This document shows positions 1-64,000 of a stretch of DNA of 64,000 nt, in pieces. A program made the position numbers and the translations under genes. Origin of the DNA: Ureibacillus massiliensis 4400831 = CIP 108448 = CCUG 49529. Lineage in GTDB: Bacteria > Bacillota > Bacilli > Bacillales_A > Planococcaceae. The notes under the pieces were generated by a model. The model saw only the letters and a program-made list of their open reading frames with translations, was not told the DNA's origin and made no database searches. The stretch covers positions 37,406 to 101,405 of the forward strand of contig NZ_JPVQ01000012.1 of assembly GCF_000772965.1 (NCBI RefSeq), read 5' to 3'. How positions within the stretch are numbered: the first letter of the stretch is position 1; every line of letters starts with the position of its first letter.

Positions 1-31
1 AAAAGTGCCAGTAAACTTAGTTTCTGGCACC
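1..31 (-). terminator. terminator of the Mrr-like gene
   Basis: The arms GTGCCAG and CTGGCAC with inner AAAC/GTTT form a hairpin, and on the minus strand it is followed by TTTT at the window edge. It sits 12 bases past the stop codon of the minus-strand gene. Confidence 0.6.
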
Positions 32-42
32 TGTTAATTGTT

Positions 43-711
43 TTACTTATTTAATATTAAAGAAAGAGCTGTAGCAAATCGATACTTTTTATTTGAACCA
101 TTCAATAGTTTGATAAGTGTGTCTCTATCAATAAGTTCAACATCATTAGTTTTTGCCAATCGTTTAGCTGAAGCAGTGAAAAAATGATTAGTTACGACAA
201 TAGCACCTGTTGCATTATATTGCTTAATGGAGGCAACGATTTCTTGAATAGCCCTTATTCCGACCTTACTATTTCTCCTTTTTGCTTGTACAACATATTT
301 TTTTCTTCCTTTTGTTAAAATGAGGTTTGCCCCATAATCAAAGGAAGTCTGAGTGAACTCAGCTCGGTACCCTTCTTTTTCAAAAACTACTTTTAAAAAC
401 TGTTCGAACTCTTTCCCATCTAATCGATCGATTTCATCAATAAAAAGATTCTTTTTATTCTTCACAAACAAGTTTTTTATAAAAAATAATGTACGTTTTA
501 AGCCTTTTATTATAAAGAGACCAAATGGTTTATAAATGAAAGATAATACTAAAAGAAATAGTAGGTAAAATTGAAAATCTAATAAATTAGGTTCAATGGA
601 CAGGGAATTTAGTAATGAAATGACAATGGTAAAGCATAATGCACTGATTAATAGCAACTGAGTGAATTTTACTTCTTTTATTTTTACCGTTTTAGCTGTA
701 TGTCTTGTCAT
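43..711 (-). CDS. membrane-anchored Mrr-like restriction endonuclease-fold protein
   Basis: A 222-residue protein with two hydrophobic segments near its N-terminus (about residues 16-37 and 46-68) and a C-terminal Mrr_cat-like nuclease fold. The fold shows GKEFEQFLKVVFEKEGY, then FDYGANL, then VVQAKR, matching the E...D...GxD...QxK layout of Mrr-type nucleases. The second acidic residue (D of GxD) is Asn here, so catalysis may be weakened or lost. The ATG at 711 is preferred over the ATG at 720 because AAGGG lies 9 bases upstream of it. No methylase or other restriction-modification gene is adjacent, so a role in restriction is not implied. Such TM-nuclease proteins are common and poorly characterised in Bacillales. 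Confidence 0.7.
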   Translation of the reverse strand: MTRHTAKTVKIKEVKFTQLLLISALCFTIVISLLNSLSIEPNLLDFQFYLLFLLVLSFIYKPFGLFIIKGLKRTLFFIKNLFVKNKKNLFIDEIDRLDGKEFEQFLKVVFEKEGYRAEFTQTSFDYGANLILTKGRKKYVVQAKRRNSKVGIRAIQEIVASIKQYNATGAIVVTNHFFTASAKRLAKTNDVELIDRDTLIKLLNGSNKKYRFATALSLILNK

Positions 712-844
712 AGATGTCATCCCTTAAAAGAATTTTTTTATAGTATCGCCATAATTTGATGAAATTATGAATTATGCGATAGGTGAGTAAATTAAAAAAA
801 TTCACAAACAATAACTGTAATATCGAAAGTAAGGAGATGTTGTT

Positions 845-2101
845 ATGACGGCAAACAACGAAATGCCAAAAGACGAAGGAATCGACCACACACTTGGACT
901 TTTAGAAGAGGGCTACAAGTTTATATTAAACAGACGTAGAAGCCTAAAGTCAGAAATTTTTGAGACGAGAATACTTGGAAAAAAAGCAATTTGCATGAGT
1001 GGTAGAGATGCAACTGAGATATTTTACACGCCAGATAACTTTAAAAGAGAAAATGCAGCTCCTAATCGTGTCGTGCAAAGCTTATTTGGGAAAAATTCAG
1101 TACAAACTTTAGATGGTGAAGAACATAGAAACCGTAAAGAAATGCTAATGTCGATTATGTCAGACGAACGAATTGATCAATTAAAAGAGATTACAAAGCA
1201 ATTTTGGGAAAAAACAATTGATGAATGGGAAACAAAATATGAAATCATTTTATATGATGAAATGAAGGAAATGTTATGCAAAATTGCTTGCGTTTGGGCG
1301 GGGGTTTTAGTCGAAGAAGAAGAACTCAGATGGCTCGCTAAGGAACTAAGTGAAATGTATGAATCTGCAGCAAGCATTGGACCAACTCATTGGAAGGGAC
1401 GAAACGCACGTAACCAAGTTGAAAAATGGATGAAGGAATTAATTCAAAAAATAAGAGACAAAAAGCTCATCCCACCTGAAGGTACAGCCCTTCATAAATT
1501 TTCTTTGCATAAGGATGAAAATGGGGAGTTATTAGATATCGAAACAGTAGCTGTTGAAGTAATTAACATATATCGCCCGATTGTAGCAATTTCTGTGTAT
1601 ATTAACTTTTTGGCGCTAGCAATCATTGAACATCCCGATGAAAAAAAGAAATTAAAAAAAGCAGATGATAAGGATTTTGAAATGTTTGTAAATGAAGTGC
1701 GCCGTTTTTACCCATTTTTCCCATTTGTAGCTGCCCGTGCAAATCGTGATTTTACATGGAAGGATTACAAAATTAAAAAAGATACGTTAGCTTTACTTGA
1801 TTTATATGGAACAAATCATGATGGGGATATTTGGGAGGATCCAGAAGCTTTTAAACCTGGTCGTTTTATTGATTGGAAAGAGGATCGATTCACTTTAATT
1901 CCTCAGGGTGGTGGAGATTATCTTTCGGGACATCGTTGCGCGGGTGAAAAGGTTACTTTAGAAATTATGAAGGTTAGTTTGGATTATCTAGCGAACAAAC
2001 TTGATTTTGAAGTTCCAGAACAGGATTTATCCTTTGAACTAAACGATATCCCTAGCATTCCACACAGCAGAATAATACTTCGAAATATAAGAAGAAAATA
2101 A
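845..2101 (+). CDS. cypC: CYP152-family cytochrome P450 fatty-acid peroxygenase
   Basis: A 418-residue P450 close in length to B. subtilis YbdT/CypC (P450-BSbeta, about 417). That enzyme uses hydrogen peroxide to hydroxylate long-chain fatty acids at the alpha or beta position. Visible features are the heme-thiolate loop GGGDYLSGHRCAGE with Cys at about residue 365, an ExxR helix (NEVRRF, about 284-287), and the Arg-Pro pair in the I-helix (IYRPIVA, about 244-245). In CYP152 enzymes that pair binds the substrate carboxylate and replaces the usual acid-alcohol pair. It is soluble, with no membrane anchor. The ribosome binding site is AAGGAGATG. nrnB follows after only 30 bases. OleT-type decarboxylation is a possible alternative within this family and cannot be settled by eye. 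Confidence 0.9.
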   Translation: MTANNEMPKDEGIDHTLGLLEEGYKFILNRRRSLKSEIFETRILGKKAICMSGRDATEIFYTPDNFKRENAAPNRVVQSLFGKNSVQTLDGEEHRNRKEMLMSIMSDERIDQLKEITKQFWEKTIDEWETKYEIILYDEMKEMLCKIACVWAGVLVEEEELRWLAKELSEMYESAASIGPTHWKGRNARNQVEKWMKELIQKIRDKKLIPPEGTALHKFSLHKDENGELLDIETVAVEVINIYRPIVAISVYINFLALAIIEHPDEKKKLKKADDKDFEMFVNEVRRFYPFFPFVAARANRDFTWKDYKIKKDTLALLDLYGTNHDGDIWEDPEAFKPGRFIDWKEDRFTLIPQGGGDYLSGHRCAGEKVTLEIMKVSLDYLANKLDFEVPEQDLSFELNDIPSIPHSRIILRNIRRK

Positions 2102-2131
2102 GAAATGCTATACTTTCTCTGAGGTGAAAAA

Positions 2132-3313
2132 ATGTATAAATTGTTATCACATAATGATTTAGATGGAGTTGGTTGCGGGATATTAGCTAAGCTTGCCTTT
2201 GGTCAAGATGTAAAAGTTCGTTATAACTCTGTATCTTCCCTAAATCGCGAAATAGAGTTTTTCTTAGAAAATGACAGTCCCGAAACCTTTTTATTTATAA
2301 CAGATCTTTCTCCAAGTGAATCCTATGAACAAAAACTTGAGAAATTTTATGAGCAGTACCAAAACGTCCAACTGATTGATCATCATAAATCGGCAATGCA
2401 CTTAAATGAATATGAATGGGGTTTTGTATTAGTAGAAGATGAGTTAGGTCGCTTAACGAGTGCCACTTCATTATTTTATAATTATTTATTAACCAAAGAA
2501 TTGTTAGAAGAAAAGAGTGCCATTACTGAATTTGTTGAGCTCGTTAGACAGTATGATACGTGGGAATGGGAAAAAAATGAAAACCACAAGGCCCATTCTT
2601 TAAATTCCCTTTTCTATTTAGTATCCATTGATGAGTTTGAAGAAACCATGCTAGAGCGCTTGCAAACAAGTGAGCATTTTGATTTCGATGAGTTTGAAAA
2701 GAAGCTATTGAATATGGAAGAGGATAAGATAGAGCGTTATATCCGTCGGAAAAGGAGAGAAATAGTTCAAGCTAAGGTTGGCGAACATTTTGCAGGAATT
2801 GTTTATGCGGAATCCTATCACTCTGAACTAGGAAATGAATTAGGAAAGGAACATCCCCATCTCGACTATATAACGATTTTAAATATGGGCGGTAAAAAAA
2901 TATCCTTCCGTACCATTCATGATGATGTGGATGTTTCTGAAATCGCAGGAAGATTTGGTGGCGGAGGACATCAAAAAGCCTCAGGATGTAATTTGATTGA
3001 AGAGGGCTACAAATTATATGTTTTAGATACATTCCACCTTGATTCGATTCAAGAAGATGCAAAAAGAAATCGCTACAATTTAAAAGAATCTGCCTTTGGG
3101 ACAATGTTTAAAAATCGCGATGAAGATATCTTTTTCATTATTCCAGATAAAGAACATTGGATCATTGAGAAAAATAAAAAAGCTCTAAAAGAAACCTTCG
3201 AAAAATTCTTGGACGCAGAAACCTATTTAAAAAGAATGTATGAAGCATGGTTAGTACGTGATGAAGAGTTTGTAGAATATTTGATGAAAGAAATAAGGAA
3301 AGCCAATCCGTAA
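2132..3313 (+). CDS. nrnB: DHH-family oligoribonuclease NrnB
   Basis: A 393-residue DHH/DHHA1 phosphoesterase, near the length of B. subtilis NrnB (YngD). NrnB degrades short RNA oligonucleotides (nanoRNA) from the 3' end. The N-terminal SHNDLDGVGCG motif and the DHHKS motif at about residue 83 are the metal-binding DHH signatures. GGGGHQKASG at about residue 277 is the DHHA1 substrate-binding loop. A GAGGTGA ribosome binding site precedes the ATG. The gene starts 30 bases after the P450 stop, so the two may share a transcript that ends at the terminator at 3332. The functional link between them is unclear. Confidence 0.85.
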   Translation: MYKLLSHNDLDGVGCGILAKLAFGQDVKVRYNSVSSLNREIEFFLENDSPETFLFITDLSPSESYEQKLEKFYEQYQNVQLIDHHKSAMHLNEYEWGFVLVEDELGRLTSATSLFYNYLLTKELLEEKSAITEFVELVRQYDTWEWEKNENHKAHSLNSLFYLVSIDEFEETMLERLQTSEHFDFDEFEKKLLNMEEDKIERYIRRKRREIVQAKVGEHFAGIVYAESYHSELGNELGKEHPHLDYITILNMGGKKISFRTIHDDVDVSEIAGRFGGGGHQKASGCNLIEEGYKLYVLDTFHLDSIQEDAKRNRYNLKESAFGTMFKNRDEDIFFIIPDKEHWIIEKNKKALKETFEKFLDAETYLKRMYEAWLVRDEEFVEYLMKEIRKANP

Positions 3314-3331
3314 ACCGATTTTTAATTTGAT

Positions 3332-3364
3332 AATCCGTAAATTAATAATTTGCGGATTTTTTTC
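3332..3364 (+). terminator. terminator of nrnB
   Basis: The inverted repeat AATCCGTAAATT / AATTTGCGGATT with a 3-base loop is followed by a T-rich tract, 18 bases past the nrnB stop codon. Confidence 0.8.
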
Positions 3365-3388
3365 TTGTACGAAAAGGAAACGTTAATA

Positions 3389-3435
3389 AAAAAAGAACTC
3401 TGGAAATCTGCATGATTTTCGGAGTTCTTTTTGTT
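3389..3435 (-). terminator. terminator of the minus-strand hypothetical gene
   Basis: A 15-bp stem (AGAACTCTGGAAATC paired with GATTTTCGGAGTTCT, two G-U pairs) is flanked by A and T runs on its two sides, so it can end transcription on both strands. It lies between convergent genes. Confidence 0.75.
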
Positions 3436-3549
3436 TCTAAAATTTGTACAGCATTTGGAAATGTTCTCGGATGATTTCCACGTGTTGCTCTTCTTAACTA
3501 AACTCATACCATATTAAACAACTATACCGCATGAATATAAATTACATCG

Positions 3550-4212
3550 CTAAGATTCCTGATCAAGCAAACTGTAAAGAAAAACCCATTTTTGACTATC
3601 CAATAATTCATCTTTAGGCAGCTGGAAGCCTCCGCCAAGAAACACCGTATTTCCATGAATGGCTATTACCATCGATTCAATTTGACTATCGATTTTTTTA
3701 TAAACATCTCCAATAGTGGGTTCTAAGTTTTCATCTAGTTCTCCTGAACTTGAATCCTTTAGCTCGTCTTCCGTTGGTAAATGAGCATCTCTAAAGTCGA
3801 TAGGATGGCTATTTTCTTCCCGACCTGGCGCCATAAGTAAATATTCGGTATGTTTAATACCGTTTGAATTGTTCGTGATTACCCCTTCATCCTCTACGCG
3901 AGCAACGACTTCAATCTCATTAAGCGTATAATGATCCAAATAATCAGGGTTTGGATTTGTGACTAGAATGAAATCACCTACCTTGGCAGCTCTTTCCTTG
4001 TTTAGCGTATAAGCTTTTTTGTTGAAAATAAAACTATCCAAAGCTTTAGGCTGATATTTTTCAACCTCTTTTGCACTACATAAATGCTGTGTTGAGTCTT
4101 TTAAACGCATTAGATGAACAGATTGTTTATACATTGGCTTTACAGCATACACCTTATGTAACTCATTGTTGTAATAAACAAACTGTCCTTTTCTAACTTG
4201 AAATAGGTTCAA
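3550..4212 (-). CDS. conserved hypothetical protein, soluble, acidic
   Basis: A 220-residue protein that I do not recognise. It has no signal peptide, membrane segment or obvious catalytic motif. The N-terminal half is basic and rich in short hydrophobic stretches (GQFVYYNNELHKVYAV), like small beta-barrel domains. A serine/acid-rich linker (about residues 140-170) leads to a C-terminal block ending QKWVFLYSLLDQES. The start chosen is TTG at 4212, which has GGAGG 9 bases upstream. The ATG further out at 4245 has no ribosome binding site. It is monocistronic and ends at the strong hairpin at 3389-3435. Confidence 0.6.
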   Translation of the reverse strand: MNLFQVRKGQFVYYNNELHKVYAVKPMYKQSVHLMRLKDSTQHLCSAKEVEKYQPKALDSFIFNKKAYTLNKERAAKVGDFILVTNPNPDYLDHYTLNEIEVVARVEDEGVITNNSNGIKHTEYLLMAPGREENSHPIDFRDAHLPTEDELKDSSSGELDENLEPTIGDVYKKIDSQIESMVIAIHGNTVFLGGGFQLPKDELLDSQKWVFLYSLLDQES

Positions 4213-4374
4213 CGAATTCAACCTCCGATTTTCAATCATTTTCATCTTTGAATCTTCGTTAATAATTTAGTTTGGCAACGATTCAACTAAATATAATGAT
4301 TCCTTATAAAAAATTCAAGTAATATCCGGGTAAATTTTGAATTTTTTGGTTCAACCATAATAAAATCCCGATAA

Positions 4375-4404
4375 TTGATTGTTTTAAATTTAGTAATGTA
4401 TGAT
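4375..4404 (+). promoter_or_regulatory. SigA-type promoter of the flavin monooxygenase gene
   Basis: TTGATT and TATGAT are separated by 18 bases and end 34 bases before the ATG at 4439. GGGGG lies just upstream of the start as the ribosome binding site. Confidence 0.5.
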
Positions 4405-4438
4405 GAAAAGGAATTGAAATTGATAGGGGGATAAAAAT

Positions 4439-5488
4439 ATGGAAATAGGATTAACAACCTTCGTAGAAACTACACCAGATGTACATACGGGAAAAGTGAA
4501 AACCCATGCAGAGCGGATTCGTGAGGTAGTGGAGGAAATTGTTTTAGCGGATGAAGTAGGATTGGATGTGTATGGTGTCGGGGAACATCACCGAAAAGAT
4601 TATGCCTGCTCTACACCAGCAGTACTTCTTTCAGCAGCAGCATCACGTACTAAAAATATAAGATTAACAAGTGCGGTAACTGTACTATCGTCTGATGATC
4701 CAGTCCGCGTATTTCAAGAATTTTCAACAGTAGATGCGATTTCAAATGGACGTGCAGAGATTATGGCAGGTCGTGGCTCCTTTATTGAGTCATTCCCCCT
4801 ATTTGGCTACGACTTAAAGGATTATGATGAATTATTTGATGAGAAATTAGATTTATTATTAAAACTTAGAGAAAATGAAGTGATTACTTGGGAAGGAAAG
4901 CATCGAGCATCGATAAATAACAGAGGTGTATATCCAAGGCCTGTTCAAGAGCCTTTACCTGTTTGGATAGCGAGTGGTGGAACGCCGCAATCGGTTGTTC
5001 GTGCGGGAGTACTTGGATTGCCACTTGTACTTGCAATAATTGGAGGTAGTCCTTTACAATTTGCACCGCTTGTCCAATTGTATTATAAAGCAGCGAAACA
5101 AGCTGGGCACGATATATCAAAGTTAACAGTTGCTTCTCATTCCCATGGTTTTGTTGGGGATACGACAGAAGTTGCAATAGATAAATTTTTCCCTCCTACT
5201 CAATATGCAATGAATATTATAGGGAGAGAGCGTGGTTGGGGTCAGTATACCCGAGATACATTTGACCATGCACGGAGCTTAGAAGGGGCACTATATGTGG
5301 GAGATGTAAAAACCGTAGCAGAAAAAATAATATTCCTTAGAAAAAATGTGGGAATTACAAGATTTATGTTGCACTGTCCTGTCGGTTCAATGCCTCATGA
5401 AGATGTAATGAGATCCATTGAATTACTTGGTAAAGAAGTAGCACCGATTGTTCGTGAAGAGGTTGCAAAATGGGAAACAAATAACTAA
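4439..5488 (+). CDS. LLM-class flavin-dependent oxidoreductase
   Basis: A 349-residue bacterial luciferase-like monooxygenase (TIM-barrel, FMNH2- or F420-dependent superfamily). Family hallmarks are the N-terminal EIGLTTF strand, VYGVGEHHRKDY (the GEHH active-site region), IRLTSAVTVLSSDDPVRVFQEF, the GRAEIMAGRG loop and VWIASGGTPQSVVRAG. Proteins of this subgroup are annotated only as LLM oxidoreductases and the substrate cannot be read from sequence. The gene stands alone, with its own promoter and terminator and no partner flavin reductase beside it, unlike the two LLM enzymes at 20-22.6 kb. Confidence 0.8.
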   Translation: MEIGLTTFVETTPDVHTGKVKTHAERIREVVEEIVLADEVGLDVYGVGEHHRKDYACSTPAVLLSAAASRTKNIRLTSAVTVLSSDDPVRVFQEFSTVDAISNGRAEIMAGRGSFIESFPLFGYDLKDYDELFDEKLDLLLKLRENEVITWEGKHRASINNRGVYPRPVQEPLPVWIASGGTPQSVVRAGVLGLPLVLAIIGGSPLQFAPLVQLYYKAAKQAGHDISKLTVASHSHGFVGDTTEVAIDKFFPPTQYAMNIIGRERGWGQYTRDTFDHARSLEGALYVGDVKTVAEKIIFLRKNVGITRFMLHCPVGSMPHEDVMRSIELLGKEVAPIVREEVAKWETNN

Positions 5489-5498
5489 CTAAAAATAC

Positions 5499-5546
5499 GA
5501 AAAGAGCTGTGTCATAGAAGTTTACCTATGATACAGTTCTTTTCAT
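5499..5546 (+). terminator. terminator of the LLM oxidoreductase gene
   Basis: A 19-bp stem (GAAAAGAGCTGTGTCATAG with CTATGATACAGTTCTTTTC, two G-U pairs) with an 8-base loop starts 10 bases past the stop codon. The 270 bases from here to 5820 are very AT-rich. I see no gene there, only the leader of the glycosyltransferase gene. Confidence 0.8.
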
Positions 5547-5820
5547 TTAATCTAAAAATGTGTGTTTTCAACAAATTTTTACAAAAAATGCATTTTTATA
5601 AGGTGAAAAGGATATAACTTATTACTAGATTGGTTTTCAACAAAAAATAATTATTAACAAATATCGAAAGGTTTAAAAAAATTTTCAAATTTTAATGGAA
5701 TATATTAGAACTTTTTTATTTTTACATCGTCATATAAAGTATGTGCAATCTTGCTGTATGGTTTGGAAATAAATAACAGGAAAAACAAATCTTATATTAC
5801 TTAATTGTGGAGGCATTCAC

Positions 5821-7122
5821 TTGAATTCTCAAATTTCATCTTTCATTGAAAATTTTAATCTTTTCATGTTCATTTTATTTGCTTTTATGTATTTGTATCA
5901 AATTATTTACATGTTCATTGCCTTTAAAGAGAAAAGAAAGCAAAGACAGGTGAATCATAATCAGCATAAAAATAGGTTTGCAGTACTTATAGCTGCTCGA
6001 AATGAAGAAGTAGTAATTGGGCAACTAATAAAAAGTATTAAGAAACAAAATTACCCAAAGGAATTAGTTGACATTTTTGTTGTTGCAGACAACTGCACTG
6101 ACAAAACAGCAATGATAGCTGAACGTGAAGGGGCAATTGTAAGAGAAAGATTCAATAAGGAGCAGGTAGGTAAAGGATATGCTCTAGATTTTATGATCAA
6201 GTTTATAGAAAATGAGTACGCTCATAAACAGTATGATGGTTATCTTGTATTAGATGCTGATAATTTATTAGATAAAAATTATATTGCGGAAATGAATAAA
6301 ACCTTTAACGAAGGCTATCGAGTAATAACAAGCTACAGAAATTCTAAAAACTTTGATCATAACTGGATTTCTGCAGGATATGGACTTTGGTTTTTACATG
6401 AGGCAGAATATTTGAATTTACCTAGAATGACATTAAAAAATAGCTGTGCTATATCTGGAACAGGATTTTTAGTGAAAGCAGAAATATTTAAAGAAAATGG
6501 TGGTTGGATTCATCATCTTTTAACAGAGGATATTGAATTTTCGGTATCTCAAATTATAAAAGGTGAGAAAATCGGCTATTGCAGAAATGCAGTTCTTTAT
6601 GACGAGCAACCAGTTACCTTTAAACAGTCATGGCACCAGCGTTTGCGTTGGGCAAAAGGCTTTTACCAAGTATTTAGTAACTACGGTAAAAGTTTAATTA
6701 GCGGGGTTTTATTTAACAAAGGAAACCGTTTCTCTTGTTATGATATGGCGATGACAGTCATGCCAGCAATGCTTATTACTTGCTTCAGTATCGCAGTAAA
6801 TAGTTCGTTCTATTTAGCGGGAATTTTCGGTATTATAGACGGTAAGGAAATCATTCCAGTCACGACATTCGCCATTCTAAAATCATTTTGTTGGTATTTC
6901 GGGATATTATTTATCCTAGGATTAATTACAACAATTACGGAATGGAAGAGAATTCATTCTTCAAATTGGAAAAAGATACTGTACACATTTACTTTCCCAC
7001 TGTTTATGGTAACCTATATACCAATTGCAATTGTCGCTTTATTTAAGAAAGTGGAATGGAAGCCAATTGCACATACGGTGGCGAAATCCATTGATGATGT
7101 ATTGGATAATGTGAAAAATTAA
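5821..7122 (+). CDS. membrane GT2 glycosyltransferase
   Basis: A 433-residue family 2 glycosyltransferase of the processive, membrane-embedded type (IcaA/PgaC/YdaM-like). It has one TM segment at about residues 12-34, then a cytosolic GT-A domain. The domain shows VVADNCTDKT, the D145-x-D147 of LDADN that binds the nucleotide sugar and metal, the TED base motif at 235-237, and Q273RLRW (QxxRW). Hydrophobic segments at about 305-330, 350-370 and 390-415 complete the membrane part. The start is TTG with GTGGAGG 7 bases upstream. It is monocistronic, with no deacetylase or other exopolysaccharide gene next to it, so the product (polysaccharide or glycolipid) is unknown. Confidence 0.85.
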   Translation: MNSQISSFIENFNLFMFILFAFMYLYQIIYMFIAFKEKRKQRQVNHNQHKNRFAVLIAARNEEVVIGQLIKSIKKQNYPKELVDIFVVADNCTDKTAMIAEREGAIVRERFNKEQVGKGYALDFMIKFIENEYAHKQYDGYLVLDADNLLDKNYIAEMNKTFNEGYRVITSYRNSKNFDHNWISAGYGLWFLHEAEYLNLPRMTLKNSCAISGTGFLVKAEIFKENGGWIHHLLTEDIEFSVSQIIKGEKIGYCRNAVLYDEQPVTFKQSWHQRLRWAKGFYQVFSNYGKSLISGVLFNKGNRFSCYDMAMTVMPAMLITCFSIAVNSSFYLAGIFGIIDGKEIIPVTTFAILKSFCWYFGILFILGLITTITEWKRIHSSNWKKILYTFTFPLFMVTYIPIAIVALFKKVEWKPIAHTVAKSIDDVLDNVKN

Positions 7123-7138
7123 ACAAAATAAATAAGGG

Positions 7139-7172
7139 ACTACACTTGCCTTAATGCGAGTGTAGTTTTTTT
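7139..7172 (+). terminator. terminator of the GT2 gene
   Basis: An 11-bp stem (ACTACACTTGC / GCGAGTGTAGT) is followed by seven T residues, 16 bases after the stop codon. Confidence 0.85.
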
Positions 7173-7335
7173 GTTGAAATAAAAAATTTAAGATTTCATT
7201 ATAAATAGCTTTTTATGTAATTAAATCTAACACTATAGTTTGAATTCTGCATTAATTAATGAAAAACAAGCTATTTTTAATACTTTTTCACTAAATATAA
7301 CGAAATTATGTCAACTATGCTAACAATATATTTTT

Positions 7336-7344
7336 TGGTATAAT
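7336..7344 (+). promoter_or_regulatory. extended -10 promoter of the PanE-like gene
   Basis: TGGTATAAT gives a perfect -10 hexamer with the upstream TG of an extended -10. No good -35 is seen. It lies 46 bases before the ATG, which has AGGAGG at 7375-7380. Confidence 0.5.
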
Positions 7345-7389
7345 TAAAAAGAAAGAAAGATGGAATAAATGATTAGGAGGTAAAATGAT

Positions 7390-8319
7390 ATGGAAATAAA
7401 GAAGGTTTCAATGATTGGCATGGGGGCAATTGGTTGTTCAGTGGCCCCGGGATTATTTAAAGCGCTAGGCAATGGTTTTCGCGTAATTGCAGATGAAAAA
7501 CGAAAATCAAAATTAGAAAGTGGAATAGTCATTAATGATGAGACGTATAAATTTCCAGTTGTTTCACCCGAAGAAAAAGGGGATGAAGCTGACCTAGTCA
7601 TTTTAGCAGTAAAATATGGCCACCTAGAACAAGCGATCGTTGATATTGAGAATCAAGTAGGTCCTAATACAATGATTATGTCATTGTTAAATGGAATCAG
7701 TAGTGAAGGAATAATTGCAAAACACTACGGCGAAGATAGGATGATTTATTCATTGACATCAATAAATGCAGTGATGAAAGGTAATGCAGTAAAGGTTTCC
7801 CTGGATAGTGGTGAGTTTATGTTTGGGGAAAAAGAAAATATAATATCAGAAAGAGTGAAAGCAATTGCCAAATTGTTTGAAGAGGCAAAACTCCCATACT
7901 CTATCCCGGAAAATATTGAATATGCTATATGGAAGAAGTACTTAATAAATACGAGCATTAATCCAATAGCAGCTGTTATGCGTGCAAAAAATGGTTTTTT
8001 CCAAGATTTAGATTCGATGAAGCTTGTTAGAAAAAGTATTATAGATGAAGTACAAAAAGTATCAAATGCAGTTGGCGTTTGCTTAACAGACGAAGACTGT
8101 GAAGAGATTTTAACAGTTTCAAAAAATTATAATCCTAATGGAAAGTGCTCAATGCTTCAAGATGTGGAAGCGGGAAGAAAAACAGAAAAGGATATGTTCC
8201 TAGGCACATTAATCGAATTAGGTGAAAAATATAATGTGGATGTACCAATAGCGAAATTCCTGTATCATATGATTAGTGTCGTTGAAGAGGCGAATGAAAA
8301 AGGGATGCAGATCGCATAA
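7390..8319 (+). CDS. 2-dehydropantoate 2-reductase family protein
   Basis: A 309-residue member of the ApbA/PanE family. It has an N-terminal Rossmann fold with the NADP-binding GMGAIG motif (about residues 10-15), LVILAVKYGHLEQAI, and LNGISSEGII holding the conserved Asn of the active site. The C-terminal helical domain contains IWKKYLINTSINPIAA with the catalytic-type Lys. Family members reduce ketopantoate to pantoate for coenzyme A synthesis. No other pantothenate gene is nearby, and genomes of this group often carry several paralogues, so the substrate could be another 2-oxo acid. Confidence 0.8.
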   Translation: MEIKKVSMIGMGAIGCSVAPGLFKALGNGFRVIADEKRKSKLESGIVINDETYKFPVVSPEEKGDEADLVILAVKYGHLEQAIVDIENQVGPNTMIMSLLNGISSEGIIAKHYGEDRMIYSLTSINAVMKGNAVKVSLDSGEFMFGEKENIISERVKAIAKLFEEAKLPYSIPENIEYAIWKKYLINTSINPIAAVMRAKNGFFQDLDSMKLVRKSIIDEVQKVSNAVGVCLTDEDCEEILTVSKNYNPNGKCSMLQDVEAGRKTEKDMFLGTLIELGEKYNVDVPIAKFLYHMISVVEEANEKGMQIA

Positions 8320-8354
8320 CTAAAAGAATAAATTTCAAATTGATAATTGCTACC

Positions 8355-8389
8355 AAAAAAAATCGCTGAAAAACTAAGCGATTTTTTTA
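8355..8389 (+). terminator. terminator of the PanE-like gene
   Basis: The stem AAAAAAATCGCT / AGCGATTTTTTT has a short A-rich loop and lies 35 bases after the stop codon. Confidence 0.85.
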
Positions 8390-8542
8390 TTTTTCCTTTC
8401 ATAGTCATATACTTTATTAAACAAGCATATTTGAAATGGATACGACCAGAGACGTAGTAAAAAATACATTTGAGGGCTCTAGTTTATTTTACAAAGTACT
8501 TTATGATGGTATTAAGGATTAAAACAAAGGAGCGACAAATAC

Positions 8543-9319
8543 TTGAAAAAACGATATATCGTAATATTGCTGGCTTTACTTATTTTACTGAGTTTGGCAA
8601 ATGTTATTTTTGGGCTTTTTTCCAATAAAGGAAATAAGGAAGTCAATATCTCAGGAAAATCATTTCAAAATATAGAAATTGATACGGATAATACGACCGT
8701 TAATTTAATAGAAGCAAAGGATAAAGCGTATGTTCAGCTTAATAATAGCAATGAACATGTTAAGGTTGAGACGGAAGGGAACACTTTGGATATTGAAGTA
8801 AATAAGAAATGGTGGCGTAGCTGGTTTTCTTTTGACTTTAATTGGTCAACACCAGAATTAAATGTGTATCTTCCGAAGGAGATTTATCAAACCATTAAAA
8901 TTGAAACAAAAAATGGTGAGGTTAATATGACAAACTTCAAGGCTGAAGAAGTAAACATTAAAACGAAAAACGGAAAAATTGTTGTGAATGGACTAGAAAG
9001 TACGTATATATATACTGAAACAGATAACGGTAAAGTGGAATTGAATAACGTAGTAGGAAAGATTATTGGGAAAACAGACAATGGAAGTATTACAGTTGTT
9101 AAAGACTCGTTAAATAGTCCAATGGATTTGGAAGCGGATAATGGAAAAATTATAATCTATACAAAGGAAGCACCAGAAAATGTATCCTTTGAATTAAAAA
9201 CAGATAATGGTCATATTTCGGTATTCGGCTCTGAATTTTTTGATACGGTGGTAGGAAACGGTGAAAATCGAATAAAACTTGAGACGGATAATGGGGATAT
9301 AAATATCCAACGTCAGTAA
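8543..9319 (+). CDS. DUF4097 beta-strand repeat protein with N-terminal membrane anchor
   Basis: A 258-residue protein with one N-terminal hydrophobic segment (about residues 4-27) serving as a signal anchor. It then has a repetitive beta-helix-like domain in which the phrase T(D/K)NGxI/V recurs about every 18-20 residues (KTKNGKIVV, TDNGKVEL, TDNGSITV, ADNGKIII, TDNGHISV, TDNGDINI). This is the DUF4097/LiaG-YvlB pattern. LiaG-type proteins belong to envelope-stress loci in Bacillus, but no LiaRS-like system is nearby. The start is TTG with AAAGGAG 10 bases upstream. The exposed domain probably lies outside the membrane. Confidence 0.8.
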   Translation: MKKRYIVILLALLILLSLANVIFGLFSNKGNKEVNISGKSFQNIEIDTDNTTVNLIEAKDKAYVQLNNSNEHVKVETEGNTLDIEVNKKWWRSWFSFDFNWSTPELNVYLPKEIYQTIKIETKNGEVNMTNFKAEEVNIKTKNGKIVVNGLESTYIYTETDNGKVELNNVVGKIIGKTDNGSITVVKDSLNSPMDLEADNGKIIIYTKEAPENVSFELKTDNGHISVFGSEFFDTVVGNGENRIKLETDNGDINIQRQ

Positions 9320-9329
9320 GATATTATGA

Positions 9330-9356
9330 GGCTTAACCGGCAATGCTGGTTAAGCC
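9330..9356 (+). terminator. hairpin after the DUF4097 gene
   Basis: A 12-bp stem (GGCTTAACCGGC / GCTGGTTAAGCC) has a 3-base loop. The following tract (GTTCTTGTC) has few T residues, so termination may be moderate. Confidence 0.6.
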
Positions 9357-9457
9357 GTTCTTGTCATTCGTTTTAACAAATAGTTAATGATAATATATTA
9401 ATAGAGCAACATCTTTGTGGTTTGATGAAAGAATAAAGTGTAAAGGTGAGTTATTGA

Positions 9458-11827
9458 ATGAGTGATTTAACTGTAATAGACGTGAACAGGTGTTATAAAG
9501 AGGCAGAACAAAAGGCTTCCCAATACTTCTCCTTACTACAACATCAAATTCAACACCAGTCTTATATCCAATCTTTAACAGAAGACATTCGAATATGGAA
9601 AAAGTATCATGTACATACTTCGGTACTTTCTATTTTTTCAAGTAAAAATCAAAATAAACCGAATAGCACCGATTATCAGCAATATTTGAAATGGCTAGAT
9701 TATAAAGGAAAATTAAAGAGTTATTTAGAGCGTAGTGTATCTTATATATTTTTGCGTGATTTAGGAAAAACATTAGATAATTTACAATCACAAAAACGTA
9801 TTCATCATATCGTCGAAGACCTTATCGAACAAATAAAAAATCCAGAAAAAAAGCAAAATGGATTAACGGATCTATTTAATCTTTCAGGTATGTTCCGAAA
9901 AGCTCAAAAGGAGAAAATAGAAACAACAATTATATGGCTGTTTGAAAAGCTCCATGAAGTAGAAAAGAATTTGCCAGAAAAAATGGATGGACTTAATGCG
10001 AAAAGAAAACTGGTTAAAATAATCGCAGGAGTTTTAATGCATGTAAATGAGGAAACATATGAGTCTTTATCTGAAGGAGAACGTGTTAAGAGGCTTGAAG
10101 ATGCTATTCGTTTAGGGTATTCCTATGGATTAACCTACCCTTTCATCGATGATTTATTAGATTCGAACGTATTAAATTCAGATGAGAAGAAGCGATATTC
10201 AAAATTAATTGAAAGAACTCTTACGACTGGTGAAGTTCCTGATTTTGGCGTGTGGGAAGGTACAAATCAACGTCTCATGCAGTACATTCATTCAGAACTA
10301 AAAGAAGCTTTTATGTGCATAAAGCAATATCAAAAGGAGCCATCAAAATTTTTTGAGCAGGCTTATGTATTTTTTAAATCCCAGGAAATCGATCGAGAGA
10401 AAAGTTTATCAAATCCTAGTTATACAAATGAGGAATTATTTATCCCCATTATTTTAAAGTCTTCTTCATCTAGATTGATAGCGAGAACCATTGTAAATGT
10501 TGAAGAAGATGAAGGATTTGATCAACGAACATTCCTATATGGAATTTATAATCAACTTGCAGATGATTTTTCCGATTTGTTTCAAGATCAAAAGGACGGG
10601 GCAGTGACGCCTTATACTTATTATTTGAAATATTATAAGACTCGTAATGATTTATTTAACCCTTTTGAATTGTATTGGGTTGTTATAGAGAATTTAATTC
10701 AAAATGTTTATCACTCAGATTCAAAAACACGAGAAGTTATATTAGACCGAGCGATTAATGGACTAAAGCGATTCAAAGAAAAAGTTGGAAATGAAACCTA
10801 TCATCATGTAATGGATACTTTCAAACTAAGAAATAGACCACTTTATCAGCTGATCGATAAAATGGTAAAAAAGGCAGATGATGTTGATTTTTATGATAAG
10901 CTTCTTCGAGATCGAATGTTGGAAGTATTTAGAAAAGATAAGGAAGAGCAACAACAATTTATAAATACGATTGAAAATGTTCGAGCGTTAATCAATGAAA
11001 ATTTAACAATCGATTATAACAATCCTTTAGATAGCGAGCCTGTAATAGAAGCAGCAAATTATAGCTTAAAGGTCGGTGGGAAAAGATTGCGGCCAATCAT
11101 GACTTGGTTTATGGGAGTCAATGTTTATAATTTAAATGAAGCTGCGATTTTGCCTCTTTTAAAATCATTGGAGTATATGCATACCGCTTCTCTAATCTTT
11201 GATGACCTTCCTACACAGGATAACGCCTCAACACGTCGCGGAAATCCAACCGTACATGAAATCTATAATACGTCTATTGCAGAACTATCAGGTCTTTTCT
11301 TAACGCAGAAGGCTTTTGAAGAGCAGGCTTCAATGAACCATTTCGATGCTAAATCGGTTTTACGATTGATTCAGTATGCAGCACGAATGACTGCGGAAAT
11401 GTGTCAAGGGCAGGCGATGGACTTACAGTCGAAGGGTAAATCACTATCCTTAGAGGAATTAAATACGATTAGTTTTTATAAAACAGGTTTAGGGTTTGAA
11501 GCTTGCTTAGTTATGCCTGCAATTTTAGCTAATGCAAGTGAAGAAGAAAAAGACTCAATTAAAAAATTTGCACGTCACGCTGGTATTGCATTTCAAATAA
11601 AAGATGATTTATTAGATGTTATAGGGGATACAAAATTACTAGGTAAGAAGATTGGAAAGGATGTAGAAAACAATAATTCTACATTTGTATCCATACTAGG
11701 TATGGATGGAGCGAAAAAGGAAATGTGGAATCACTATTGCATTGCGATGGAATCTCTAGAAAACATTCCTCGCAACACAGCCTTCTTGAAGCATTTTTTA
11801 AACTATATTGTAAATAGAGAAAAATAA
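9458..11827 (+). CDS. two-domain isoprenoid synthase: DDxxD domain fused to a prenyl-diphosphate synthase
   Basis: A 789-residue protein, more than twice the usual 290-350 of a prenyl-diphosphate synthase. Residues about 500-789 form a complete trans-type synthase: GGKRLRP (540-546), the first Asp-rich motif DDLPTQD (582-588) with RRG behind it, and the second motif FQIKDDLLD (713-720). Such enzymes condense isopentenyl diphosphate with an allylic diphosphate. The N-terminal 500 residues are all helical by composition and carry their own YPFIDDLLD (228-235) and NQLADDFSDLFQD (365-377). These resemble the two metal-binding motifs of a class I isoprenoid synthase fold, so the first half may be a divergent terpene synthase or a decayed synthase domain. 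It is monocistronic. The chain length made and the function of the first half are unknown. Confidence 0.8.
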   Translation: MSDLTVIDVNRCYKEAEQKASQYFSLLQHQIQHQSYIQSLTEDIRIWKKYHVHTSVLSIFSSKNQNKPNSTDYQQYLKWLDYKGKLKSYLERSVSYIFLRDLGKTLDNLQSQKRIHHIVEDLIEQIKNPEKKQNGLTDLFNLSGMFRKAQKEKIETTIIWLFEKLHEVEKNLPEKMDGLNAKRKLVKIIAGVLMHVNEETYESLSEGERVKRLEDAIRLGYSYGLTYPFIDDLLDSNVLNSDEKKRYSKLIERTLTTGEVPDFGVWEGTNQRLMQYIHSELKEAFMCIKQYQKEPSKFFEQAYVFFKSQEIDREKSLSNPSYTNEELFIPIILKSSSSRLIARTIVNVEEDEGFDQRTFLYGIYNQLADDFSDLFQDQKDGAVTPYTYYLKYYKTRNDLFNPFELYWVVIENLIQNVYHSDSKTREVILDRAINGLKRFKEKVGNETYHHVMDTFKLRNRPLYQLIDKMVKKADDVDFYDKLLRDRMLEVFRKDKEEQQQFINTIENVRALINENLTIDYNNPLDSEPVIEAANYSLKVGGKRLRPIMTWFMGVNVYNLNEAAILPLLKSLEYMHTASLIFDDLPTQDNASTRRGNPTVHEIYNTSIAELSGLFLTQKAFEEQASMNHFDAKSVLRLIQYAARMTAEMCQGQAMDLQSKGKSLSLEELNTISFYKTGLGFEACLVMPAILANASEEEKDSIKKFARHAGIAFQIKDDLLDVIGDTKLLGKKIGKDVENNNSTFVSILGMDGAKKEMWNHYCIAMESLENIPRNTAFLKHFLNYIVNREK

Positions 11828-11829
11828 CA

Positions 11830-11870
11830 AAAGAGTATTTTCCAAGGATTCCCCTTGGAAAGTACTCTTT
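11830..11870. terminator. bidirectional terminator between convergent genes
   Basis: The stem AAAGAGTA..TTCCAAGG / CCTTGGAA..TACTCTTT has T-rich flanks on both strands. It serves the isoprenoid synthase gene and the EamA transporter gene, whose stop codon lies at its edge. Confidence 0.8.
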
Positions 11871-12789
11871 ATTTTGTGCTTGGTTCTATTTGTGGATTTT
11901 TTAATAGCCTTTGTTTTTTTCCAAAATAGTTAACGATTAATACACCTGTAATCGCAATGACTCCCCCAAGTATCGAAAGCATAGATGGTAAATCATTAAT
12001 CCAGACCCAAGCAACGATGATGGCAATTACAGGTTCTATGTAAAGTATGCTTGAAATCGAGCTAGCACTTGCTAAGGATAATGCGATCGACCATGTTAAA
12101 TAGGCAATAGAAGTTGGGAAAATACCGATAAAGATTGCAGTAAGGTTTGCTTCTAATGTAGCTGTTTGGATATCATTGAACAATCCTGGTACAAAATATA
12201 AAAAAGGAATTGTACCAATCCATGTAAAGTAAGCTGTTAACTCAATAGCGGAATATTTTTCAAACAATGGCTTTTGATAAACAAAGAATAGGGATGTTGC
12301 AATGGCAGCCATTAAGATTAATACTACTCCTGGTGAAAAGCCTAAACCATCTCCAGAGCCAATAGAGATAAGTAGAATCCCAATAAAACCAAAGCCAAGT
12401 CCCATCCAGCCAATTGTTCCAAGCCGTTCCTTTAAAATCCAAATAGCAAATAGTGTTGTGAAAATAGGGCTAGTTCCGATAATCAGTCCTGCGGTACCAG
12501 CGCTTACGGTTTCTTGACCAAAAGTAACACATAGATGATAACCACTTATACCTACAAGTGCAACAAAGGTTATTCTTAATAAATCTCTTTTTGTAGGTAA
12601 ACGGAACTTAATATTAGGTAAGAATGCAATAATCAAAAATATAATGGATGCTATCAGAAATCGAACTAAGATTAAATGTCCTGCTGAGTAGCCTCCTTGA
12701 AGGCTTACGCTAATGGCAGCAAAAGTTGAGCCCCAAATTAAGACGGTGATTAATGCTAGAATAATCGCTTTTGAATTCAATGGAACCAC
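11869..12789 (-). CDS. EamA/DMT-family transporter
   Basis: A 306-residue protein with about ten hydrophobic segments in two repeats of five, the pattern of the drug/metabolite transporter (EamA) family. It begins with the typical IILALITVLIWGSTFAAI and contains GLIIGTSPIFTTLFAIWILKERL and the matching second-half ILYIEPVIAIIVAWVW. Family members export amino acids, other metabolites or drugs. The substrate cannot be inferred. The gene has its own transcript, and a second, unrelated-context EamA protein lies at 39305. Confidence 0.85.
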   Translation of the reverse strand: MVPLNSKAIILALITVLIWGSTFAAISVSLQGGYSAGHLILVRFLIASIIFLIIAFLPNIKFRLPTKRDLLRITFVALVGISGYHLCVTFGQETVSAGTAGLIIGTSPIFTTLFAIWILKERLGTIGWMGLGFGFIGILLISIGSGDGLGFSPGVVLILMAAIATSLFFVYQKPLFEKYSAIELTAYFTWIGTIPFLYFVPGLFNDIQTATLEANLTAIFIGIFPTSIAYLTWSIALSLASASSISSILYIEPVIAIIVAWVWINDLPSMLSILGGVIAITGVLIVNYFGKKQRLLKNPQIEPSTK

Positions 12790-12868
12790 CTAACTTTCTC
12801 GTGTCAGAAATATCAGTCAATTAATCTTATATCTTAAAAATTCAATAATCAATACTATTTTTTCAACT

Positions 12869-12899
12869 AAAAAAGCACATTTGGTAACGTGCTTTTTTA
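12869..12899 (-). terminator. terminator of the DUF421 gene
   Basis: AAAAAAGCAC and GTGCTTTTTT form a hairpin 10 bases past the stop codon of the minus-strand DUF421 gene. Confidence 0.75.
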
Positions 12900-12908
12900 A
12901 AGAATTAT

Positions 12909-13502
12909 TTATTGTAAATGATTTGGATGCTTCATTTGTTTTTTCTGTGAATCAAGAGTTTCGGTAAAAATATTATTATTATTTAAAGGGTTTTCATTGA
13001 ATTTGCCATATTGAATAAGCTGTATCAAATTTTGAATATCTTCTTTCGTAGCAGGCTGTTTTTCCGGTTTTAATGTATAACCTAATTGACCACTAGTTTC
13101 AATTGTGGCATATTGAACATCATTTATTGAAATAATTCCTTCTTGACGCAATCTAGCTTCTAATTGATCAACAGGTAACCGTAGTTTGTGTAAATTTTTT
13201 TCATTTAAATGACCGTTTTCGATTACTGATATAGCTTTACCTGAAATTGCAGTTTCAGTAGCATTATTTTTTAATTGAATATACTCGGTTATTACTAAGC
13301 ATAAAACGAGGATAAATGCCACAATAAAAGTTGGAAACAAACCTCTCCCTGTTACTGGTTGAATTAACAATGAACCAATGGCGATCATAATAACGGTTTG
13401 AGGGATAGTCATTTGTGAAATCGATTTTCGTCCGCTTATTTTTAAAATAATAGTACCGATAGAAAATATCAAAATAGTTTCCCAAACTATTGTAAAATCC
13501 AT
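12909..13502 (-). CDS. DUF421 (YetF-like) membrane protein
   Basis: A 197-residue protein with three N-terminal hydrophobic segments (about residues 5-23, 33-50 and 57-75), followed by a cytosolic DUF421/YetF-type domain. Signatures are LKISGRKSISQMTIPQ near the start and the LRLPVDQLEARLRQEGI block around residue 108. B. subtilis has several such paralogues (YetF, YdfR, YkjA and others), some tied to sporulation or germination. The C-terminal tail is short and Asn-rich. It has AAGGAG before the ATG and its own terminator. No biochemical role is assigned. Confidence 0.8.
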   Translation of the reverse strand: MDFTIVWETILIFSIGTIILKISGRKSISQMTIPQTVIMIAIGSLLIQPVTGRGLFPTFIVAFILVLCLVITEYIQLKNNATETAISGKAISVIENGHLNEKNLHKLRLPVDQLEARLRQEGIISINDVQYATIETSGQLGYTLKPEKQPATKEDIQNLIQLIQYGKFNENPLNNNNIFTETLDSQKKQMKHPNHLQ

Positions 13503-13564
13503 AATTTTAACTCCTTATAAATAATTATTACTATTGTTTGTTGTTTAAATTTAAATATACTTAA

Positions 13565-13598
13565 TAAAAAAGCCCATCTTCATTAAAAAGATGGGTTT
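13565..13598 (-). terminator. terminator of the cotJ operon
   Basis: On the minus strand AAACCCATCTT and AAGATGGGC form a stem followed by TTTTTTATT, about ten bases past the cotJC stop codon. Confidence 0.85.
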
Positions 13599-13607
13599 AC
13601 GCATTAA

Positions 13608-14177
13608 TTAGAAAAATTTCTTTTTACCTTGTTCATCCTTTAAGATTTCGACAGCTTCTCTAAATCGAAGGGAATGTACAACTTCTCGTTCCCGTAAAAA
13701 TTTCAATGCGTCATTTACATCTGGATCGTCAGAAATGTCAATGATCCATTGATAAGTAGCACGGGCTTTCTCTTCTGCTGCAATGTCCTCATAAAGGTCA
13801 GCTATCGGGTCGCCTTTTGCTTGGATATAAGATGCAGTCCATGGAACACCAGCAGCATTATGATAAAATAACGCTCGATCATGGTTAACATAATGATCAC
13901 CTATACCTGCTGCTTTTAACTGATCTGGAGTAGCGTCTTTTGTCAGTTTATAAACCATTGTAGCAATCATTTCTAAGTGCGAGAATTCTTCCATGGCAAT
14001 ATCATTTAATAGACCAATAACCTTATCCGGAATCGTATAGCGCTGATTCATATAACGAAGAGCAGCTGCTAATTCACCGTCAGCTCCACCGTATTGTTCG
14101 ATTAAAAACTTAGCAAGCATAGGATTACACGTGCTTACTCTTACTGGATATTGAAGTTTTTTTTCGTAATAGAACAT
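13608..14177 (-). CDS. cotJC: spore coat protein CotJC, manganese-catalase-like
   Basis: A 189-residue protein equal in length to B. subtilis CotJC, a manganese-catalase-family protein laid down in the inner spore coat. It is a four-helix ferritin-like fold with the metal-ligand pattern ELAAALRYMNQRY, EEFSHLEMIATM and YEDIAAEEKARATYQWI. It ends with EREVVHSLRFREAVEIL. It is the last gene of cotJA-cotJB-cotJC, 27 bases after cotJB. Expression is expected in the mother cell under SigE, and a matching promoter is seen upstream of cotJA. Confidence 0.93.
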   Translation of the reverse strand: MFYYEKKLQYPVRVSTCNPMLAKFLIEQYGGADGELAAALRYMNQRYTIPDKVIGLLNDIAMEEFSHLEMIATMVYKLTKDATPDQLKAAGIGDHYVNHDRALFYHNAAGVPWTASYIQAKGDPIADLYEDIAAEEKARATYQWIIDISDDPDVNDALKFLREREVVHSLRFREAVEILKDEQGKKKFF

Positions 14178-14204
14178 TACTTATATACTCCCCTCACTTT
14201 TTCA

Positions 14205-14468
14205 TTAAACTTGCCAAGGCCATGGTGTATCATCTACATTCCAAGGGTAGCTGGAAAAGCTCTTGCCAAAATTCATAAGCGGACCAAATTTTTTCTCGAA
14301 TTCTACTTTAAGTCTCATACTTTGCTGAGCCGTTTCATTAAACTGTTTTATTGCCTCTAAATCATGGGGATGAGTATTTAAATAGAGATTTAATTCGACA
14401 AGGACAAAATCAATTGCTTGTAGCTCTTCCAGTAATTGATAGTACTCTTTAGGCATTTGTTTCGTCAC
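14205..14468 (-). CDS. cotJB: spore coat protein CotJB
   Basis: An 87-residue protein of the CotJB family, with the typical YYQLLEELQAIDFVLVELNLYLNTHP start and a C-terminal FGKSFSSYPWNVDDTPWPWQ segment rich in Trp and Pro. It is needed with CotJA and CotJC for their assembly into the inner spore coat. Its ATG overlaps the cotJA stop codon by 4 bases (ATGA), which points to translational coupling. Confidence 0.93.
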   Translation of the reverse strand: MTKQMPKEYYQLLEELQAIDFVLVELNLYLNTHPHDLEAIKQFNETAQQSMRLKVEFEKKFGPLMNFGKSFSSYPWNVDDTPWPWQV

Positions 14469-14686
14469 GGTTTTTCCACTCCTTTTTTCGGATCAGGATA
14501 CGGGCTATATAATTGAGGCCATAATGTACCGTGCATAAGGGCTTGTGCAGGTGGAAACTGTTCCATACCTGGTGGCTGGAAGTGAATGTAAAGCTGAGGG
14601 GGCGTTGAATAACTTTTAACAAGTATTGGTTTACAAGGATCAAAAGGACTTACAAAAGGTCTCCAGTATTTAAATTGCGTAAACAT
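14465..14686 (-). CDS. cotJA: spore coat-associated protein CotJA
   Basis: A 73-residue Pro/Phe-rich protein of the CotJA family (FVSPFDPCKPILVK, PPQLYIHFQPPGMEQF, LWPQLYSPYP). It is the first gene of the cotJ operon. GGGAGG lies just upstream of the ATG, and a SigE-like promoter lies 33-61 bases upstream. Confidence 0.92.
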   Translation of the reverse strand: MFTQFKYWRPFVSPFDPCKPILVKSYSTPPQLYIHFQPPGMEQFPPAQALMHGTLWPQLYSPYPDPKKGVEKP

Positions 14687-14718
14687 ATAATCCTCCCTTC
14701 ATTTATTGCGTCATCCAA

Positions 14719-14747
14719 TATATATGTCGAACGAAATCAGTATATTC
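14719..14747 (-). promoter_or_regulatory. cotJA: SigE-like promoter of the cotJ operon
   Basis: On the minus strand GAATATA and CATATATA are separated by exactly 14 bases. This fits the SigE consensus (kmATATT, 14 bases, CATACAhT). It ends 33 bases before the cotJA ATG, and cotJ is a known SigE operon in B. subtilis. Confidence 0.6.
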
Positions 14748-14893
14748 GACAAATACGGTTTCGGTTTCGAAAAATTTAGTAAAAAATTGAAATTTGTAGA
14801 TAGAAGGTAAAAAACATATTAAAAAAAGATCCCTAAAACCGCTATATATAGACAAAAATAAAAAATTATCAACAAGTAATTAGAAAATGAATT

Positions 14894-14923
14894 GGTATCA
14901 TAATCAGGCGAACTTCATAGTAT
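14894..14923 (+). promoter_or_regulatory. prkA: possible SigE promoter of prkA
   Basis: CATAGTAT (14916-14923) matches six of eight positions of the SigE -10 consensus. GGTATCAT lies 14 bases upstream as a weak -35. The -10 covers the first in-frame ATG of prkA (14922), which argues against that start codon. Confidence 0.35.
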
Positions 14924-14939
14924 GTTTATAAACCATGCC

Positions 14940-16856
14940 ATGAAGAATGGAGGGAAGATTATCGATATCTTAAATAAGGTACGGAATTTCCGTGAAGAAG
15001 AAAATAGGCTGAAATGGGAAGGGACCTTTGCAGAATATTTGGAGCTAGTTAAGGAAAAACCAGAAATTGCACAAACAGCTCACTCCCGCGTATACAATAT
15101 GATTAAAAGTGCTGGTGTAGAAGAAAAAAATGGACAAAAGAACTATAAGTTTTTCAATAAGGAAATGTTCGGTTTAGAATCTGCACTAGAACGCTTAGTT
15201 GAGGAGTATTTCCACCCGGCAGCAAGAAGGTTAGATGTAAGAAAACGCATTTTACTATTAATGGGTCCAGTGAGTGGTGGTAAATCAACAATTGTAACAA
15301 TGCTAAAAAGAGGTCTTGAACAATTTTCAAGGTCAGAAGAAGGCGCAGTTTATGCTATTAAAGGATGCCCGATGCATGAGGATCCACTACACCTCATACC
15401 GCATCATCTGCGAGAAGATTTCTATAAGGAATATGGAATTCGTATTGAAGGAAGTTTATCACCACTAAATACAATGCGTTTAGAGCAAGAATATGGTGGT
15501 CGCATTGAAGATGTCATGATTGAAAGGATATTCTTCTCGGAGGATAAGCGAGTCGGTATTGGTACATTTACTCCATCTGATCCGAAATCGCAGGATATCG
15601 CCGATTTAACAGGAAGCATTGACTTTTCAACAATTGCAGAGTATGGTTCAGAATCAGATCCACGTGCATATCGATTTGACGGGGAATTAAACAAAGCAAA
15701 TCGAGGTATGATGGAGTTCCAAGAAATGCTGAAATTGGACGAGAAATTTTTATGGCACTTATTATCATTAACGCAAGAAGGAAACTTTAAGGCTGGTCGC
15801 TTTGCACTAATATCGGCAGATGAACTTATTGTCGCTCATACGAACGAAACAGAATATCGCTCATTTATATCGAATAAAAAGAACGAGGCACTTCATTCTC
15901 GTATTATTGTAATTCCAATTCCATACAACCTAAAGGTCAGTGAGGAAGAAAGAATTTACGAGAAAATGATTCGTGAAAGTGATATAGCACATGTTCATAT
16001 TGCGCCCCATGCATTACGAGCCGCAGCAATTTTCTCGATATTAACTAGACTAGAAGTTCCGAAGAAACAGGGGATTGATCTACTGAAAAAAATGCGCTTA
16101 TATGATGGGGAAAATGTTGAAGGGTTTAATTCAGTGGATGTTGAGGAGTTAAAGAAAGAGTTCCCGAATGAAGGTATGCAAGGCATTGATCCTCGATATA
16201 TTATTAATCGAATCTCATCAGCTATTATACGTAAGGAAGTACCATCTATCAATGCTTTGGACGTATTACGTGCTTTAAAAGACGGTCTCGATCAGCATCC
16301 TTCTATAACACAAGAAGATCGAGAAAAGTATATGAATTATATTGCAGTCGCAAGAAGAGAGTATGATGAAATCGCGAAAAACGAAGTGCAAAAAGCATTT
16401 GTTTATTCTTATGAAGAATCAGCTAAACACTTATTAAACAATTATTTAGATAATGTTGAAGCCTTCTGTAATAAGAACAAACTTCGTGACCCATTAACTG
16501 GTGAAGAGATGAATCCAGATGAAAAATTAATGCGGTCCATTGAAGAGCAAATCGGCATTTCTGAAAATGCGAAAAAAGCCTTCCGTGAAGAAATATTAAT
16601 TCGTCTTTCAGCCTATGCAAGAAAGGGACAACGTTTTGATTATAATTCTCACGAGAGATTAAGAGAAGCGATTCAGAAGAAGCTATTTGCAGACTTAAAG
16701 GATATTGTGAAAATTACTACGTCATCTACTACTCCTGATGAATCACAATTGAAGAAAATCAATGAAGTAATTGCTACTCTTGTTGATGAATATGGTTATA
16801 ACACAACAAGTGCAAATGAGCTGCTAAGATATGTTGGTAGCCTTTTAAATCGATAA
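14940..16856 (+). CDS. prkA: PrkA AAA+ serine protein kinase
   Basis: A PrkA protein nearly colinear with the B. subtilis 631-residue form. It has an N-terminal AAA+ domain with Walker A GPVSGGKST and the PrkA C-terminal kinase-like domain. It acts early in sporulation in the mother cell and is reported as a kinase or AAA+ protease. The start is unclear. In-frame ATGs at 14922 and 14940 have no ribosome binding site. The strong GGAGGG at 14949-14954 points to a start near 14961, where the conserved N-terminus (DIL..REEE.RLKWEGTF) begins, but the codons there are ATT and ATC. The partner yhbH, adjacent in B. subtilis, is 6.6 kb away here. Confidence 0.92.
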   Translation: MKNGGKIIDILNKVRNFREEENRLKWEGTFAEYLELVKEKPEIAQTAHSRVYNMIKSAGVEEKNGQKNYKFFNKEMFGLESALERLVEEYFHPAARRLDVRKRILLLMGPVSGGKSTIVTMLKRGLEQFSRSEEGAVYAIKGCPMHEDPLHLIPHHLREDFYKEYGIRIEGSLSPLNTMRLEQEYGGRIEDVMIERIFFSEDKRVGIGTFTPSDPKSQDIADLTGSIDFSTIAEYGSESDPRAYRFDGELNKANRGMMEFQEMLKLDEKFLWHLLSLTQEGNFKAGRFALISADELIVAHTNETEYRSFISNKKNEALHSRIIVIPIPYNLKVSEEERIYEKMIRESDIAHVHIAPHALRAAAIFSILTRLEVPKKQGIDLLKKMRLYDGENVEGFNSVDVEELKKEFPNEGMQGIDPRYIINRISSAIIRKEVPSINALDVLRALKDGLDQHPSITQEDREKYMNYIAVARREYDEIAKNEVQKAFVYSYEESAKHLLNNYLDNVEAFCNKNKLRDPLTGEEMNPDEKLMRSIEEQIGISENAKKAFREEILIRLSAYARKGQRFDYNSHERLREAIQKKLFADLKDIVKITTSSTTPDESQLKKINEVIATLVDEYGYNTTSANELLRYVGSLLNR

Positions 16857-16896
16857 CAGTAATATATGAAACCATAATTTAAAAACATTCAAAAAG

Positions 16897-16938
16897 AGAG
16901 TGCCCTGTAAATTTTAGGGCACTCTTCCAATTTTTTAT
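16897..16938. terminator. bidirectional terminator of prkA and the sulfur operon
   Basis: A 10-bp stem (AGAGTGCCCT / AGGGCACTCT) has a T-rich tail on each strand. It lies between prkA and the convergent FMN reductase gene. Confidence 0.75.
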
Positions 16939-16992
16939 TATTAATTAACAAATGGAGAATTGTATTTTCACTTCTCGGACAGTCTAAACTAC

Positions 16993-17523
16993 CTACGCTC
17001 TAATAGCATCTAAAACAAATGCTTGCTTTAGAACGGTTTCTAAGCGTTTGATAACTTCATTTTCAACAATGAATACATCATCATCCTTTGTTACTTGTTT
17101 ATCAACAATATACACAGGATTTGTGATATGTGTTGCACCTAAAATTGAAACAACTGGTTTTAATGCATATTCAAGGGATAATAAATGTGCAATTGATCCG
17201 CCGATGGCTACTGGAATAACGGATTTATTTTCAAGCGCTTTTTGAGGTAGTAAGTCTAAAAATGTTTTTAGAATCCCAGAATAAGCCCCTTTAAATACAG
17301 GAGTTAGTAAAATAATAATATCTGCTTTCTCTACTCGTTTTATATTTTCAATAATGATATGACTTGTGAAGTTTGCTGTAATTAAATCTTGTGCAGGTAA
17401 TTGATGCACGATAATTTTTTCATAAGATACGTCATTTTCATTTAGAAGTTTTTCTATTTCAAGCTGAACGCCTGTCAGTCGAGAATTAACGCTATAACCA
17501 CCATTAATAATAATTGCCTTCAT
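16993..17523 (-). CDS. NAD(P)H-dependent FMN reductase, SsuE-like
   Basis: A 176-residue flavodoxin-fold reductase. KAIIINGGYSVNSR is the FMN-phosphate loop, and LLTPVFKGAYSGILKTFLDLLP is the conserved block of the SsuE/MsuE/YtrW group. These enzymes supply reduced FMN to two-component monooxygenases. Here it is the last gene of an operon holding two LLM monooxygenases, which makes that partnership likely. The ATG at 17523 is chosen because AAAGG lies 8 bases upstream. A GTG nine bases further out is the alternative. Confidence 0.85.
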   Translation of the reverse strand: MKAIIINGGYSVNSRLTGVQLEIEKLLNENDVSYEKIIVHQLPAQDLITANFTSHIIIENIKRVEKADIIILLTPVFKGAYSGILKTFLDLLPQKALENKSVIPVAIGGSIAHLLSLEYALKPVVSILGATHITNPVYIVDKQVTKDDDVFIVENEVIKRLETVLKQAFVLDAIRA

Positions 17524-17617
17524 GTTAATCACCTTTCCTACTTTATTCTAAACACTCATCTATAACACGGCTGGCTTGTATACATAAGCCCAAACCTATC
17601 AAATTATTAAACGCCTC

Positions 17618-18319
17618 TTAGCTTCTTGCAACGCCAGTATTACTGTAGGCGGTGATTTTTCGTTCTAACCTGTGAGCGGTAAATTCAATAATTACTGTAA
17701 TACCCCAGTAAATAATCCCTGCTGCGATGAATGATTCCAAAAATTTCAAATTGCTTGAAGCCACAATATTAGCAGTGCCTGTCAGCTCTTTTACTGAAAC
17801 GAGGAAGGCAATGGATGTAGCGTGTAAAAAAGCTATGAAAATATTCGTTAAGTTTGGTAGAGTAGCAGCGAATGCTTGTGGCAATACAATACGTCTTAAT
17901 GCTTCAAGAGATGTCATGCCAACAGAATACGCAGCATCGATTTGCCCTTTTGAAACACTCAATATTCCCGAACGAATAATTTCAGTTAGATAAGCACCTG
18001 CATTCAATGCAAGAGCGATAATAACGAACACTGCAATAGGAACAAAGTTTAATGAAATTCCAAAGATTGATTCGAATAAAATCGGTAGCCCAAAATAAAT
18101 AATCATAATATGAAGAATAACAGGTGTTCCCCGATAAAATGATACATAAAAGTTCGCAATAGGAGTCAGAATCTTAACAGGATTCATACGTAGGAACGCA
18201 ACGACAATGCCAATCAATAGACCGATTAAAATTGGTGTAAAGGCAATAACTAATGTTAGTGGTAGAGCTTTTATAATTTCTGTAAAAGCCGTCCATATAA
18301 ATGGAATATCTAGTTGCAT
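17618..18319 (-). CDS. amino-acid ABC transporter permease, YtmM-like
   Basis: A 233-residue polar amino-acid ABC permease with five hydrophobic segments. The EAA loop DAAYSVGMTSLEALRRIVLPQA would contact the ATPase. FYRGTPVILHIMIIYFGLP is typical of the HisM/GlnP group. It is 13 bases downstream of its partner permease, and the pair resembles B. subtilis YtmL-YtmM, which import cystine or related sulfur compounds. No ATPase gene is present in the operon. Confidence 0.85.
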   Translation of the reverse strand: MQLDIPFIWTAFTEIIKALPLTLVIAFTPILIGLLIGIVVAFLRMNPVKILTPIANFYVSFYRGTPVILHIMIIYFGLPILFESIFGISLNFVPIAVFVIIALALNAGAYLTEIIRSGILSVSKGQIDAAYSVGMTSLEALRRIVLPQAFAATLPNLTNIFIAFLHATSIAFLVSVKELTGTANIVASSNLKFLESFIAAGIIYWGITVIIEFTAHRLERKITAYSNTGVARS

Positions 18320-18332
18320 TATAAGTCCTCCT

Positions 18333-19037
18333 TTACATCGAATATTCGTCTTTTACCAAGTAACGATTTAAATAACGTTCTATCCATTTAAAGCCATGTT
18401 CGAAAATAAGTACGATGACATAATAAATAATGCTTAAGGAAATATAAATTTCAATTGCATGGGTAGTTGCCGTAATTAACGTTTCTCCACGTCCCATCAT
18501 ATCCATGACGCCGATTGAAAAGGCGAGGGAAGTGTCTTTTAAAGAACTGATTGAAGCATTCGCAATGTTTGGAAATGCTACACGAAATGCCTGTGGAAAC
18601 ACAATTCGATAAAAGTTTTGCCATGGTGACAGCCCGACCGAATAGGCAGCCTCCGTTTGACCATAATCTACGGAGGTAATGGCTCCACGGAAAAGCTCTG
18701 CAAAATTAGCGGTATTACTAAGTGTATACGTAATAATTACGAAATAAAATGGATCCATTCTTGTAATATCAACACCAAATAAACCTACAACTACAGGCAA
18801 ACCATAAAACACTAAAAATAATTGGATTAAAATTGGAGTCCCGCGGATAAATGAAATATAAACCGTTACAATTTCTTTTAAAATGGGAATATGATAAAGC
18901 TTAGGCATCGCTACTAGGATGCCTAGAAATAGACCGATTCCTACAGATAAAACCAAAATCTCAAGAGTTATATGCAAGTAGGATAATAGCTTAGGAATTG
19001 ATTCAAAGATTAATGATGGTTCAAAGAAATTCCCCAT
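18333..19037 (-). CDS. amino-acid ABC transporter permease, YtmL-like
   Basis: A 234-residue permease with five hydrophobic segments, an EAA loop (EAAYSVGLSPWQNFYRIVFPQA) and FIRGTPILIQLFLVFYGLP. It forms a heterodimer candidate with the next permease. It is 51 bases downstream of the binding-protein gene on the same strand. The cargo is inferred from context (sulfur-containing amino acids or their adducts), not from the sequence itself. Confidence 0.85.
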   Translation of the reverse strand: MGNFFEPSLIFESIPKLLSYLHITLEILVLSVGIGLFLGILVAMPKLYHIPILKEIVTVYISFIRGTPILIQLFLVFYGLPVVVGLFGVDITRMDPFYFVIITYTLSNTANFAELFRGAITSVDYGQTEAAYSVGLSPWQNFYRIVFPQAFRVAFPNIANASISSLKDTSLAFSIGVMDMMGRGETLITATTHAIEIYISLSIIYYVIVLIFEHGFKWIERYLNRYLVKDEYSM

Positions 19038-19088
19038 AACGATGCCTCCTTTCCGCGAATATTTAATTTAATAAGAGTAAATTATCAT

Positions 19089-19895
19089 TTATAGTTCGAC
19101 GGAATAGTCAGAACCCAGCCATTTTGTACTTAATTCTTTTACAGTACCGTCCTCAATTAATTCTTTTAATGCTCTATCTACAGCATCAGCTAATTTAGCA
19201 TCTTCTTTATTGAACATAAAGAAAATGTCTGTAAATAAAAGGGGGTCACCAACGATTTTTTGCTCTGCATCAGAAGCATTATTATTAATATCCACTGCGA
19301 AAGGGAAGCTGAAAATAGCGTCAATTCTCCCTGTTTTTAATTGGTTATTCATGTCTGTCGTTTGTGTAATATAAGAAATTTCTGTATCAAAGTCATGCTC
19401 TTTTACATATTGTTCAACAAAAATAGAAGCATTGCTCGTTGGAGATACACCAACTGTTTTCCCGTTAATATCATCGATAGATTGAATCTCTTCATTTCCT
19501 TCGTGAACGACAACATGTAGAGGCATCGCATTATATGGCTGTTTATTGAATAAAAATTTCTCTTCCCGTTCTTCGTTTTTTGCCATATTATGTGCTAAAA
19601 GGTCGATTTTCTTTGTTTCTAGGCTTAACAATAGGTTGCTAAATTCCATCGTTTGAAATTCAAATTCATATTCTTCGAGACGTTTGTCGATTTCTTTAAG
19701 CAATTCAATATCGTAACCTGTTAATTCGCCATTTTCATCAAAGAAACAGATATTTATAAATTGTGATCCTGTTCCAATGACCACTTTCTCCGCATTTCCT
19801 GATGAGGCAGATGTTGCCGCTGGTTCACTTGAGCTACCACAAGCAGATAACAGAAGAGCGGCAATCAATGTAATAGCAAAAGTTAATTTTTTCAT
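19089..19895 (-). CDS. amino-acid ABC transporter substrate-binding lipoprotein, YtmJ/YtmK-like
   Basis: A 268-residue SBP_bac_3 family protein with a lipoprotein signal (LLLSAC, Cys at residue 19), so it is tethered outside the membrane. It has the typical ENGELTGYDIELLKEIDKRL and SLETKKIDLLAHNMAKNEEREEKFLF blocks of polar amino-acid binding proteins. Its start overlaps the stop codon of the glutaredoxin gene by 4 bases. B. subtilis has two such proteins (YtmJ, YtmK) in the equivalent operon, and here there is one. Confidence 0.88.
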   Translation of the reverse strand: MKKLTFAITLIAALLLSACGSSSEPAATSASSGNAEKVVIGTGSQFINICFFDENGELTGYDIELLKEIDKRLEEYEFEFQTMEFSNLLLSLETKKIDLLAHNMAKNEEREEKFLFNKQPYNAMPLHVVVHEGNEEIQSIDDINGKTVGVSPTSNASIFVEQYVKEHDFDTEISYITQTTDMNNQLKTGRIDAIFSFPFAVDINNNASDAEQKIVGDPLLFTDIFFMFNKEDAKLADAVDRALKELIEDGTVKELSTKWLGSDYSVEL

Positions 19896-20170
19896 ATGGT
19901 TTGTACCCCTTTGTTTTTGATTTTTTCAAGGGCATTTTGTAAATGTTCAACGCCTAACTCTGTTACAGCAGTAAATGTATTGCCTTGTCCTATTTCAACA
20001 ACTGGTACGTAACGAATGCCGTATTTCAAATCTAAAATATCGCGGAATTCATCATGTTCTGTAACATCGATAATTTGATAATCGATTCCTTCTCCTTCTA
20101 AATAGCTTTTTACCTCACCACAATAAGAGCATCCTTGTTTCGCCCAAAGGACTATTTTAAGATTTGCCAT
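19892..20170 (-). CDS. glutaredoxin-family protein, YtnI-like
   Basis: A 92-residue thioredoxin-fold protein with the redox motif CSYC at about residues 14-17 and a cis-Pro region (RYVPVVEIG). It is close in size and context to B. subtilis YtnI, which sits between two monooxygenase genes. AGGAGG precedes the ATG. It lies 11 bases after the upstream monooxygenase gene and overlaps the next gene. A role in reducing sulfur products of the monooxygenases is inference. Confidence 0.85.
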   Translation of the reverse strand: MANLKIVLWAKQGCSYCGEVKSYLEGEGIDYQIIDVTEHDEFRDILDLKYGIRYVPVVEIGQGNTFTAVTELGVEHLQNALEKIKNKGVQTI

Positions 20171-20181
20171 ATTTTTTCCTC

Positions 20182-21195
20182 CTAAATTTTTAATGAAATC
20201 TCTAGTTTTTCGAGATTAACAGGACTTATTAGATTAAATGATTCAATACGAGCTTTTGTATCTAATACTGGCGTATGATAAATGAACTCATCTACTCCAA
20301 ATGTTGTATAAAGTTCATCAAGCTTCTCTTTAATTTGGGCGGGGGTACCGCTAATTACAGTTGGTTCATGTCTTTCGATAGTGTAGCTTTCTCCAGATTC
20401 TCTTCCTAATTTCTCTGCTTGTTCCTCAGTTATTAATGTCAGTCTTTTCCCACTTGCAAGCTTTACTTTAAATAGTGTTTGACCTGCGGCGAAATTTTTA
20501 GCTTTTTGTTCATCTGTTGACGCAATGACATTTACACCGAGTATAAAACGTCCATTAGGGGAGTATTCACGATAAGCTTTTACAGCTTCAACTAATTCAC
20601 TATCATTACTATTGAAAAATTGAGCATAGGCAAAAGAAATACCAAGTTTGCCAGCTTCAGTTGCACTACCTTGACTTGCCCCAAGTAATATAACTTCCGG
20701 TTTTGCTTTTGGAAGTGGAGTTGCCTTTAGTTCAGCGAATTCATGATCTTTAGGGATAGTATTGTTTATAAATTGATTCACTAGGGCAAGTCGTTCATAA
20801 AAATCATTTTCAGTTGAATTTTTTTTGTATTGTAAGGCTTTTGTAGAAAGGGGGAGGCCACCTGGAGCCTTCCCAATTCCTAAGTCCACCCGATCACCAG
20901 CTAAACTAGCAAGCACGTGGAAGTTTTCAGCTACTTTATATGGACTGTAATGCTGAAGCATAACACCACCGGAACCAACTCGAATTCTCTTTGTTTTTGC
21001 TAGTAGATAAGAAACAAGTACTTCCGGTGAGGAGCCTGCCACTTCCAAAGTATTATGATGCTCTGAAACTAAAAAACGGTGGTAGCCAAGTTTTTCCGCT
21101 TCCTGAGCAAGTTCAACGGTATTCTTTAATGCAGATTCATAAGATTCTTCGTTAATGAGAGGGCTTTGATCCAATATGGAAATTTGATAGTTCAA
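20182..21195 (-). CDS. LLM-class flavin monooxygenase, YtmO-like
   Basis: A 337-residue luciferase-like protein beginning ISILDQSPLINEE, the signature of the MsnO8/YtmO group, with FLVSEHHNTLEVAGSSPEVL, RIRVGSGGVMLQHYSPYKVAE and DLGIGKAPGG. The start is TTG with GGAAGGAAG upstream. It is the second monooxygenase of the operon and lies between a YtnJ-like enzyme and a glutaredoxin, the same three functions found together in the B. subtilis ytm/ytn operon. Confidence 0.85.
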   Translation of the reverse strand: MNYQISILDQSPLINEESYESALKNTVELAQEAEKLGYHRFLVSEHHNTLEVAGSSPEVLVSYLLAKTKRIRVGSGGVMLQHYSPYKVAENFHVLASLAGDRVDLGIGKAPGGLPLSTKALQYKKNSTENDFYERLALVNQFINNTIPKDHEFAELKATPLPKAKPEVILLGASQGSATEAGKLGISFAYAQFFNSNDSELVEAVKAYREYSPNGRFILGVNVIASTDEQKAKNFAAGQTLFKVKLASGKRLTLITEEQAEKLGRESGESYTIERHEPTVISGTPAQIKEKLDELYTTFGVDEFIYHTPVLDTKARIESFNLISPVNLEKLEISLKI

Positions 21196-21274
21196 TCGGT
21201 TTACTTCCTTCCAAATTTTATTTTTAACAATTATTCTTGTACTCCGATAAAAATACTGGGTTTTAAGGTCAGAA

Positions 21275-22603
21275 TTAAACGGTTTGTTTCGCTTTTGTAT
21301 AACGATTTTCTACAAATGGAATTCCTAAGTTGCCACGTAATGTATCTGCTGGATAATCCTTGCGATAACGTCCTTTTGCCTGAAGTATTGGTACAACTTT
21401 ATCAACAAAGTCATCAAGAGTATTTGGGACTGTTGTTGCAATAATAAATCCATCTGCCCCTTCTGCATCTACCCAGCGAATTATTTCATTTGCAATCTTT
21501 TCAGGTGTACCGATAAAGGATGAACGAGGTGTTGCTTCTCTTAATGCCACTTCACGCAATGTTAAATTTTCTTCTTTGGCGTATTTTTTTATGTTATCAG
21601 TCGTACTTCTAAAGCTATTGGCTCCGATATCCCCAAGCTCTGGGAAAGGTGCATCTACATCATATTGAGTGAAATCATGGTGATCAAAGTAACGACCTAA
21701 ATAAGCAAGTGCTTTATCGATTGAAACTAGATTTGCGATTTCCCAATATTTACGTTCAGCTTCTTCTTCTGTATCACCAATAATGGGCGAGATACCAGGG
21801 AAACTTAGAAGTTGATCGGGGTTGCGTCCTTCTTTAAGGGTAGCTGTTTTGATCTTCTTATAATAATTTTGAGCATCCTCTAATGAATTTGGACCTGAGA
21901 ATACAGCATCGGCTGTTTTAGCTGCAAGCTGAATACCTGCATCAGATGAACCGGCTTGGAAAATAACTGGTTGACCTTGTCTTGAACGAGCAACATTTAA
22001 AGGACCTCGAACAGAGAAGTATTTTCCTTTATGATTAAGAACGTGTAATTTTGAAGGGTCAAAGAATTGGTCATTTTCAACATCAAAGGTAAATGCATCA
22101 TTTTCCCAAGAATCCCACAAACCTTTTACTACTTCTAAGTATTCTTCGGCAATTTCGTAACGAACGGGATGGCTAGGGTGCTCTTCGATTGTTTTATTAA
22201 AATTAAGTGCTGTGCTCTCTAACGGTGTTGTGACAACATTCCATCCAGCGCGACCATCACTAATTAAATCGAGCGAACCTAACTGACGAGCAACGTTGAA
22301 TGGTTCACTATACGAGGTAGAAATTGTTCCCACAAGTCCAATGTTTTTTGTTCGTGCACTAAGTGCAGATAAAATTGTAATTGGTTCAAAACGATTTAAA
22401 AAATGAGGAATTGATTTTTCATTTATGAATAAACCATCTGCAATAAATACTAAATCAAATTTTCCCTCTTCCGCTTTTTGCGTTTGCTGTGTGTAAAACT
22501 CAAGGCTTACACTTTGATTTTTTTTAACATCAGGATGACGCCATCCCGAAATATTACCTCCGACACCGTGAACAATGGCACCAAAATGAATTTGCTTAAC
22601 CAT
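21275..22603 (-). CDS. NtaA/SnaA/DszA-family monooxygenase, YtnJ-like
   Basis: A 442-residue flavin-dependent monooxygenase of the nitrilotriacetate/pristinamycin/dibenzothiophene group. Signatures are the start [43 protein letters not shown] and [26 protein letters not shown]. It is the first gene of the operon, with AAGGAGG before the ATG. In B. subtilis the homologue YtnJ belongs to a sulfur-scavenging operon controlled by the LysR protein YtlI and by CymR. The enzyme needs reduced FMN, which the SsuE-like protein at the operon's end could supply. Confidence 0.88.
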
Positions 22604-22687
22604 GAGATCTCCTCCTTAAATGTTGAGTAATACCGGAAAATGCTTTAATAAATACAAAACCACTTATCTTACTAGGAATTGTTATGA

Positions 22688-22717
22688 ATAGTAACATTTA
22701 TCAGATAATTATTGCAA
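22688..22717 (-). promoter_or_regulatory. candidate promoter of the sulfur operon
   Basis: On the minus strand TTGCAA (22712-22717) and TACTAT (22688-22693) are 18 bases apart. They lie about 85 bases upstream of the first gene of the operon. Confidence 0.4.
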
Positions 22718-22726
22718 TACAGATAA
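22698..22726. promoter_or_regulatory. possible operator flanking the -35 element
   Basis: TTATCAGATAA (22698-22708) is an 11-bp interrupted palindrome. CAGATAA recurs at 22702-22708 and 22720-22726, so the two copies bracket the -35 hexamer. This could be the site for the neighbouring LysR-type protein. The assignment is inference. Confidence 0.3.
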
Positions 22727-22841
22727 TGATAGAAAAAAACTATCAGTCCATAAAGCAAGAGAAAATGTAGGTTGAAATGATTGATAAAAAACTTCTATTA
22801 GTAAAGTGATAATAATTTTGAATTAAACAGTTTGCAATAAC

Positions 22842-22870
22842 AAAAAAAATGCCACACCAATGTGTGACAT
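22842..22870 (-). terminator. terminator of the HTH-only LysR gene
   Basis: On the minus strand ATGTCACACA and GGTGTGGCAT form a stem followed by eight T residues, 10 bases past the stop codon. The gene therefore ends as its own short unit. Confidence 0.8.
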
Positions 22871-22880
22871 CCCAATAAAA

Positions 22881-23141
22881 TCAGTCATTTCTATGAAGAT
22901 ATTTTTTACTTTCATAGAACGACTCTACAATATAAGTAGCAAAAGGAATGAACTCTTTGCCACTCTCCGTTAGACTTAAACTTCTACCTTCTCGATTAAA
23001 AAGTGTTGTACCAAGTGACTCTTCTAAAGATTTAATCCGAGCTGAAACAGTAGGCTGTGTTAAGTATAATGCGTTTGCTGCTTTATGAATGCTTTTATAC
23101 TTAACAACATAAAGAAACGACTCGATATGTTCAATATTCAT
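22881..23141 (-). CDS. HTH-only LysR-type regulator
   Basis: An 86-residue protein that is only the N-terminal winged-helix part of a LysR regulator: NIEHIESFLYVVKYKSIHKAANALYLTQPTVSARIKSLEESLGTTLF in outline, then FIPFATYIVE of the linker helix. Full LysR proteins are about 290-310 residues. The effector domain is missing, and the reading frame after the stop codon shows no trace of one. A terminator follows directly. It is divergent in role from no other regulator nearby and sits at the head of the sulfur operon, where B. subtilis has the full-length LysR YtlI. It may be a genuine mini-regulator or a truncated relic. Confidence 0.75.
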   Translation of the reverse strand: MNIEHIESFLYVVKYKSIHKAANALYLTQPTVSARIKSLEESLGTTLFNREGRSLSLTESGKEFIPFATYIVESFYESKKYLHRND

Positions 23142-23456
23142 TTCTACCCCTCGATTCCAATACTGTTAAATTCCGACTTATCCTATAAGGTTTATAATAT
23201 ATGAATTTTCAAAGTAAATCAACACTTCGAAGATGAAGAGCAATTGTATTAACATTTCAATATATTTTTTACATCACTCCATCTTTCCAGAGCACTTTTT
23301 CTATTACACTTTTATATTTTTTTGAAATTATGTGAAATATGTCTGAAAACTCTCATATTATAAAAAAAGTGCTTTTCATTTGATATTTACAAAATTAGGC
23401 ACTTTTTGACGAGTTGTCCGCTTAATGAAATTAAAAAATAGATGGGTGAGGATATA
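23142..23456. other. intergenic region upstream of yhbH
   Basis: This 315-base gap holds no gene I can support. It contains an inverted repeat (AAAAAGTGC at 23364-23372 and GCACTTTTT at 23399-23407, with a 26-base loop) that could act as a weak terminator before yhbH. I see no confident SigE promoter. Confidence 0.4.
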
Positions 23457-24614
23457 ATGAGCGAAAATCAGAAACAGTTTGTCATCTCGAAGGAAAATTG
23501 GTCCCTCCATCGTAAAGGGCACCAGGATCAACAGCGTCACATGGAAAAGGTAAGAGAGGCGATTAAAAACAATCTGCCAGACATTGTTAGTGAAGAGAGT
23601 ATTATCATGTCGAACGGCCGAGAAGTCATCAAGATTCCAATTCGTTCATTGGATGAATACAAAATCAGATATAACTACGATAAATCCAAGCATGTAGGTC
23701 AAGGAAAAGGTGACAGCAAGGTTGGGGATGTTGTTGCTAGGGAGCGAGGTCAAAGTGAAAAGGGTCCAGGTAAGGGGAATAAAGCCGGGGACTCTGCTGG
23801 TGAAGATTACTATGAAGCTGAGGTTAGCTTAGAAGAAGTACAAAGCATTTTATTTAATGAGCTTGAGCTTCCAAATTTACAGGAAAAAGAAAAAGAAAAT
23901 ATTACTATTGAGAAAATTGAATTTAATGATATTCGTAAAAAAGGACTTATTGGCAATATTGACAAAAAGCGTACGATCCTTTCGGCGATAAAAAGAAATG
24001 CCATGAATGGAGAGGCGAAAATTACTCCAATCCATAATGATGACCTTCGATTTAAAACATGGGATGAAGTGATACGACCTGAATCTAAGGCTGTTGTGTT
24101 AGCGATGATGGATACAAGTGGCTCAATGGGGACATTTGAAAAGTACTGTGCTAGAAGCTTCTTCTTTTGGATGACAAGATTCCTAAGGACTAAATATGAG
24201 TATGTTGATATTGAATTCATTGCCCATCATACAGAAGCGAAAGTCGTAACAGAAGAAGAATTTTTTACAAAAGGTGAAAGTGGCGGTACTGCCTGCTCCT
24301 CAGCATATGCAAAAGCCCTAGAATTGGTTCAAGGAAAGTACAATCCGTCTCGCTACAACATCTATCCTGTTCACTTCTCAGATGGTGATAATTTCTCAAC
24401 AGATAACGAAAAATGTTTGAAATTAGTTAAAGAATTAATGAAGGTTTCAAGTATGTTCGGTTACGGTGAAGTAAATGCTCATAATCGTTACTCAACATTA
24501 ATGAGTGTTTATAGAAAAATAGATGATCCTAAATTTAGATACTATATATTGAAGGAAAAAAATGATGTGTATGAGGCGTTAAAAAGATTTTTCCAAAATA
24601 AAGTGGAAGCTTAA
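23457..24614 (+). CDS. yhbH: sporulation protein YhbH (DUF444)
   Basis: A 385-residue DUF444 protein, equivalent to B. subtilis YhbH and E. coli YeaH. It has a conserved N-terminus ([21 protein letters not shown]), a Gly/Lys-rich linker ([21 protein letters not shown]), and a C-terminal von Willebrand A-like domain with the metal site MDTSGSMG at about residue 220. The ATG at 23457 is chosen because GGTGAGG lies 5 bases upstream. The ATG at 23442 overlaps that site. It is followed by spoVR after 46 bases. PrkA, YhbH and SpoVR form a conserved trio across bacteria. Confidence 0.92.
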
Positions 24615-24660
24615 GTAGGTGGAAAATTCCCTATAAACTAAAGTTGGAGGGATTCATTAC

Positions 24661-26061
24661 ATGGAAAAAGAGCTTCATAAGTCCATTGATCAAATTACAG
24701 AAATTGCTACTGGTTTTGGATTAGATTTCTTTCCAATGCGCTATGAAATATGCCCAGCAGAAGTAATTTATACGATTGGAGCTTACGGAATGCCAACGAG
24801 ATTTACTCATTGGAGTTTCGGAAAACAATTTCATAAAATGAAGCTGCAATATGATTTTGGTCTTAGTCAAATTTATGAGTTGGTTATTAATTCAAATCCG
24901 TGCTATGCATTTTTATTAGATACAAATACATTAACTCAAAATAAGTTAATCATTGCTCATGTGCTAGCTCATTGTGACTTCTTCAAAAATAATGTTCGTT
25001 TTTCTAATACTAGAAGAGACATGGTGGAGAGCATGACTTCAACGGCAGAACGAATCGCCCATTATGAAACCTTGTATGGTAAAGATGAAGTTGAGCAATT
25101 TTTAGATGCGGTGCTTGCAATTCAAGAGCATATCGATCCATCGTTATTAAGACCAAAGCTTATGTATAATGATTACGATGTAGATGAAGATATCATTATG
25201 AAACCAAAGTCACCTTATGATGATTTATGGAGTTTAGATAATAATGAAAAAGATGATAGACCCGTATTACCGAGAAAGAAAAAATTCCCTCCGAAACCTG
25301 AAAAGGATTTATTGTTATTTATTGAAGAGTACAGCAGGGAGCTTGAGGAGTGGCAACGAGATATATTAACAATGATGCGAGAGGAAATGTTATACTTCTG
25401 GCCTCAGCTTGAAACAAAAATTATGAATGAAGGCTGGGCATCCTATTGGCACCAACGAATAATGCGTGAATTAGATTTAACAACAGAAGAAACGATTGAA
25501 TATGCAAAGCTAAATGCAGGTGTCGTACAGCCATCAAAAACAACGATTAATCCATATTACCTTGGCTTGAAGATATTTGAAGATATCGAAAAGCGTTATG
25601 ACCATCCAACAGAAGAAATGCTTAAACTCGGTGTTAAACCTGGTTCAGGGCGTGAGAAAATATTTGAGGTTAGAGAGATTGAATCGGACATTTCCTTTAT
25701 TAGAAACTATTTAACAAAGGAATTAGTAGAACAAGAAGATTTATATTTATTTGAAAAGAAAGGGCTCGAATATCGTATAAGTGATAAGGATTACCAAAAT
25801 GTACGTGATCAGCTAGTTTCGATGAGAGTAAATGGAGGTTTTCCATATATCGTTGTAGAAAATGGAGATTACTTGAGGAACGGAGAATTGTATTTGAAGC
25901 ATGGCTACGAGGGAATGGAGTTAGAATCAGATTATTTAGAGCATGTTCTACAATATATTTATAAATTATGGGGTCGACCAGTGCATATGGAAACATATGT
26001 TGAAGAAAAACCAATCTTATATTCTTATGATGGTAAAAAGAATTATCGTAGGTTTATGTAA
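24661..26061 (+). CDS. spoVR: SpoVR-family stage V sporulation protein
   Basis: A 466-residue SpoVR protein, close to the B. subtilis length of 468. Family blocks are [34 protein letters not shown] in outline, [10 protein letters not shown], and [18 protein letters not shown]. In Bacillus it is needed for normal spore cortex formation. It is soluble, with no membrane segment. It is co-transcribed with yhbH and ends at the strong hairpin at 26083. Confidence 0.95.
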
Positions 26062-26082
26062 GTACTTTAAAACAACAAAAGC

Positions 26083-26114
26083 AGCCCGTGAGGCAATACT
26101 CACGGGCTCTTTTT
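26083..26114 (+). terminator. terminator of yhbH-spoVR
   Basis: AGCCCGTGAG and CTCACGGGCT form a perfect 10-bp stem with a 6-base loop followed by TCTTTTT. Confidence 0.9.
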
Positions 26115-26164
26115 AGTTAGTTTATATTATATTGCGCGCATTAGGAAATAGAAAAGATAAACTT

Positions 26165-26368
26165 TTAAAGGATTGGATAGTTCAACTGACATTGTGGATT
26201 CGTATAGTATGGGGGTCTTGTGCTTATTTTTGGTAATTGGAAAGGCTTTTGATCATTTGCATATCTTACGTTTACTTTTTCATTAGAGTAGGGAATCAAC
26301 AAAATATTTACACCAGGACATGGCTGATAAATTTGAATATTAACTCCTCCTAAAACAGATTTAACCAT
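26165..26368 (-). CDS. small hypothetical protein
   Basis: A possible 67-residue protein with two Cys and many Pro, Asn and Tyr residues (VNIQIYQPCPGVNILLIPYSNEKVNVRY, then RPPYYTNPQCQLNYPIL, in outline). That composition is seen in some small spore proteins. There is no clear ribosome binding site before the ATG, and its position among sporulation genes is the only context. I do not recognise a family. Confidence 0.4.
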   Translation of the reverse strand: MVKSVLGGVNIQIYQPCPGVNILLIPYSNEKVNVRYANDQKPFQLPKISTRPPYYTNPQCQLNYPIL

Positions 26369-26462
26369 ATTCTATTCATACATCTTCTTTAACGTAACAA
26401 GTGATTCACCATAAACGCCTAATACACATAAGATGGTTTAGAAATGTTACTAGGAGGATTCC

Positions 26463-27392
26463 ATGGATATTCAGCATGAGAAAGGAATGGAGGAGTCAAA
26501 ATATCCTCTATATCCGAATTACGGAAAAATCACTCGATTTGAAGAGGTTCCAGTTACAGTTCCCGAACAAAGGCAATATCGTCAACCGGGATTAGAAGGG
26601 CTTATGGTACCACGGCCGATTATAGAAAATCCAAACTATAAAGGTTCTGGGAAATTAAAAGGGAAAGTAGCTTTAATAACAGGTGGAGATAGTGGGATTG
26701 GCGCTGCGGTTGCGATTGCCTTTGCGAAAGAGGGGGCAGATGTATCCATTGCTTATTTAGATGAGCATGAGGATGCGAATCGTACAAAATGTAGAATTGA
26801 AGAGCTCGGTCAGCGCTGCTTATTGTTACCTGGTGATTTAAGAAATAAGGAACATTGCAAGAATATAGTTGAAAAAACAATACAAGCTTTTGGTAAGTTA
26901 GATGTTTTATGTAACCATGTAGGGATCCAATTTCAGCAGCTAAGCCTACTTGATATTACGGATGAGCAATTTGATGATACGTTTAAAGTTAATATTTATT
27001 CACATTTTTATACAACAAGGGCTGCACTTCCACATTTGAAGGTAGGTAGCTCAATCATCAATACTGCGTCAGTTGTAGCCTATGTAGGAAATAAGGAATT
27101 AATTGATTATACGGCAACAAAAGCTGCTAATGTTGGATTTAATCGTGCCTTAGCAAATAATTTAATAAGTAAAGGTATAAGGGTAAATGCGGTAGCACCA
27201 GGAAGAATATGGACGCCTCTAATACCGTCAAGCTTTTCAGCTGATGCAGTAGTAATTGCAGATAACCCAATGGAACGTCAAGGGCAGCCCTTTGAACTGG
27301 CGCCAACATATGTATACCTAGCGTCTGATGACTCCCGTTTTGTAACAGGGCAAACACTACATGTGAATGGTGGGCAAGTAATGTCAACCTAG
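26463..27392 (+). CDS. SDR-family oxidoreductase, YhdF/YhxD-like
   Basis: A 309-residue short-chain dehydrogenase with the N-terminal extension typical of the YhdF/YhxC/YhxD group ([17 protein letters not shown]...[12 protein letters not shown]). The Rossmann core follows from about residue 60. It shows TGGDSGIG for cofactor binding, NHVG in place of the usual NNAG, the Ser of TASVVAYVG, and the catalytic YTATK. AGGAGG lies 6 bases before the ATG. These dehydrogenases belong to general-stress or sporulation regulons in Bacillus. The substrate is unknown. Confidence 0.88.
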
Positions 27393-27417
27393 TAAAATGA
27401 CTAGTTTGTGAAAATGG

Positions 27418-27453
27418 AAAGAGTACAATTCGAGTTGAATTGTACTCTTTTTA
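27418..27453. terminator. terminator between the SDR and catalase genes
   Basis: AAAGAGTACAATT and AATTGTACTCTTT form a 13-bp stem with A and T runs on either side, placed between convergent genes. Confidence 0.85.
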
Positions 27454-27466
27454 CGTATAGCACGAA

Positions 27467-29101
27467 TTAATATGGATCTGCATCCTGAGATTTGTTAATC
27501 GCATCTTCTACAGCTTTAGATGGATTTTTTGTACCAAGTGGATGTGGATGGAATTCTTGGCCAAATTCTTCTTTATTGTTCATGGATTTAGCTTTTTCAG
27601 CAAGTCCCTCTCTTAGACGTCGACCATATTCTTCATCGGCTTCATCAGCGAGAGCCATCATTTTATCTTGAATATCCTTTGGACAAATTGCTAGGTCGTT
27701 TACTAAGTTGTTAATAAGCTCATCTTTCTCCCATTGCTCAAAGCCGCGATATGTTTCTCCAGCCTGTTTCGTATTATCATTACGATCAATGGATGCGCGA
27801 ACTAAATTTCCTTCTATATGGGGCGTGTATTCTTTACCAGTTTGCTCTGCTTCTGTTAAACCTCCCATACTAGATGGTTCATAGTTTACGTGTAGATTTT
27901 GACCTGGTGCCTTATCGTTATAATAACGAAGCTGCCCACCTTCTTGATTTGTAGCGACGCGTTTTTTCGCAGCATTAATTGGAAGCTGTAAATAGTTTGC
28001 ACCTACACGATAACGTTGTGTATCCGAATAGGAGAATGTTCTTCCTTGTAGCATTTTATCATCGGAGAAGTCTAACCCATCTACTAAAACGCCTGTACCG
28101 AATGCAGATTGTTCAACTTCATTAAAATAATTTTCCGGGTTTTTATTTAATACCATTCGTCCGACAGGAAGCCAAGGGAATTTATCATTTGGCCAAAGCT
28201 TTGTGTCATCTAATGGGTCAAAATCTAGCTCTGGATGAGGTCCATCTTCCATGATTTGAACAAACAGCTCCCACTCAGGATAATCTCCTCGTTCAATTGC
28301 TTCGTACAAATCTTGTGTTGCATGGTTAAAGTTTTTCCCTTGAATTTCCTCAGCTTCTTTTACTGTTAAATTTTTAATTCCTTGCTTTGGCTCCCAATGG
28401 TACTTTACAAGAACGGCTTTACCTTCTTGGTTTACCCATTTATATGTGTTAACCCCAGAACCTTGCATCATTCGATAGTTTGCAGGGATTCCCCATGGAG
28501 AATAAACGAGCGTAACCATATGGAATGATTCAGGAGAATTTGCACAGAAGTCAAAGAAACGACGGGCATCCTGAATGTTTGTTACAGGATCTGGTCTAAA
28601 TGCATGAATCATATCGGGGAATTTCATCGCATCTCGGATGAAGAATATTTTTAAATTGTTACCAACTAAGTCCCAGTTTCCATCTTCTGTATAAAACTTT
28701 ACTGCAAAGCCACGTGGATCACGTACTGTTTCTGGAGAATGTAAGCCGTGAACAACAGTAGAGAAACGTACAAAAACAGGTGTTTGTTTACCCTTTTCTT
28801 GGAATAGTTTTGCACGAGTATATTTTGATGCAGGTTCATCTCCAACTGTACCGTATGCTTCAAAGTACCCATGAGCACCTGCACCACGGGCATGAACGAT
28901 TCTTTCAGGAACTTTTTCGCGATCAAAGTGACTAATTTTTTCAATAAAATCGTAGTTTTCTAATGTGGCAGGACCTCGGTTTCCAACGGTACGAATATTT
29001 TGATTGTTCGTAATAGGATGGCCCTGTCTATTCGTCAGTGTGTTGTCATTTTCAATATTTGTTTCATAATTTCCTTGGCCTGATGGATCATTTGTTGTCA
29101 T
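27467..29101 (-). CDS. katX: KatX-type heme catalase
   Basis: A 544-residue monofunctional catalase. Its length matches the spore catalase KatX (about 547) rather than the vegetative KatA (483). Seen are the distal His region [15 protein letters not shown] (His at about 70), the distal Asn in [13 protein letters not shown] (usually GNNTP), and the proximal Tyr in [17 protein letters not shown]. The C-terminal tail has [25 protein letters not shown]. The [23 protein letters not shown] variant is also KatX-like. KatX protects germinating spores from peroxide. AAGGAGG precedes the ATG. I could not identify a SigF promoter with confidence. Confidence 0.85.
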
Positions 29102-29188
29102 AGGAATCCTCCTTATTTTCAGTTAAACACTTCCCTTAAAATCTTTTCCCATTTGAACGAATCGTAATCATAGGCAAGGAAGTTTAAT

Positions 29189-29220
29189 AAAAAATTGCCA
29201 CGCGATATGCCTGGCAATTT
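29189..29220 (-). terminator. terminator of the RNase J gene
   Basis: On the minus strand AAATTGCCAGGC and GCGTGGCAATTT pair and are followed by TTTATT, 40 bases past the stop codon. Confidence 0.8.
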
Positions 29221-29260
29221 GAAAGGAATGACTTTTAATCTTCACTATGCAATTTTAAGT

Positions 29261-30925
29261 TTAAATTGCAATGATAATCGGTAATATCATTGGTTTTTTA
29301 TTCGTTTGTTCGAAAACAAAGGTACCTACTTCTTTTTTAATAGCGCGTTTCATTCCCATAATATTTGCATCTTTGAAAGGGTCGATTGTTCTCTTTACTA
29401 CCTCATTAATATTTGTTAAAAGTTCTTCAGAGTTTTTTGCATAGACAAAGCCACGAGAAATGCTATCAGGATCGGATATTCGATTCCCATTTTCTTTACT
29501 TATGGAGACAACGATAACGAGCATTCCTTCCTCAGACAATTGTTTACGATCTCGTAAAACAATATCGCCCACTTCATCTGCACCAGCATTATCAACATAC
29601 GTATCACCAGCAGTTACTTTTCTTGTTTGACGCGCTTCCCCATGCTGAACATCTACAACATCGCCATTACGAATAATAAAAGTGTGTCCTTTTTCAACAC
29701 CTACTGCTTCGGCAAGCTTCTTATGAAGATGTAGCATACGGTATTCCCCATGTATTGGAATGAAATATTTAGGCTTCATTAATGAAATCATCCATTTTAA
29801 ATCTTCCTGATAACCGTGGCCAGATACGTGCATGCCAGTTATTGTCGAAGAACCATAGATGACATTTGCACCAAGTTGAAATAAGTTATCGACAATTTTA
29901 GAGACATCTTTTTCATTTCCGGGAATTGGTGATGCGGCAAAAATCACAGTATCATTTTGTAGAACTTTGACATCTCGATTACTATTTGTAGAAAGCCTAG
30001 AAAGCGCGGCTAACGGTTCCCCTTGACTTCCCGTACATAGGACAACAACTCTTTCAGGTGGAAGCTGTCTCACATCCCGAGCATCAACAAGCATCCAATC
30101 AGGAATATCAAGATATCCCCTTTGTCTTGCGACAGATACAACATTTACCATGCTTCGGCCTAATAAAGCTAACTTTCGATTTGTCTTTTTGCAAGCTTCG
30201 ACAATTTGCTGAACTCGGTTTACATTGGAAGCGAATGTCGAAATAATGACCTTTCCTGTAGCGCTATAAAAGGCTTCTTCGATGTGCTTTCCGACTTCTT
30301 TCTCTGATGGAGTAGAACCGGGTCTTTCGGCGTTTGTACTTTCAGATATTAAAAGTAATATTCCATCTTCACCGATTTTCGCCATTTTATGAATATCAGA
30401 ATATTGATCATTTACTGGTGTTAAATCAAATTTGAAATCGCCTGTATGAACGATCTTTCCTTCGGGTGTATCAAATAAAATTCCCAAGCAATCAGGAATA
30501 CTATGACTTGTTCGAAAGAAGCTTACTTGAATATTTCCAAAATCTAATGTTGAATTTGAATTAATTTCAATTAAAGTAGATTCTCGTAAAATCTTATGTT
30601 CCTTTAGTTTTAATTCAATCAACCCGAGGGTGAAGCGTGTTGCGTAGACTGGAACATTTAATTTTTTCAAAAAATATGGTATACCTCCAATATGATCTTC
30701 ATGGCCATGGGTTACTACTAATCCTCTAATTTTATGTTTGTTCTCGTGTAAATAAGAAATATCAGGAATGATTAAATCAATACCAAGTAATGATTGATCT
30801 GCAAACTTTGCGCCGCAGTCGATAATAACTAAATCATCTCCATATTCAATAACGTACATATTCTTACCAATTTCATTGATGCCGCCTAATGCAAATACAG
30901 ATAATAAACTACCTCTTTCCGACAA
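29261..30925 (-). CDS. ribonuclease J family protein
   Basis: A 554-residue metallo-beta-lactamase/beta-CASP ribonuclease with the full RNase J length. The metal motif THGHEDHIGG (about 72-81) is intact, as in active J1 and unlike the degenerate J2. FFRTSHSIPD, VHTGDFKFD and the C-terminal SHGYQEDLK.../IPIHGEYRM pair are also present. Sequence blocks mix J1 and J2 features (SESTNAERPG is J2-like), so this may be an extra paralogue rather than the housekeeping J1. Such enzymes process and degrade mRNA with 5'-exo and endo activity. The start is TTG after GAGGGAGAG. It is monocistronic. Confidence 0.88.
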   Translation of the reverse strand: MSERGSLLSVFALGGINEIGKNMYVIEYGDDLVIIDCGAKFADQSLLGIDLIIPDISYLHENKHKIRGLVVTHGHEDHIGGIPYFLKKLNVPVYATRFTLGLIELKLKEHKILRESTLIEINSNSTLDFGNIQVSFFRTSHSIPDCLGILFDTPEGKIVHTGDFKFDLTPVNDQYSDIHKMAKIGEDGILLLISESTNAERPGSTPSEKEVGKHIEEAFYSATGKVIISTFASNVNRVQQIVEACKKTNRKLALLGRSMVNVVSVARQRGYLDIPDWMLVDARDVRQLPPERVVVLCTGSQGEPLAALSRLSTNSNRDVKVLQNDTVIFAASPIPGNEKDVSKIVDNLFQLGANVIYGSSTITGMHVSGHGYQEDLKWMISLMKPKYFIPIHGEYRMLHLHKKLAEAVGVEKGHTFIIRNGDVVDVQHGEARQTRKVTAGDTYVDNAGADEVGDIVLRDRKQLSEEGMLVIVVSISKENGNRISDPDSISRGFVYAKNSEELLTNINEVVKRTIDPFKDANIMGMKRAIKKEVGTFVFEQTNKKPMILPIIIAI

Positions 30926-31170
30926 ATTCTCTCCCTCATTTCAATAACAACTTTAATAATGATAAGTATTTAAGCTACAACAATTAATAGTATAGCTATT
31001 CATGAAAAGTCCTATACGAGTTATATAGAAGAGACAAATTTTGAAATAGTAATCTATCATCATCTTTATTTTTTCTATTAAATCATCAAACTTAAGTATG
31101 AAAAACGATTTTTATGAATATGTTTTAAATAACTAATGTTGTTGTAAATGACAGATAGAGGTGAATGGAA

Positions 31171-31872
31171 TTGAAAATGTTTATGATTGGATATATATTC
31201 CTTCTAGCAATTGCGTTTTTTGTATTAGCTTTTTTTCTAGGCTCCACCCTAATGGTCGGCTCCTATATTTTGATGGCAATATTGATGTTTGCTTGGGGAT
31301 GTATAGAATTGAAAAAAGAGCGTGATAGAAGAAAAGAAGAAGACCTGGAAGAAACAGAAGACTTTTTAAATGTAATTCCACATACAAAAAAAACGGTTTC
31401 TGAGGATTTATTGAATGCATTATTAATAGATGAAAACAATAATACCTTTTATGTGGCAAAGAGAGAATATATCGACGAGAGTTTTATATATAAAGCATAC
31501 GATTTCTCGAAGCTTCTTGAAGTCGCGATTTTAGAAAACGGTAAAGTGAAGTATCTTTTCCCGAAAGATGGCACTATCGGTGGGAATGTTAGCGATAGTG
31601 TTCGACATTTAAAGGATGAAGAAGATATAGAATCAGAGGATAAAGAAGAGACAAATCTAGAAGAGATAAAAAAATTGAAACTAAAGATTGTAGTAGATGA
31701 CATTTCAAATCATTCTATTGAATATACGTTTTTGGAAAAAGAAGATGCTATTGACAAAGATAGTGATGAGTACAAGGATCTTTATAAAGAATGCACAAAC
31801 TGGTCACAAATGATCAGCCTTATTATTAATCAATATAAACATGAAAAACGGTTAATTGGTCCTTGGTTTTAA
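31171..31872 (+). CDS. hypothetical membrane protein
   Basis: A 233-residue protein with two close hydrophobic segments at the N-terminus (about residues 3-22 and 25-42), a charged stretch (KKERDRRKEEDLEETED), and a soluble C-terminal domain. That domain has alternating hydrophobic strands (NNTFYVAKREYIDESFIYKAYDF...LLEVAILENGKVKYLFP), an acidic linker, and a last block ending KRLIGPWF. I do not recognise the family. The TTG at 31171 has AGAGGTG 7 bases upstream. The ATG six bases earlier is too close to that site. Confidence 0.6.
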   Translation: MKMFMIGYIFLLAIAFFVLAFFLGSTLMVGSYILMAILMFAWGCIELKKERDRRKEEDLEETEDFLNVIPHTKKTVSEDLLNALLIDENNNTFYVAKREYIDESFIYKAYDFSKLLEVAILENGKVKYLFPKDGTIGGNVSDSVRHLKDEEDIESEDKEETNLEEIKKLKLKIVVDDISNHSIEYTFLEKEDAIDKDSDEYKDLYKECTNWSQMISLIINQYKHEKRLIGPWF

Positions 31873-31907
31873 AAGTCTGTAACGAAAAAATCATGAACAA
31901 CTTACTT

Positions 31908-31938
31908 AGCACCTCCATATTTTATAAATGGAGGTGCT
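31908..31938 (+). promoter_or_regulatory. hairpin that sequesters the yunC ribosome binding site
   Basis: AGCACCTCCAT (31908-31918) and ATGGAGGTGCT (31928-31938) are perfect 11-bp complements with a 9-base loop. The second arm contains GGAGGTG, the only ribosome binding site for the downstream gene. No T run follows, so it is not a typical terminator. The structure would block initiation unless opened. Confidence 0.6.
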
Positions 31939-31941
31939 GTA

Positions 31942-32247
31942 TTGATGATTTCAACAGAAACATTAAATATTCAAGGTCATATATTTACAGCAGTAACGGT
32001 GTACTTACCAAAAACTACACTTTTAACGATTTCTAATGACATTGGATACATTATGTGTGGTGCTTTGGATGTTGGATTACTTAATAGTCGATTAGCAGAT
32101 CGGAGAATTGTTGCTGGTCGTGCAGTTGGTGTGAAAACAATTGATGAATTGTTGAAAGCGCCACTTGAGTCAGTCACTTATGAAGCAGAGAAATTAGGGA
32201 TTGTAAAAGGTATGATTGGTGAAGAAGCATTATTAAAAATGATTTAA
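31942..32247 (+). CDS. yunC: YunC-family protein (DUF1805)
   Basis: A 101-residue DUF1805 protein with the same length and features as B. subtilis YunC, including the central GYIMCGALDVGLLNSRLADRRIVAGRAVGVKTIDELL block in outline. The fold is small alpha/beta and structures are known, but the function is not established. Initiation can be at TTG 31942 or the adjacent ATG 31945, both served by GGAGG at 31930-31934. It is separated from the upstream hypothetical gene by a hairpin that covers the ribosome binding site. Confidence 0.85.
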   Translation: MMISTETLNIQGHIFTAVTVYLPKTTLLTISNDIGYIMCGALDVGLLNSRLADRRIVAGRAVGVKTIDELLKAPLESVTYEAEKLGIVKGMIGEEALLKMI

Positions 32248-32261
32248 TTTTTACCTTTGGG

Positions 32262-32297
32262 TGGCGAACATGTTGGATTAACATATTCGCCATTTTT
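32262..32297 (+). terminator. terminator of yunC
   Basis: GTGGCGAACATGTT and AACATATTCGCCAT form a long stem followed by six T residues. Confidence 0.85.
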
Positions 32298-32321
32298 TAT
32301 TTTAAAAAAACTGGAAAGTTG

Positions 32322-32351
32322 ATGACATAATTAGTAGAATTTTGATATAAT
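32322..32351 (+). promoter_or_regulatory. SigA promoter of the binding-protein/GGDEF-EAL operon
   Basis: ATGACA and TATAAT are 18 bases apart, and TG sits one base before the -10 (TGATATAAT). Transcription would start near 32358, leaving a leader of about 200 bases before the TTG at 32556. I do not recognise a known riboswitch in that leader. Confidence 0.6.
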
Positions 32352-32555
32352 TAGGAAAAATATAACATTTGATAATATGTGTATATTAGGGATGCATACG
32401 AATTATAACTTCAGAACGAGTAATTAAGAGTAGGTGTAACAACTACTAAAGTACCGAAGTATGTCGAAATAATGAATAATATGCAACTAATTAACAGTAT
32501 ATTTACATTAATTTAGTATGATGTTATCAAATGCTGTGTTCTGGGGTGAACATTA

Positions 32556-33443
32556 TTGAGGAAAAGTTCTTTTTTAGTAGTTATTTTAGTAATTTTAAAT
32601 AGTTTTTTAGTTGGTTGTAGTACTGAATCAGAAAAATTAACAATCGGTATGATACCTGTAAGAGATGCAGAGGAGATGAAATCGGAATTCGAACCGATAG
32701 AACTTTATTTAGAGAAACATCTCGATAAAGAAATCGAAGTATACATAACTGATAATTATGCTGGTTTAGTAGAAGGTATGAAGGATGGCGTTATTGATAT
32801 TGGTTGGTTTGGCGCATTTTCATTTATTGCTGCAGAAAGTCAGATAGATTTAACCCCATTAGTTGTGCAGGAAAGAAGAGAAACAGGACTTTACTATCAA
32901 TCTTACATCATCACTAGGAATGATTCGAGCATCGAAACACTAGAAGATTTAGAAGACAAATCCTTTGCATTTGTAGACCCAGGATCTACATCAGGCTTTG
33001 TTCTACCTTATGCATTATTAAAAAGTAGAAATATTGATATTGAAAGTTATTTTAGTAACATCATCTATTCAGGAACACATGATCAAGTACCAGAAGATAT
33101 TTTAAGTGGTAAAGTTGAGGCAGGTGCAATAAGCAGCATTCAATTTGACAAATTAGAAGCTGATGGAAAATTAATAAAAGATGATTTTAAAATAATATGG
33201 CATTCAGATCATATTCCAGGCTCTCCTTATGTAGCAAGAACGGATTTGGATAGAGGAGTAAAAGAAGGATTTATTGAATCAATGTTAAATATACATGAAG
33301 AAATACCGAATGAATTACATAAATTTGATGCATCTATCGAGAGATATGTTGAAGTAGATAATAACATCTATCATTCAATTAGAAATATTGCCACTATTCT
33401 TGGGAAAGATTATATGTACGAATATTTCTTAAAGGGTGAATGA
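32556..33443 (+). CDS. PhnD-like phosphate/phosphonate-type substrate-binding lipoprotein
   Basis: A 295-residue PhnD-family periplasmic-type binding protein with a lipoprotein signal (FLVGC, Cys at residue 21). It has LTIGMIPVRDAEEMKSEFEP, MKDGVIDIGWFGAFSFIAA and FVDPGSTSGFVLP, the recurring blocks of phosphonate/phosphite binding proteins. No permease or ATPase gene is beside it. It is instead followed after 25 bases by a membrane GGDEF-EAL protein, which suggests it works as the ligand sensor for that enzyme. The start is TTG with GGGGTGA upstream. The ligand is not readable from sequence. Confidence 0.85.
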   Translation: MRKSSFLVVILVILNSFLVGCSTESEKLTIGMIPVRDAEEMKSEFEPIELYLEKHLDKEIEVYITDNYAGLVEGMKDGVIDIGWFGAFSFIAAESQIDLTPLVVQERRETGLYYQSYIITRNDSSIETLEDLEDKSFAFVDPGSTSGFVLPYALLKSRNIDIESYFSNIIYSGTHDQVPEDILSGKVEAGAISSIQFDKLEADGKLIKDDFKIIWHSDHIPGSPYVARTDLDRGVKEGFIESMLNIHEEIPNELHKFDASIERYVEVDNNIYHSIRNIATILGKDYMYEYFLKGE

Positions 33444-33468
33444 TATATTGTGAAGGTGAGTGAACCTT

Positions 33469-35922
33469 TTGGGAACAAAAAGTGTAAAATTTTGGGCCAT
33501 TCTTTTTATATTAATCATGTGCTTAACGACCATGACATTATTTGGCTTCATTTCTTCGCAAAATCTAAAACAAAGTATAGATATACAATATAAACAGGAA
33601 TCTGAAGCTGTATTGAATCAAACTGTCACATCCTTTGAAAATTCATTTTCGACAATCGAAAACTCTCTTATACAATTAGGTAGAACGTTAAACATACAAT
33701 CTGCCTCTAATAATGAAAATATAAGTCTATTTTTTAATACATACCAAAGTATTTTACCACCTAGTAGCACCCTTGTTTATGGGGTGATTAACGGTAAGGT
33801 TTATCGTGGAGATAATAAAGAGGTAGCAAAAAGCTACAATCCTGCTGAAAGAGTATGGTATAAAGTTGCACTGGTAAATAAGGGAGAAGTAAATTGGACT
33901 GACCCATACTTAGATTACAGTACTCAAGAAATAGTTATTTCTGCTTCCCTTTATGTAAACGGTCCGAATATGGAAGGCATAATAGCCATTGATCTTAAAT
34001 TGTCTGAATTAAGCAATATCATTAGCAGTACGAATGTTGGGGAAAACGGTTTAGTTATGCTGCTAAATCAAAATGGTACGATTATTGCAAACAAAGATAA
34101 CTATTTAATTGGAGAAAATCTCTTTGGACAGCAGAGTAAACAGATGATAGAAAAATCAAGGGCAGAACATGTTCCTTATGTAATTGATAAGATACAATAT
34201 TTAGTTCATTCAGATAAAATTCAACAAAATGGTATGAGCATTGTTACAGCAGTGAATGATGAAGAGCTTAATCATAAGTTATTTCAAAGTTTAACACCGA
34301 TATTAATAGCTGGGATCTTTTGTATACTAGTTTTTAGTGTGATAGCTTACATCATGACATTAATTTGGATGAAGCCATTAAAGCGATTAGGAACATTAAT
34401 GAACCATGTTGAAAATGGGAACTACAACGTAAGGGCAAAAGTGAAAGAGTATCAAGAAGTAGCTCGTCTAGCAAAAGGGTTTAACAGTATGATTCATGCT
34501 ATTAATAAAAGAGACCGAGACTTAATTATATCGAATAAAGAACTGAAACAAACCGAGGAACAATTACGGACTAAATATGATGAACTAAAAGAATCACAAA
34601 GAATTTTAAAAGCTAGTGAAGAAAAGGTAAATCTTTTAGCTTCCCATGATTCGTTGACTGGACTATTAAATAGAAGAAGTTTAATCGAGTCTTTGGACAA
34701 ATCCTTAAAGCAGTATAAAAACGAACAAAAAGCAATTGTTTTTATCGATTTAGATAATTTTAAAATGATCAATGATACGTTAGGGCATTCCTTTGGTGAT
34801 AAATTAATAATCAAAGTAGCCAATTTATTAAAAACAATCTCTCCATTAAATAAACAAGTAGCACGTATTAGTGGTGATGAGTTTATATTAGTTATTCATG
34901 ATATTAAGACAGAGAGACAGGCAGAGGATATTGCGAAGGAAATTGTAAAGTTATTTGATACAAGCTTTGTCATTGATTCAAAAACTATAAATGTTACAGC
35001 TAGTATCGGTGTAGCGATATATCCACAACATGCAAAAACCTCTGAGGAACTTCTAAAAACTGCCGATATGGCAATGTATCGTGCAAAAGGTACGGGAAAG
35101 AATGGTTTCCGAATATTTGATTTGAGTATTAAGCGTGAAATTGATGAAAAATCTGAAATTGAAGCAGGCATAAGAAAAAGTCTTGAAACAAATGGTTTTG
35201 AATTACACTTTCAACCAATCTATCATACTGTTGAAAGAAAAATTACAAATATTGAGGCATTACTACGTGTGAAATCTGAAGAACTTTCTGAATTTGGTAC
35301 TTTAAAAATTATTCAAACTGCAGAAGTAACGGGGCAAATTATAGAAATTGATAAGTGGGTTTTGGAAAATGCATGTTTAGCAATAAAAAAGATTAATAAA
35401 CATATGTCTAAGCCACTCAATATTTCTGTGAACATATCACCTATTCATATTATGCAACAAGATTTTGTTCAGAATGTAAGTAGTATTGTGGAAGAAGCAG
35501 GCATCCCTCCTGAATGGATTGAAATTGAAATTACAGAAACGTCCTTGATGAAATCCTTTGATGTGAACCTGAAAAAGCTTGAAGAGTTAAAAGCACTGGG
35601 CATGTCAATCCATTTAGATGATTTTGGAACAGGTTATTCATCTTTAAGCTATTTAAATAGTTTACCGATTGATCGAGTAAAGATTGATAAAAGTTTTGTC
35701 GATGTAATGCTGCAATCAGAAAAGGAACGGAAAATTATCGAGACCATTATGAATCTCGCCCATAATATTGGTTTGCAGGTCGTTGCAGAAGGTGTTGAAA
35801 AACAAGAGCAATTTGAGATGCTCGTTCAAAATAATTGTATAATGATCCAAGGGTACTATATTAGCAAACCATTAAATTTTGAAAAAATTGTTATGATGCT
35901 AATAGAGCAGGATATATCTTAA
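33469..35922 (+). CDS. Cache-HAMP-GGDEF-EAL c-di-GMP signalling protein
   Basis: An 817-residue membrane protein. A TM segment (about 8-28) is followed by an extracellular Cache-type sensor (RVWYKVALVNKGEVNWTDPY), a second TM (about 276-300) and a HAMP domain. A short coiled coil then leads to a GGDEF domain with signature SGDEF near residue 470, and an EAL domain with NIEALLR, EITETSL, LDDFGTGYSSL, KIDKSFV and VVAEGVEKQ. SGDEF is a variant that can be active, and the EAL residues look intact, so it may make, degrade or switch c-di-GMP. TTG 33469 has GGTGA 9 bases upstream. The GTG at 33460 overlaps the ribosome binding site. It is likely co-transcribed with the PhnD-like gene. Confidence 0.9.
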   Translation: MGTKSVKFWAILFILIMCLTTMTLFGFISSQNLKQSIDIQYKQESEAVLNQTVTSFENSFSTIENSLIQLGRTLNIQSASNNENISLFFNTYQSILPPSSTLVYGVINGKVYRGDNKEVAKSYNPAERVWYKVALVNKGEVNWTDPYLDYSTQEIVISASLYVNGPNMEGIIAIDLKLSELSNIISSTNVGENGLVMLLNQNGTIIANKDNYLIGENLFGQQSKQMIEKSRAEHVPYVIDKIQYLVHSDKIQQNGMSIVTAVNDEELNHKLFQSLTPILIAGIFCILVFSVIAYIMTLIWMKPLKRLGTLMNHVENGNYNVRAKVKEYQEVARLAKGFNSMIHAINKRDRDLIISNKELKQTEEQLRTKYDELKESQRILKASEEKVNLLASHDSLTGLLNRRSLIESLDKSLKQYKNEQKAIVFIDLDNFKMINDTLGHSFGDKLIIKVANLLKTISPLNKQVARISGDEFILVIHDIKTERQAEDIAKEIVKLFDTSFVIDSKTINVTASIGVAIYPQHAKTSEELLKTADMAMYRAKGTGKNGFRIFDLSIKREIDEKSEIEAGIRKSLETNGFELHFQPIYHTVERKITNIEALLRVKSEELSEFGTLKIIQTAEVTGQIIEIDKWVLENACLAIKKINKHMSKPLNISVNISPIHIMQQDFVQNVSSIVEEAGIPPEWIEIEITETSLMKSFDVNLKKLEELKALGMSIHLDDFGTGYSSLSYLNSLPIDRVKIDKSFVDVMLQSEKERKIIETIMNLAHNIGLQVVAEGVEKQEQFEMLVQNNCIMIQGYYISKPLNFEKIVMMLIEQDIS

Positions 35923-36003
35923 AGGACTAAAACGTTACTATAAAATTAGTTATTTCGTTATAATATAATAGATAATGAAAAAATAATGAAAGAAGTGAAG
36001 TAT

Positions 36004-36846
36004 ATGATAAAAGTTACTTCTGATAGTACTTGTGACCTTTCGCCAGAGATATTAACTAACTATAATATATCGTTAATGCCATTACATGTTGTAATTGATG
36101 AGCAGGATTTCCGAGATGGTGTTGATATTACACCCGCTGACATTTTTAAATATGTTGGTGAACAGGGTAAGTCTTGTAAAACAACAGCGGTAAATACTTT
36201 TGAATATGATACCTTTTTTAAGGAAATGTCATCAAAATATGAGGCTGTCATACATATTTGCTTAGGCTCAGACTTTTCATCGAGCTACCAAAATGCAAAA
36301 ATTGCTTCTGAAAACTATAGCAATGTATACGTAATTGATTCTAATAATTTATCAACAGGAAGTGGACATATCGTTTACGAAGCTGCAATATTGGCGAAAG
36401 AAGGGTATCCGGTAGAAGTCATTTGTAGTAAATTAGAACAGTTAATTCCGAAAGTAGATGCAAGCTTTGTTATTGATAAAATGGACTATCTTCGTAAAGG
36501 TGGACGTTGTTCAGGTATGGAAGCTTTAGGAGCAACGATATTAAAAATAAAGCCTTCTATTGAAGTAGTTAACGGAAAAATGGCTGTTGGAAAAAAATAT
36601 CGTGGCAAGTTTGAACGTTGTCTGGATCAGTATGTAAAAGATCGTCTTGAAAATAATGAAAATGTAGATTATAGCCGATTATTTATTACCCATTCACATT
36701 GCTCGCCTGAGACTGTCGAAAGAGTAAAACAGACAATTCGCCAATATGCCGATTTTGATGAAATTATTGAGACAACTGCTGGATGTACGATTTCAACACA
36801 CTGCGGTCCAAATACATTAGGAATATTATATAAACGTAAAAACTAA
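36004..36846 (+). CDS. DegV-family fatty-acid-binding protein
   Basis: A 280-residue DegV-family protein with the opening IKVTSDSTCDLSPEI, DGVDITPADIF and CLGSDFSSSYQNAKIASE. The second-domain block SFVIDKMDYLRKGGRCS also fits. DegV proteins bind a fatty-acid chain, and FakB members present fatty acids to the kinase FakA. This one stands alone, so the FakB role is only possible. The ATG at 36004 aligns with the family start. The ATG at 35986 would add six residues. Confidence 0.88.
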   Translation: MIKVTSDSTCDLSPEILTNYNISLMPLHVVIDEQDFRDGVDITPADIFKYVGEQGKSCKTTAVNTFEYDTFFKEMSSKYEAVIHICLGSDFSSSYQNAKIASENYSNVYVIDSNNLSTGSGHIVYEAAILAKEGYPVEVICSKLEQLIPKVDASFVIDKMDYLRKGGRCSGMEALGATILKIKPSIEVVNGKMAVGKKYRGKFERCLDQYVKDRLENNENVDYSRLFITHSHCSPETVERVKQTIRQYADFDEIIETTAGCTISTHCGPNTLGILYKRKN

Positions 36847-36851
36847 AGTTC

Positions 36852-36887
36852 AGGAGATGACACACGTATGCTGTGGCATCTCCTTTT
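36852..36887 (+). terminator. terminator of the degV-like gene
   Basis: AGGAGATGACACA and TGTGGCATCTCCT pair with one mismatch and a 7-base loop, followed by TTT, six bases past the stop codon. Confidence 0.8.
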
Positions 36888-36908
36888 ATATGTAGAATTT
36901 AATATAAT

Positions 36909-37487
36909 TTATATATGTTTGACATTTCGAGTAATGGAGCTTGTTGTAATGCCGACAAATAAAATCGTTACGATAGAAAGTAATAAAGTGCTTGCTGAAA
37001 TTAAAAGACCACCTAAAACTATAACAATAGAATCAATTATAAAAATTATGATACCGACATTTATGCCGGTTCTATGAAATATAAATTGAGCAAGTAAATC
37101 AGTACCACCAGTGCTTGTCTTAAATTTGAGCATTATTCCTATTCCTAATCCTACTAATATCCCACCAAATATAGAGCCTAGCAATGGTTCTACTCGTAAG
37201 AGATGACGTAATGGTCGAAGTAAATCGATAAAAAATGAGGAAATAATCATGCCATGTAGGCTGTTATAAAAATACTCTCTGTAATAAAACCAAGCGATCA
37301 TAAAAATAGGTATACTCAAACAAATAATCATAAGACCGGCTTTTAAATTCCACAAATAATTCAAGATCAAACCAATACCTATAATGCCACCATCTAAAAT
37401 TTCATAAGGAACCAAAAATAAATTAATTCCTAAGGATATTAGAATACTACCAATTATAATAACAAGCCCCTTTGTAAAAAAACGCAT
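36909..37487 (-). CDS. short YitT-family membrane protein
   Basis: A 192-residue protein with five or six hydrophobic segments and YitT (DUF161) signatures: ISLGINLFLVPYEILDGGIIGIGLIL and FKTSTGGTDLLAQFIFHRTG. Most YitT proteins (about 280 residues) carry a C-terminal DUF2179 domain, and this one stops right after the membrane part. The ATG at 37487 has GGAGG 6 bases upstream. An upstream extension to 37574 has none. It is probably an integral membrane protein of unknown role. Confidence 0.8.
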   Translation of the reverse strand: MRFFTKGLVIIIGSILISLGINLFLVPYEILDGGIIGIGLILNYLWNLKAGLMIICLSIPIFMIAWFYYREYFYNSLHGMIISSFFIDLLRPLRHLLRVEPLLGSIFGGILVGLGIGIMLKFKTSTGGTDLLAQFIFHRTGINVGIIIFIIDSIVIVLGGLLISASTLLLSIVTILFVGITTSSITRNVKHI

Positions 37488-37609
37488 ACATTGCCTCCAA
37501 TGGTTTGGACATGTATGTATATTATGAAATCCGTCAAACAAAAATGAATGTTGGTAAGAAGGGAAATAGAGCAAGAAGTTAAATATACAAAAAATTTACA
37601 ATATGCCCA

Positions 37610-37637
37610 TTGATAAACTAATAATGTTAGCTATAAT
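37610..37637 (+). promoter_or_regulatory. promoter of the MBL hydrolase-TetR operon
   Basis: TTGATA and TATAAT are spaced by 16 bases. An operator half-site (AAACTAATA, 37615-37623) falls in the spacer, and a full palindrome begins directly after the -10. Confidence 0.7.
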
Positions 37638-37658
37638 AAAACTAATACTATTAGTTTT
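37638..37658. promoter_or_regulatory. operator palindrome, likely for the TetR-family protein
   Basis: A 21-bp perfect palindrome: AAAACTAATA and TATTAGTTTT around a central C. It abuts the -10 element, and a related imperfect copy (CTAATAATGTTAG) lies in the promoter spacer at 37618-37630. TetR regulators bind such sites, and one is encoded as the second gene of this operon, so autorepression is likely. Confidence 0.65.
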
Positions 37659-37769
37659 GTGAAGAGGAGGAGCAAGGTTATTAGAATTTAGTTTGTAATT
37701 ATTACTGTAAAGTTGAACGAACAGATTTATCCTATAATTTTTCAAAAACTTAAAGAGGAGAATCAATAA

Positions 37770-38483
37770 ATGAAAATTTCTAAATATAATCAACTTTATC
37801 AACTGACACTATATCCACGTATTTTTCCGATAAATTGTTACCTCTATGAAGAACAACATGAGTGTACATTGATAGATACTGGAATACCGGCTAGCTTTAA
37901 AGGCATTGTAGACTTGATGAGAAAACTCGATAAACCTTTGACAAATATTATACTTACTCATCCTCATGGTGATCATGTCGGATCATTGGATTTACTGAAA
38001 GAGCATTTTCCGAAAGCAACTGTTTCCATATCAGAAAGAGACAATCGTCTATTACAAGGTGATATGTCATTAGACAAGAACGAACCTCAAACCCCAATTA
38101 AGGGCGGATTTAACAAAAAGTTAAAAACAACTGCGGATCAGCTATTAAAAGAAGGAGATCAGATTGGTTCGTTAACAGTAATTGAAACACCGGGGCATAC
38201 TCCAGGTTCGATTTCATTATGGGATTCAAAAAAATTAACCATTATTGTTGGGGATGCAATGCAAACAAAGGGGAAAATAGCGATAAGCGGACAATTAGTT
38301 CCTTTATTTCCATTCCCAGCTTTAGCAACATGGAATAAAGAGATTTCATTGGAAAGTGTAAAAAAAATATACGAATTAAAACCAACTCTTCTTGCAGTGG
38401 GACATGGAAAAATAATAGAAAATCCAAACAATTTTATAAATGAAGCAATTATCAATGCAGAAAGAAAATTAGTTAACGTATAG
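37770..38483 (+). CDS. MBL-fold metallo-hydrolase
   Basis: A 237-residue metallo-beta-lactamase-fold hydrolase with the zinc motif THPHGDHVGS, the later ETPGHTPGSISLWD block, VGDAMQ, and a last HGK that completes the metal site. It is of the glyoxalase II/lactonase-like type. AAAGAGGAG precedes the ATG. It is co-transcribed with the TetR-family regulator 10 bases downstream, which suggests it acts on the compound sensed by that regulator. The substrate is unknown. Confidence 0.88.
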   Translation: MKISKYNQLYQLTLYPRIFPINCYLYEEQHECTLIDTGIPASFKGIVDLMRKLDKPLTNIILTHPHGDHVGSLDLLKEHFPKATVSISERDNRLLQGDMSLDKNEPQTPIKGGFNKKLKTTADQLLKEGDQIGSLTVIETPGHTPGSISLWDSKKLTIIVGDAMQTKGKIAISGQLVPLFPFPALATWNKEISLESVKKIYELKPTLLAVGHGKIIENPNNFINEAIINAERKLVNV

Positions 38484-38493
38484 GAGGGTTACT

Positions 38494-39051
38494 ATGCCAA
38501 GAGTCGGTCTAGATTTTAATACAATATTGATGACAGCGGTCGAAATTGCAGATCATGAGGGTGTTGAAGCAATAACATTAGCAACCATTGCTAGAAAATT
38601 ATCTGTAAAACCGCCTTCCTTATTTAATCATACAAGTGGACTGCCGAGTATAAAGAGGGCATTGTCGTTATATGGGTTATCGTTATTATATAAAAAAATT
38701 AATAATGCGGTAATGGAAAAACAACAAGACGAGGCTTTGTTTTCAATGGCAACTGCTTACCTAGAGTTTACAAGGGAGCATCCAGGACTATATCAGTTTA
38801 CAATTCAGGCGCCTGAAAAGGATGATCAAGAATTGGAGATTGCTAGTAACAAGCTGTTACAACTGATTTCTGAAGTTTTATATACGTTCAATATAGCTGA
38901 AGAAATGATAATTCATAAGATTCGTGGATTAAGGAGTATTTTACATGGCTTTGCATCATTGGAACAAATGGGTGCCTTTGGATTACCGGTTAAAACAGAA
39001 GAAAGCTTTGAACATTTAGTAAGTTCGTATATAAATTCCCTTAATAATTAG
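38494..39051 (+). CDS. TetR/AcrR-family regulator with WHG-type C-terminal domain
   Basis: A 185-residue regulator with an N-terminal HTH (AVEIADHEGVEAITLATIARKLSVKPPSLFNHTSG) and a C-terminal ligand domain of the WHG (TetR_C) type, including EFTREHPGLYQFTIQAP and IRGLRSILHGFASLEQMGAFGLP. AGGAGG lies just before the ATG. It is the second gene of the operon with the MBL hydrolase. The palindrome at 37638-37658 is its probable binding site. Confidence 0.88.
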   Translation: MPRVGLDFNTILMTAVEIADHEGVEAITLATIARKLSVKPPSLFNHTSGLPSIKRALSLYGLSLLYKKINNAVMEKQQDEALFSMATAYLEFTREHPGLYQFTIQAPEKDDQELEIASNKLLQLISEVLYTFNIAEEMIIHKIRGLRSILHGFASLEQMGAFGLPVKTEESFEHLVSSYINSLNN

Positions 39052-39304
39052 AAGTTGAATCGTATAAACTTCTTTAATTTCTCTAGCATTTCATAATTAA
39101 CTAGTAGGAGAATCTACCTTATTAACAATATTTGAAATCTATCATTTCTCGGGAAATAATGTCGAAATGAAAATAACTTAGTCGATATTTTATGAAAGAC
39201 AACCATCGTAATTGGAAAATTATTCTGCTAAAGTGAAGAGAAATATTATATAATTATGTATATTTGAATGAAGAATAAATAGAGGGATTATAACCGGAGG
39301 AATT

Positions 39305-40198
39305 ATGCGCAAATATCTAGGGGAATTTATGCTGATCATTACAGCAGTTATTTGGGGAAGCGGATTTGTTTTTACTGCAGTATCACTTGATTATTTAACA
39401 CCTTATCAACTATTAGCGGCTAGATTTTCTATTGGTGTTATCATATTATGCATTGTATTTTACAAGAGACTAAAGAATATACGAAAATCTACAATTATAA
39501 AAGGAATTGTTTTAGGTATATTTTTATATTTAGCCTTTCTATTACAAACGATTGGACTTCAATTTACAACGCCTTCAAAAAATGCGTTTATAACAGCAGT
39601 AAATGTTGTTATCGTTCCGTTTATAGCCTTTTTTGCATATAAAAGAAGGATTGATAAGTTTGAATTATCTGGAGCCTTTTTGGCTATTATCGGTATAGCC
39701 TTTCTATCGCTACAATTCACTACCGAGGTGAATATAGGAGATTTGTTAACCCTTGCTTGTGCTTTTGCCTTTGCATACCAAATTTTTTATACGGCAAAGT
39801 ATGTTAAAGAGGAAGATCCCATTTTGCTTACAGTTGTTCAAATGGGTGTTGCGGCACTATTAGCTTGGATTGTCGTATTGTTTAGAGGAGAATGGAATTT
39901 CTCGTTTGAAATTGAAGGAGTCCTTTCAACTGTTTATTTAGCAGTTTTCTCAACAACATTGGCATATTGCTTACAAACAATTGCACAAAAATTTACAAAC
40001 GAAACTAAGACGGCAATCATTTTGTCTACTGAAGCATTCTGGGGAATGGTATTCTCAGTAATTCTGTTAAATGAAGTCTTAACATATAGAATGATTATTG
40101 GTGCGATTATTATATTAATTGCTATACTTCTTTCAGAAACAAAACTTTCTTTTATAAAAAGGAAGACTTTGAAAGAAAAGAATATCATTCAAAATTAA
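39305..40198 (+). CDS. EamA/DMT-family transporter
   Basis: A 297-residue transporter with ten predicted membrane segments and the EamA pattern: an opening LGEFMLIITAVIWGSGFVFTA, AFITAVNVVIVPFIAFFAYKRRI, and the second-half ILSTEAFWGMVFSVILLNEVLT. It has a CGGAGGA ribosome binding site. It follows the TetR gene after 253 bases, so it may be a separate unit. The substrate is unknown. Confidence 0.85.
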   Translation: MRKYLGEFMLIITAVIWGSGFVFTAVSLDYLTPYQLLAARFSIGVIILCIVFYKRLKNIRKSTIIKGIVLGIFLYLAFLLQTIGLQFTTPSKNAFITAVNVVIVPFIAFFAYKRRIDKFELSGAFLAIIGIAFLSLQFTTEVNIGDLLTLACAFAFAYQIFYTAKYVKEEDPILLTVVQMGVAALLAWIVVLFRGEWNFSFEIEGVLSTVYLAVFSTTLAYCLQTIAQKFTNETKTAIILSTEAFWGMVFSVILLNEVLTYRMIIGAIIILIAILLSETKLSFIKRKTLKEKNIIQN

Positions 40199-40226
40199 TG
40201 AGATTTCGATAATTGAATCAAAATAG

Positions 40227-40265
40227 AAACGGGCATCGAAACATGTAATGTTGATACCCGTTTTT
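40227..40265. terminator. bidirectional terminator between convergent genes
   Basis: GAAACGGGCATC and GATACCCGTTTTT form the outer stem, with an inner ACAT/ATGT pair. It lies between the EamA gene and the zinc-ribbon protease gene. Confidence 0.75.
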
Positions 40266-40269
40266 ATTA

Positions 40270-41877
40270 TTATTGAGCTTCAGTATAATAAATGTCTGAA
40301 ATTACATAATATCCGTTGTCATCGATGGTTATATAATACTCTACAGTTTCAAAATAAGTTGTATATTCACCACTTACATCGTATAAATCATATTCCTCAT
40401 AAGTAGTGACAATAGCGTATCCATCAAATATGTTAATACCCGTTATTTCTGTATACCAATAATCAAATGTCATATTGGCTTCATAATATGTGCTGATTTG
40501 GTCTTCTAGTTCATAATAAGCATTGCTTTCAGTAGAAATCATATCCTGAATCCAGTAAAAATCACCATCATTAATGGACCATTCATAATACTCAAAGAAT
40601 GATGTAATAAAGCTTAATAATGACTCTTCATCAAAATAATTGCTATAAGTGTTCTGATAATCATTGTAGAAATCGTCATAATTGTTTGTGCCATAATATT
40701 GTTCGTACCACTGCCAAAATTCGGAATAATCCTCACCTAAATCATTTTGTGAGTTAGAGTTTGCATAATCCACATAAACATTAACAGCTATAACTTCCTC
40801 TGGAGTCATCGGATTGTCAATCCATGTATCAAACTGTGCTGAAACAGAATATAAAGGAATGGCGAATCCAAAGGTTTCATTTTCCGTATAAATTAACGAG
40901 TTAATACCAATAACCTTACCAGTGGTCGCATCAAATAATGGTCCACCACTGCTTCCTTGATCGATTTGGGCATCAATTTGATAAAGCTCATCATAAACAA
41001 AATTTAATCCTTCAATATGCATTACTCGATTTGTACCAGTTAGGTATCCAAAAGTAGCCGAGTTTTCAAAACCTTGTGGGCTTCCAATAGCAATTACTTC
41101 AATTCCAATATCTGAAGTATTCATTTCCATTGGAAGTGGTTCAGTTTCCTCATAATTTTCGCAATAAATCAATGCGATATCTGAAGTATCTGAAATACCA
41201 ATTACTCGACCTGGATATTCTTGACCTGCACTATTACGAACAAGAACATCAGTATATCCTGCGACAACATGGGCATTTGTTACGATATAGCCACCGTCTT
41301 TGTAGAGAAAACCAGATCCAAGTGAATCTTCAGTTAATATAGTGAAGACCTTTGGCATGGATTCCTTAATAATTTGGGTTTTTTCCTTTTCCTCAATAAC
41401 TTCTTTTTCTTTTTCCTCTTTAGATCCTTTTTGATTTTTGTCTAAAAGAACATCTTGAATATTTGTGTTATTACCAAGATTACCATTAAGACCAAATAAA
41501 TTACTGTAAAGTAAGTAACCGCCAGCGAATAAACCAACTAATAGTAATACGACAACGATAGAGATAATCCATAATTTCCTATTCTTTTTCCCTTCTTGTG
41601 AATGATTGGTATATGAATTGTTAGTTATTTGGAATTGCGAGTTACTGGGCTGTTGAAAGGGCTCGCTACCAGGTGGCTGGAAGAATTGATTATTAGATGG
41701 TTGTGACTGTTCATTTGTAGGCTGCTCTACAAACGTATTTTTTGGTTGTTCGACCGCTGGATCAAGAGGTTCATTACTTTGTGGAGATTTAGGGACTTCG
41801 TTAAAGAATGAATGTCCACAGTTCGAACAAAATTTAACTCCAGCATCATTTGTTAGTCCACAATTAGGACAAAACAT
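40270..41877 (-). CDS. membrane-anchored trypsin-like serine protease with zinc ribbon and TcaA-like tail
   Basis: A 535-residue protein. An N-terminal zinc ribbon (CPNCG...CSNCG, Cys at 3, 6, 17, 20) is followed by a Gln/Pro/Asn-rich linker, one TM segment (about 101-123), then an HtrA-type trypsin fold outside the cell. The catalytic triad is H203 (TNAHVVAG), D233 (SDIALIY) and S310 (QGSSGGPLF). There is no PDZ domain. The C-terminal 130 residues are Tyr/Asp-rich and resemble the NTF2-like domain of TcaA-type proteins (FFEYYEWSINDGDFYWIQDM). AGGAGGTGG precedes the ATG. A close paralogue lies directly upstream on the same strand. Confidence 0.85.
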   Translation of the reverse strand: MFCPNCGLTNDAGVKFCSNCGHSFFNEVPKSPQSNEPLDPAVEQPKNTFVEQPTNEQSQPSNNQFFQPPGSEPFQQPSNSQFQITNNSYTNHSQEGKKNRKLWIISIVVVLLLVGLFAGGYLLYSNLFGLNGNLGNNTNIQDVLLDKNQKGSKEEKEKEVIEEKEKTQIIKESMPKVFTILTEDSLGSGFLYKDGGYIVTNAHVVAGYTDVLVRNSAGQEYPGRVIGISDTSDIALIYCENYEETEPLPMEMNTSDIGIEVIAIGSPQGFENSATFGYLTGTNRVMHIEGLNFVYDELYQIDAQIDQGSSGGPLFDATTGKVIGINSLIYTENETFGFAIPLYSVSAQFDTWIDNPMTPEEVIAVNVYVDYANSNSQNDLGEDYSEFWQWYEQYYGTNNYDDFYNDYQNTYSNYFDEESLLSFITSFFEYYEWSINDGDFYWIQDMISTESNAYYELEDQISTYYEANMTFDYWYTEITGINIFDGYAIVTTYEEYDLYDVSGEYTTYFETVEYYITIDDNGYYVISDIYYTEAQ

Positions 41878-42233
41878 AATCCACCTCCTAAATTTAAAAG
41901 TTTTCCAATAAAAAGAAGCTCACTTTGAATCCTTAAAATTTGAAGAAGGAGAAAGAATTTTTACTAAATGGTTTGAAATTTAGGATAACTAGGTAAATGC
42001 AAAACGTAAAAGGGGATTTGAAAAGGATAAGAAAATTGTGGGATATTGTTGAATTGATTATGAATATGGAATTACGATAATAAATATTACCTATTTTTAT
42101 TATATACAGCTCTATATACATAAATGCTAAAGGAGCTCATGGAGTGCTTATAATTTTTTATTTACAAAAAATTTAAAAAAACTGTCCTTTAAATCAGTGT
42201 AACGGATGATTTAAAGGACAGTTTTAGTTGATT
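41878..42233. other. gap between the tandem protease genes
   Basis: This 356-base AT-rich gap has no gene I can support. It holds the terminator of the upstream paralogue at 42177-42225 and presumably the promoter of the downstream one, which I could not place with confidence. Confidence 0.4.
42177..42225 (-). terminator. terminator of the frameshifted protease locus
   Basis: AAAACTGTCCTTTAAATCA and TGATTTAAAGGACAGTTTT form a perfect 19-bp stem. The minus strand continues with TTTAAA. It lies 9 bases past the stop codon. Confidence 0.9.
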
Positions 42234-43382
42234 CTAATATTGATAGTAATAAATATCTGAAATTAGGTAATTCCCATATTCATCTAATATAATTGTATAT
42301 TCTACATCATACTGATAATATACATAATCACCATTTTCATCGTAGAAATATTCTTCTTCATAAGTAGTTACTAAGGCATAATCATCGTAAATATCAATGC
42401 TTGAAATTTCATATAATCCATCATCGAAAATTTCACCTGTACTGCCTTCTACGATGTTTTGTAAATCATTATAAATGTAGCTATCAGGGGATACCATATC
42501 TTCTATCCAATAAAAATCTGAATCTTCCATTGCCCATTTATAATATTCAAAGTAAGATTCCATAAAGTAGGTTAATGATGATTCATCGAATAGATATCCA
42601 TTGTTATTCCAATAGTTGTCATAATAATTATCTTCGTAATAATAGTCTTCTGTATAAGAATCGTCTTCGTAATAATAGTCATCAGTATAAGGATCTTCGT
42701 TGGAGTAATCTCCAAAATACTGATCGTAATAATCCCAAAAGCCCGAATAGTCTTCCGTAGTATAATCATCATAACTTGAGTTGTAGGCATAATCATCATA
42801 CACATTGACTGCTATGACATCATTTGGACTCATAGGGTTACTGATCCAATTATCAAATTGTTCTGCAACCGTATGTAAAGGAATCGAGAATCCGAATGTT
42901 TCATTGTTTGTATAAATTAATGAGTTAATACCGATAACTTTTCCAGAGGATGCATCAAATAAAGGTCCACCACTACTACCTTGGTCGATTTGAGCATCGA
43001 TTTGATAAAGATGATCATACACAAAATTATAACCTTCGATCGCCATTTCACGGTCACTACCAGTCAAATAACCAAATGTAGCTGTGTTTTCAAAACCTTG
43101 AGGGCTACCGATAGCAATAACTTCAATGCCTATTTCAGAAGTAGACAATTCTAATGGTAATGGTTCAGTGTCTTTATAAGCCTCTGAATATATTAAAGCG
43201 ATATCTGAGTAATCTGATAAACCAATCACTTTGCCAATCGACTCTTGTCCAGAGCTATTTCGAACGATTACATCTGAATATCCCGCAACCACGTGGGCGT
43301 TTGTTACGATATATCCACCTTTTTTATATAGGAAACCAGAACCCATTCCCTCTTCTGTAAGAATGGTAAATACTTTTGGCAT
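42234..43382 (-). CDS. trypsin-like serine protease fragment (downstream part of a frameshifted gene)
   Basis: The protease and tail half of the second zinc-ribbon protease. From the ATG at 43382 it encodes about 382 residues with the triad blocks TNAHVVAG, SDIALIY and QGSSGGPLF all intact. A Tyr/Asp/Glu-rich repeat (DDYYYED.., DYYYED..) and the TcaA-like NTF2 domain ending in ISDIYYYQY follow. It is out of frame with the upstream zinc-ribbon/TM half because of a 4-bp duplication. The ATG lies 7 bases past the upstream stop codon with AAGGAG between, so reinitiation could yield a protease with no membrane anchor. Otherwise the locus is a pseudogene. Confidence 0.75.
   Translation of the reverse strand: MPKVFTILTEEGMGSGFLYKKGGYIVTNAHVVAGYSDVIVRNSSGQESIGKVIGLSDYSDIALIYSEAYKDTEPLPLELSTSEIGIEVIAIGSPQGFENTATFGYLTGSDREMAIEGYNFVYDHLYQIDAQIDQGSSGGPLFDASSGKVIGINSLIYTNNETFGFSIPLHTVAEQFDNWISNPMSPNDVIAVNVYDDYAYNSSYDDYTTEDYSGFWDYYDQYFGDYSNEDPYTDDYYYEDDSYTEDYYYEDNYYDNYWNNNGYLFDESSLTYFMESYFEYYKWAMEDSDFYWIEDMVSPDSYIYNDLQNIVEGSTGEIFDDGLYEISSIDIYDDYALVTTYEEEYFYDENGDYVYYQYDVEYTIILDEYGNYLISDIYYYQY
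42631..42700. repeat. 33/30-bp tandem repeat in the protease tail
   Basis: TCTTCGTAATAATAGTC recurs at 42631 and 42664, and the first seven bases recur at 42694, giving repeat units of 33 and 30 bp. They encode the Tyr/Asp-rich stretch and are missing from the downstream paralogue. Confidence 0.7.
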
Positions 43383-43389
43383 TGACTCC

Positions 43390-43983
43390 TTAATAATTAA
43401 TTTGAGTCTTCTCTTTTTCTTCACCCTGCACGGATTGGTTTTCATCATCTTCATTAGTTTCTTTTTCGGTATCAACAGGTGAAGCAATTTGTTCAGTTTT
43501 TGGATCTCTATCAAAAGTAGTGGACTTTTGATGATTTAAAACAATAAAGCTAATAGCAAGGATAAGTACAATTAATACAGATGCACCAGAAATAATCCAA
43601 ACCTTCGCATTACTATTTTTCTTAATTGGTTGATAACGTTGTGCCCCTTGTTGTTGAAGTGGGGGAGTAATAGGATTTTGAAAATGATTAGGTTGCTGAG
43701 AACCAAACTGTTGTTCATTGACTTCTGATTGGTTATTTGGTTGTTGATCGCTTTTATAAGGATTTTTTTCTATATCATCATAGTCAAAACCTTTTGGCAT
43801 TTCATATCGTTGAATTTTATTCTCTTCATTAAATGAATGTACATCCTGCTCTTGGTTTGTAGAAAAAGATGGATCATTATGAGGAGTTTGGGGTTGTATA
43901 ATCTGATTCATTGGTTGTCCGCAATTAGAACAGAACTTCGCTTCTTTTTCATTATTTTCCCCACATTTTGTGCAAAACACCAT
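43390..43983 (-). CDS. zinc-ribbon/TM fragment (upstream part of a frameshifted protease gene)
   Basis: A 197-residue product with an N-terminal zinc ribbon (CTKCG...CSNCG), a Gln/Asn/Pro-rich linker and one TM segment (VWIISGASVLIVLILAISFIV). Its acidic tail ends EEKEKTQINY and then stops. In the intact paralogue the same tail continues EEKEKTQIIKESMPKVF into the protease domain. The stop is caused by an extra AATT. The ATG at 43983 has GGGAGG 5 bases upstream. On its own this product is a membrane-anchored zinc ribbon with no protease domain. Confidence 0.75.
   Translation of the reverse strand: MVFCTKCGENNEKEAKFCSNCGQPMNQIIQPQTPHNDPSFSTNQEQDVHSFNEENKIQRYEMPKGFDYDDIEKNPYKSDQQPNNQSEVNEQQFGSQQPNHFQNPITPPLQQQGAQRYQPIKKNSNAKVWIISGASVLIVLILAISFIVLNHQKSTTFDRDPKTEQIASPVDTEKETNEDDENQSVQGEEKEKTQINY
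43395..43402. repeat. 4-bp tandem duplication causing a frameshift
   Basis: AATTAATT stands where the paralogous gene has a single AATT. Removing one copy restores one continuous reading frame of about 578 codons across the two fragments. Confidence 0.75.
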
Positions 43984-44272
43984 TTCCACCTCCCTAAAAA
44001 TAACAATTAATTCAATTAATTATTAACATTTTACTATTAGGAGTGTATGGTTGTCATTGGTATTCTTATAGAAAGTTATATTAACTATGGGGAAAATATG
44101 TAAATCAAATTAATAATTATAATAGCGAATATAGATTGCAACAAAAATAAAAAATTTTGCATAACAATTTTTAGAAAAAACATGAACATGTGGTTTTGAA
44201 AAAATGAAAGTTAGAAAAGTGCAGTGATTAAAGAAGTCCATTTTTTATACACAAAATAAAAATAAATATTAG

Positions 44273-44301
44273 TCATAATGTCATTTGATTTTGGCATGAT
44301 A
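44273..44301 (+). promoter_or_regulatory. SigG/SigF-like forespore promoter of the SASP gene
   Basis: TCATA and CATGATA are 17 bases apart, fitting the forespore SigG pattern (gHATR, 17-18 bases, CATnHTA). They end 32 bases before the ATG of the SASP gene. The rest of the 350-base gap from 43984 is AT-rich with no gene. Confidence 0.5.
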
Positions 44302-44333
44302 AAACCGTACCAAAAAAAATGGAGGTGCTTTTG

Positions 44334-44831
44334 ATGAATAACAACAACAATAATAATCGCACAGTAGCAGGTACAGATATTGAAGAGGTAAAACGTCAAA
44401 ATGCTGGGTCTAATGCTGGGGCAAATAGCTTCTCAGGAGGAACAACAGCTTCAGGTACAGATATTCAAAAAGTACGTGAGGAAATAGCTCAAGAAGCAGG
44501 TCCATTTGGTAAGCCAGCTGCAAATCAACCTTCGTTTGGTGCACAAGGACAAACAGCTTCAGGTACCAATATTCAAAAAGTACGTGAGGAAATAGCTCAA
44601 GAAGCAGGTCCATTTAGCAAACCAGCTGCAAGTTCACCTTCGTTTGGTGCACAAGGACAAACAGCTTCGGGTACCAATATTCAAAAAGTGCGCGAAGAAA
44701 TAGCCCAAGAAGCAGGTCCATTCGGTAAACCAGCTGCAAAACAATCATTCGGTAACCAAACAGTAGCTGGTACTGATATCGAAGAAGTAAAACGCCAAAA
44801 CGCACAATCGAATCAAAATCAAAATCAATAA
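44334..44831 (+). CDS. sspE: gamma-type small acid-soluble spore protein
   Basis: A 165-residue gamma-type SASP, larger than the 84-residue B. subtilis SspE. It starts with a run of Asn, then RTVAGTDIEEVKRQNA. Three 36-residue repeats (TASGT(D/N)IQKVREEIAQEAG in each) follow, and a last TVAGTDIEEVKRQNAQ closes it. The protein is Gln/Gly/Ala-rich and lacks Cys and Trp. Gamma SASPs are amino-acid stores degraded during germination and are made in the forespore. The ATG at 44334 is chosen because GGAGGTG lies 6 bases upstream. An in-frame ATG at 44319 lies before that site. Confidence 0.88.
   Translation: MNNNNNNNRTVAGTDIEEVKRQNAGSNAGANSFSGGTTASGTDIQKVREEIAQEAGPFGKPAANQPSFGAQGQTASGTNIQKVREEIAQEAGPFSKPAASSPSFGAQGQTASGTNIQKVREEIAQEAGPFGKPAAKQSFGNQTVAGTDIEEVKRQNAQSNQNQNQ
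44445..44752 (+). repeat. 108-bp tandem repeats within the SASP gene
   Basis: Three units begin with ACAGCTTC at 44445, 44553 and 44661, exactly 108 bp (36 codons) apart and very similar in DNA sequence. The third is truncated by about 20 bases. Confidence 0.85.
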
Positions 44832-44843
44832 ATTTTAAATTTT

Positions 44844-44870
44844 CGCGCTCCGTAATGGGGCGCTTTTTTT
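44844..44870 (+). terminator. terminator of the SASP gene
   Basis: GCGCTCC and GGGGCGC form a stem followed by seven T residues, 13 bases past the stop codon. Confidence 0.85.
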
Positions 44871-44978
44871 GATAGAATTTTCTGTAATTTCTAAATATTG
44901 TATTGAAGTACGTAATGTTACATATTAAAATTTATTTATTCTACCAATAAATATTATAAAAAATAAAGGGGGAGTGAA

Positions 44979-46160
44979 ATGGTGGATAAAAATATAAACA
45001 AAGAAACAGTAGTTCTACATGCAGATGGGGAATGGAAACAGAAAGAGGGAACAGTAGCACCAGCTATTTACTATACAGCTACATTTTCGGCTAATGATCC
45101 AACCGAATTTGCAGAAATGGCAGGTACACCACGCCATGGAAATTATTATACTCGCTACGGAAATCCAGTACATGATCGAGTAATATCCATTATGGCAGAA
45201 CTTGAAGGAACTGAAACAGCCCTTGTCTCTAGTTCTGGTATGGGTGCTATAGCAACTACATTGTTGTCACTTGTTTCTGCGGGCGATCATGTTATTGCAC
45301 AAACTCGTCATTATATGAGTACTACAAAAATAATGGACGAGATGCTACCAAGGTTTGGAGTGGAGACAACAGTCGTTGAACAAGCGGATGTTAAAAATTT
45401 TGAGGAAGCGATTCGACCAAATACAAAGTTAATTATGATAGAGACACCAGTGAATCCAACGCTAGTAGTGACTGATATAGAGGCCGTGGTAGAATTCGCA
45501 AAAAAACATGGCATTCTAGTTGTAGCTGATAATACTTTTGCTTCACCAATAAATCAACGTCCACATGATTTCGGTGTAGATGTAATCGTACATAGTGCAA
45601 CAAAATATCTAGGTGGTCATCATGATATTACAGCAGGGGTTATTTGTACGAGCAATGAGTTAGCCGAAAAAATTTGGGACACCCATACATCACTTGGTTC
45701 GGTATTATCACCAATGGATGCATGGCTACTACTTAGAGGACTTAGAACGTTACCGGTTAGAATGGAGCGTATTAATGAGAATGCTCTTAGACTTGCGAAA
45801 TTTTTAGAACAATTACCTCAAATTGAAAATGTATATTATCCTGGTTTAGAAAGCCACCCACAACATGGCATTGCAAAAAAGCAAATGAAGGGCTTTGGAG
45901 CAGTTATTGCCTTTGCTATAAAAGGTGACTATGCAGCAACTCAACGATTCGTATCATCATTAAAATTAACAACAAATGCTGTAAGTCTTGGAGGAGTTGA
46001 ATCATTGGCTGTACATACCGCTTCAATGTGGGAAGGTGCATTAAATGAAGAGCAAATGAAAACAGCAGGAATTCCTGTGAATTTTGTTCGCTTTTCTGTA
46101 GGTTTAGAGCATATAGAGGATTTAAAAGCGGATGTACTACAGGCATTGAAATCGATATAA
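44979..46160 (+). CDS. Cys/Met-metabolism PLP-dependent enzyme
   Basis: A 393-residue fold-type I PLP enzyme of the cystathionine gamma-synthase/methionine gamma-lyase family. Signatures are YYTRYGNPVHDRV, SSSGMGAIATTLLS, ETPVNPTLVVTDI, DNTFASPINQRP and the PLP-lysine block HSATKYLGGH (Lys at about 208). It ends with the C-terminal SLGGVESLAVHTASM and VRFSVGLEHIEDL. Members make or break C-S bonds in cysteine, homocysteine and methionine metabolism. Gamma-lyase and gamma-synthase activities cannot be told apart by eye. The ATG has AAGGGGGAG upstream. It is monocistronic and convergent with the flavoprotein gene. Confidence 0.88.
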   Translation: MVDKNINKETVVLHADGEWKQKEGTVAPAIYYTATFSANDPTEFAEMAGTPRHGNYYTRYGNPVHDRVISIMAELEGTETALVSSSGMGAIATTLLSLVSAGDHVIAQTRHYMSTTKIMDEMLPRFGVETTVVEQADVKNFEEAIRPNTKLIMIETPVNPTLVVTDIEAVVEFAKKHGILVVADNTFASPINQRPHDFGVDVIVHSATKYLGGHHDITAGVICTSNELAEKIWDTHTSLGSVLSPMDAWLLLRGLRTLPVRMERINENALRLAKFLEQLPQIENVYYPGLESHPQHGIAKKQMKGFGAVIAFAIKGDYAATQRFVSSLKLTTNAVSLGGVESLAVHTASMWEGALNEEQMKTAGIPVNFVRFSVGLEHIEDLKADVLQALKSI

Positions 46161-46196
46161 AATTTTGACTTTGGAAGTAAGTTTTATGAAACTAGG

Positions 46197-46237
46197 AACG
46201 GACAAATATTGTTAAAGTAAACAATATTTGCCCGTTT
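46197..46237. terminator. bidirectional terminator
   Basis: AACGGACAAATATTGTT and AACAATATTTGCCCGTT form a 17-bp stem with one weak pair. It lies between the PLP enzyme gene and the convergent flavoprotein gene. Confidence 0.8.
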
Positions 46238-46254
46238 AATTTTGGGAGAAATTA

Positions 46255-46815
46255 TTATTTCAATACATCATGATCAACGTAGCGTTCGCCGTTCATTTCG
46301 CTTATTATATTAATGGCTACCTTCGCCCCATCTCCAGCAGTAATAATAGTATGAACGCAGACACCGGCACAAGTACCTGCTGCCCAAATACCCTCGATAT
46401 TTGTTTTACCCAAAAGATCTACATCGAAAATTGTTTTTACTCTTGGTTCAGTGCCAGGTTTTGTTTTAATGCCTACCTGTTCAGCTAAATCCATTAAAAA
46501 GCCGGTAGCCAAAATTACATATTTTGCTTCAAATTCTCCATCTTCAGTTTGTAATTTAAAACCTTGTTCAAGCTTTCTAATATTTGTCACTTTTGTCTCA
46601 ACAAGCTCAGCTCCAAATTTTTTTGCTTGATTAAGACCTGTTTCTACTAAATCTGGTCCAGTAATTTCTGCCACACCATAATGGTTATTTAACATTGCAC
46701 GCTTTGTTACACCTTGATTACTATCGATGATGATAGTTTTTTTGCCCGCTTTAGCTGTATAAATTGCAGCACTACCTCCAGCAGGGCCTCCACCAATAAT
46801 AGCTACATCATACAT
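46255..46815 (-). CDS. single-domain FAD-dependent oxidoreductase, thioredoxin-reductase-like
   Basis: A 186-residue flavoprotein of the thioredoxin-reductase superfamily. It has the FAD Rossmann motif IIGGGPAGGSAAIYTAKAG, the middle ATGF block, and a C-terminal GIWAAGTCAGVCVHTIITAGDGAKVA. It lacks the NAD(P)-binding domain and the redox CxxC of true thioredoxin reductases, which are about 310 residues. It may be a minimal flavoprotein working with a separate reductase. The ATG at 46815 has GGAGG upstream. A longer frame to 46911 would put unrelated residues before the Rossmann strand. Confidence 0.8.
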   Translation of the reverse strand: MYDVAIIGGGPAGGSAAIYTAKAGKKTIIIDSNQGVTKRAMLNNHYGVAEITGPDLVETGLNQAKKFGAELVETKVTNIRKLEQGFKLQTEDGEFEAKYVILATGFLMDLAEQVGIKTKPGTEPRVKTIFDVDLLGKTNIEGIWAAGTCAGVCVHTIITAGDGAKVAINIISEMNGERYVDHDVLK

Positions 46816-46976
46816 TGAAACATTCCTCCTTATATCAAAATGAAACAATATAATTCTATCAAAAAATATCCTAAATTCCCAAAAAAAGTGATTGGCGGCA
46901 CATTTGAACAACCTTGATAAAAGTACTACTATTATTATATAAGACTGATAGAATCATGAATTTTTGAGGTGATATA

Positions 46977-47672
46977 ATGGGAAACAGTTTATTATCAATA
47001 GATTGGGACTACTTTATTTCCACAGAAAATCAAGAGATTATATCTAATTTAGAAAATGAAAGAACAATAGTAGATGAATGGTATAAAAAATATTTTCAAT
47101 TGAAATTACAAGGGAAAAACATTCAAAACTCATTTCGCTTATCAAGTGAAGTTGATTCCTTTTGGAATAGGATAAAACAAATTTTCATTTTTAATAAAAA
47201 TACGAAAGTTTACGTTTCAGATTCGCATGTTTTGTCCTATGATATTGCTAAAAAATTCCAGTGTACTGATGTATACCTTTTTGATGCTCATTCTGATTTA
47301 GGCTATGGAGGTTCATTATCCCTAGATGTAAATTGCGCAAATTGGCTCGGTTTTCTTCTGAAAGAACAAGTAGTGAAAAGTGCAAACATCATTTATAGTC
47401 CTTTTACAAAAGAAAAACCTGAATTTTTTAAGCATTATAATAGAGTATTTGACATCAAGTACTTAGAAATTCAGGATTTACATAATAAAGTAAACACAGC
47501 AGTTATTCATATTTGTCGTTCTGGAGCATGGACACCACCATGGTATGATCAAAACTTCGTAAAATTTTTAAATGCTTTAGGATTAGAATATCAATTTATA
47601 AATTGTCCTGTACGGCGATGGAAACCAAATAATTTAAATTTCGCTGATCAAATCCAGTATCTTTTAGCCTGA
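46977..47672 (+). CDS. arginase/ureohydrolase-fold protein (UPF0489-like)
   Basis: A 231-residue protein with features of the arginase fold: an opening LLSIDWDYF (Asp at 9 and 11) and FDAHSDLGYG with the metal-binding DAHxD (103-107). VSDSHVLSYD and VFDIKYLE fit the same core. The final DxDxxDP motif of true arginases is not seen, so it is not an ordinary arginase. It may act on another guanidino or amide compound, or be non-catalytic. GAGGTGA precedes the ATG. It is followed by a small unknown gene after 57 bases. Confidence 0.6.
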   Translation: MGNSLLSIDWDYFISTENQEIISNLENERTIVDEWYKKYFQLKLQGKNIQNSFRLSSEVDSFWNRIKQIFIFNKNTKVYVSDSHVLSYDIAKKFQCTDVYLFDAHSDLGYGGSLSLDVNCANWLGFLLKEQVVKSANIIYSPFTKEKPEFFKHYNRVFDIKYLEIQDLHNKVNTAVIHICRSGAWTPPWYDQNFVKFLNALGLEYQFINCPVRRWKPNNLNFADQIQYLLA

Positions 47673-47729
47673 TTTTCTTCGTATAAGCTCAAATTCATAG
47701 AACAAACTATTTTTAAAGGAGTGTGTTTT

Positions 47730-47963
47730 ATGAATAAAGATTCCATCCCTGAATCAAAAAAAGTTTTTGCAGATTTACCTCCACAAGAAAAACCCGACAT
47801 GGTTGACTCTGAAAATATTAGCCTTTTTGATTTACACGAGGATATGCAGACGGTAGATGCGATTCCTATTGTAGAGCTAAATAAACGAGTGAAAACAGAA
47901 GGCGATGAACTATTGGAAGAAGTATGGAGAAAAGAATCTCCAGATGAAAAGAAACATTCTTAG
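47730..47963 (+). CDS. small acidic hypothetical protein
   Basis: A 77-residue, strongly acidic protein with no membrane segment or known motif. ENISLFDLHEDMQTVDAIPIVELNKRVKTEGDELLEEVWRKE suggests a helical protein. The ATG at 47730 is chosen because AAGGAG lies 8 bases upstream. It may be in one unit with the arginase-fold gene. A terminator-like hairpin at 47998, inside the interspersed repeat, follows it. Confidence 0.65.
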   Translation: MNKDSIPESKKVFADLPPQEKPDMVDSENISLFDLHEDMQTVDAIPIVELNKRVKTEGDELLEEVWRKESPDEKKHS

Positions 47964-47979
47964 GAAATATATCTTATTT

Positions 47980-48110
47980 GAGGCTGGGACATAAAGAGAA
48001 AAGTACAATCCATTTTAAAATGCGGATTGTACTTTTTTGATATAGAACCGTTCGTTTCCGAGGCAGGCTTCGCTTTCCGCGGGCGAGCGGTGAGCCTCCT
48101 CGAGCTTTGC
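47980..48110. repeat. left part of an interspersed repeat split by the IS
   Basis: It begins with GAGGCTGGGACATAAA, and the matching inverted end TTTTGTCTCAGCCTC lies at 49937-49951, beyond the IS. It contains CCGTTCGTTTCC (48048-48059), also found in a second copy at 62759-62770, and a GC-rich TCC-rich core that contrasts with the AT-rich surroundings. Confidence 0.6.
47998..48037 (+). terminator. hairpin inside the repeat
   Basis: AAAGTACAATCC and GGATTGTACTTT form a stem with T residues behind, 37 bases past the stop of the small acidic gene. It probably ends that transcript. Confidence 0.7.
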
Positions 48111-48156
48111 GAGGCCACTGAAAAACTTACGTTTTTCTATAATTTTTGATTACTCT

Positions 48157-48207
48157 AAAAAAACAGGCATTTTTTATTCTATAAATTGAATAAAAAATGC
48201 CTGTTTC
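48157..48207 (-). terminator. terminator of the IS transposase
   Basis: AAACAGGCATTTTTTATTC and GAATAAAAAATGCCTGTTT form a perfect 19-bp stem, and the minus strand continues with a T run. Confidence 0.9.
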
Positions 48208-48220
48208 TTAGTGTATTACC

Positions 48221-49684
48221 TTATTCTTTTTCACTCTTTTCGCTAATAATCTTGAGAATTCTCTTGAGATTGACTGCAAATATCGCTGTTGCTGCTTGAA
48301 TTTGCATGCCAAATAGACCCGCGGATGTTGCTACATCATGCCCGTGTCTATTTTTTAATTCACTATTTTTCGCTTCTATTTTATAGCGAGTAGCTGCTAT
48401 TTTTTTAAATTCCTCCGAATTTTGAAATGCTTCTTGATTCTTATGTTCCGTTGATTTAATTGTCACATGATAAGTTTTTGTTTTTGCCCCTTCTTTATAA
48501 CATCCATCACGCAACGGACATATCTTACACTTATTTATATCAAACAAATATTTCATTCTTGGGTTTTTATCTGTTCTATTTTCAAATTTCTTTTTGATTG
48601 CCATATGTCCAGCAGGACATATATACATGCCTGCATCTTTATTAAACTCGAATTCATCCTCTTTTTTTCTAGTACCTCTTGAAGTAACGGGGTGTAATTT
48701 AGAAACTAACACTATATTTCTATTTTTTGTATATTTAATATTATCTTTTTCCGAGTACGCTGTATCACCAATTACTGTATCAATTTCTACTCCTGCTTGT
48801 TCGCTCTTTCTGATTAAGTCCTGAAGATACTTTCCATCACTTTTTTCTCCTGTTGTAATTACTGCAGCTGTGATAATTCGTTCATCACACATTGCAATAT
48901 GCGATTTATAGCCAAAAAATGATGAGTCCTCTGTTTTATGTCCAACACGTGCATCTAAATCCGTTGAATAGCTAAGATGTTCTGTAAAATCTGTAACTAC
49001 TTCTTTTAACATATTTAATTTTTCAGTCACTGATGGAATTACAGTAAATTTTGACTCTTTTTCAATTACACTAATGAGCTGATGACAATAATCTAATTCA
49101 TCTTTTACTTCGTTAGAAGTAGTTTTTGGTGGGAATTTTCCTTTTATCGATTCATCGATTTGATAGGCTGCTTTACGTAGATTTTTTGATTTTTCTTGTA
49201 AAAATTCTTTTGGTGATTTGTCATTATAACGCGCTTTGGTATGTGTAGCATCCACAATAATGGTTTTACTCTTAATGATTTCTTTTTCCAAGGCAATCTC
49301 AACTGTTTTTCCAATTAGCAAATCTAATAAGCCCTCATCAGGGAGACGTAGCTTGCGGAACTTTGTTAAAGAGCTTGGATTAATTACTGAATCTTCCGGC
49401 GCCATGTTAAGGAAATATTTAAATGACATATCGTATTTAGAACGTTCAACTACATCGACATCTGACAAATCAAAAATTGACTTAAGTAATAAATATTTAA
49501 ACATACGAATTGGAGGAACTGCGTTCCGTCCGTTATCAAGACAATATTTCATTTTTAATTCTTCGAGTATAAACGTAAAATCTACGAGCTCATTAATTTG
49601 ACGAAGTATATTATCTTTTGGCACAACTATATCGTATATTGCCAAAAATGGGCTAAGATTGAGAGATTCTTGGTTCGAAATCAT
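48221..49684 (-). CDS. IS1182-family DDE transposase
   Basis: A 487-residue transposase with no frameshift or internal stop. The DDE residues are likely the Asp of TIIVDATHTKARYN (D145), the Asp of VIGDTAYSEKDN (about 309) and the Glu of RYKIEAKNSELKNRHG (about 450). A zinc-finger-like region (MYICPAGH..., KCKICPLRDGCYKEG) lies between the last two, as usual in the family. Being intact and flanked by matching inverted repeats, it is probably active or only recently inserted. Confidence 0.92.
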   Translation of the reverse strand: MISNQESLNLSPFLAIYDIVVPKDNILRQINELVDFTFILEELKMKYCLDNGRNAVPPIRMFKYLLLKSIFDLSDVDVVERSKYDMSFKYFLNMAPEDSVINPSSLTKFRKLRLPDEGLLDLLIGKTVEIALEKEIIKSKTIIVDATHTKARYNDKSPKEFLQEKSKNLRKAAYQIDESIKGKFPPKTTSNEVKDELDYCHQLISVIEKESKFTVIPSVTEKLNMLKEVVTDFTEHLSYSTDLDARVGHKTEDSSFFGYKSHIAMCDERIITAAVITTGEKSDGKYLQDLIRKSEQAGVEIDTVIGDTAYSEKDNIKYTKNRNIVLVSKLHPVTSRGTRKKEDEFEFNKDAGMYICPAGHMAIKKKFENRTDKNPRMKYLFDINKCKICPLRDGCYKEGAKTKTYHVTIKSTEHKNQEAFQNSEEFKKIAATRYKIEAKNSELKNRHGHDVATSAGLFGMQIQAATAIFAVNLKRILKIISEKSEKE

Positions 49685-49733
49685 TTGGCTATCACCTACA
49701 CATAATTAATACCTCAATTATAATTTAAAAAGG

Positions 49734-49767
49734 CAGTAGAAAGTTTGAAAAATTGAACTTTCTACTG
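49734..49767. repeat. hairpin upstream of the transposase start
   Basis: CAGTAGAAAGTT and AACTTTCTACTG are perfect complements with a 10-base loop, between the transposase start and the right terminal repeat. Such hairpins stop read-through transcription into transposase genes. That role here is inference. Confidence 0.6.
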
Positions 49768-49799
49768 TCTTATAAAAGTTAGACTTTTTCAGTGGCCTC

Positions 49800-49951
49800 A
49801 GCTTTGCTCTGCGGGGTCTCACCACTGCTCTTACATCCCGCAGGAGTCTTCGCCTACCTCTCCAACGAACGACTTTCAAAAAAGTGGTGAACAAATATTT
49901 ACTATTCTTTCTTGTGTCTACTTGTTCGTAGTTTACTTTTGTCTCAGCCTC
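49800..49951. repeat. right part of the interspersed repeat
   Basis: It carries TGCGGGGTCTC, similar to TGCGGGGTCTT in the second copy at 62.8 kb, and ends with TTTTGTCTCAGCCTC, the inverted partner of the left end at 47980. Confidence 0.6.
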
Positions 49952-50012
49952 ATTTTTCATTTCTGTAATGTAAAAATATTATTATCAACCACTTGTTTTT
50001 AGGGGAAGGAAT

Positions 50013-50042
50013 TTGATATGACAGTAGATATGTATGTATACT
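50013..50042 (+). promoter_or_regulatory. promoter of the D-Asp ligase-racemase operon
   Basis: TTGATA and TATACT are separated by 18 bases and end 68 bases before the ATG at 50111. Confidence 0.5.
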
Positions 50043-50110
50043 TATTATCGTATAAAATATGTGTTAAACTAACTTCTATACTAAATTTAACTAAAGTGAG
50101 CTGAGATTTA

Positions 50111-51331
50111 ATGGAGCAACCATTTTTACCGATATTACTAGGTTCAGATATGAACGCATATGGAATGGCGAGAGCCTTCTATGAAGCATATGGAATTAAA
50201 CCGCTTGTATTAGGGCGTTCTCATTTAACTGCAACTCAAGATAGTAGTATTTTAAATTTCAAAGAAATCGCCAATTTAAATCAACAAGATGTATTTGTAC
50301 CTGCTCTTGAAAAAATTGCAAAACAATATAGTGATAAAAAATTATTGCTACTTGCATGTGGCGATGATTATGCAAAGCTAATTATTAAAAATAAACCAGC
50401 ATTACAACAATATTTTACAGTCCCATATATAGATGAAGCATTAATGGACAAGATTTTATTAAAAGAAAACTTTTACAAAATGTGTGAGAAGTACGAGTTC
50501 AAATACCCAGGCACTACAACAGTGACTGCTGAAAACTATAAAGATTTCACACCACCATTTGAATATCCAATTATTTTAAAGGCTTCTAACTCGGTAGCGT
50601 ATTGGGCATGCAGTTTCCCAGGGAAAAAGAAAGTATTTGTTGCCCATGATGAAGAAGAAAAATCTGCAATTTTAAAGGCGATTTATAGTTCAACATATCA
50701 AGATACAATGATTGTTCAAGAATTTATCCCAGGTGATGACTCTTACATGAGAGTGATGAATGCTTATGTAGGAAAAGACGGAAAAGTAAAATTAATGTGT
50801 CTTGGTAACCCTATTTTAGAAGAACATTCTCCTGAAGGAATCGGAAGCTATGCGGCAATCATTACAACATTCGATGAAAAATTAATGGATAAAGTTCGTT
50901 TTTTCTTAGAAGATATTGGTTATACGGGCTTTGCGAACTTTGATATGAAATTCGACGCTCGAGATGGCGAATACAAATTATTTGAGATTAACTTGCGAAA
51001 CGGTCGTTCTAGTTATTACGTAACAGCTGCAGGCTATAACTTAATGAAATACGTTGCAGATGATCATATGTTGAACATTAATCAAGAACTAACATATGCT
51101 AACAATAAGCATTTATGGATGATCATCCCAAAAGGTGTACTTTTTAAATATGCTTCAAATGAAAAGCTGAAACTTGAAGCAAAAAAATTGATTCGAGATG
51201 GCAAATGGACAAATTCGCTCTTCTTTAAAGAAGATATGAATTTCAAGCGTTGGATAAAATTAACGCTAAATAATTTAAATTATTACCGTAAATATAAGAA
51301 ATACTTTAATAAAAAAGGTTTGGCAGAATAA
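50111..51331 (+). CDS. D-aspartate ligase of the ATP-grasp family
   Basis: A 406-residue ATP-grasp enzyme resembling the Enterococcus faecium D-aspartate ligase Asl, judged from remembered family features: [27 protein letters not shown] in outline, [37 protein letters not shown] and the metal-binding [10 protein letters not shown]. That enzyme adds D-Asp to the Lys side chain of the UDP-MurNAc-pentapeptide to start the peptidoglycan bridge. The next gene encodes an aspartate racemase and starts directly at the stop codon, which fits supply of D-Asp. Members of Lysinibacillus have L-Lys-D-Asp (A4alpha) walls. D-Glu is the alternative amino acid. Confidence 0.8.
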   Translation: [406 protein letters not shown]

Positions 51332-52060
51332 ATGAAAAGAAAAACATTAGGAATTATTGGTGGCGTCGGTCCGCTTGCGACCATGTTTTTAGGTGAAATG
51401 ATTGTTCGTTTGACAAAAGCATCGAAGGATCAGGAACATGTACACACAATTATTGACAACGATACAACAATTCCTGATCGAACAGCCTATATCTTAAATA
51501 AGTCAGAGGAAAATCCTGTACCATATTTAGTGAATGATGCAAAAAAATTAGCATCTCATGGTGCGGATGTCATTTGTATCCCTTGTAATACAGCTCATAC
51601 ATTTTATGATGAGTTGCAAGCTTCATCACCAGTACCAGTTATTCATATGATACGTGAAACAGCAAAAAGAGCTGGTGAAGTAGGAGCAAAAAGAGTGGGG
51701 ATATTAGCTACTGATGGTACTTTAGCAGCCGGTGTCTATCAGCGTGCCTTAATCGAGGAAGATATACAACCAATTATTCCTGATTCATTTACACAAAAAG
51801 AAGTCATGTCTGTAATTTATGATTTTGTTAAAGCTGGTTTAGATGTAGAACCAGAGAAATGGAGTCAAATAGAACATGCAATGATTCAGTTAGGTTGCGA
51901 AAAAGTGATATTAGGTTGTACAGAACTGTCGATCGTTAATAAAGAGTTGAAATTAAGCAATTTTTATATTGATTCTTTATTCGTACTTGCAGAACGAGCA
52001 ATACTAACATGTGGGTATGAAATAAACAAAAAAGGACAAATGAATACTATTCGAGTATAA
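51332..52060 (+). CDS. aspartate/glutamate racemase family protein
   Basis: A 242-residue PLP-independent racemase. It has GIIGGVGPLATMFLGEMI near the N-terminus, the two catalytic Cys in IPCNTAH and VILGCTELSIV, and the conserved HMIRETA. The motifs fit aspartate racemase rather than the peptidoglycan glutamate racemase MurI. Its ATG follows immediately after the TAA of the ligase gene, so translation is likely coupled. It probably supplies D-aspartate to the ligase for the cell-wall bridge. Confidence 0.88.
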   Translation: MKRKTLGIIGGVGPLATMFLGEMIVRLTKASKDQEHVHTIIDNDTTIPDRTAYILNKSEENPVPYLVNDAKKLASHGADVICIPCNTAHTFYDELQASSPVPVIHMIRETAKRAGEVGAKRVGILATDGTLAAGVYQRALIEEDIQPIIPDSFTQKEVMSVIYDFVKAGLDVEPEKWSQIEHAMIQLGCEKVILGCTELSIVNKELKLSNFYIDSLFVLAERAILTCGYEINKKGQMNTIRV

Positions 52061-52066
52061 GAACCG

Positions 52067-52110
52067 AAAAGGTTAATTCGAGAGATAAATACTTTCGAAT
52101 TAACCTTTTT
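52067..52110 (+). terminator. terminator of the ligase-racemase operon
   Basis: AAAAGGTTAATTCGA and TCGAATTAACCTTTT form a 15-bp stem followed by a T run. Confidence 0.85.
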
Positions 52111-52183
52111 AATATGATTAGCCTTCGTGTATTTTATGTCGAATATGGTACACTAAACACGAAGAAGTAAAGGTGGGAAAAAC

Positions 52184-53326
52184 ATGTCGGTTATTAATTT
52201 ATTAGATGAAACATTACAAAGTAAATGGAAATTTGAAACGACAATGAAGGTACAGGATGAAATGATTCCTGCAATGATTGAAGGAAAGGATATTGTTGCA
52301 GAATCTCCAACAGGCTCAGGAAAAACACTAGCCTATGTGTTACCTATTTTAAATAAAGTGGATGGGCGAAAAAAACAGACACAAGCATTAATAGTTGCAC
52401 CATCACAAGAATTGGCAATGCAAATTGTAGAGGTAATTCGAGAATGGATTAGTGGAACAGATATCACAGTACAACAGCTTATTGGTGGTGCAAATTCTGC
52501 TCGTCAAATTGAAAAATTAAAGAAAAAACCAACAATTGTTGTTGGAACACCAGGTCGATTAAACGAATTAGCCAAGGCCAATAAATTAAAACTAAAAGAA
52601 GTTGAGACGATTGTTCTTGATGAATGTGACCAGTTGTTAAGTCGCGATTATCGAGTAGTGGTAAAGTCTTTTATTGAAGGTGCAGCTTACGGGCGACAGG
52701 TAGTTGTTGTATCTGCAACAATTACAGATGAAATTAAACTTGTTGCAAGTCGTATGATGTTTGAACCCGTTCATATTCAAATCAAGCCTGAAGATATGGT
52801 GAAAGTCGGTAAGGTGATTCATTCATTTATTAAAGTAGATGAACGTGATAAAACCGATATTCTAAGAAGGCTAGCAAATATAGAGGGCTTACGAGGATTA
52901 GCATTTAGTAACAATGTGGATCAAGTGATTATGAAAGAATCAAAATTAAAATATCATGATGCGAAGGTCGTTACATTGCATGCAGATATGAAAAAGGAAG
53001 AAAGAAAAAAAGCGTTAGATTCTTTTCGTAAGGGAGAGGCAAGGATTCTTATTGCAACGGATTTGGCTGCACGAGGGCTTGATATTGAAGGATTGACTCA
53101 TGTTATTCACGTAGATGTGCCACATACTATTGAACAATATTTGCATCGATCAGGTCGTACAGGACGTGCGGGAGCAGATGGTGAGGTTTTAACTTTACTC
53201 TCTTATAAAGATGAGAAAATTTATAAAAAGTTAACTAGAGAATTAAATGTAAAACCAGTTCAAAAGATGTGGTACAAAGGAAAACTGGAGGAAGGTAATT
53301 CAAAAACGATTGAAAAGAGAGGGTAA
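52184..53326 (+). CDS. DEAD-box RNA helicase with a DECD motif
   Basis: A 380-residue helicase close in size to B. subtilis YfmL, with no C-terminal RNA-binding extension. Motifs seen in order are PTGSGKT (I), PSQELA (Ia), GTPGRL (Ib), VLDECD (II), SAT (III), ARGLD (V) and HRSGRTGRAG (VI). Motif II is DECD where bacterial members mostly have DEAD. YfmL acts in ribosome assembly, which is a plausible role here. The ribosome binding site AAAGGTGGG precedes the ATG. Its stop codon overlaps the leader of the aminopeptidase gene. Confidence 0.9.
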   Translation: MSVINLLDETLQSKWKFETTMKVQDEMIPAMIEGKDIVAESPTGSGKTLAYVLPILNKVDGRKKQTQALIVAPSQELAMQIVEVIREWISGTDITVQQLIGGANSARQIEKLKKKPTIVVGTPGRLNELAKANKLKLKEVETIVLDECDQLLSRDYRVVVKSFIEGAAYGRQVVVVSATITDEIKLVASRMMFEPVHIQIKPEDMVKVGKVIHSFIKVDERDKTDILRRLANIEGLRGLAFSNNVDQVIMKESKLKYHDAKVVTLHADMKKEERKKALDSFRKGEARILIATDLAARGLDIEGLTHVIHVDVPHTIEQYLHRSGRTGRAGADGEVLTLLSYKDEKIYKKLTRELNVKPVQKMWYKGKLEEGNSKTIEKRG

Positions 53327-53330
53327 AGGC

Positions 53331-54560
53331 ATGAATTTTAACGAAAAACTAGAACAATATGCAGAGCTGGCTGTAAAAGTAGGAGTTAATATTCAAAAAG
53401 GTCAATACCTATTAATTAATACATCAACTGAAGCATTAGAATTTGCACGCATTGTTGTAAAAAAAGCCTATGAAGCTGGTGCAGGAAGAGTTCAAGTAAA
53501 TTTATCGGATCCTTATTTCACCCGTTCTTTTTATGAAATGGGTAGGGAAGAAGAATTTAGCCACTTTCCAAAATGGATTACTGCTCAACGAGATGAAGTA
53601 ATCGATCGAAAAGGCGCACTATTATGGATTGATGCAGATGATCCTGATATGCTCTCAGGTATACCAGTATCAAGAATTTCTGCGTATCAAAAAGCATCTG
53701 GTCAAGCTTTAGTTCGTTATCGTAAAGCAATCATGAATGATGATATTGCTTGGTCTATCATCGCTGTACCGTCAAAACCATGGGCAAAAAAAGTATTTCC
53801 CAACCTTCCTGAGGATGAACAAGTTTCTGCACTTTGGGAAGCGATTTTCAATACTGTCCGAATAGGTGAAGAAAGCGCCGTTGATAAATGGCGTGAGCAT
53901 ATTAAAAATTTAGAAAATCGTGCCACAAAGTTGAATGAATTAAAGTTCTCTAAACTACATTATAAAGCTCCGGGAACAGACTTAACCATTGAGTTACCTA
54001 CAAAACATATTTGGTCATGTGGAAGCAGTAAAACGCCAGAAGGGGTTACCTTTATAGCGAATATGCCAACAGAAGAAGTATTTACATTACCTCACAAATA
54101 TGGAGTAAATGGGTTTGTTAGCAATACAAAGCCATTAGCTTATCAAGGAAACATCATCGATCAATTTAAGTTAACCTTTGAAGACGGGAAAATTGTAAAA
54201 GCGGAAGCAGAAATAGGGAATGATTTATTGCAGGAGCTTATTCACAGTGATGAAAACTCATGCTATTTAGGTGAAGTAGCTTTAGTTCCTCACGAATCAC
54301 CGATTTCAACTTCAGGTATTTTATATTACAATACATTATTTGATGAAAATGCATCCAACCATTTAGCAATTGGAGAAGCCTATCCGACTTGCTATGAAGG
54401 TGGTCGCGACATAGACGAAAGTCAATTTGATGAGTTAGGTATTAATAAGTCTATTACCCATGAAGATTTTATGATTGGCAGTAGTGAAATGGATATTGAT
54501 GGTATATTACCTGATGGAACTATTTTACCGATTTTTAGAAAAGGGAACTGGGCATTTTAA
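53331..54560 (+). CDS. ampS: M29-family aminopeptidase AmpS
   Basis: A 409-residue thermophilic-type metalloaminopeptidase of family M29, close to B. subtilis AmpS (410). The N-terminus NFNEKLEQYAELAVKVGVNIQKGQ is characteristic. Metal and catalytic blocks in the second half include LGEVALVPHESPIS, LFDENASNHLAIGEAYP and HEDFMIGSSEMDIDGI. It removes N-terminal residues from peptides. The ATG at 53331 has AGAGGG and AAAGG upstream inside the end of the helicase gene. A 7-residue longer start at 53310 has no such site. It is likely co-transcribed with the helicase. Confidence 0.9.
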   Translation: MNFNEKLEQYAELAVKVGVNIQKGQYLLINTSTEALEFARIVVKKAYEAGAGRVQVNLSDPYFTRSFYEMGREEEFSHFPKWITAQRDEVIDRKGALLWIDADDPDMLSGIPVSRISAYQKASGQALVRYRKAIMNDDIAWSIIAVPSKPWAKKVFPNLPEDEQVSALWEAIFNTVRIGEESAVDKWREHIKNLENRATKLNELKFSKLHYKAPGTDLTIELPTKHIWSCGSSKTPEGVTFIANMPTEEVFTLPHKYGVNGFVSNTKPLAYQGNIIDQFKLTFEDGKIVKAEAEIGNDLLQELIHSDENSCYLGEVALVPHESPISTSGILYYNTLFDENASNHLAIGEAYPTCYEGGRDIDESQFDELGINKSITHEDFMIGSSEMDIDGILPDGTILPIFRKGNWAF

Positions 54561-54578
54561 AATTAAAAGAGCATGTAG

Positions 54579-54611
54579 AACTGTCTAACAAAAAATATTA
54601 GACAGTTTTTT
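54579..54611 (+). terminator. terminator of ampS
   Basis: AACTGTCTAA and TTAGACAGTT form a perfect 10-bp stem followed by TTTTTCTTTT, 19 bases past the stop codon. Confidence 0.9.
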
Positions 54612-54745
54612 CTTTTTACTGGAAAAAATCTATATTAATTGGTAATATTTTTACAATAGATTTTAGCGAACGTTTGTACGTGATTTGTAGTTTTTTAATG
54701 GTGAAAAATGATAGAATATTTATATGAAAAATAGGAGGTCAAACG

Positions 54746-55921
54746 ATGAAAATCTTTCATACCGCAGATTGGCATTTAGGGAAGCTTGTTCAAGGTGTTT
54801 ATATGACCAAAGAGCAGGAATATGTATTAAATCAATTTATACAGGCCATTGATGAAGAACAGCCAGATGTCGTGATTATTGCAGGGGATTTATACGATCG
54901 TGCTGTTCCTCCTGTAGAAGCAGTAAATTTACTCGATTCTGTACTAGCAGAGATTATACTAAAAAGAAAAATTCCTGTACTTAGCATCGCAGGGAATCAT
55001 GATAGTCCAACCCGAGTTGGATTCGGCCATCAAATACTTAAGGGGAGTGGCCTATATATTTCTGGTGAACTAACTGAAAATATAGAGCCGATTATTCTTC
55101 ATGATGAATTTGGAGAAGTTCATTTCTATTTAGTTCCCTATACAGAACCATCAACAGTAAAAAATATATATCAGGATGACTCTATATCTAATTTTAATGA
55201 AGCGATGCAAAAAGTGATTGAGCGGATAGAACAAAATATGGACAAGTCTAAACGTCATGTATTTATTGGACATGCTTTTGTGACACCTCATGGAGAAATG
55301 GAAGAAAATACGAGTGATTCAGAAAGACCATTATCAATTGGTGGATCGGAATATGTCAGTGCAGAGCATTTCAAACCATTTCATTATACGGCGTTAGGAC
55401 ATTTGCATAAGGCTCATTACGTATTAAACGAAACTATTCGTTATTCAGGTTCGCCTTTAAAATATTCTTCATCCGAAGCAAATCATGAAAAGGGTTTTCT
55501 AGTTGTAGACTTAGATGAAAAGGGACAAGTACTCGTTTCAAAAAGAACATTCCAACCACGAAGAGATCTACGAATAGTAGAAGGCACCCTTCAAGATATA
55601 TTAAAACATGAAGTAAGCGAAGATTATGTTTTTGTACGTTTACTTGATATTACGCCAGTAGTGGGGGCTATGGAACAAATACGAACGGTATACCCGAATG
55701 CGATGCACGTTGAGCGTAAAACGATACAACAAAATATAATAATCGGAGAAAATGTAACGGAACAAAGAGCACAGCTAGATGATTTAAGTTTGTTTAAAGC
55801 CTTCTACAATGAAATTGTAGGAACGGAGCCATCTGAAAGTACGGAAAAGCTATTCCGTGAAGTACTAGCTGAAATGTTAAGGGATGAACGTGAAAGTAAA
55901 GAGATGGTGATCAGTAAATGA
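54746..55921 (+). CDS. sbcD: exonuclease subunit SbcD
   Basis: A 391-residue Mre11-type nuclease, the same length as B. subtilis SbcD. Phosphoesterase motifs are HTADWHLGK, GDLYDR, GNHDS, GHAFV and GHLHKAHY. With SbcC it forms a complex that cuts hairpins and degrades DNA ends, limiting palindromes and aiding repair. AGGAGGTC precedes the ATG. Its stop codon overlaps the sbcC start by 4 bases (ATGA). Confidence 0.95.
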   Translation: MKIFHTADWHLGKLVQGVYMTKEQEYVLNQFIQAIDEEQPDVVIIAGDLYDRAVPPVEAVNLLDSVLAEIILKRKIPVLSIAGNHDSPTRVGFGHQILKGSGLYISGELTENIEPIILHDEFGEVHFYLVPYTEPSTVKNIYQDDSISNFNEAMQKVIERIEQNMDKSKRHVFIGHAFVTPHGEMEENTSDSERPLSIGGSEYVSAEHFKPFHYTALGHLHKAHYVLNETIRYSGSPLKYSSSEANHEKGFLVVDLDEKGQVLVSKRTFQPRRDLRIVEGTLQDILKHEVSEDYVFVRLLDITPVVGAMEQIRTVYPNAMHVERKTIQQNIIIGENVTEQRAQLDDLSLFKAFYNEIVGTEPSESTEKLFREVLAEMLRDERESKEMVISK

Positions 55922-58900
55922 AGCCTATAAAATTAACGATGCGTGCTTTTGGACCTTACAAAAGAGAAGAAATTATTGATTTTACGAGATTGCATGATAA
56001 TCGACTATTCGTCATTTCTGGAACAACAGGCGCAGGAAAAACAACAATTTTTGATGGTATTTGTTTTGCTTTATATGGACAAGGTAGTGGATCAGATCGA
56101 AAAGATACTAAAATGCTAAGAAGTGACTTTGCAGAAGACGATGTCCATACGGCTGTTGAGCTAGTGTTTGAAATACACGATAAAACCTATCGGGTGCTAC
56201 GTCAATTACCCCACGTAAAAAAAGGGAGAAAAGCTGCAACAGGCGAAAAATATGAGCTATTTGAAATTCAAGAAAATGGTTTGGAAGTAGCTGCTGTTGA
56301 AAGACAAAAAGTAACGGATATTAACCAAAAGATTGTTGAAATTATCGGCTTAACCTATGACCAATTTAGCCAAATTGTAATGCTTCCACAGGGGGAATTT
56401 CGAAAACTATTAACATCACAAACTGAAAATAAAGAGGAAATCCTCAGAAAAATATTTAAAACAAATCGTTATGGTGAAATGGCACAAAAACTAGAAGTGA
56501 AAAAACAACAAGCTGAACAACAATTAAATAAAGCGCAGGTCATAAAGAATAGTTATATAGAACAAATATCAGGAGCTTTACCAAGACGGGATTCTCATCT
56601 TTTTTCTGTTCTAGATAAACAATCGAATATCTATCAAATACAAGATGCTTTGAGGGAAGAACTTTCCTATTATCAAGAAAAAATCATCGAGGATTATGGA
56701 TTATACGAGAAAGCATTTGAATTGCATAAACAAAAGTATGATTTATTTGTTACAAATAAATCATTAAACGATCGAATCGATAACTACGAAAAAAATGTAA
56801 TAAAGTTAACAGAGCTTCAACAGCAAAATCCCTTATATGAAAGAATGAAGTTTGAATATGACGCTGCAATAAGGGCAAGCCAAATTGAGCCAATCTATCA
56901 ACAGCTTTTAATAGTTGAAAGTGAGAGAGATACCCAACAACAAAAGCTAGAACAAGTAACAAGACAATTAGAGCTTGCAAAACAAAAGCTAGCACATTCA
57001 AAGTTAAAATATGAAAGTGAACAAAATAATCATAGTAAACGAGAGGCAGCATTAAAAAAAGTTCTGGATTTAGAAAAGCTAATTCCTGCCTTTGAGGAAA
57101 TTGAAAAACTACAAAAGCTTGTTGCATCGATTGAAGAGGAAACAGTTCAACATAAAGAGAAAATATCACAACTAGAAAATCAGCTTCAATATAAAAAAGG
57201 TCTGCGCGGGCAACTGAATGCGACTATTGAACAGCTAGAGTTAAACACAGAGAAGATTCAAGAGATTGTTGATGAGCAAAATAGTCTAAAAGAAATTATT
57301 CAACTATTTAATCAATATAGTGAATTTCAAAAGAAATTAACATTACTAAATGAACAATATGAACAAGTGCTAAAAAATTTCGAAAATGCAAAAGAACATT
57401 ATGAAATCGAAGAACTGAAGTGGTTAAATAATCAAGCCTCTATTTTAGCGGCGAAATTATCACCTGGAGAGCCATGTCCAGTTTGCGGAAGTGTAGAACA
57501 TCAAATCGTAAATCGTGACCATGCGGAAATTGTAGACGAAAAAGTACTAAAACAGTTAAAAGCTACATTGTCAAAGGTTGAACAAAGTAAATTTGAATAT
57601 CAAGCAACCATCCATGCCACTAATACACAATTAGAAAATATAAAACATACTCTACAAAGTAATAATGTGAAAATTGAAGACCAAGCTTTATTACTTGAAA
57701 AATATAATGAAGTTACCCTAAAACTCAAGAGGCTACAAAAAGAAATTGAACTTCTTTCAACAAAACGAAAACAATTAAAAGATGTTTTACAAGAGGAACA
57801 GACGCTTGAATCACAATTTAAATTGTGGGAGCAGCAGTATAACGAAAAAAATAATCAACACATACAACAAAAAACGATATTAGAACTAAAACAATTATCG
57901 ATTCCTGTTGAATTGAAGACGCTTAGTGAACTACAGCGGGCATTACATGTAGCTTTAAAAAATAAAACTGAGCTTGAGCAACAGTGGGAAATTGCTCAAA
58001 AGCAATACCAATCTTCCCTAACAGAGGTCGCTACTACTGAAGAAAACTTAAAGCTCACTTCACTGCGAGTAGAGGAAGCTATCGAAAATCTAAAAAAACA
58101 CGAATCACAATTTAGGGACGCTTTAAACAGTGCTAGATTTGAAAGTATCGATGACTTTATTCGATCAAAACGTACTGAATTAGAACAGAAACATTTATAT
58201 GATCAATACTTAAAATTTACGAAGGTACTTCATTCATTAACTGAACAAGTAAAAATAGAAAAAGAACAATTAGATGGTAAGGAAAAAATAGATTTAAAAG
58301 AAGCGCAAGAGGAACTAGACGGATTAAAAAGGGATTATGAAAGAGCACATCAAATACTAAATGAATCAAAAAATATTGAACAAATTTGTTTAGATTATCT
58401 AAACAAGCTTCAACACATCGGACAAGAAATTGTTGACCTTGAAGAAACTTCGAATCAAATCGTTGATTTATATAATGTATTACGCGGTCAAAACAACAAA
58501 AAAGTTTCATTTGAACGGTATGTTCAGATGGGCTATTTAGAGCAAATAACTGAAGCTGCCAACATACGATTAAAAAACCTATCAAATGGTCAGTTTTATC
58601 TCCAGTGCTCAGATAGACAGGAATCTCACGGACGTCAAAGCGGATTAAGCTTGGATGTTTATGATACGTATACTGGTCAATCTAGGGACGTGAAATCATT
58701 ATCAGGTGGAGAAAAGTTTAATGCTTCATTATGTCTTGCTTTAGGGTTAGCAGACGTTATACAAAGCTATCAGGGAAATGTAAGAATAGATACAATGTTT
58801 ATAGATGAAGGGTTCGGATCTCTTGATGAGGAATCGCTGATGAAAGCTATCGATACATTAATCGATTTACAAAAATCAGGGAGAATGATTGGTGTAATTT

Positions 58901-58995
58901 CTCACGTTGCCGAATTAAAAGCAGCTATGCCAGCCATTCTTCAAGTAGAGAAATTAAAAGAAGGTTATAGTAAAACGTCAATTATTTTAAAATAA
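55918..58995 (+). CDS. sbcC: exonuclease ATPase subunit SbcC
   Basis: A 1025-residue Rad50-type SMC ATPase. It has Walker A (SGTTGAGKTTIFDG) near residue 35, long coiled coils, the zinc hook CPVCG near residue 520, the signature LSGGEKFNASLCLALGLAD near 928, and Walker B TMFIDEGFGSLDEES near 960. It is a little shorter than the B. subtilis protein (about 1130), mainly in the coiled coil. It partners the SbcD nuclease and is translationally coupled to it. Confidence 0.95.
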   Translation: MKPIKLTMRAFGPYKREEIIDFTRLHDNRLFVISGTTGAGKTTIFDGICFALYGQGSGSDRKDTKMLRSDFAEDDVHTAVELVFEIHDKTYRVLRQLPHVKKGRKAATGEKYELFEIQENGLEVAAVERQKVTDINQKIVEIIGLTYDQFSQIVMLPQGEFRKLLTSQTENKEEILRKIFKTNRYGEMAQKLEVKKQQAEQQLNKAQVIKNSYIEQISGALPRRDSHLFSVLDKQSNIYQIQDALREELSYYQEKIIEDYGLYEKAFELHKQKYDLFVTNKSLNDRIDNYEKNVIKLTELQQQNPLYERMKFEYDAAIRASQIEPIYQQLLIVESERDTQQQKLEQVTRQLELAKQKLAHSKLKYESEQNNHSKREAALKKVLDLEKLIPAFEEIEKLQKLVASIEEETVQHKEKISQLENQLQYKKGLRGQLNATIEQLELNTEKIQEIVDEQNSLKEIIQLFNQYSEFQKKLTLLNEQYEQVLKNFENAKEHYEIEELKWLNNQASILAAKLSPGEPCPVCGSVEHQIVNRDHAEIVDEKVLKQLKATLSKVEQSKFEYQATIHATNTQLENIKHTLQSNNVKIEDQALLLEKYNEVTLKLKRLQKEIELLSTKRKQLKDVLQEEQTLESQFKLWEQQYNEKNNQHIQQKTILELKQLSIPVELKTLSELQRALHVALKNKTELEQQWEIAQKQYQSSLTEVATTEENLKLTSLRVEEAIENLKKHESQFRDALNSARFESIDDFIRSKRTELEQKHLYDQYLKFTKVLHSLTEQVKIEKEQLDGKEKIDLKEAQEELDGLKRDYERAHQILNESKNIEQICLDYLNKLQHIGQEIVDLEETSNQIVDLYNVLRGQNNKKVSFERYVQMGYLEQITEAANIRLKNLSNGQFYLQCSDRQESHGRQSGLSLDVYDTYTGQSRDVKSLSGGEKFNASLCLALGLADVIQSYQGNVRIDTMFIDEGFGSLDEESLMKAIDTLIDLQKSGRMIGVISHVAELKAAMPAILQVEKLKEGYSKTSIILK

Positions 58996-58997
58996 GT

Positions 58998-59030
58998 AAA
59001 ACGAGTCCAACTTTTCTGGACTCGTTTTAT
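58998..59030. terminator. bidirectional terminator between sbcC and the DUF4870 gene
   Basis: AAAACGAGTCCA and TGGACTCGTTTT form a perfect 12-bp stem with a 7-base loop. Confidence 0.85.
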
Positions 59031-59380
59031 TGTACATAAGTATTTTGACGAAAAACTCGAACTGCTTGGACTAAATTCCAAACAACAATTGCAGAGGATA
59101 TGATGAAATAAATAAACATCCAGATCATAAAGTTTGTAAAGTAAGATGGGGTATAGACAGCACCGTTAACAGCTCCATTAAATGTAAATAAGCTCATTAA
59201 TGCGAATATTGATATAGCAGCCCCTAAAACGGTTGGAATTAGATGAGAAATAGATGCACGCTTAGCATGATATTTTACTTCCTTCTCTTTGGAAACAAAG
59301 AACAAAATGATTGGAAGTAAAAAAGGTGCAAATAGAATACTTACATAACTAAGGGCGGATAAGGTCTTTGGATTAAACAT
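59027..59380 (-). CDS. DUF4870 small membrane protein
   Basis: A 117-residue protein with three hydrophobic segments (about residues 7-27, 50-70 and 82-108) and the DUF4870 pattern: ALSYVSILFAPFLLPIILFF, then VKYHAKRASISHLIP, and a last TM segment followed by a short basic tail. The function of the family is unknown. The ATG at 59380 has GGAGGAG upstream. An extension to 59428 does not. Confidence 0.8.
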   Translation of the reverse strand: MFNPKTLSALSYVSILFAPFLLPIILFFVSKEKEVKYHAKRASISHLIPTVLGAAISIFALMSLFTFNGAVNGAVYTPSYFTNFMIWMFIYFIISSAIVVWNLVQAVRVFRQNTYVQ

Positions 59381-59548
59381 ATAACTCCTCCAATCAGAAA
59401 AGCTTAAATTTATTAATGAGTATTTCATAATACATTTATTGGTTAATTTGTTAAGTTCTATTCCGAATATTATTTAAATGATTAAAACGAAGCAGACTCG
59501 CCTAATCTCTTTACTCCATGTGTGGTATATTATATAGAGAGATTGTAA

Positions 59549-60316
<768 letters not shown>

Positions 60317-60317
60317 T

Positions 60318-60418
60318 AAAAAATCCTGTCCCTCGATTTGAACTGCACCCCCAATTGTTAGTTATGTCTAACAATTGGGGTGCGGTTCAAATTATTTCGA
60401 GGGGCCAGGATTTTTTTT
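60318..60418. terminator. very long palindromic hairpin between mapB and the TspO-like gene
   Basis: Complementary arms cover about 45 bases each: AAAATCCTG pairs with CAGGATTTT at the base, CTCGA with TCGAG, TTTGAACTGCACCCC with GGGGTGCGGTTCAAA, and CCAATTGTTAG with CTAACAATTGG near the tip, around a 6-base loop. A-runs and T-runs flank both sides. It overlaps the last codons of the minus-strand gene. Confidence 0.8.
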
Positions 60419-61126
60419 AATAAATATGATACCGGCGATCATAACACCACTTAAAAACAATGCTGCAGTAGATACTAAAAGTTCATCAAAACCATTTGAA
60501 ATCGCAATTCCTACATAACACCAAATAAATACAAGTGGAGAAACAATATCATGATGATGATAGCGTAGATGCATCATGATAGCGACTCCTAACGTCATTA
60601 GTAATACAGCCCATAAAGCTTTGCTTAAACCAAAACCATTCCATTCTATATGTACTAATAGATAACAAAAATATAAAATGAATAAAAAGAGAGTCCAACT
60701 AAAATACATTGCAATAGGATAACGTAATTGAATTGCCTCTTTCTTTAATGGATAAGTCAAATAAAGTAAAAATAGCAAAATAAGCTGTAACCCCATTAGG
60801 ATTAATGAAATTATGAATTGTTCATTGTGCCAAAAAATAATAGACGAAATTTGAAATAGTACAATAAAGACCGTTAAAAACACTTGCATAGATGTAATTG
60901 GGTGTTGATTTCCTTTATAGAATTGGAAATATTTAAATACCCAGATGATAAGAAAGGCAAAAAGAACAATCCAAAATAAAAAGACGTAATTAGAAGGTGC
61001 GAATAAAACAGGTAAACGATTAAGAATTTCTACAGTAGAAACACCATTCCATTGTAGCCAAAATGCATTAATCGTAAATAATAAACCTACAATGATGGAT
61101 AGCGATAAGATGATTAACCGAACCAT
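60392..61126 (-). CDS. multi-pass membrane protein, TspO/MBR-related family
   Basis: A 244-residue protein with seven or eight hydrophobic segments. The segment STVEILNRLPVLFAPSNYVFLFWIVLFAFLIIW resembles a family of larger tryptophan-rich (TspO-related) proteins of Firmicutes, with N-R-L-P...P-x-x-Y-V-F-x-x-W. That assignment rests on remembered sequence patterns and is moderate. TspO proteins bind porphyrins and affect stress responses. The last codons lie inside the long palindrome at 60318-60418. Confidence 0.6.
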   Translation of the reverse strand: MVRLIILSLSIIVGLLFTINAFWLQWNGVSTVEILNRLPVLFAPSNYVFLFWIVLFAFLIIWVFKYFQFYKGNQHPITSMQVFLTVFIVLFQISSIIFWHNEQFIISLILMGLQLILLFLLYLTYPLKKEAIQLRYPIAMYFSWTLFLFILYFCYLLVHIEWNGFGLSKALWAVLLMTLGVAIMMHLRYHHHDIVSPLVFIWCYVGIAISNGFDELLVSTAALFLSGVMIAGIIFIKKNPGPSK

Positions 61127-61242
61127 AGTTGTTCACCCCTTTCTATAGAAATTATATACATATAAATATTATTCAACAACAAATTCCAATAACATACAAA
61201 TTTTTGTAAAATAAAATCATACTATATGCAGAGGTGAGAGTG

Positions 61243-62022
61243 TTGGGAAGAATTGAAGAACTGGATTTATCAAAGTCGATGGAGAAAAAAGAATATAAAA
61301 AAGAGTTAAAGCAATTACAGTATGAAATGCTAAATATTCAACAATTTCTATTTAAAAATAAAATAGGACTCATTTTAGCTTTTGAAGGAATGGACGCTGC
61401 TGGAAAAGGTGGGGCCATAAAAAGATTGACACAAAGACTGGATCCCAGAGGACTTATCGTTCATCCGATTTCTGCACCACAACAACATGAAAAAAGATAT
61501 CATTATTTACAGCGATTTTGGAGAAAGCTTCCTCAACACGGTCAAATAGGTATATTCGATCGCTCTTGGTACGGTAGAGTATTAGTCGAAAGAATTGAAG
61601 GGTTTGCAACAACCGATGAATGGAAAAGAGCCTATGAGGAAATCAATTCATTTGAAAAAACATTAACTGATGAAAGTTATATTCTTCTTAAATTTTGGAT
61701 TCATATCGATAAAGATGAGCAATTAAAAAGATTTCATGATCGTTTAAATGATCCATATAAACAATGGAAACTAACAGAAGAAGATTGGCGTAATCGCGAT
61801 AAATTTGATGATTATACTAAATGTGCAAACGAAATGTTCGCAAAAACTCATCATAAACACGCACCATGGGTTGTGATACCAGGAAATAATAAGCAATATG
61901 CACGCATAAAAGTATTAAGGGAAACAATTACATTCGTTAAGGAAGAGCTAAATCGTCGGGGGTTACCAATCGATGAGAACATGATAAGCCTAGATGGGGA
62001 TCAAAACCAAGAGCAAGAATAG
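61243..62022 (+). CDS. polyphosphate kinase 2 family protein
   Basis: A 259-residue PPK2-family enzyme with P-loop FEGMDAAGKGGAIKRL and the Walker B/lid block GIFDRSWYGRVLVERIEGF. RFHDRLNDPYKQWKLTEEDWRNRDK is conserved in the family. PPK2 enzymes transfer phosphate between polyphosphate and nucleotides, often making NDPs or NTPs from polyphosphate. The TTG at 61243 has GAGGTG 6 bases upstream. The GTG at 61234 lies within that site. There is no adjacent phosphatase or PPK1. Confidence 0.88.
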   Translation: MGRIEELDLSKSMEKKEYKKELKQLQYEMLNIQQFLFKNKIGLILAFEGMDAAGKGGAIKRLTQRLDPRGLIVHPISAPQQHEKRYHYLQRFWRKLPQHGQIGIFDRSWYGRVLVERIEGFATTDEWKRAYEEINSFEKTLTDESYILLKFWIHIDKDEQLKRFHDRLNDPYKQWKLTEEDWRNRDKFDDYTKCANEMFAKTHHKHAPWVVIPGNNKQYARIKVLRETITFVKEELNRRGLPIDENMISLDGDQNQEQE

Positions 62023-62109
62023 AGACTCTGTGTTAATGCCGTTAAATTTTGGATAGTAATGGGGAATGTAAACCTCTAACATAAAGAAAGGCACGGATAG
62101 GGTGATACG

Positions 62110-62706
62110 ATGGTGAGGAAATTTCTTAATTTACTTCAGAGAAAAGGTGATCAAGTGGTTAGAATCGAAGGTGATCGATGCTATTTAAGGACATTCATAG
62201 AGTCTGATGCGAGGAGTCTTTCTGAGTTATTAACAAACAATAAGTATTATTGGGCACAATACGAACCATTACATGATGATTATTTTTATACAGAGGATGC
62301 GCAATTACGAAAAATATTAGAAAGTATGCAGTTAATGCGAGTAAACAGAGAATATTCCTTTGGTATTTACACAAAAGGACGAAATCAACTAATTGGGCAT
62401 ATTTCTCTGTATGCCATTAAAAGATTGCCATATTCAAGTGCATTTATAGGTTATTCTATTGACGAACGCTTTACGAAAAAAGGAATAGCAACGGAAGCTG
62501 TGAATCACCTTATACATTTTGCATTTAATGAATTAAATCTACACCGCATTGAAGCTTATGTATCACCTAAAAATATTGGATCTATCAAAGTATTAGAACG
62601 TGCAAAATTCGTCAAAGAAGGGCTATTAAGAAAGCTGCTATATATTAATGGAGTATGGGAAGATCACTACATGTATTCTATTTTACAAGAGGATTATAAT
62701 TTTTAA
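62110..62706 (+). CDS. GNAT-family N-acetyltransferase, RimJ/RimL-like
   Basis: A 198-residue acetyltransferase. The acetyl-CoA motif region is GYSIDERFTKKGIATEAVNHLIHFAFNELNLHRIEAYV, and ENIGSIKVLERAKFVKEG is replaced here by KNIGSIKVLERAKFVKEG, both typical of RimJ-type enzymes. These acetylate N-termini of ribosomal proteins or modify other substrates. The ATG has AGGGTGAT upstream. It is followed by the second copy of the interspersed repeat. Confidence 0.85.
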   Translation: MVRKFLNLLQRKGDQVVRIEGDRCYLRTFIESDARSLSELLTNNKYYWAQYEPLHDDYFYTEDAQLRKILESMQLMRVNREYSFGIYTKGRNQLIGHISLYAIKRLPYSSAFIGYSIDERFTKKGIATEAVNHLIHFAFNELNLHRIEAYVSPKNIGSIKVLERAKFVKEGLLRKLLYINGVWEDHYMYSILQEDYNF

Positions 62707-62710
62707 AAAA

Positions 62711-62945
62711 GTGGGTAGGACATAAATTAAAAAAAGATTGTAATTTTGGGATAGAGTACCGTTCGTTTCCATTGCAGACTCCGTGCATCCAGGGCGTGAC
62801 TTGAGCCTTCTCCTCGCTTCGCTCATGCGGGGTCTTGGGCTTGGTCACAGCTCTTTTTTGCACCGAATTTAAATAGGATTAGGTAGTGAAAAAATATCAT
62901 TTTTCTTAGAGCAGTTCTAAGAAATTTTTCTTTTGTCCCACCCTC
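62711..62945. repeat. second copy of the interspersed repeat (uninterrupted)
   Basis: It starts GTGGGTAGGACATAAA and ends TTTTGTCCCACCCTC, inverted ends like those of the copy at 47980-49951. It contains CCGTTCGTTTCC and a GC-rich middle with TGCGGGGTC. This 235-base copy has no insertion. No gene is seen in it. Confidence 0.6.
62902..62930 (+). terminator. hairpin at the end of the repeat
   Basis: TTTCTTAGA and TCTAAGAAA with a 5-base loop are followed by TTTTTCTTTT on the plus strand. Confidence 0.6.
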
Positions 62946-62956
62946 TTAGATTTTAA

Positions 62957-63538
62957 TTACTTATCAAATTCTTTTAAATACTCATCGCCGTTTGTGATTA
63001 AGTCGAGTTTACCTGTATTTGGATCCATTACTAAACCATGGACAGGAATTCCGTTTGGCATTAATGGGTGGTTGCGGATTAAGTCTACGCTTTTTTGAAT
63101 ACTTGTAGTTACATCTCCAAAACCTCTTAACCATTCTACTAAATCAATTCCAGAATACTTCACGATGTTAATAATATCTTTATTAACACCTCGATCAATC
63201 ATTTTATCAATCATTTTATGAGGATCTACCGCACTCATACCACAATCATGATGACCAATTACATAAACTTCCTCTGCTTTAAGCTCATAGAGAGCAACTA
63301 ATATACTTCTGATAACAGCGCCGAAAGGATGATTGACGATCGCTCCAGCACTTTTGACAATCTTAACATCCCCATTTCGCATATTCATAGCCTTTGGCAA
63401 AAGCTCTACAAGTCGAGTGTCCATGCATGTTAAAATGACAATTTTTTTGTCTGGAAACTTTGATGTTATATATGGCTCATACTGCTTGAATTTAACAAAT
63501 GATTCATTGAAATTCAGGATTTCATTTAGTGAAGACAT
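62957..63538 (-). CDS. beta-class carbonic anhydrase
   Basis: A 193-residue protein of the beta-carbonic anhydrase family (B. subtilis YtiB type). Zinc-ligand blocks are VILTCMDTRL (Cys, Asp/Arg dyad) and YVIGHHDCGM (His and Cys). It interconverts carbon dioxide and bicarbonate. The ATG at 63538 is chosen because GGGGTG lies 8 bases upstream. Frames reaching 63607 would add residues with no ribosome binding site. Confidence 0.88.
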   Translation of the reverse strand: MSSLNEILNFNESFVKFKQYEPYITSKFPDKKIVILTCMDTRLVELLPKAMNMRNGDVKIVKSAGAIVNHPFGAVIRSILVALYELKAEEVYVIGHHDCGMSAVDPHKMIDKMIDRGVNKDIINIVKYSGIDLVEWLRGFGDVTTSIQKSVDLIRNHPLMPNGIPVHGLVMDPNTGKLDLITNGDEYLKEFDK

Positions 63539-63632
63539 TAGCATTACACCCCATAAAAATTTTTTATCCCGCATATTTAGGGATGAAACCTGTACTCTAG
63601 GTTTCATTTTATATAATATACCAGTTCAACTT

Positions 63633-63675
63633 AAAAAAAGTCGACAAAACTCGTTTGTGAATTTTGTCGACTTTA
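63633..63675 (-). terminator. terminator of the small membrane-peptide gene
   Basis: On the minus strand AAAGTCGACAAAA and TTTTGTCGACTTT form a 13-bp stem followed by a T run, 5 bases past the stop codon at 63680. Confidence 0.85.
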
Positions 63676-63679
63676 TTAA

Positions 63680-63820
63680 TTATAGTCTTTCAGTTGGTTT
63701 TGGATCAATTACTACTGAAGAATGTGAATCAAGTCCAACACGTAAATAGTGAATGAACATACACATGCTAATCATTAAAACTGTGAAGAATCCAAGTACA
63801 GTTGAAATAAATAAGCCCAC
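63680..63820 (-). CDS. 46-residue single-pass membrane peptide
   Basis: A short gene with a GTG start, AAAGGGG 8 bases upstream, and a terminator right after its stop codon. The peptide is one hydrophobic helix (GLFISTVLGFFTVLMISMCMFIHYL) and a polar tail ending VIDPKPTERL. The hydrophobic stretch would span the membrane once. I do not recognise a family. The ribosome binding site and terminator make it likely to be real. Confidence 0.65.
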   Translation of the reverse strand: MGLFISTVLGFFTVLMISMCMFIHYLRVGLDSHSSVVIDPKPTERL

Positions 63821-63929
63821 TGTTCAAACCCCTTTCTAATAAGCAAGTAGTCTATGAACAGTATACTATAAATTTCTTTGAAAAAGATAGGTAAATCAGA
63901 AAAAACTCTTTCCAATATTCAGCATGGGA

Positions 63930-63988
63930 GAATAGGAATGGACAAAATTAAGGTACTGTCAATATTTTTGTGTAAATGACTTTTCAAC
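63930..63988. other. possible IS end or repeat fragment at the window edge
   Basis: GGTACTGTCAATATTTTTGT at 63952-63971 recalls the ends of IS256-like elements (TTGACA and TGTGTAAA are part of such ends). No transposase is within the window. The match is from memory and weak. Confidence 0.2.
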
Positions 63989-64000
63989 TTCTCAAGGTAG

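Follow-up and report, generated by a model that had tools for sequence, protein, structure and literature searches.

A fused gene of Ureibacillus massiliensis 4400831, found in a stretch of 64,000 nucleotides that was analysed as a whole (hereafter the window), raises the question of whether a bacterial protein can both build a prenyl chain and turn that chain into a terpene. An earlier note on this DNA had seen two isoprenoid-synthase-like halves and offered two accounts, a bifunctional terpene synthase or a duplicated synthase with one altered half. We assign a probability of about 0.62 to an assembly-line terpene synthase, in which the rear half would build the chain and the front half would convert it to a terpene.

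The fused gene and its rear half

The reading frame is unbroken and agrees exactly with the one first proposed, running on the forward strand from an ATG at 9458 to a stop codon ending at 11827 and encoding 789 amino acids (Table 1). No other overlapping open reading frame (ORF) of at least 100 aa was found at 9458-11827; on the opposite strand, frame 1 (the one reverse frame translated) is full of stops. With hairpin candidates on both sides, the gene appears to stand as a lone unit. Conservation was counted over 244 full-length proteins of 700-860 aa, including the U. massiliensis protein itself, which were drawn from 354 proteins taken from best-120 match lists, a sample that favours close, intact genes.

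Table 1. Features of the fused gene and its flanks (window coordinates)
Feature	Position	Strand	Basis
Terminator-like hairpin between upstream gene and fused gene	9330..9356	+	Consensus scan
Ribosome-binding-site-like AAAGGTGAG 5' of the ATG	9442..9450	+	Read from sequence
Whole fused gene	9458..11827	+	789 aa; ORF list and translation
N-terminal helical extension, residues 1-150	9458..9907	+	Structure prediction; Y96, R100, D101 identical in 244/244
Front-half catalytic-fold domain, residues ~151-480	9908..10897	+	Predicted class I isoprenoid synthase fold
Basic cluster R183, K184, K187	10004..10018	+	Invariant; structure prediction
Front-half first Asp-rich motif, D231-D232-L-L-D235	10148..10162	+	244 relatives
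Q309-x-x-D312, parallel to rear-half Q652-x-x-D655	10382..10393	+	Q 244/244, D 237/244
K334-S335-x-x-x-R339, parallel to rear-half K675-T676	10457..10474	+	S335 243/244
Front-half second motif, N365-Q366-x-x-D369-D370-x-x-D373-x-x-x-D377	10550..10588	+	244 relatives; sub-threshold PF00348, 354-379
Predicted continuous helix joining the halves, residues 479-515	10892..11002	+	Structure prediction
Rear half, trans-prenyl diphosphate synthase, residues 500-789	10955..11824	+	PF00348 and structure-database relatives
K542-R-L-R545, presumed IPP-site motif	11081..11092	+	Conservation over 244
A577, fifth residue ahead of first Asp motif	11186..11188	+	Comparison with the genome's own FPP synthase
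Rear-half first Asp-rich motif, D582-D583-x4-D588	11201..11221	+	244 relatives
R593-R594-G595 after rear-half first motif	11234..11242	+	244 relatives
Rear-half second motif, Q713-x-x-D716-D717-x-x-D720	11594..11617	+	244 relatives
Terminator-like hairpin 3' of fused gene	11830..11870	+	Consensus scan

By sequence, the rear half is the complete prenyl-diphosphate synthase that had been claimed for it. PF00348 matches residues 530-755 with an E-value of 1.7e-55 (188.4 bits against a gathering score of 27), and both Asp-rich motifs are present together with KRLR, which we take to be the IPP site as in the prenyl synthase family, RRG and KT. The motif residues are kept in 243-244 of the 244 relatives, with the exception of R543 (229/244), and RRG follows the first motif in every rear half. 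All 16 specific NCBIfam models listed score the rear half below their cut-offs. Three further PF00348 genes occur in the genome, one of them an ordinary FPP-synthase-like gene whose first motif, with the residues leading into it, reads HTYSLIHDD. Two small residues had been thought to permit a product longer than FPP, but only A577 is informative: this position is Ala in 240 and Ser in four of the 244 relatives and Tyr in that FPP synthase, which makes a longer product plausible. S578 carries no information, because the FPP synthase also has Ser there. Another polyprenyl-synthetase gene of the genome, at 1360-2256 of locus L004 (about 300 aa, PF00348 69.8 bits), is ComQ-like by eye, which would point to a system for modifying a quorum-sensing pheromone.

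Motifs and predicted fold of the front half

Sequence searches of Pfam, NCBIfam and the PDB place residues 1 to about 480 in no named family, with no match to PDB sequences at E-values up to 10. PF00348 reaches 12.6-12.8 bits on the front half, against its gathering score of 27, and matches three of seven front halves at E-values up to 10 (best 8.7e-5). The Asp motifs that the earlier note had picked out here, with class I-like spacing, are nonetheless real: D231-D232-x-x-D235 and D369-D370-x-x-D373 lie 138 residues apart and are not due to chance, because they are identical in all 244 full-length proteins. R183, K184, K187, Q309, K334 and R339 are likewise invariant, as are G362, N365, Q366 and D377 around the second motif. 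The first motif, of the DDxxD type found in class I terpene synthases, ends a predicted helix (206-235) that a model of the front half alone splits at 225. The second (N365-x3-D369-D370-x2-D373-x3-D377) is acidic and DDxxD-like rather than NSE/DTE; among the VIA matches listed, the title of structure 8kih names an exception to the NSE/DTE form.

Structure prediction gives the front half a class I terpenoid synthase fold (pLDDT 90.8). Residues 1-450, for which an unrelated fold had been named as the adverse outcome, are thus predicted to resemble isoprenoid synthases, and the description of two such halves stands, by family match for the rear and by predicted fold for the front. In fold comparisons, 99 of the 100 matches listed by Foldseek and VIA have the class I terpenoid fold (49 of 50 for Foldseek), at weak E-values. 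Among the 50 VIA matches listed are six prenyl synthases, and the best cyclase scores about 2 Z units above the best of these. Helix order and the D75 correspondence in the fold list agree with a placement of both metal motifs at one cavity of the predicted model. In prenyl synthases, RRG binds the diphosphate during chain extension. Within the 30 residues that follow the first motif it is absent from all 244 front halves, which, with the metal motifs intact, is as expected for an enzyme that would ionise an allylic diphosphate without adding IPP.

Read along the predicted helices, five elements occur in the same order in both halves, namely a basic cluster, a first Asp motif where a helix ends, Q-x-x-D, K-S or K-T, and G...Q-x-x-D-D-x-x-D, the last spanning 362-373 in the front and 709-720 in the rear half. 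From this helix order, the helix bearing R183/K184/K187 would be the equivalent of the rear-half helix bearing K542/R545. A recent internal duplication, the second account of the earlier note, was nevertheless rejected as the main explanation, as a profile-profile comparison of the two halves covers no more than 22 columns, those around the second motif, with a probability of 0.8% and an E-value of 0.074. The halves are predicted to be joined by one continuous helix, residues 479-515, with block pLDDT values of 82-95 over residues 471-520. As a separate observation, the front-half first Asp motif GYSYGLTYPFIDDLLD (10148-10162) resembles the apparent second motif of heptaprenyl diphosphate synthase, GYYVGMSYQIIDDILD. 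This weak profile match (E 0.44) pairs a first motif with an apparent second rather than a first one, and could reflect convergence or hint at an unusual origin.

Distribution, surroundings and probable joint descent

Relatives of the front half are encoded in 446 stretches of a GTDB-based genome collection, in which one locus may count twice or more. The best 80 of these loci belong to Bacillus-like genera, Paenibacillus, Sporosarcina, Psychrobacillus, Ureibacillus and others, nearly all Bacillales, with two labelled Clostridia or Clostridium. Both halves lie in one frame in all 80, of which 79 were recognised by script (783-834 aa) and the last, L033, whose GLSYP motif the script missed, by hand (789 aa). 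In an order-level sample, 49 of 200 genomes, the source genome included, match the front half; the 48 near-complete matches all fall within frames of 786-836 aa, and the other (G182) is a 42-column fragment. The fusion is patchy in its order, since it is present in 4 of 17 genera. The fusion gene itself is common, and all named relatives among the best matches listed are bacterial. The search for front halves lacking a rear half was confined to proteins of at most 1.75 x 427 aa, and the best 120 of its 143 matches include 'partial' pieces, short pieces and shortened fusions that still carry PF00348. Among them are also a few ORFs that cover the front half and nothing else, P0138 (429 aa, Aquibacillus albus) and P0132 (446 aa) being examples. 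These are probably fragments, or genes that have been split, though a true standalone form may exist.

Surroundings were compared across 79 loci, taking 6 kb and five ORFs per side (picked by length, each 80 aa or longer). No conserved neighbour was found within 6 kb, the best cluster occurring at 12 of the 79 loci in scattered positions, and no gene-cluster partner emerged within that distance. A same-strand ORF lies within 60 bp upstream in 0 of 77 cases and downstream in 3 of 78, so the fusion gene is rarely part of an operon. The 79 upstream regions, with start codons set by a simple rule, yielded no convincing special promoter: sigma-A-like promoters numbered one against 4.5 expected, and the matches to sigma-H-like promoters (three, where 0.7 were expected) and sigma-K-like ones (two, where 1.1 were) are too few to rely on. 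A sporulation or other special promoter was accordingly set aside.

Other genes of the window were noted in passing. A CYP152 fatty-acid peroxygenase gene, cypC (845-2101, forward strand; NCBIfam equivalog above cut-off), lies about 7 kb upstream of the fused gene, outside the flanks compared between loci. Overlapping reverse-strand frames at 42234-43514 and 43390-43989, one with a trypsin-like peptidase and TcaA-type domain and the other with a zinc ribbon, look like one paralogue split over two frames; the neighbour at 40270-41877 holds all three in a single frame. A gamma-type small acid-soluble spore protein with internal repeats is encoded at 44319-44831 (forward strand; Pfam and NCBIfam above cut-off), and an IS1182-family transposase at 48221-49684 (reverse strand; NCBIfam equivalog above cut-off).

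The two halves evolve at the same rate, with mean pairwise identities of 64.2% (front) and 64.0% (rear) and a correlation of 0.96 over 5000 sampled pairs. Trees of 67 sequences separate 19 from the other 48 in both halves, with support of 0.998 each. The five named proteins in the group of 19, from Salinibius, Marinospirillum, Aliikangiella, Pleionea and Glaciecola, are all from Gammaproteobacteria. Of the 18 front-half splits with support of at least 0.95, 15 recur in the rear-half tree; overall, 22 of 64 splits are common to both. Given the matching rates and recurring splits, one old fusion followed by joint descent would explain these data best.

Rival readings and comparison with known systems

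The features shared with prenyl synthases could instead mean that the front half, too, joins prenyl units, by chain extension or by an irregular head-to-head or head-to-middle condensation. The allylic diphosphate would then bind at the DDxxD pair, and R183/K184/K187 would take up the second diphosphate. The main argument for this reading is the retention of that basic cluster in 244/244, to which may be added the five prenyl-synthase-like motifs in order, the sub-threshold PF00348 match at the second motif and the six prenyl synthases in the VIA list. Absence of RRG, the higher score of the best cyclase and the lack of an SQS_PSY match to the front half speak against it, and we regard it as unlikely. 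Transfer of the prenyl chain onto a non-isoprenoid acceptor, aromatic or another small molecule, is suggested by the carbazole prenyltransferase CqsB4 (row 50) and the prenyltransferase Ord1 (rows 17 and 46) among the Foldseek matches. It is somewhat less probable still, in that this lone unit has no conserved acceptor-making neighbour within 6 kb.

The strict fusion, and the presence of heteromeric relatives such as mint GPP synthase among solved structures, would also suit a front half that has no catalysis of its own but adjusts the rear half's chain length or stability, as heteromeric small subunits do. Such partners usually lose their metal-motif residues. Here all the metal-motif Asp residues, K334, N365 and Q366 are invariant, and we consider this reading quite improbable. 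Least credible of all is a divergent relative of the Bacillales class IB large-terpene synthases (YtpB, DUF2600). Structures 6loo (row 10) and 5yo8 (row 18), both solved class IB enzymes, have the top query-normalised TM-scores of the 50 Foldseek matches listed (0.36 and 0.34), and the layout of the first motif is similar by eye. Class IB enzymes do not occur among the 50 VIA matches listed, an absence that does not count against the fold. The first motif is similar too in a weak local alignment of 51 columns to a five-sequence YtpB profile (probability 1.0%, E 0.053). With a deeper profile, for which an ORF was taken from 33 of 35 loci by motif text search and 30 of 330-440 aa were aligned, no significant match is left; PF10776 does not match the front half at E-values up to 10, and this kinship was rejected. 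Neither the YtpB family (PF10776) nor the squalene-hopene cyclase N-domain has a match in the source genome, which does contain one squalene/phytoene-synthase match away from the fused gene. A role for the fusion as a YtpB substitute was also dropped, as the two are not exclusive: of five order-level genomes with a DUF2600 match above cut-off, three have the fusion and two do not.

An assembly-line terpene synthase remains our preferred reading. The rear half would join IPP to an allylic starter to give GGPP (C20) or a somewhat longer chain, which would then move on to a front half, either in the same fused subunit or in an adjacent one. The two Asp motifs there (D231/D232/D235 and D369/D370/D373) would hold Mg2+ that binds the diphosphate and sets off its departure; the resulting carbocation would be quenched, most likely after ring closure. 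The chances are evenly balanced for the wider proposal, namely a new, ancient bacterial family of assembly-line enzymes in Bacillota and Gammaproteobacteria, in which the fungal layout evolved independently. The front cyclase would belong to a new sequence family and be joined rigidly through a shared helix, and the whole enzyme would turn C5 units directly into a new diterpene or larger terpene.

The layout of cyclase plus prenyltransferase was called unique to fungi in 2021, in the text available of PMC8307374. Open-licence PubMed Central literature, judged by titles and the start of abstracts (subscription papers and preprints lie outside it), yielded no description of a bacterial fusion of this kind. 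The available part of a survey of polyprenyl synthases in ten spore-forming strains (PMC12654598) contains neither 'fused' nor 'bifunctional'; that of a study mining bacterial terpene synthases, Firmicutes included (PMC7192455), lacks 'fused' and 'polyprenyl' and has 'bifunctional' twice, both in references on geosmin synthase. The relatives carry plain database names, such as 'polyprenyl synthetase family protein'. The earlier description of such chimeras as unusual in bacteria holds for this literature but not for the gene, given its 446 stretches. If our reading is true, the fusion of a chain-builder with a terpene-forming domain arose, likely independently, in bacteria, and an unstudied terpene class could be read out from one gene in E. 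coli.

Among trans-prenyl diphosphate synthases (PF00348; FPP and GGPP synthases), the rear half is a full member that differs from ordinary ones in the Ala at the chain-length position and in being fused in every near-complete copy examined. The YtpB/tetraprenyl-beta-curcumene synthases (PF10776) have Bacillales hosts and a class I fold in common with the fused protein, at the level of a weak fold match, but are encoded by separate frames of 366-377 aa in the five order-level genomes with an above-cut-off match. Bacterial class I cyclases, such as the Bradyrhizobium ent-kaurene synthase (11% identity over aligned residues), are single-domain, whereas the front half belongs to a fusion and has a DDxxD-like second motif.

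The closest likeness in layout is to the fungal chimeric prenyltransferase-terpene synthases (PTTSs), such as the fusicoccadiene synthase PaFS, with a class I synthase domain in front (by predicted fold in our case) and a prenyltransferase behind in one chain. As far as the available portions of PMC8307374 and PMC8190136 describe them, these fungal proteins measure about 700 aa, against 789 aa here, and use C5 units directly, as the fused bacterial protein would. The host is fungal for PTTSs and bacterial for this protein and its named relatives listed; the DDxxD-like second motif and the lack of a named family also set the front half apart from PTTSs as described. If the front half is active, the fused protein would work like a PTTS, which does not imply membership of that family. 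In PaFS, according to the accessible part of PMC8190136, most GGPP stays on the enzyme and the linker is flexible and about 70 residues long, in contrast to the continuous helix predicted here, so that substrate hand-over across a predicted rigid helix could be compared with that across flexible fungal linkers.
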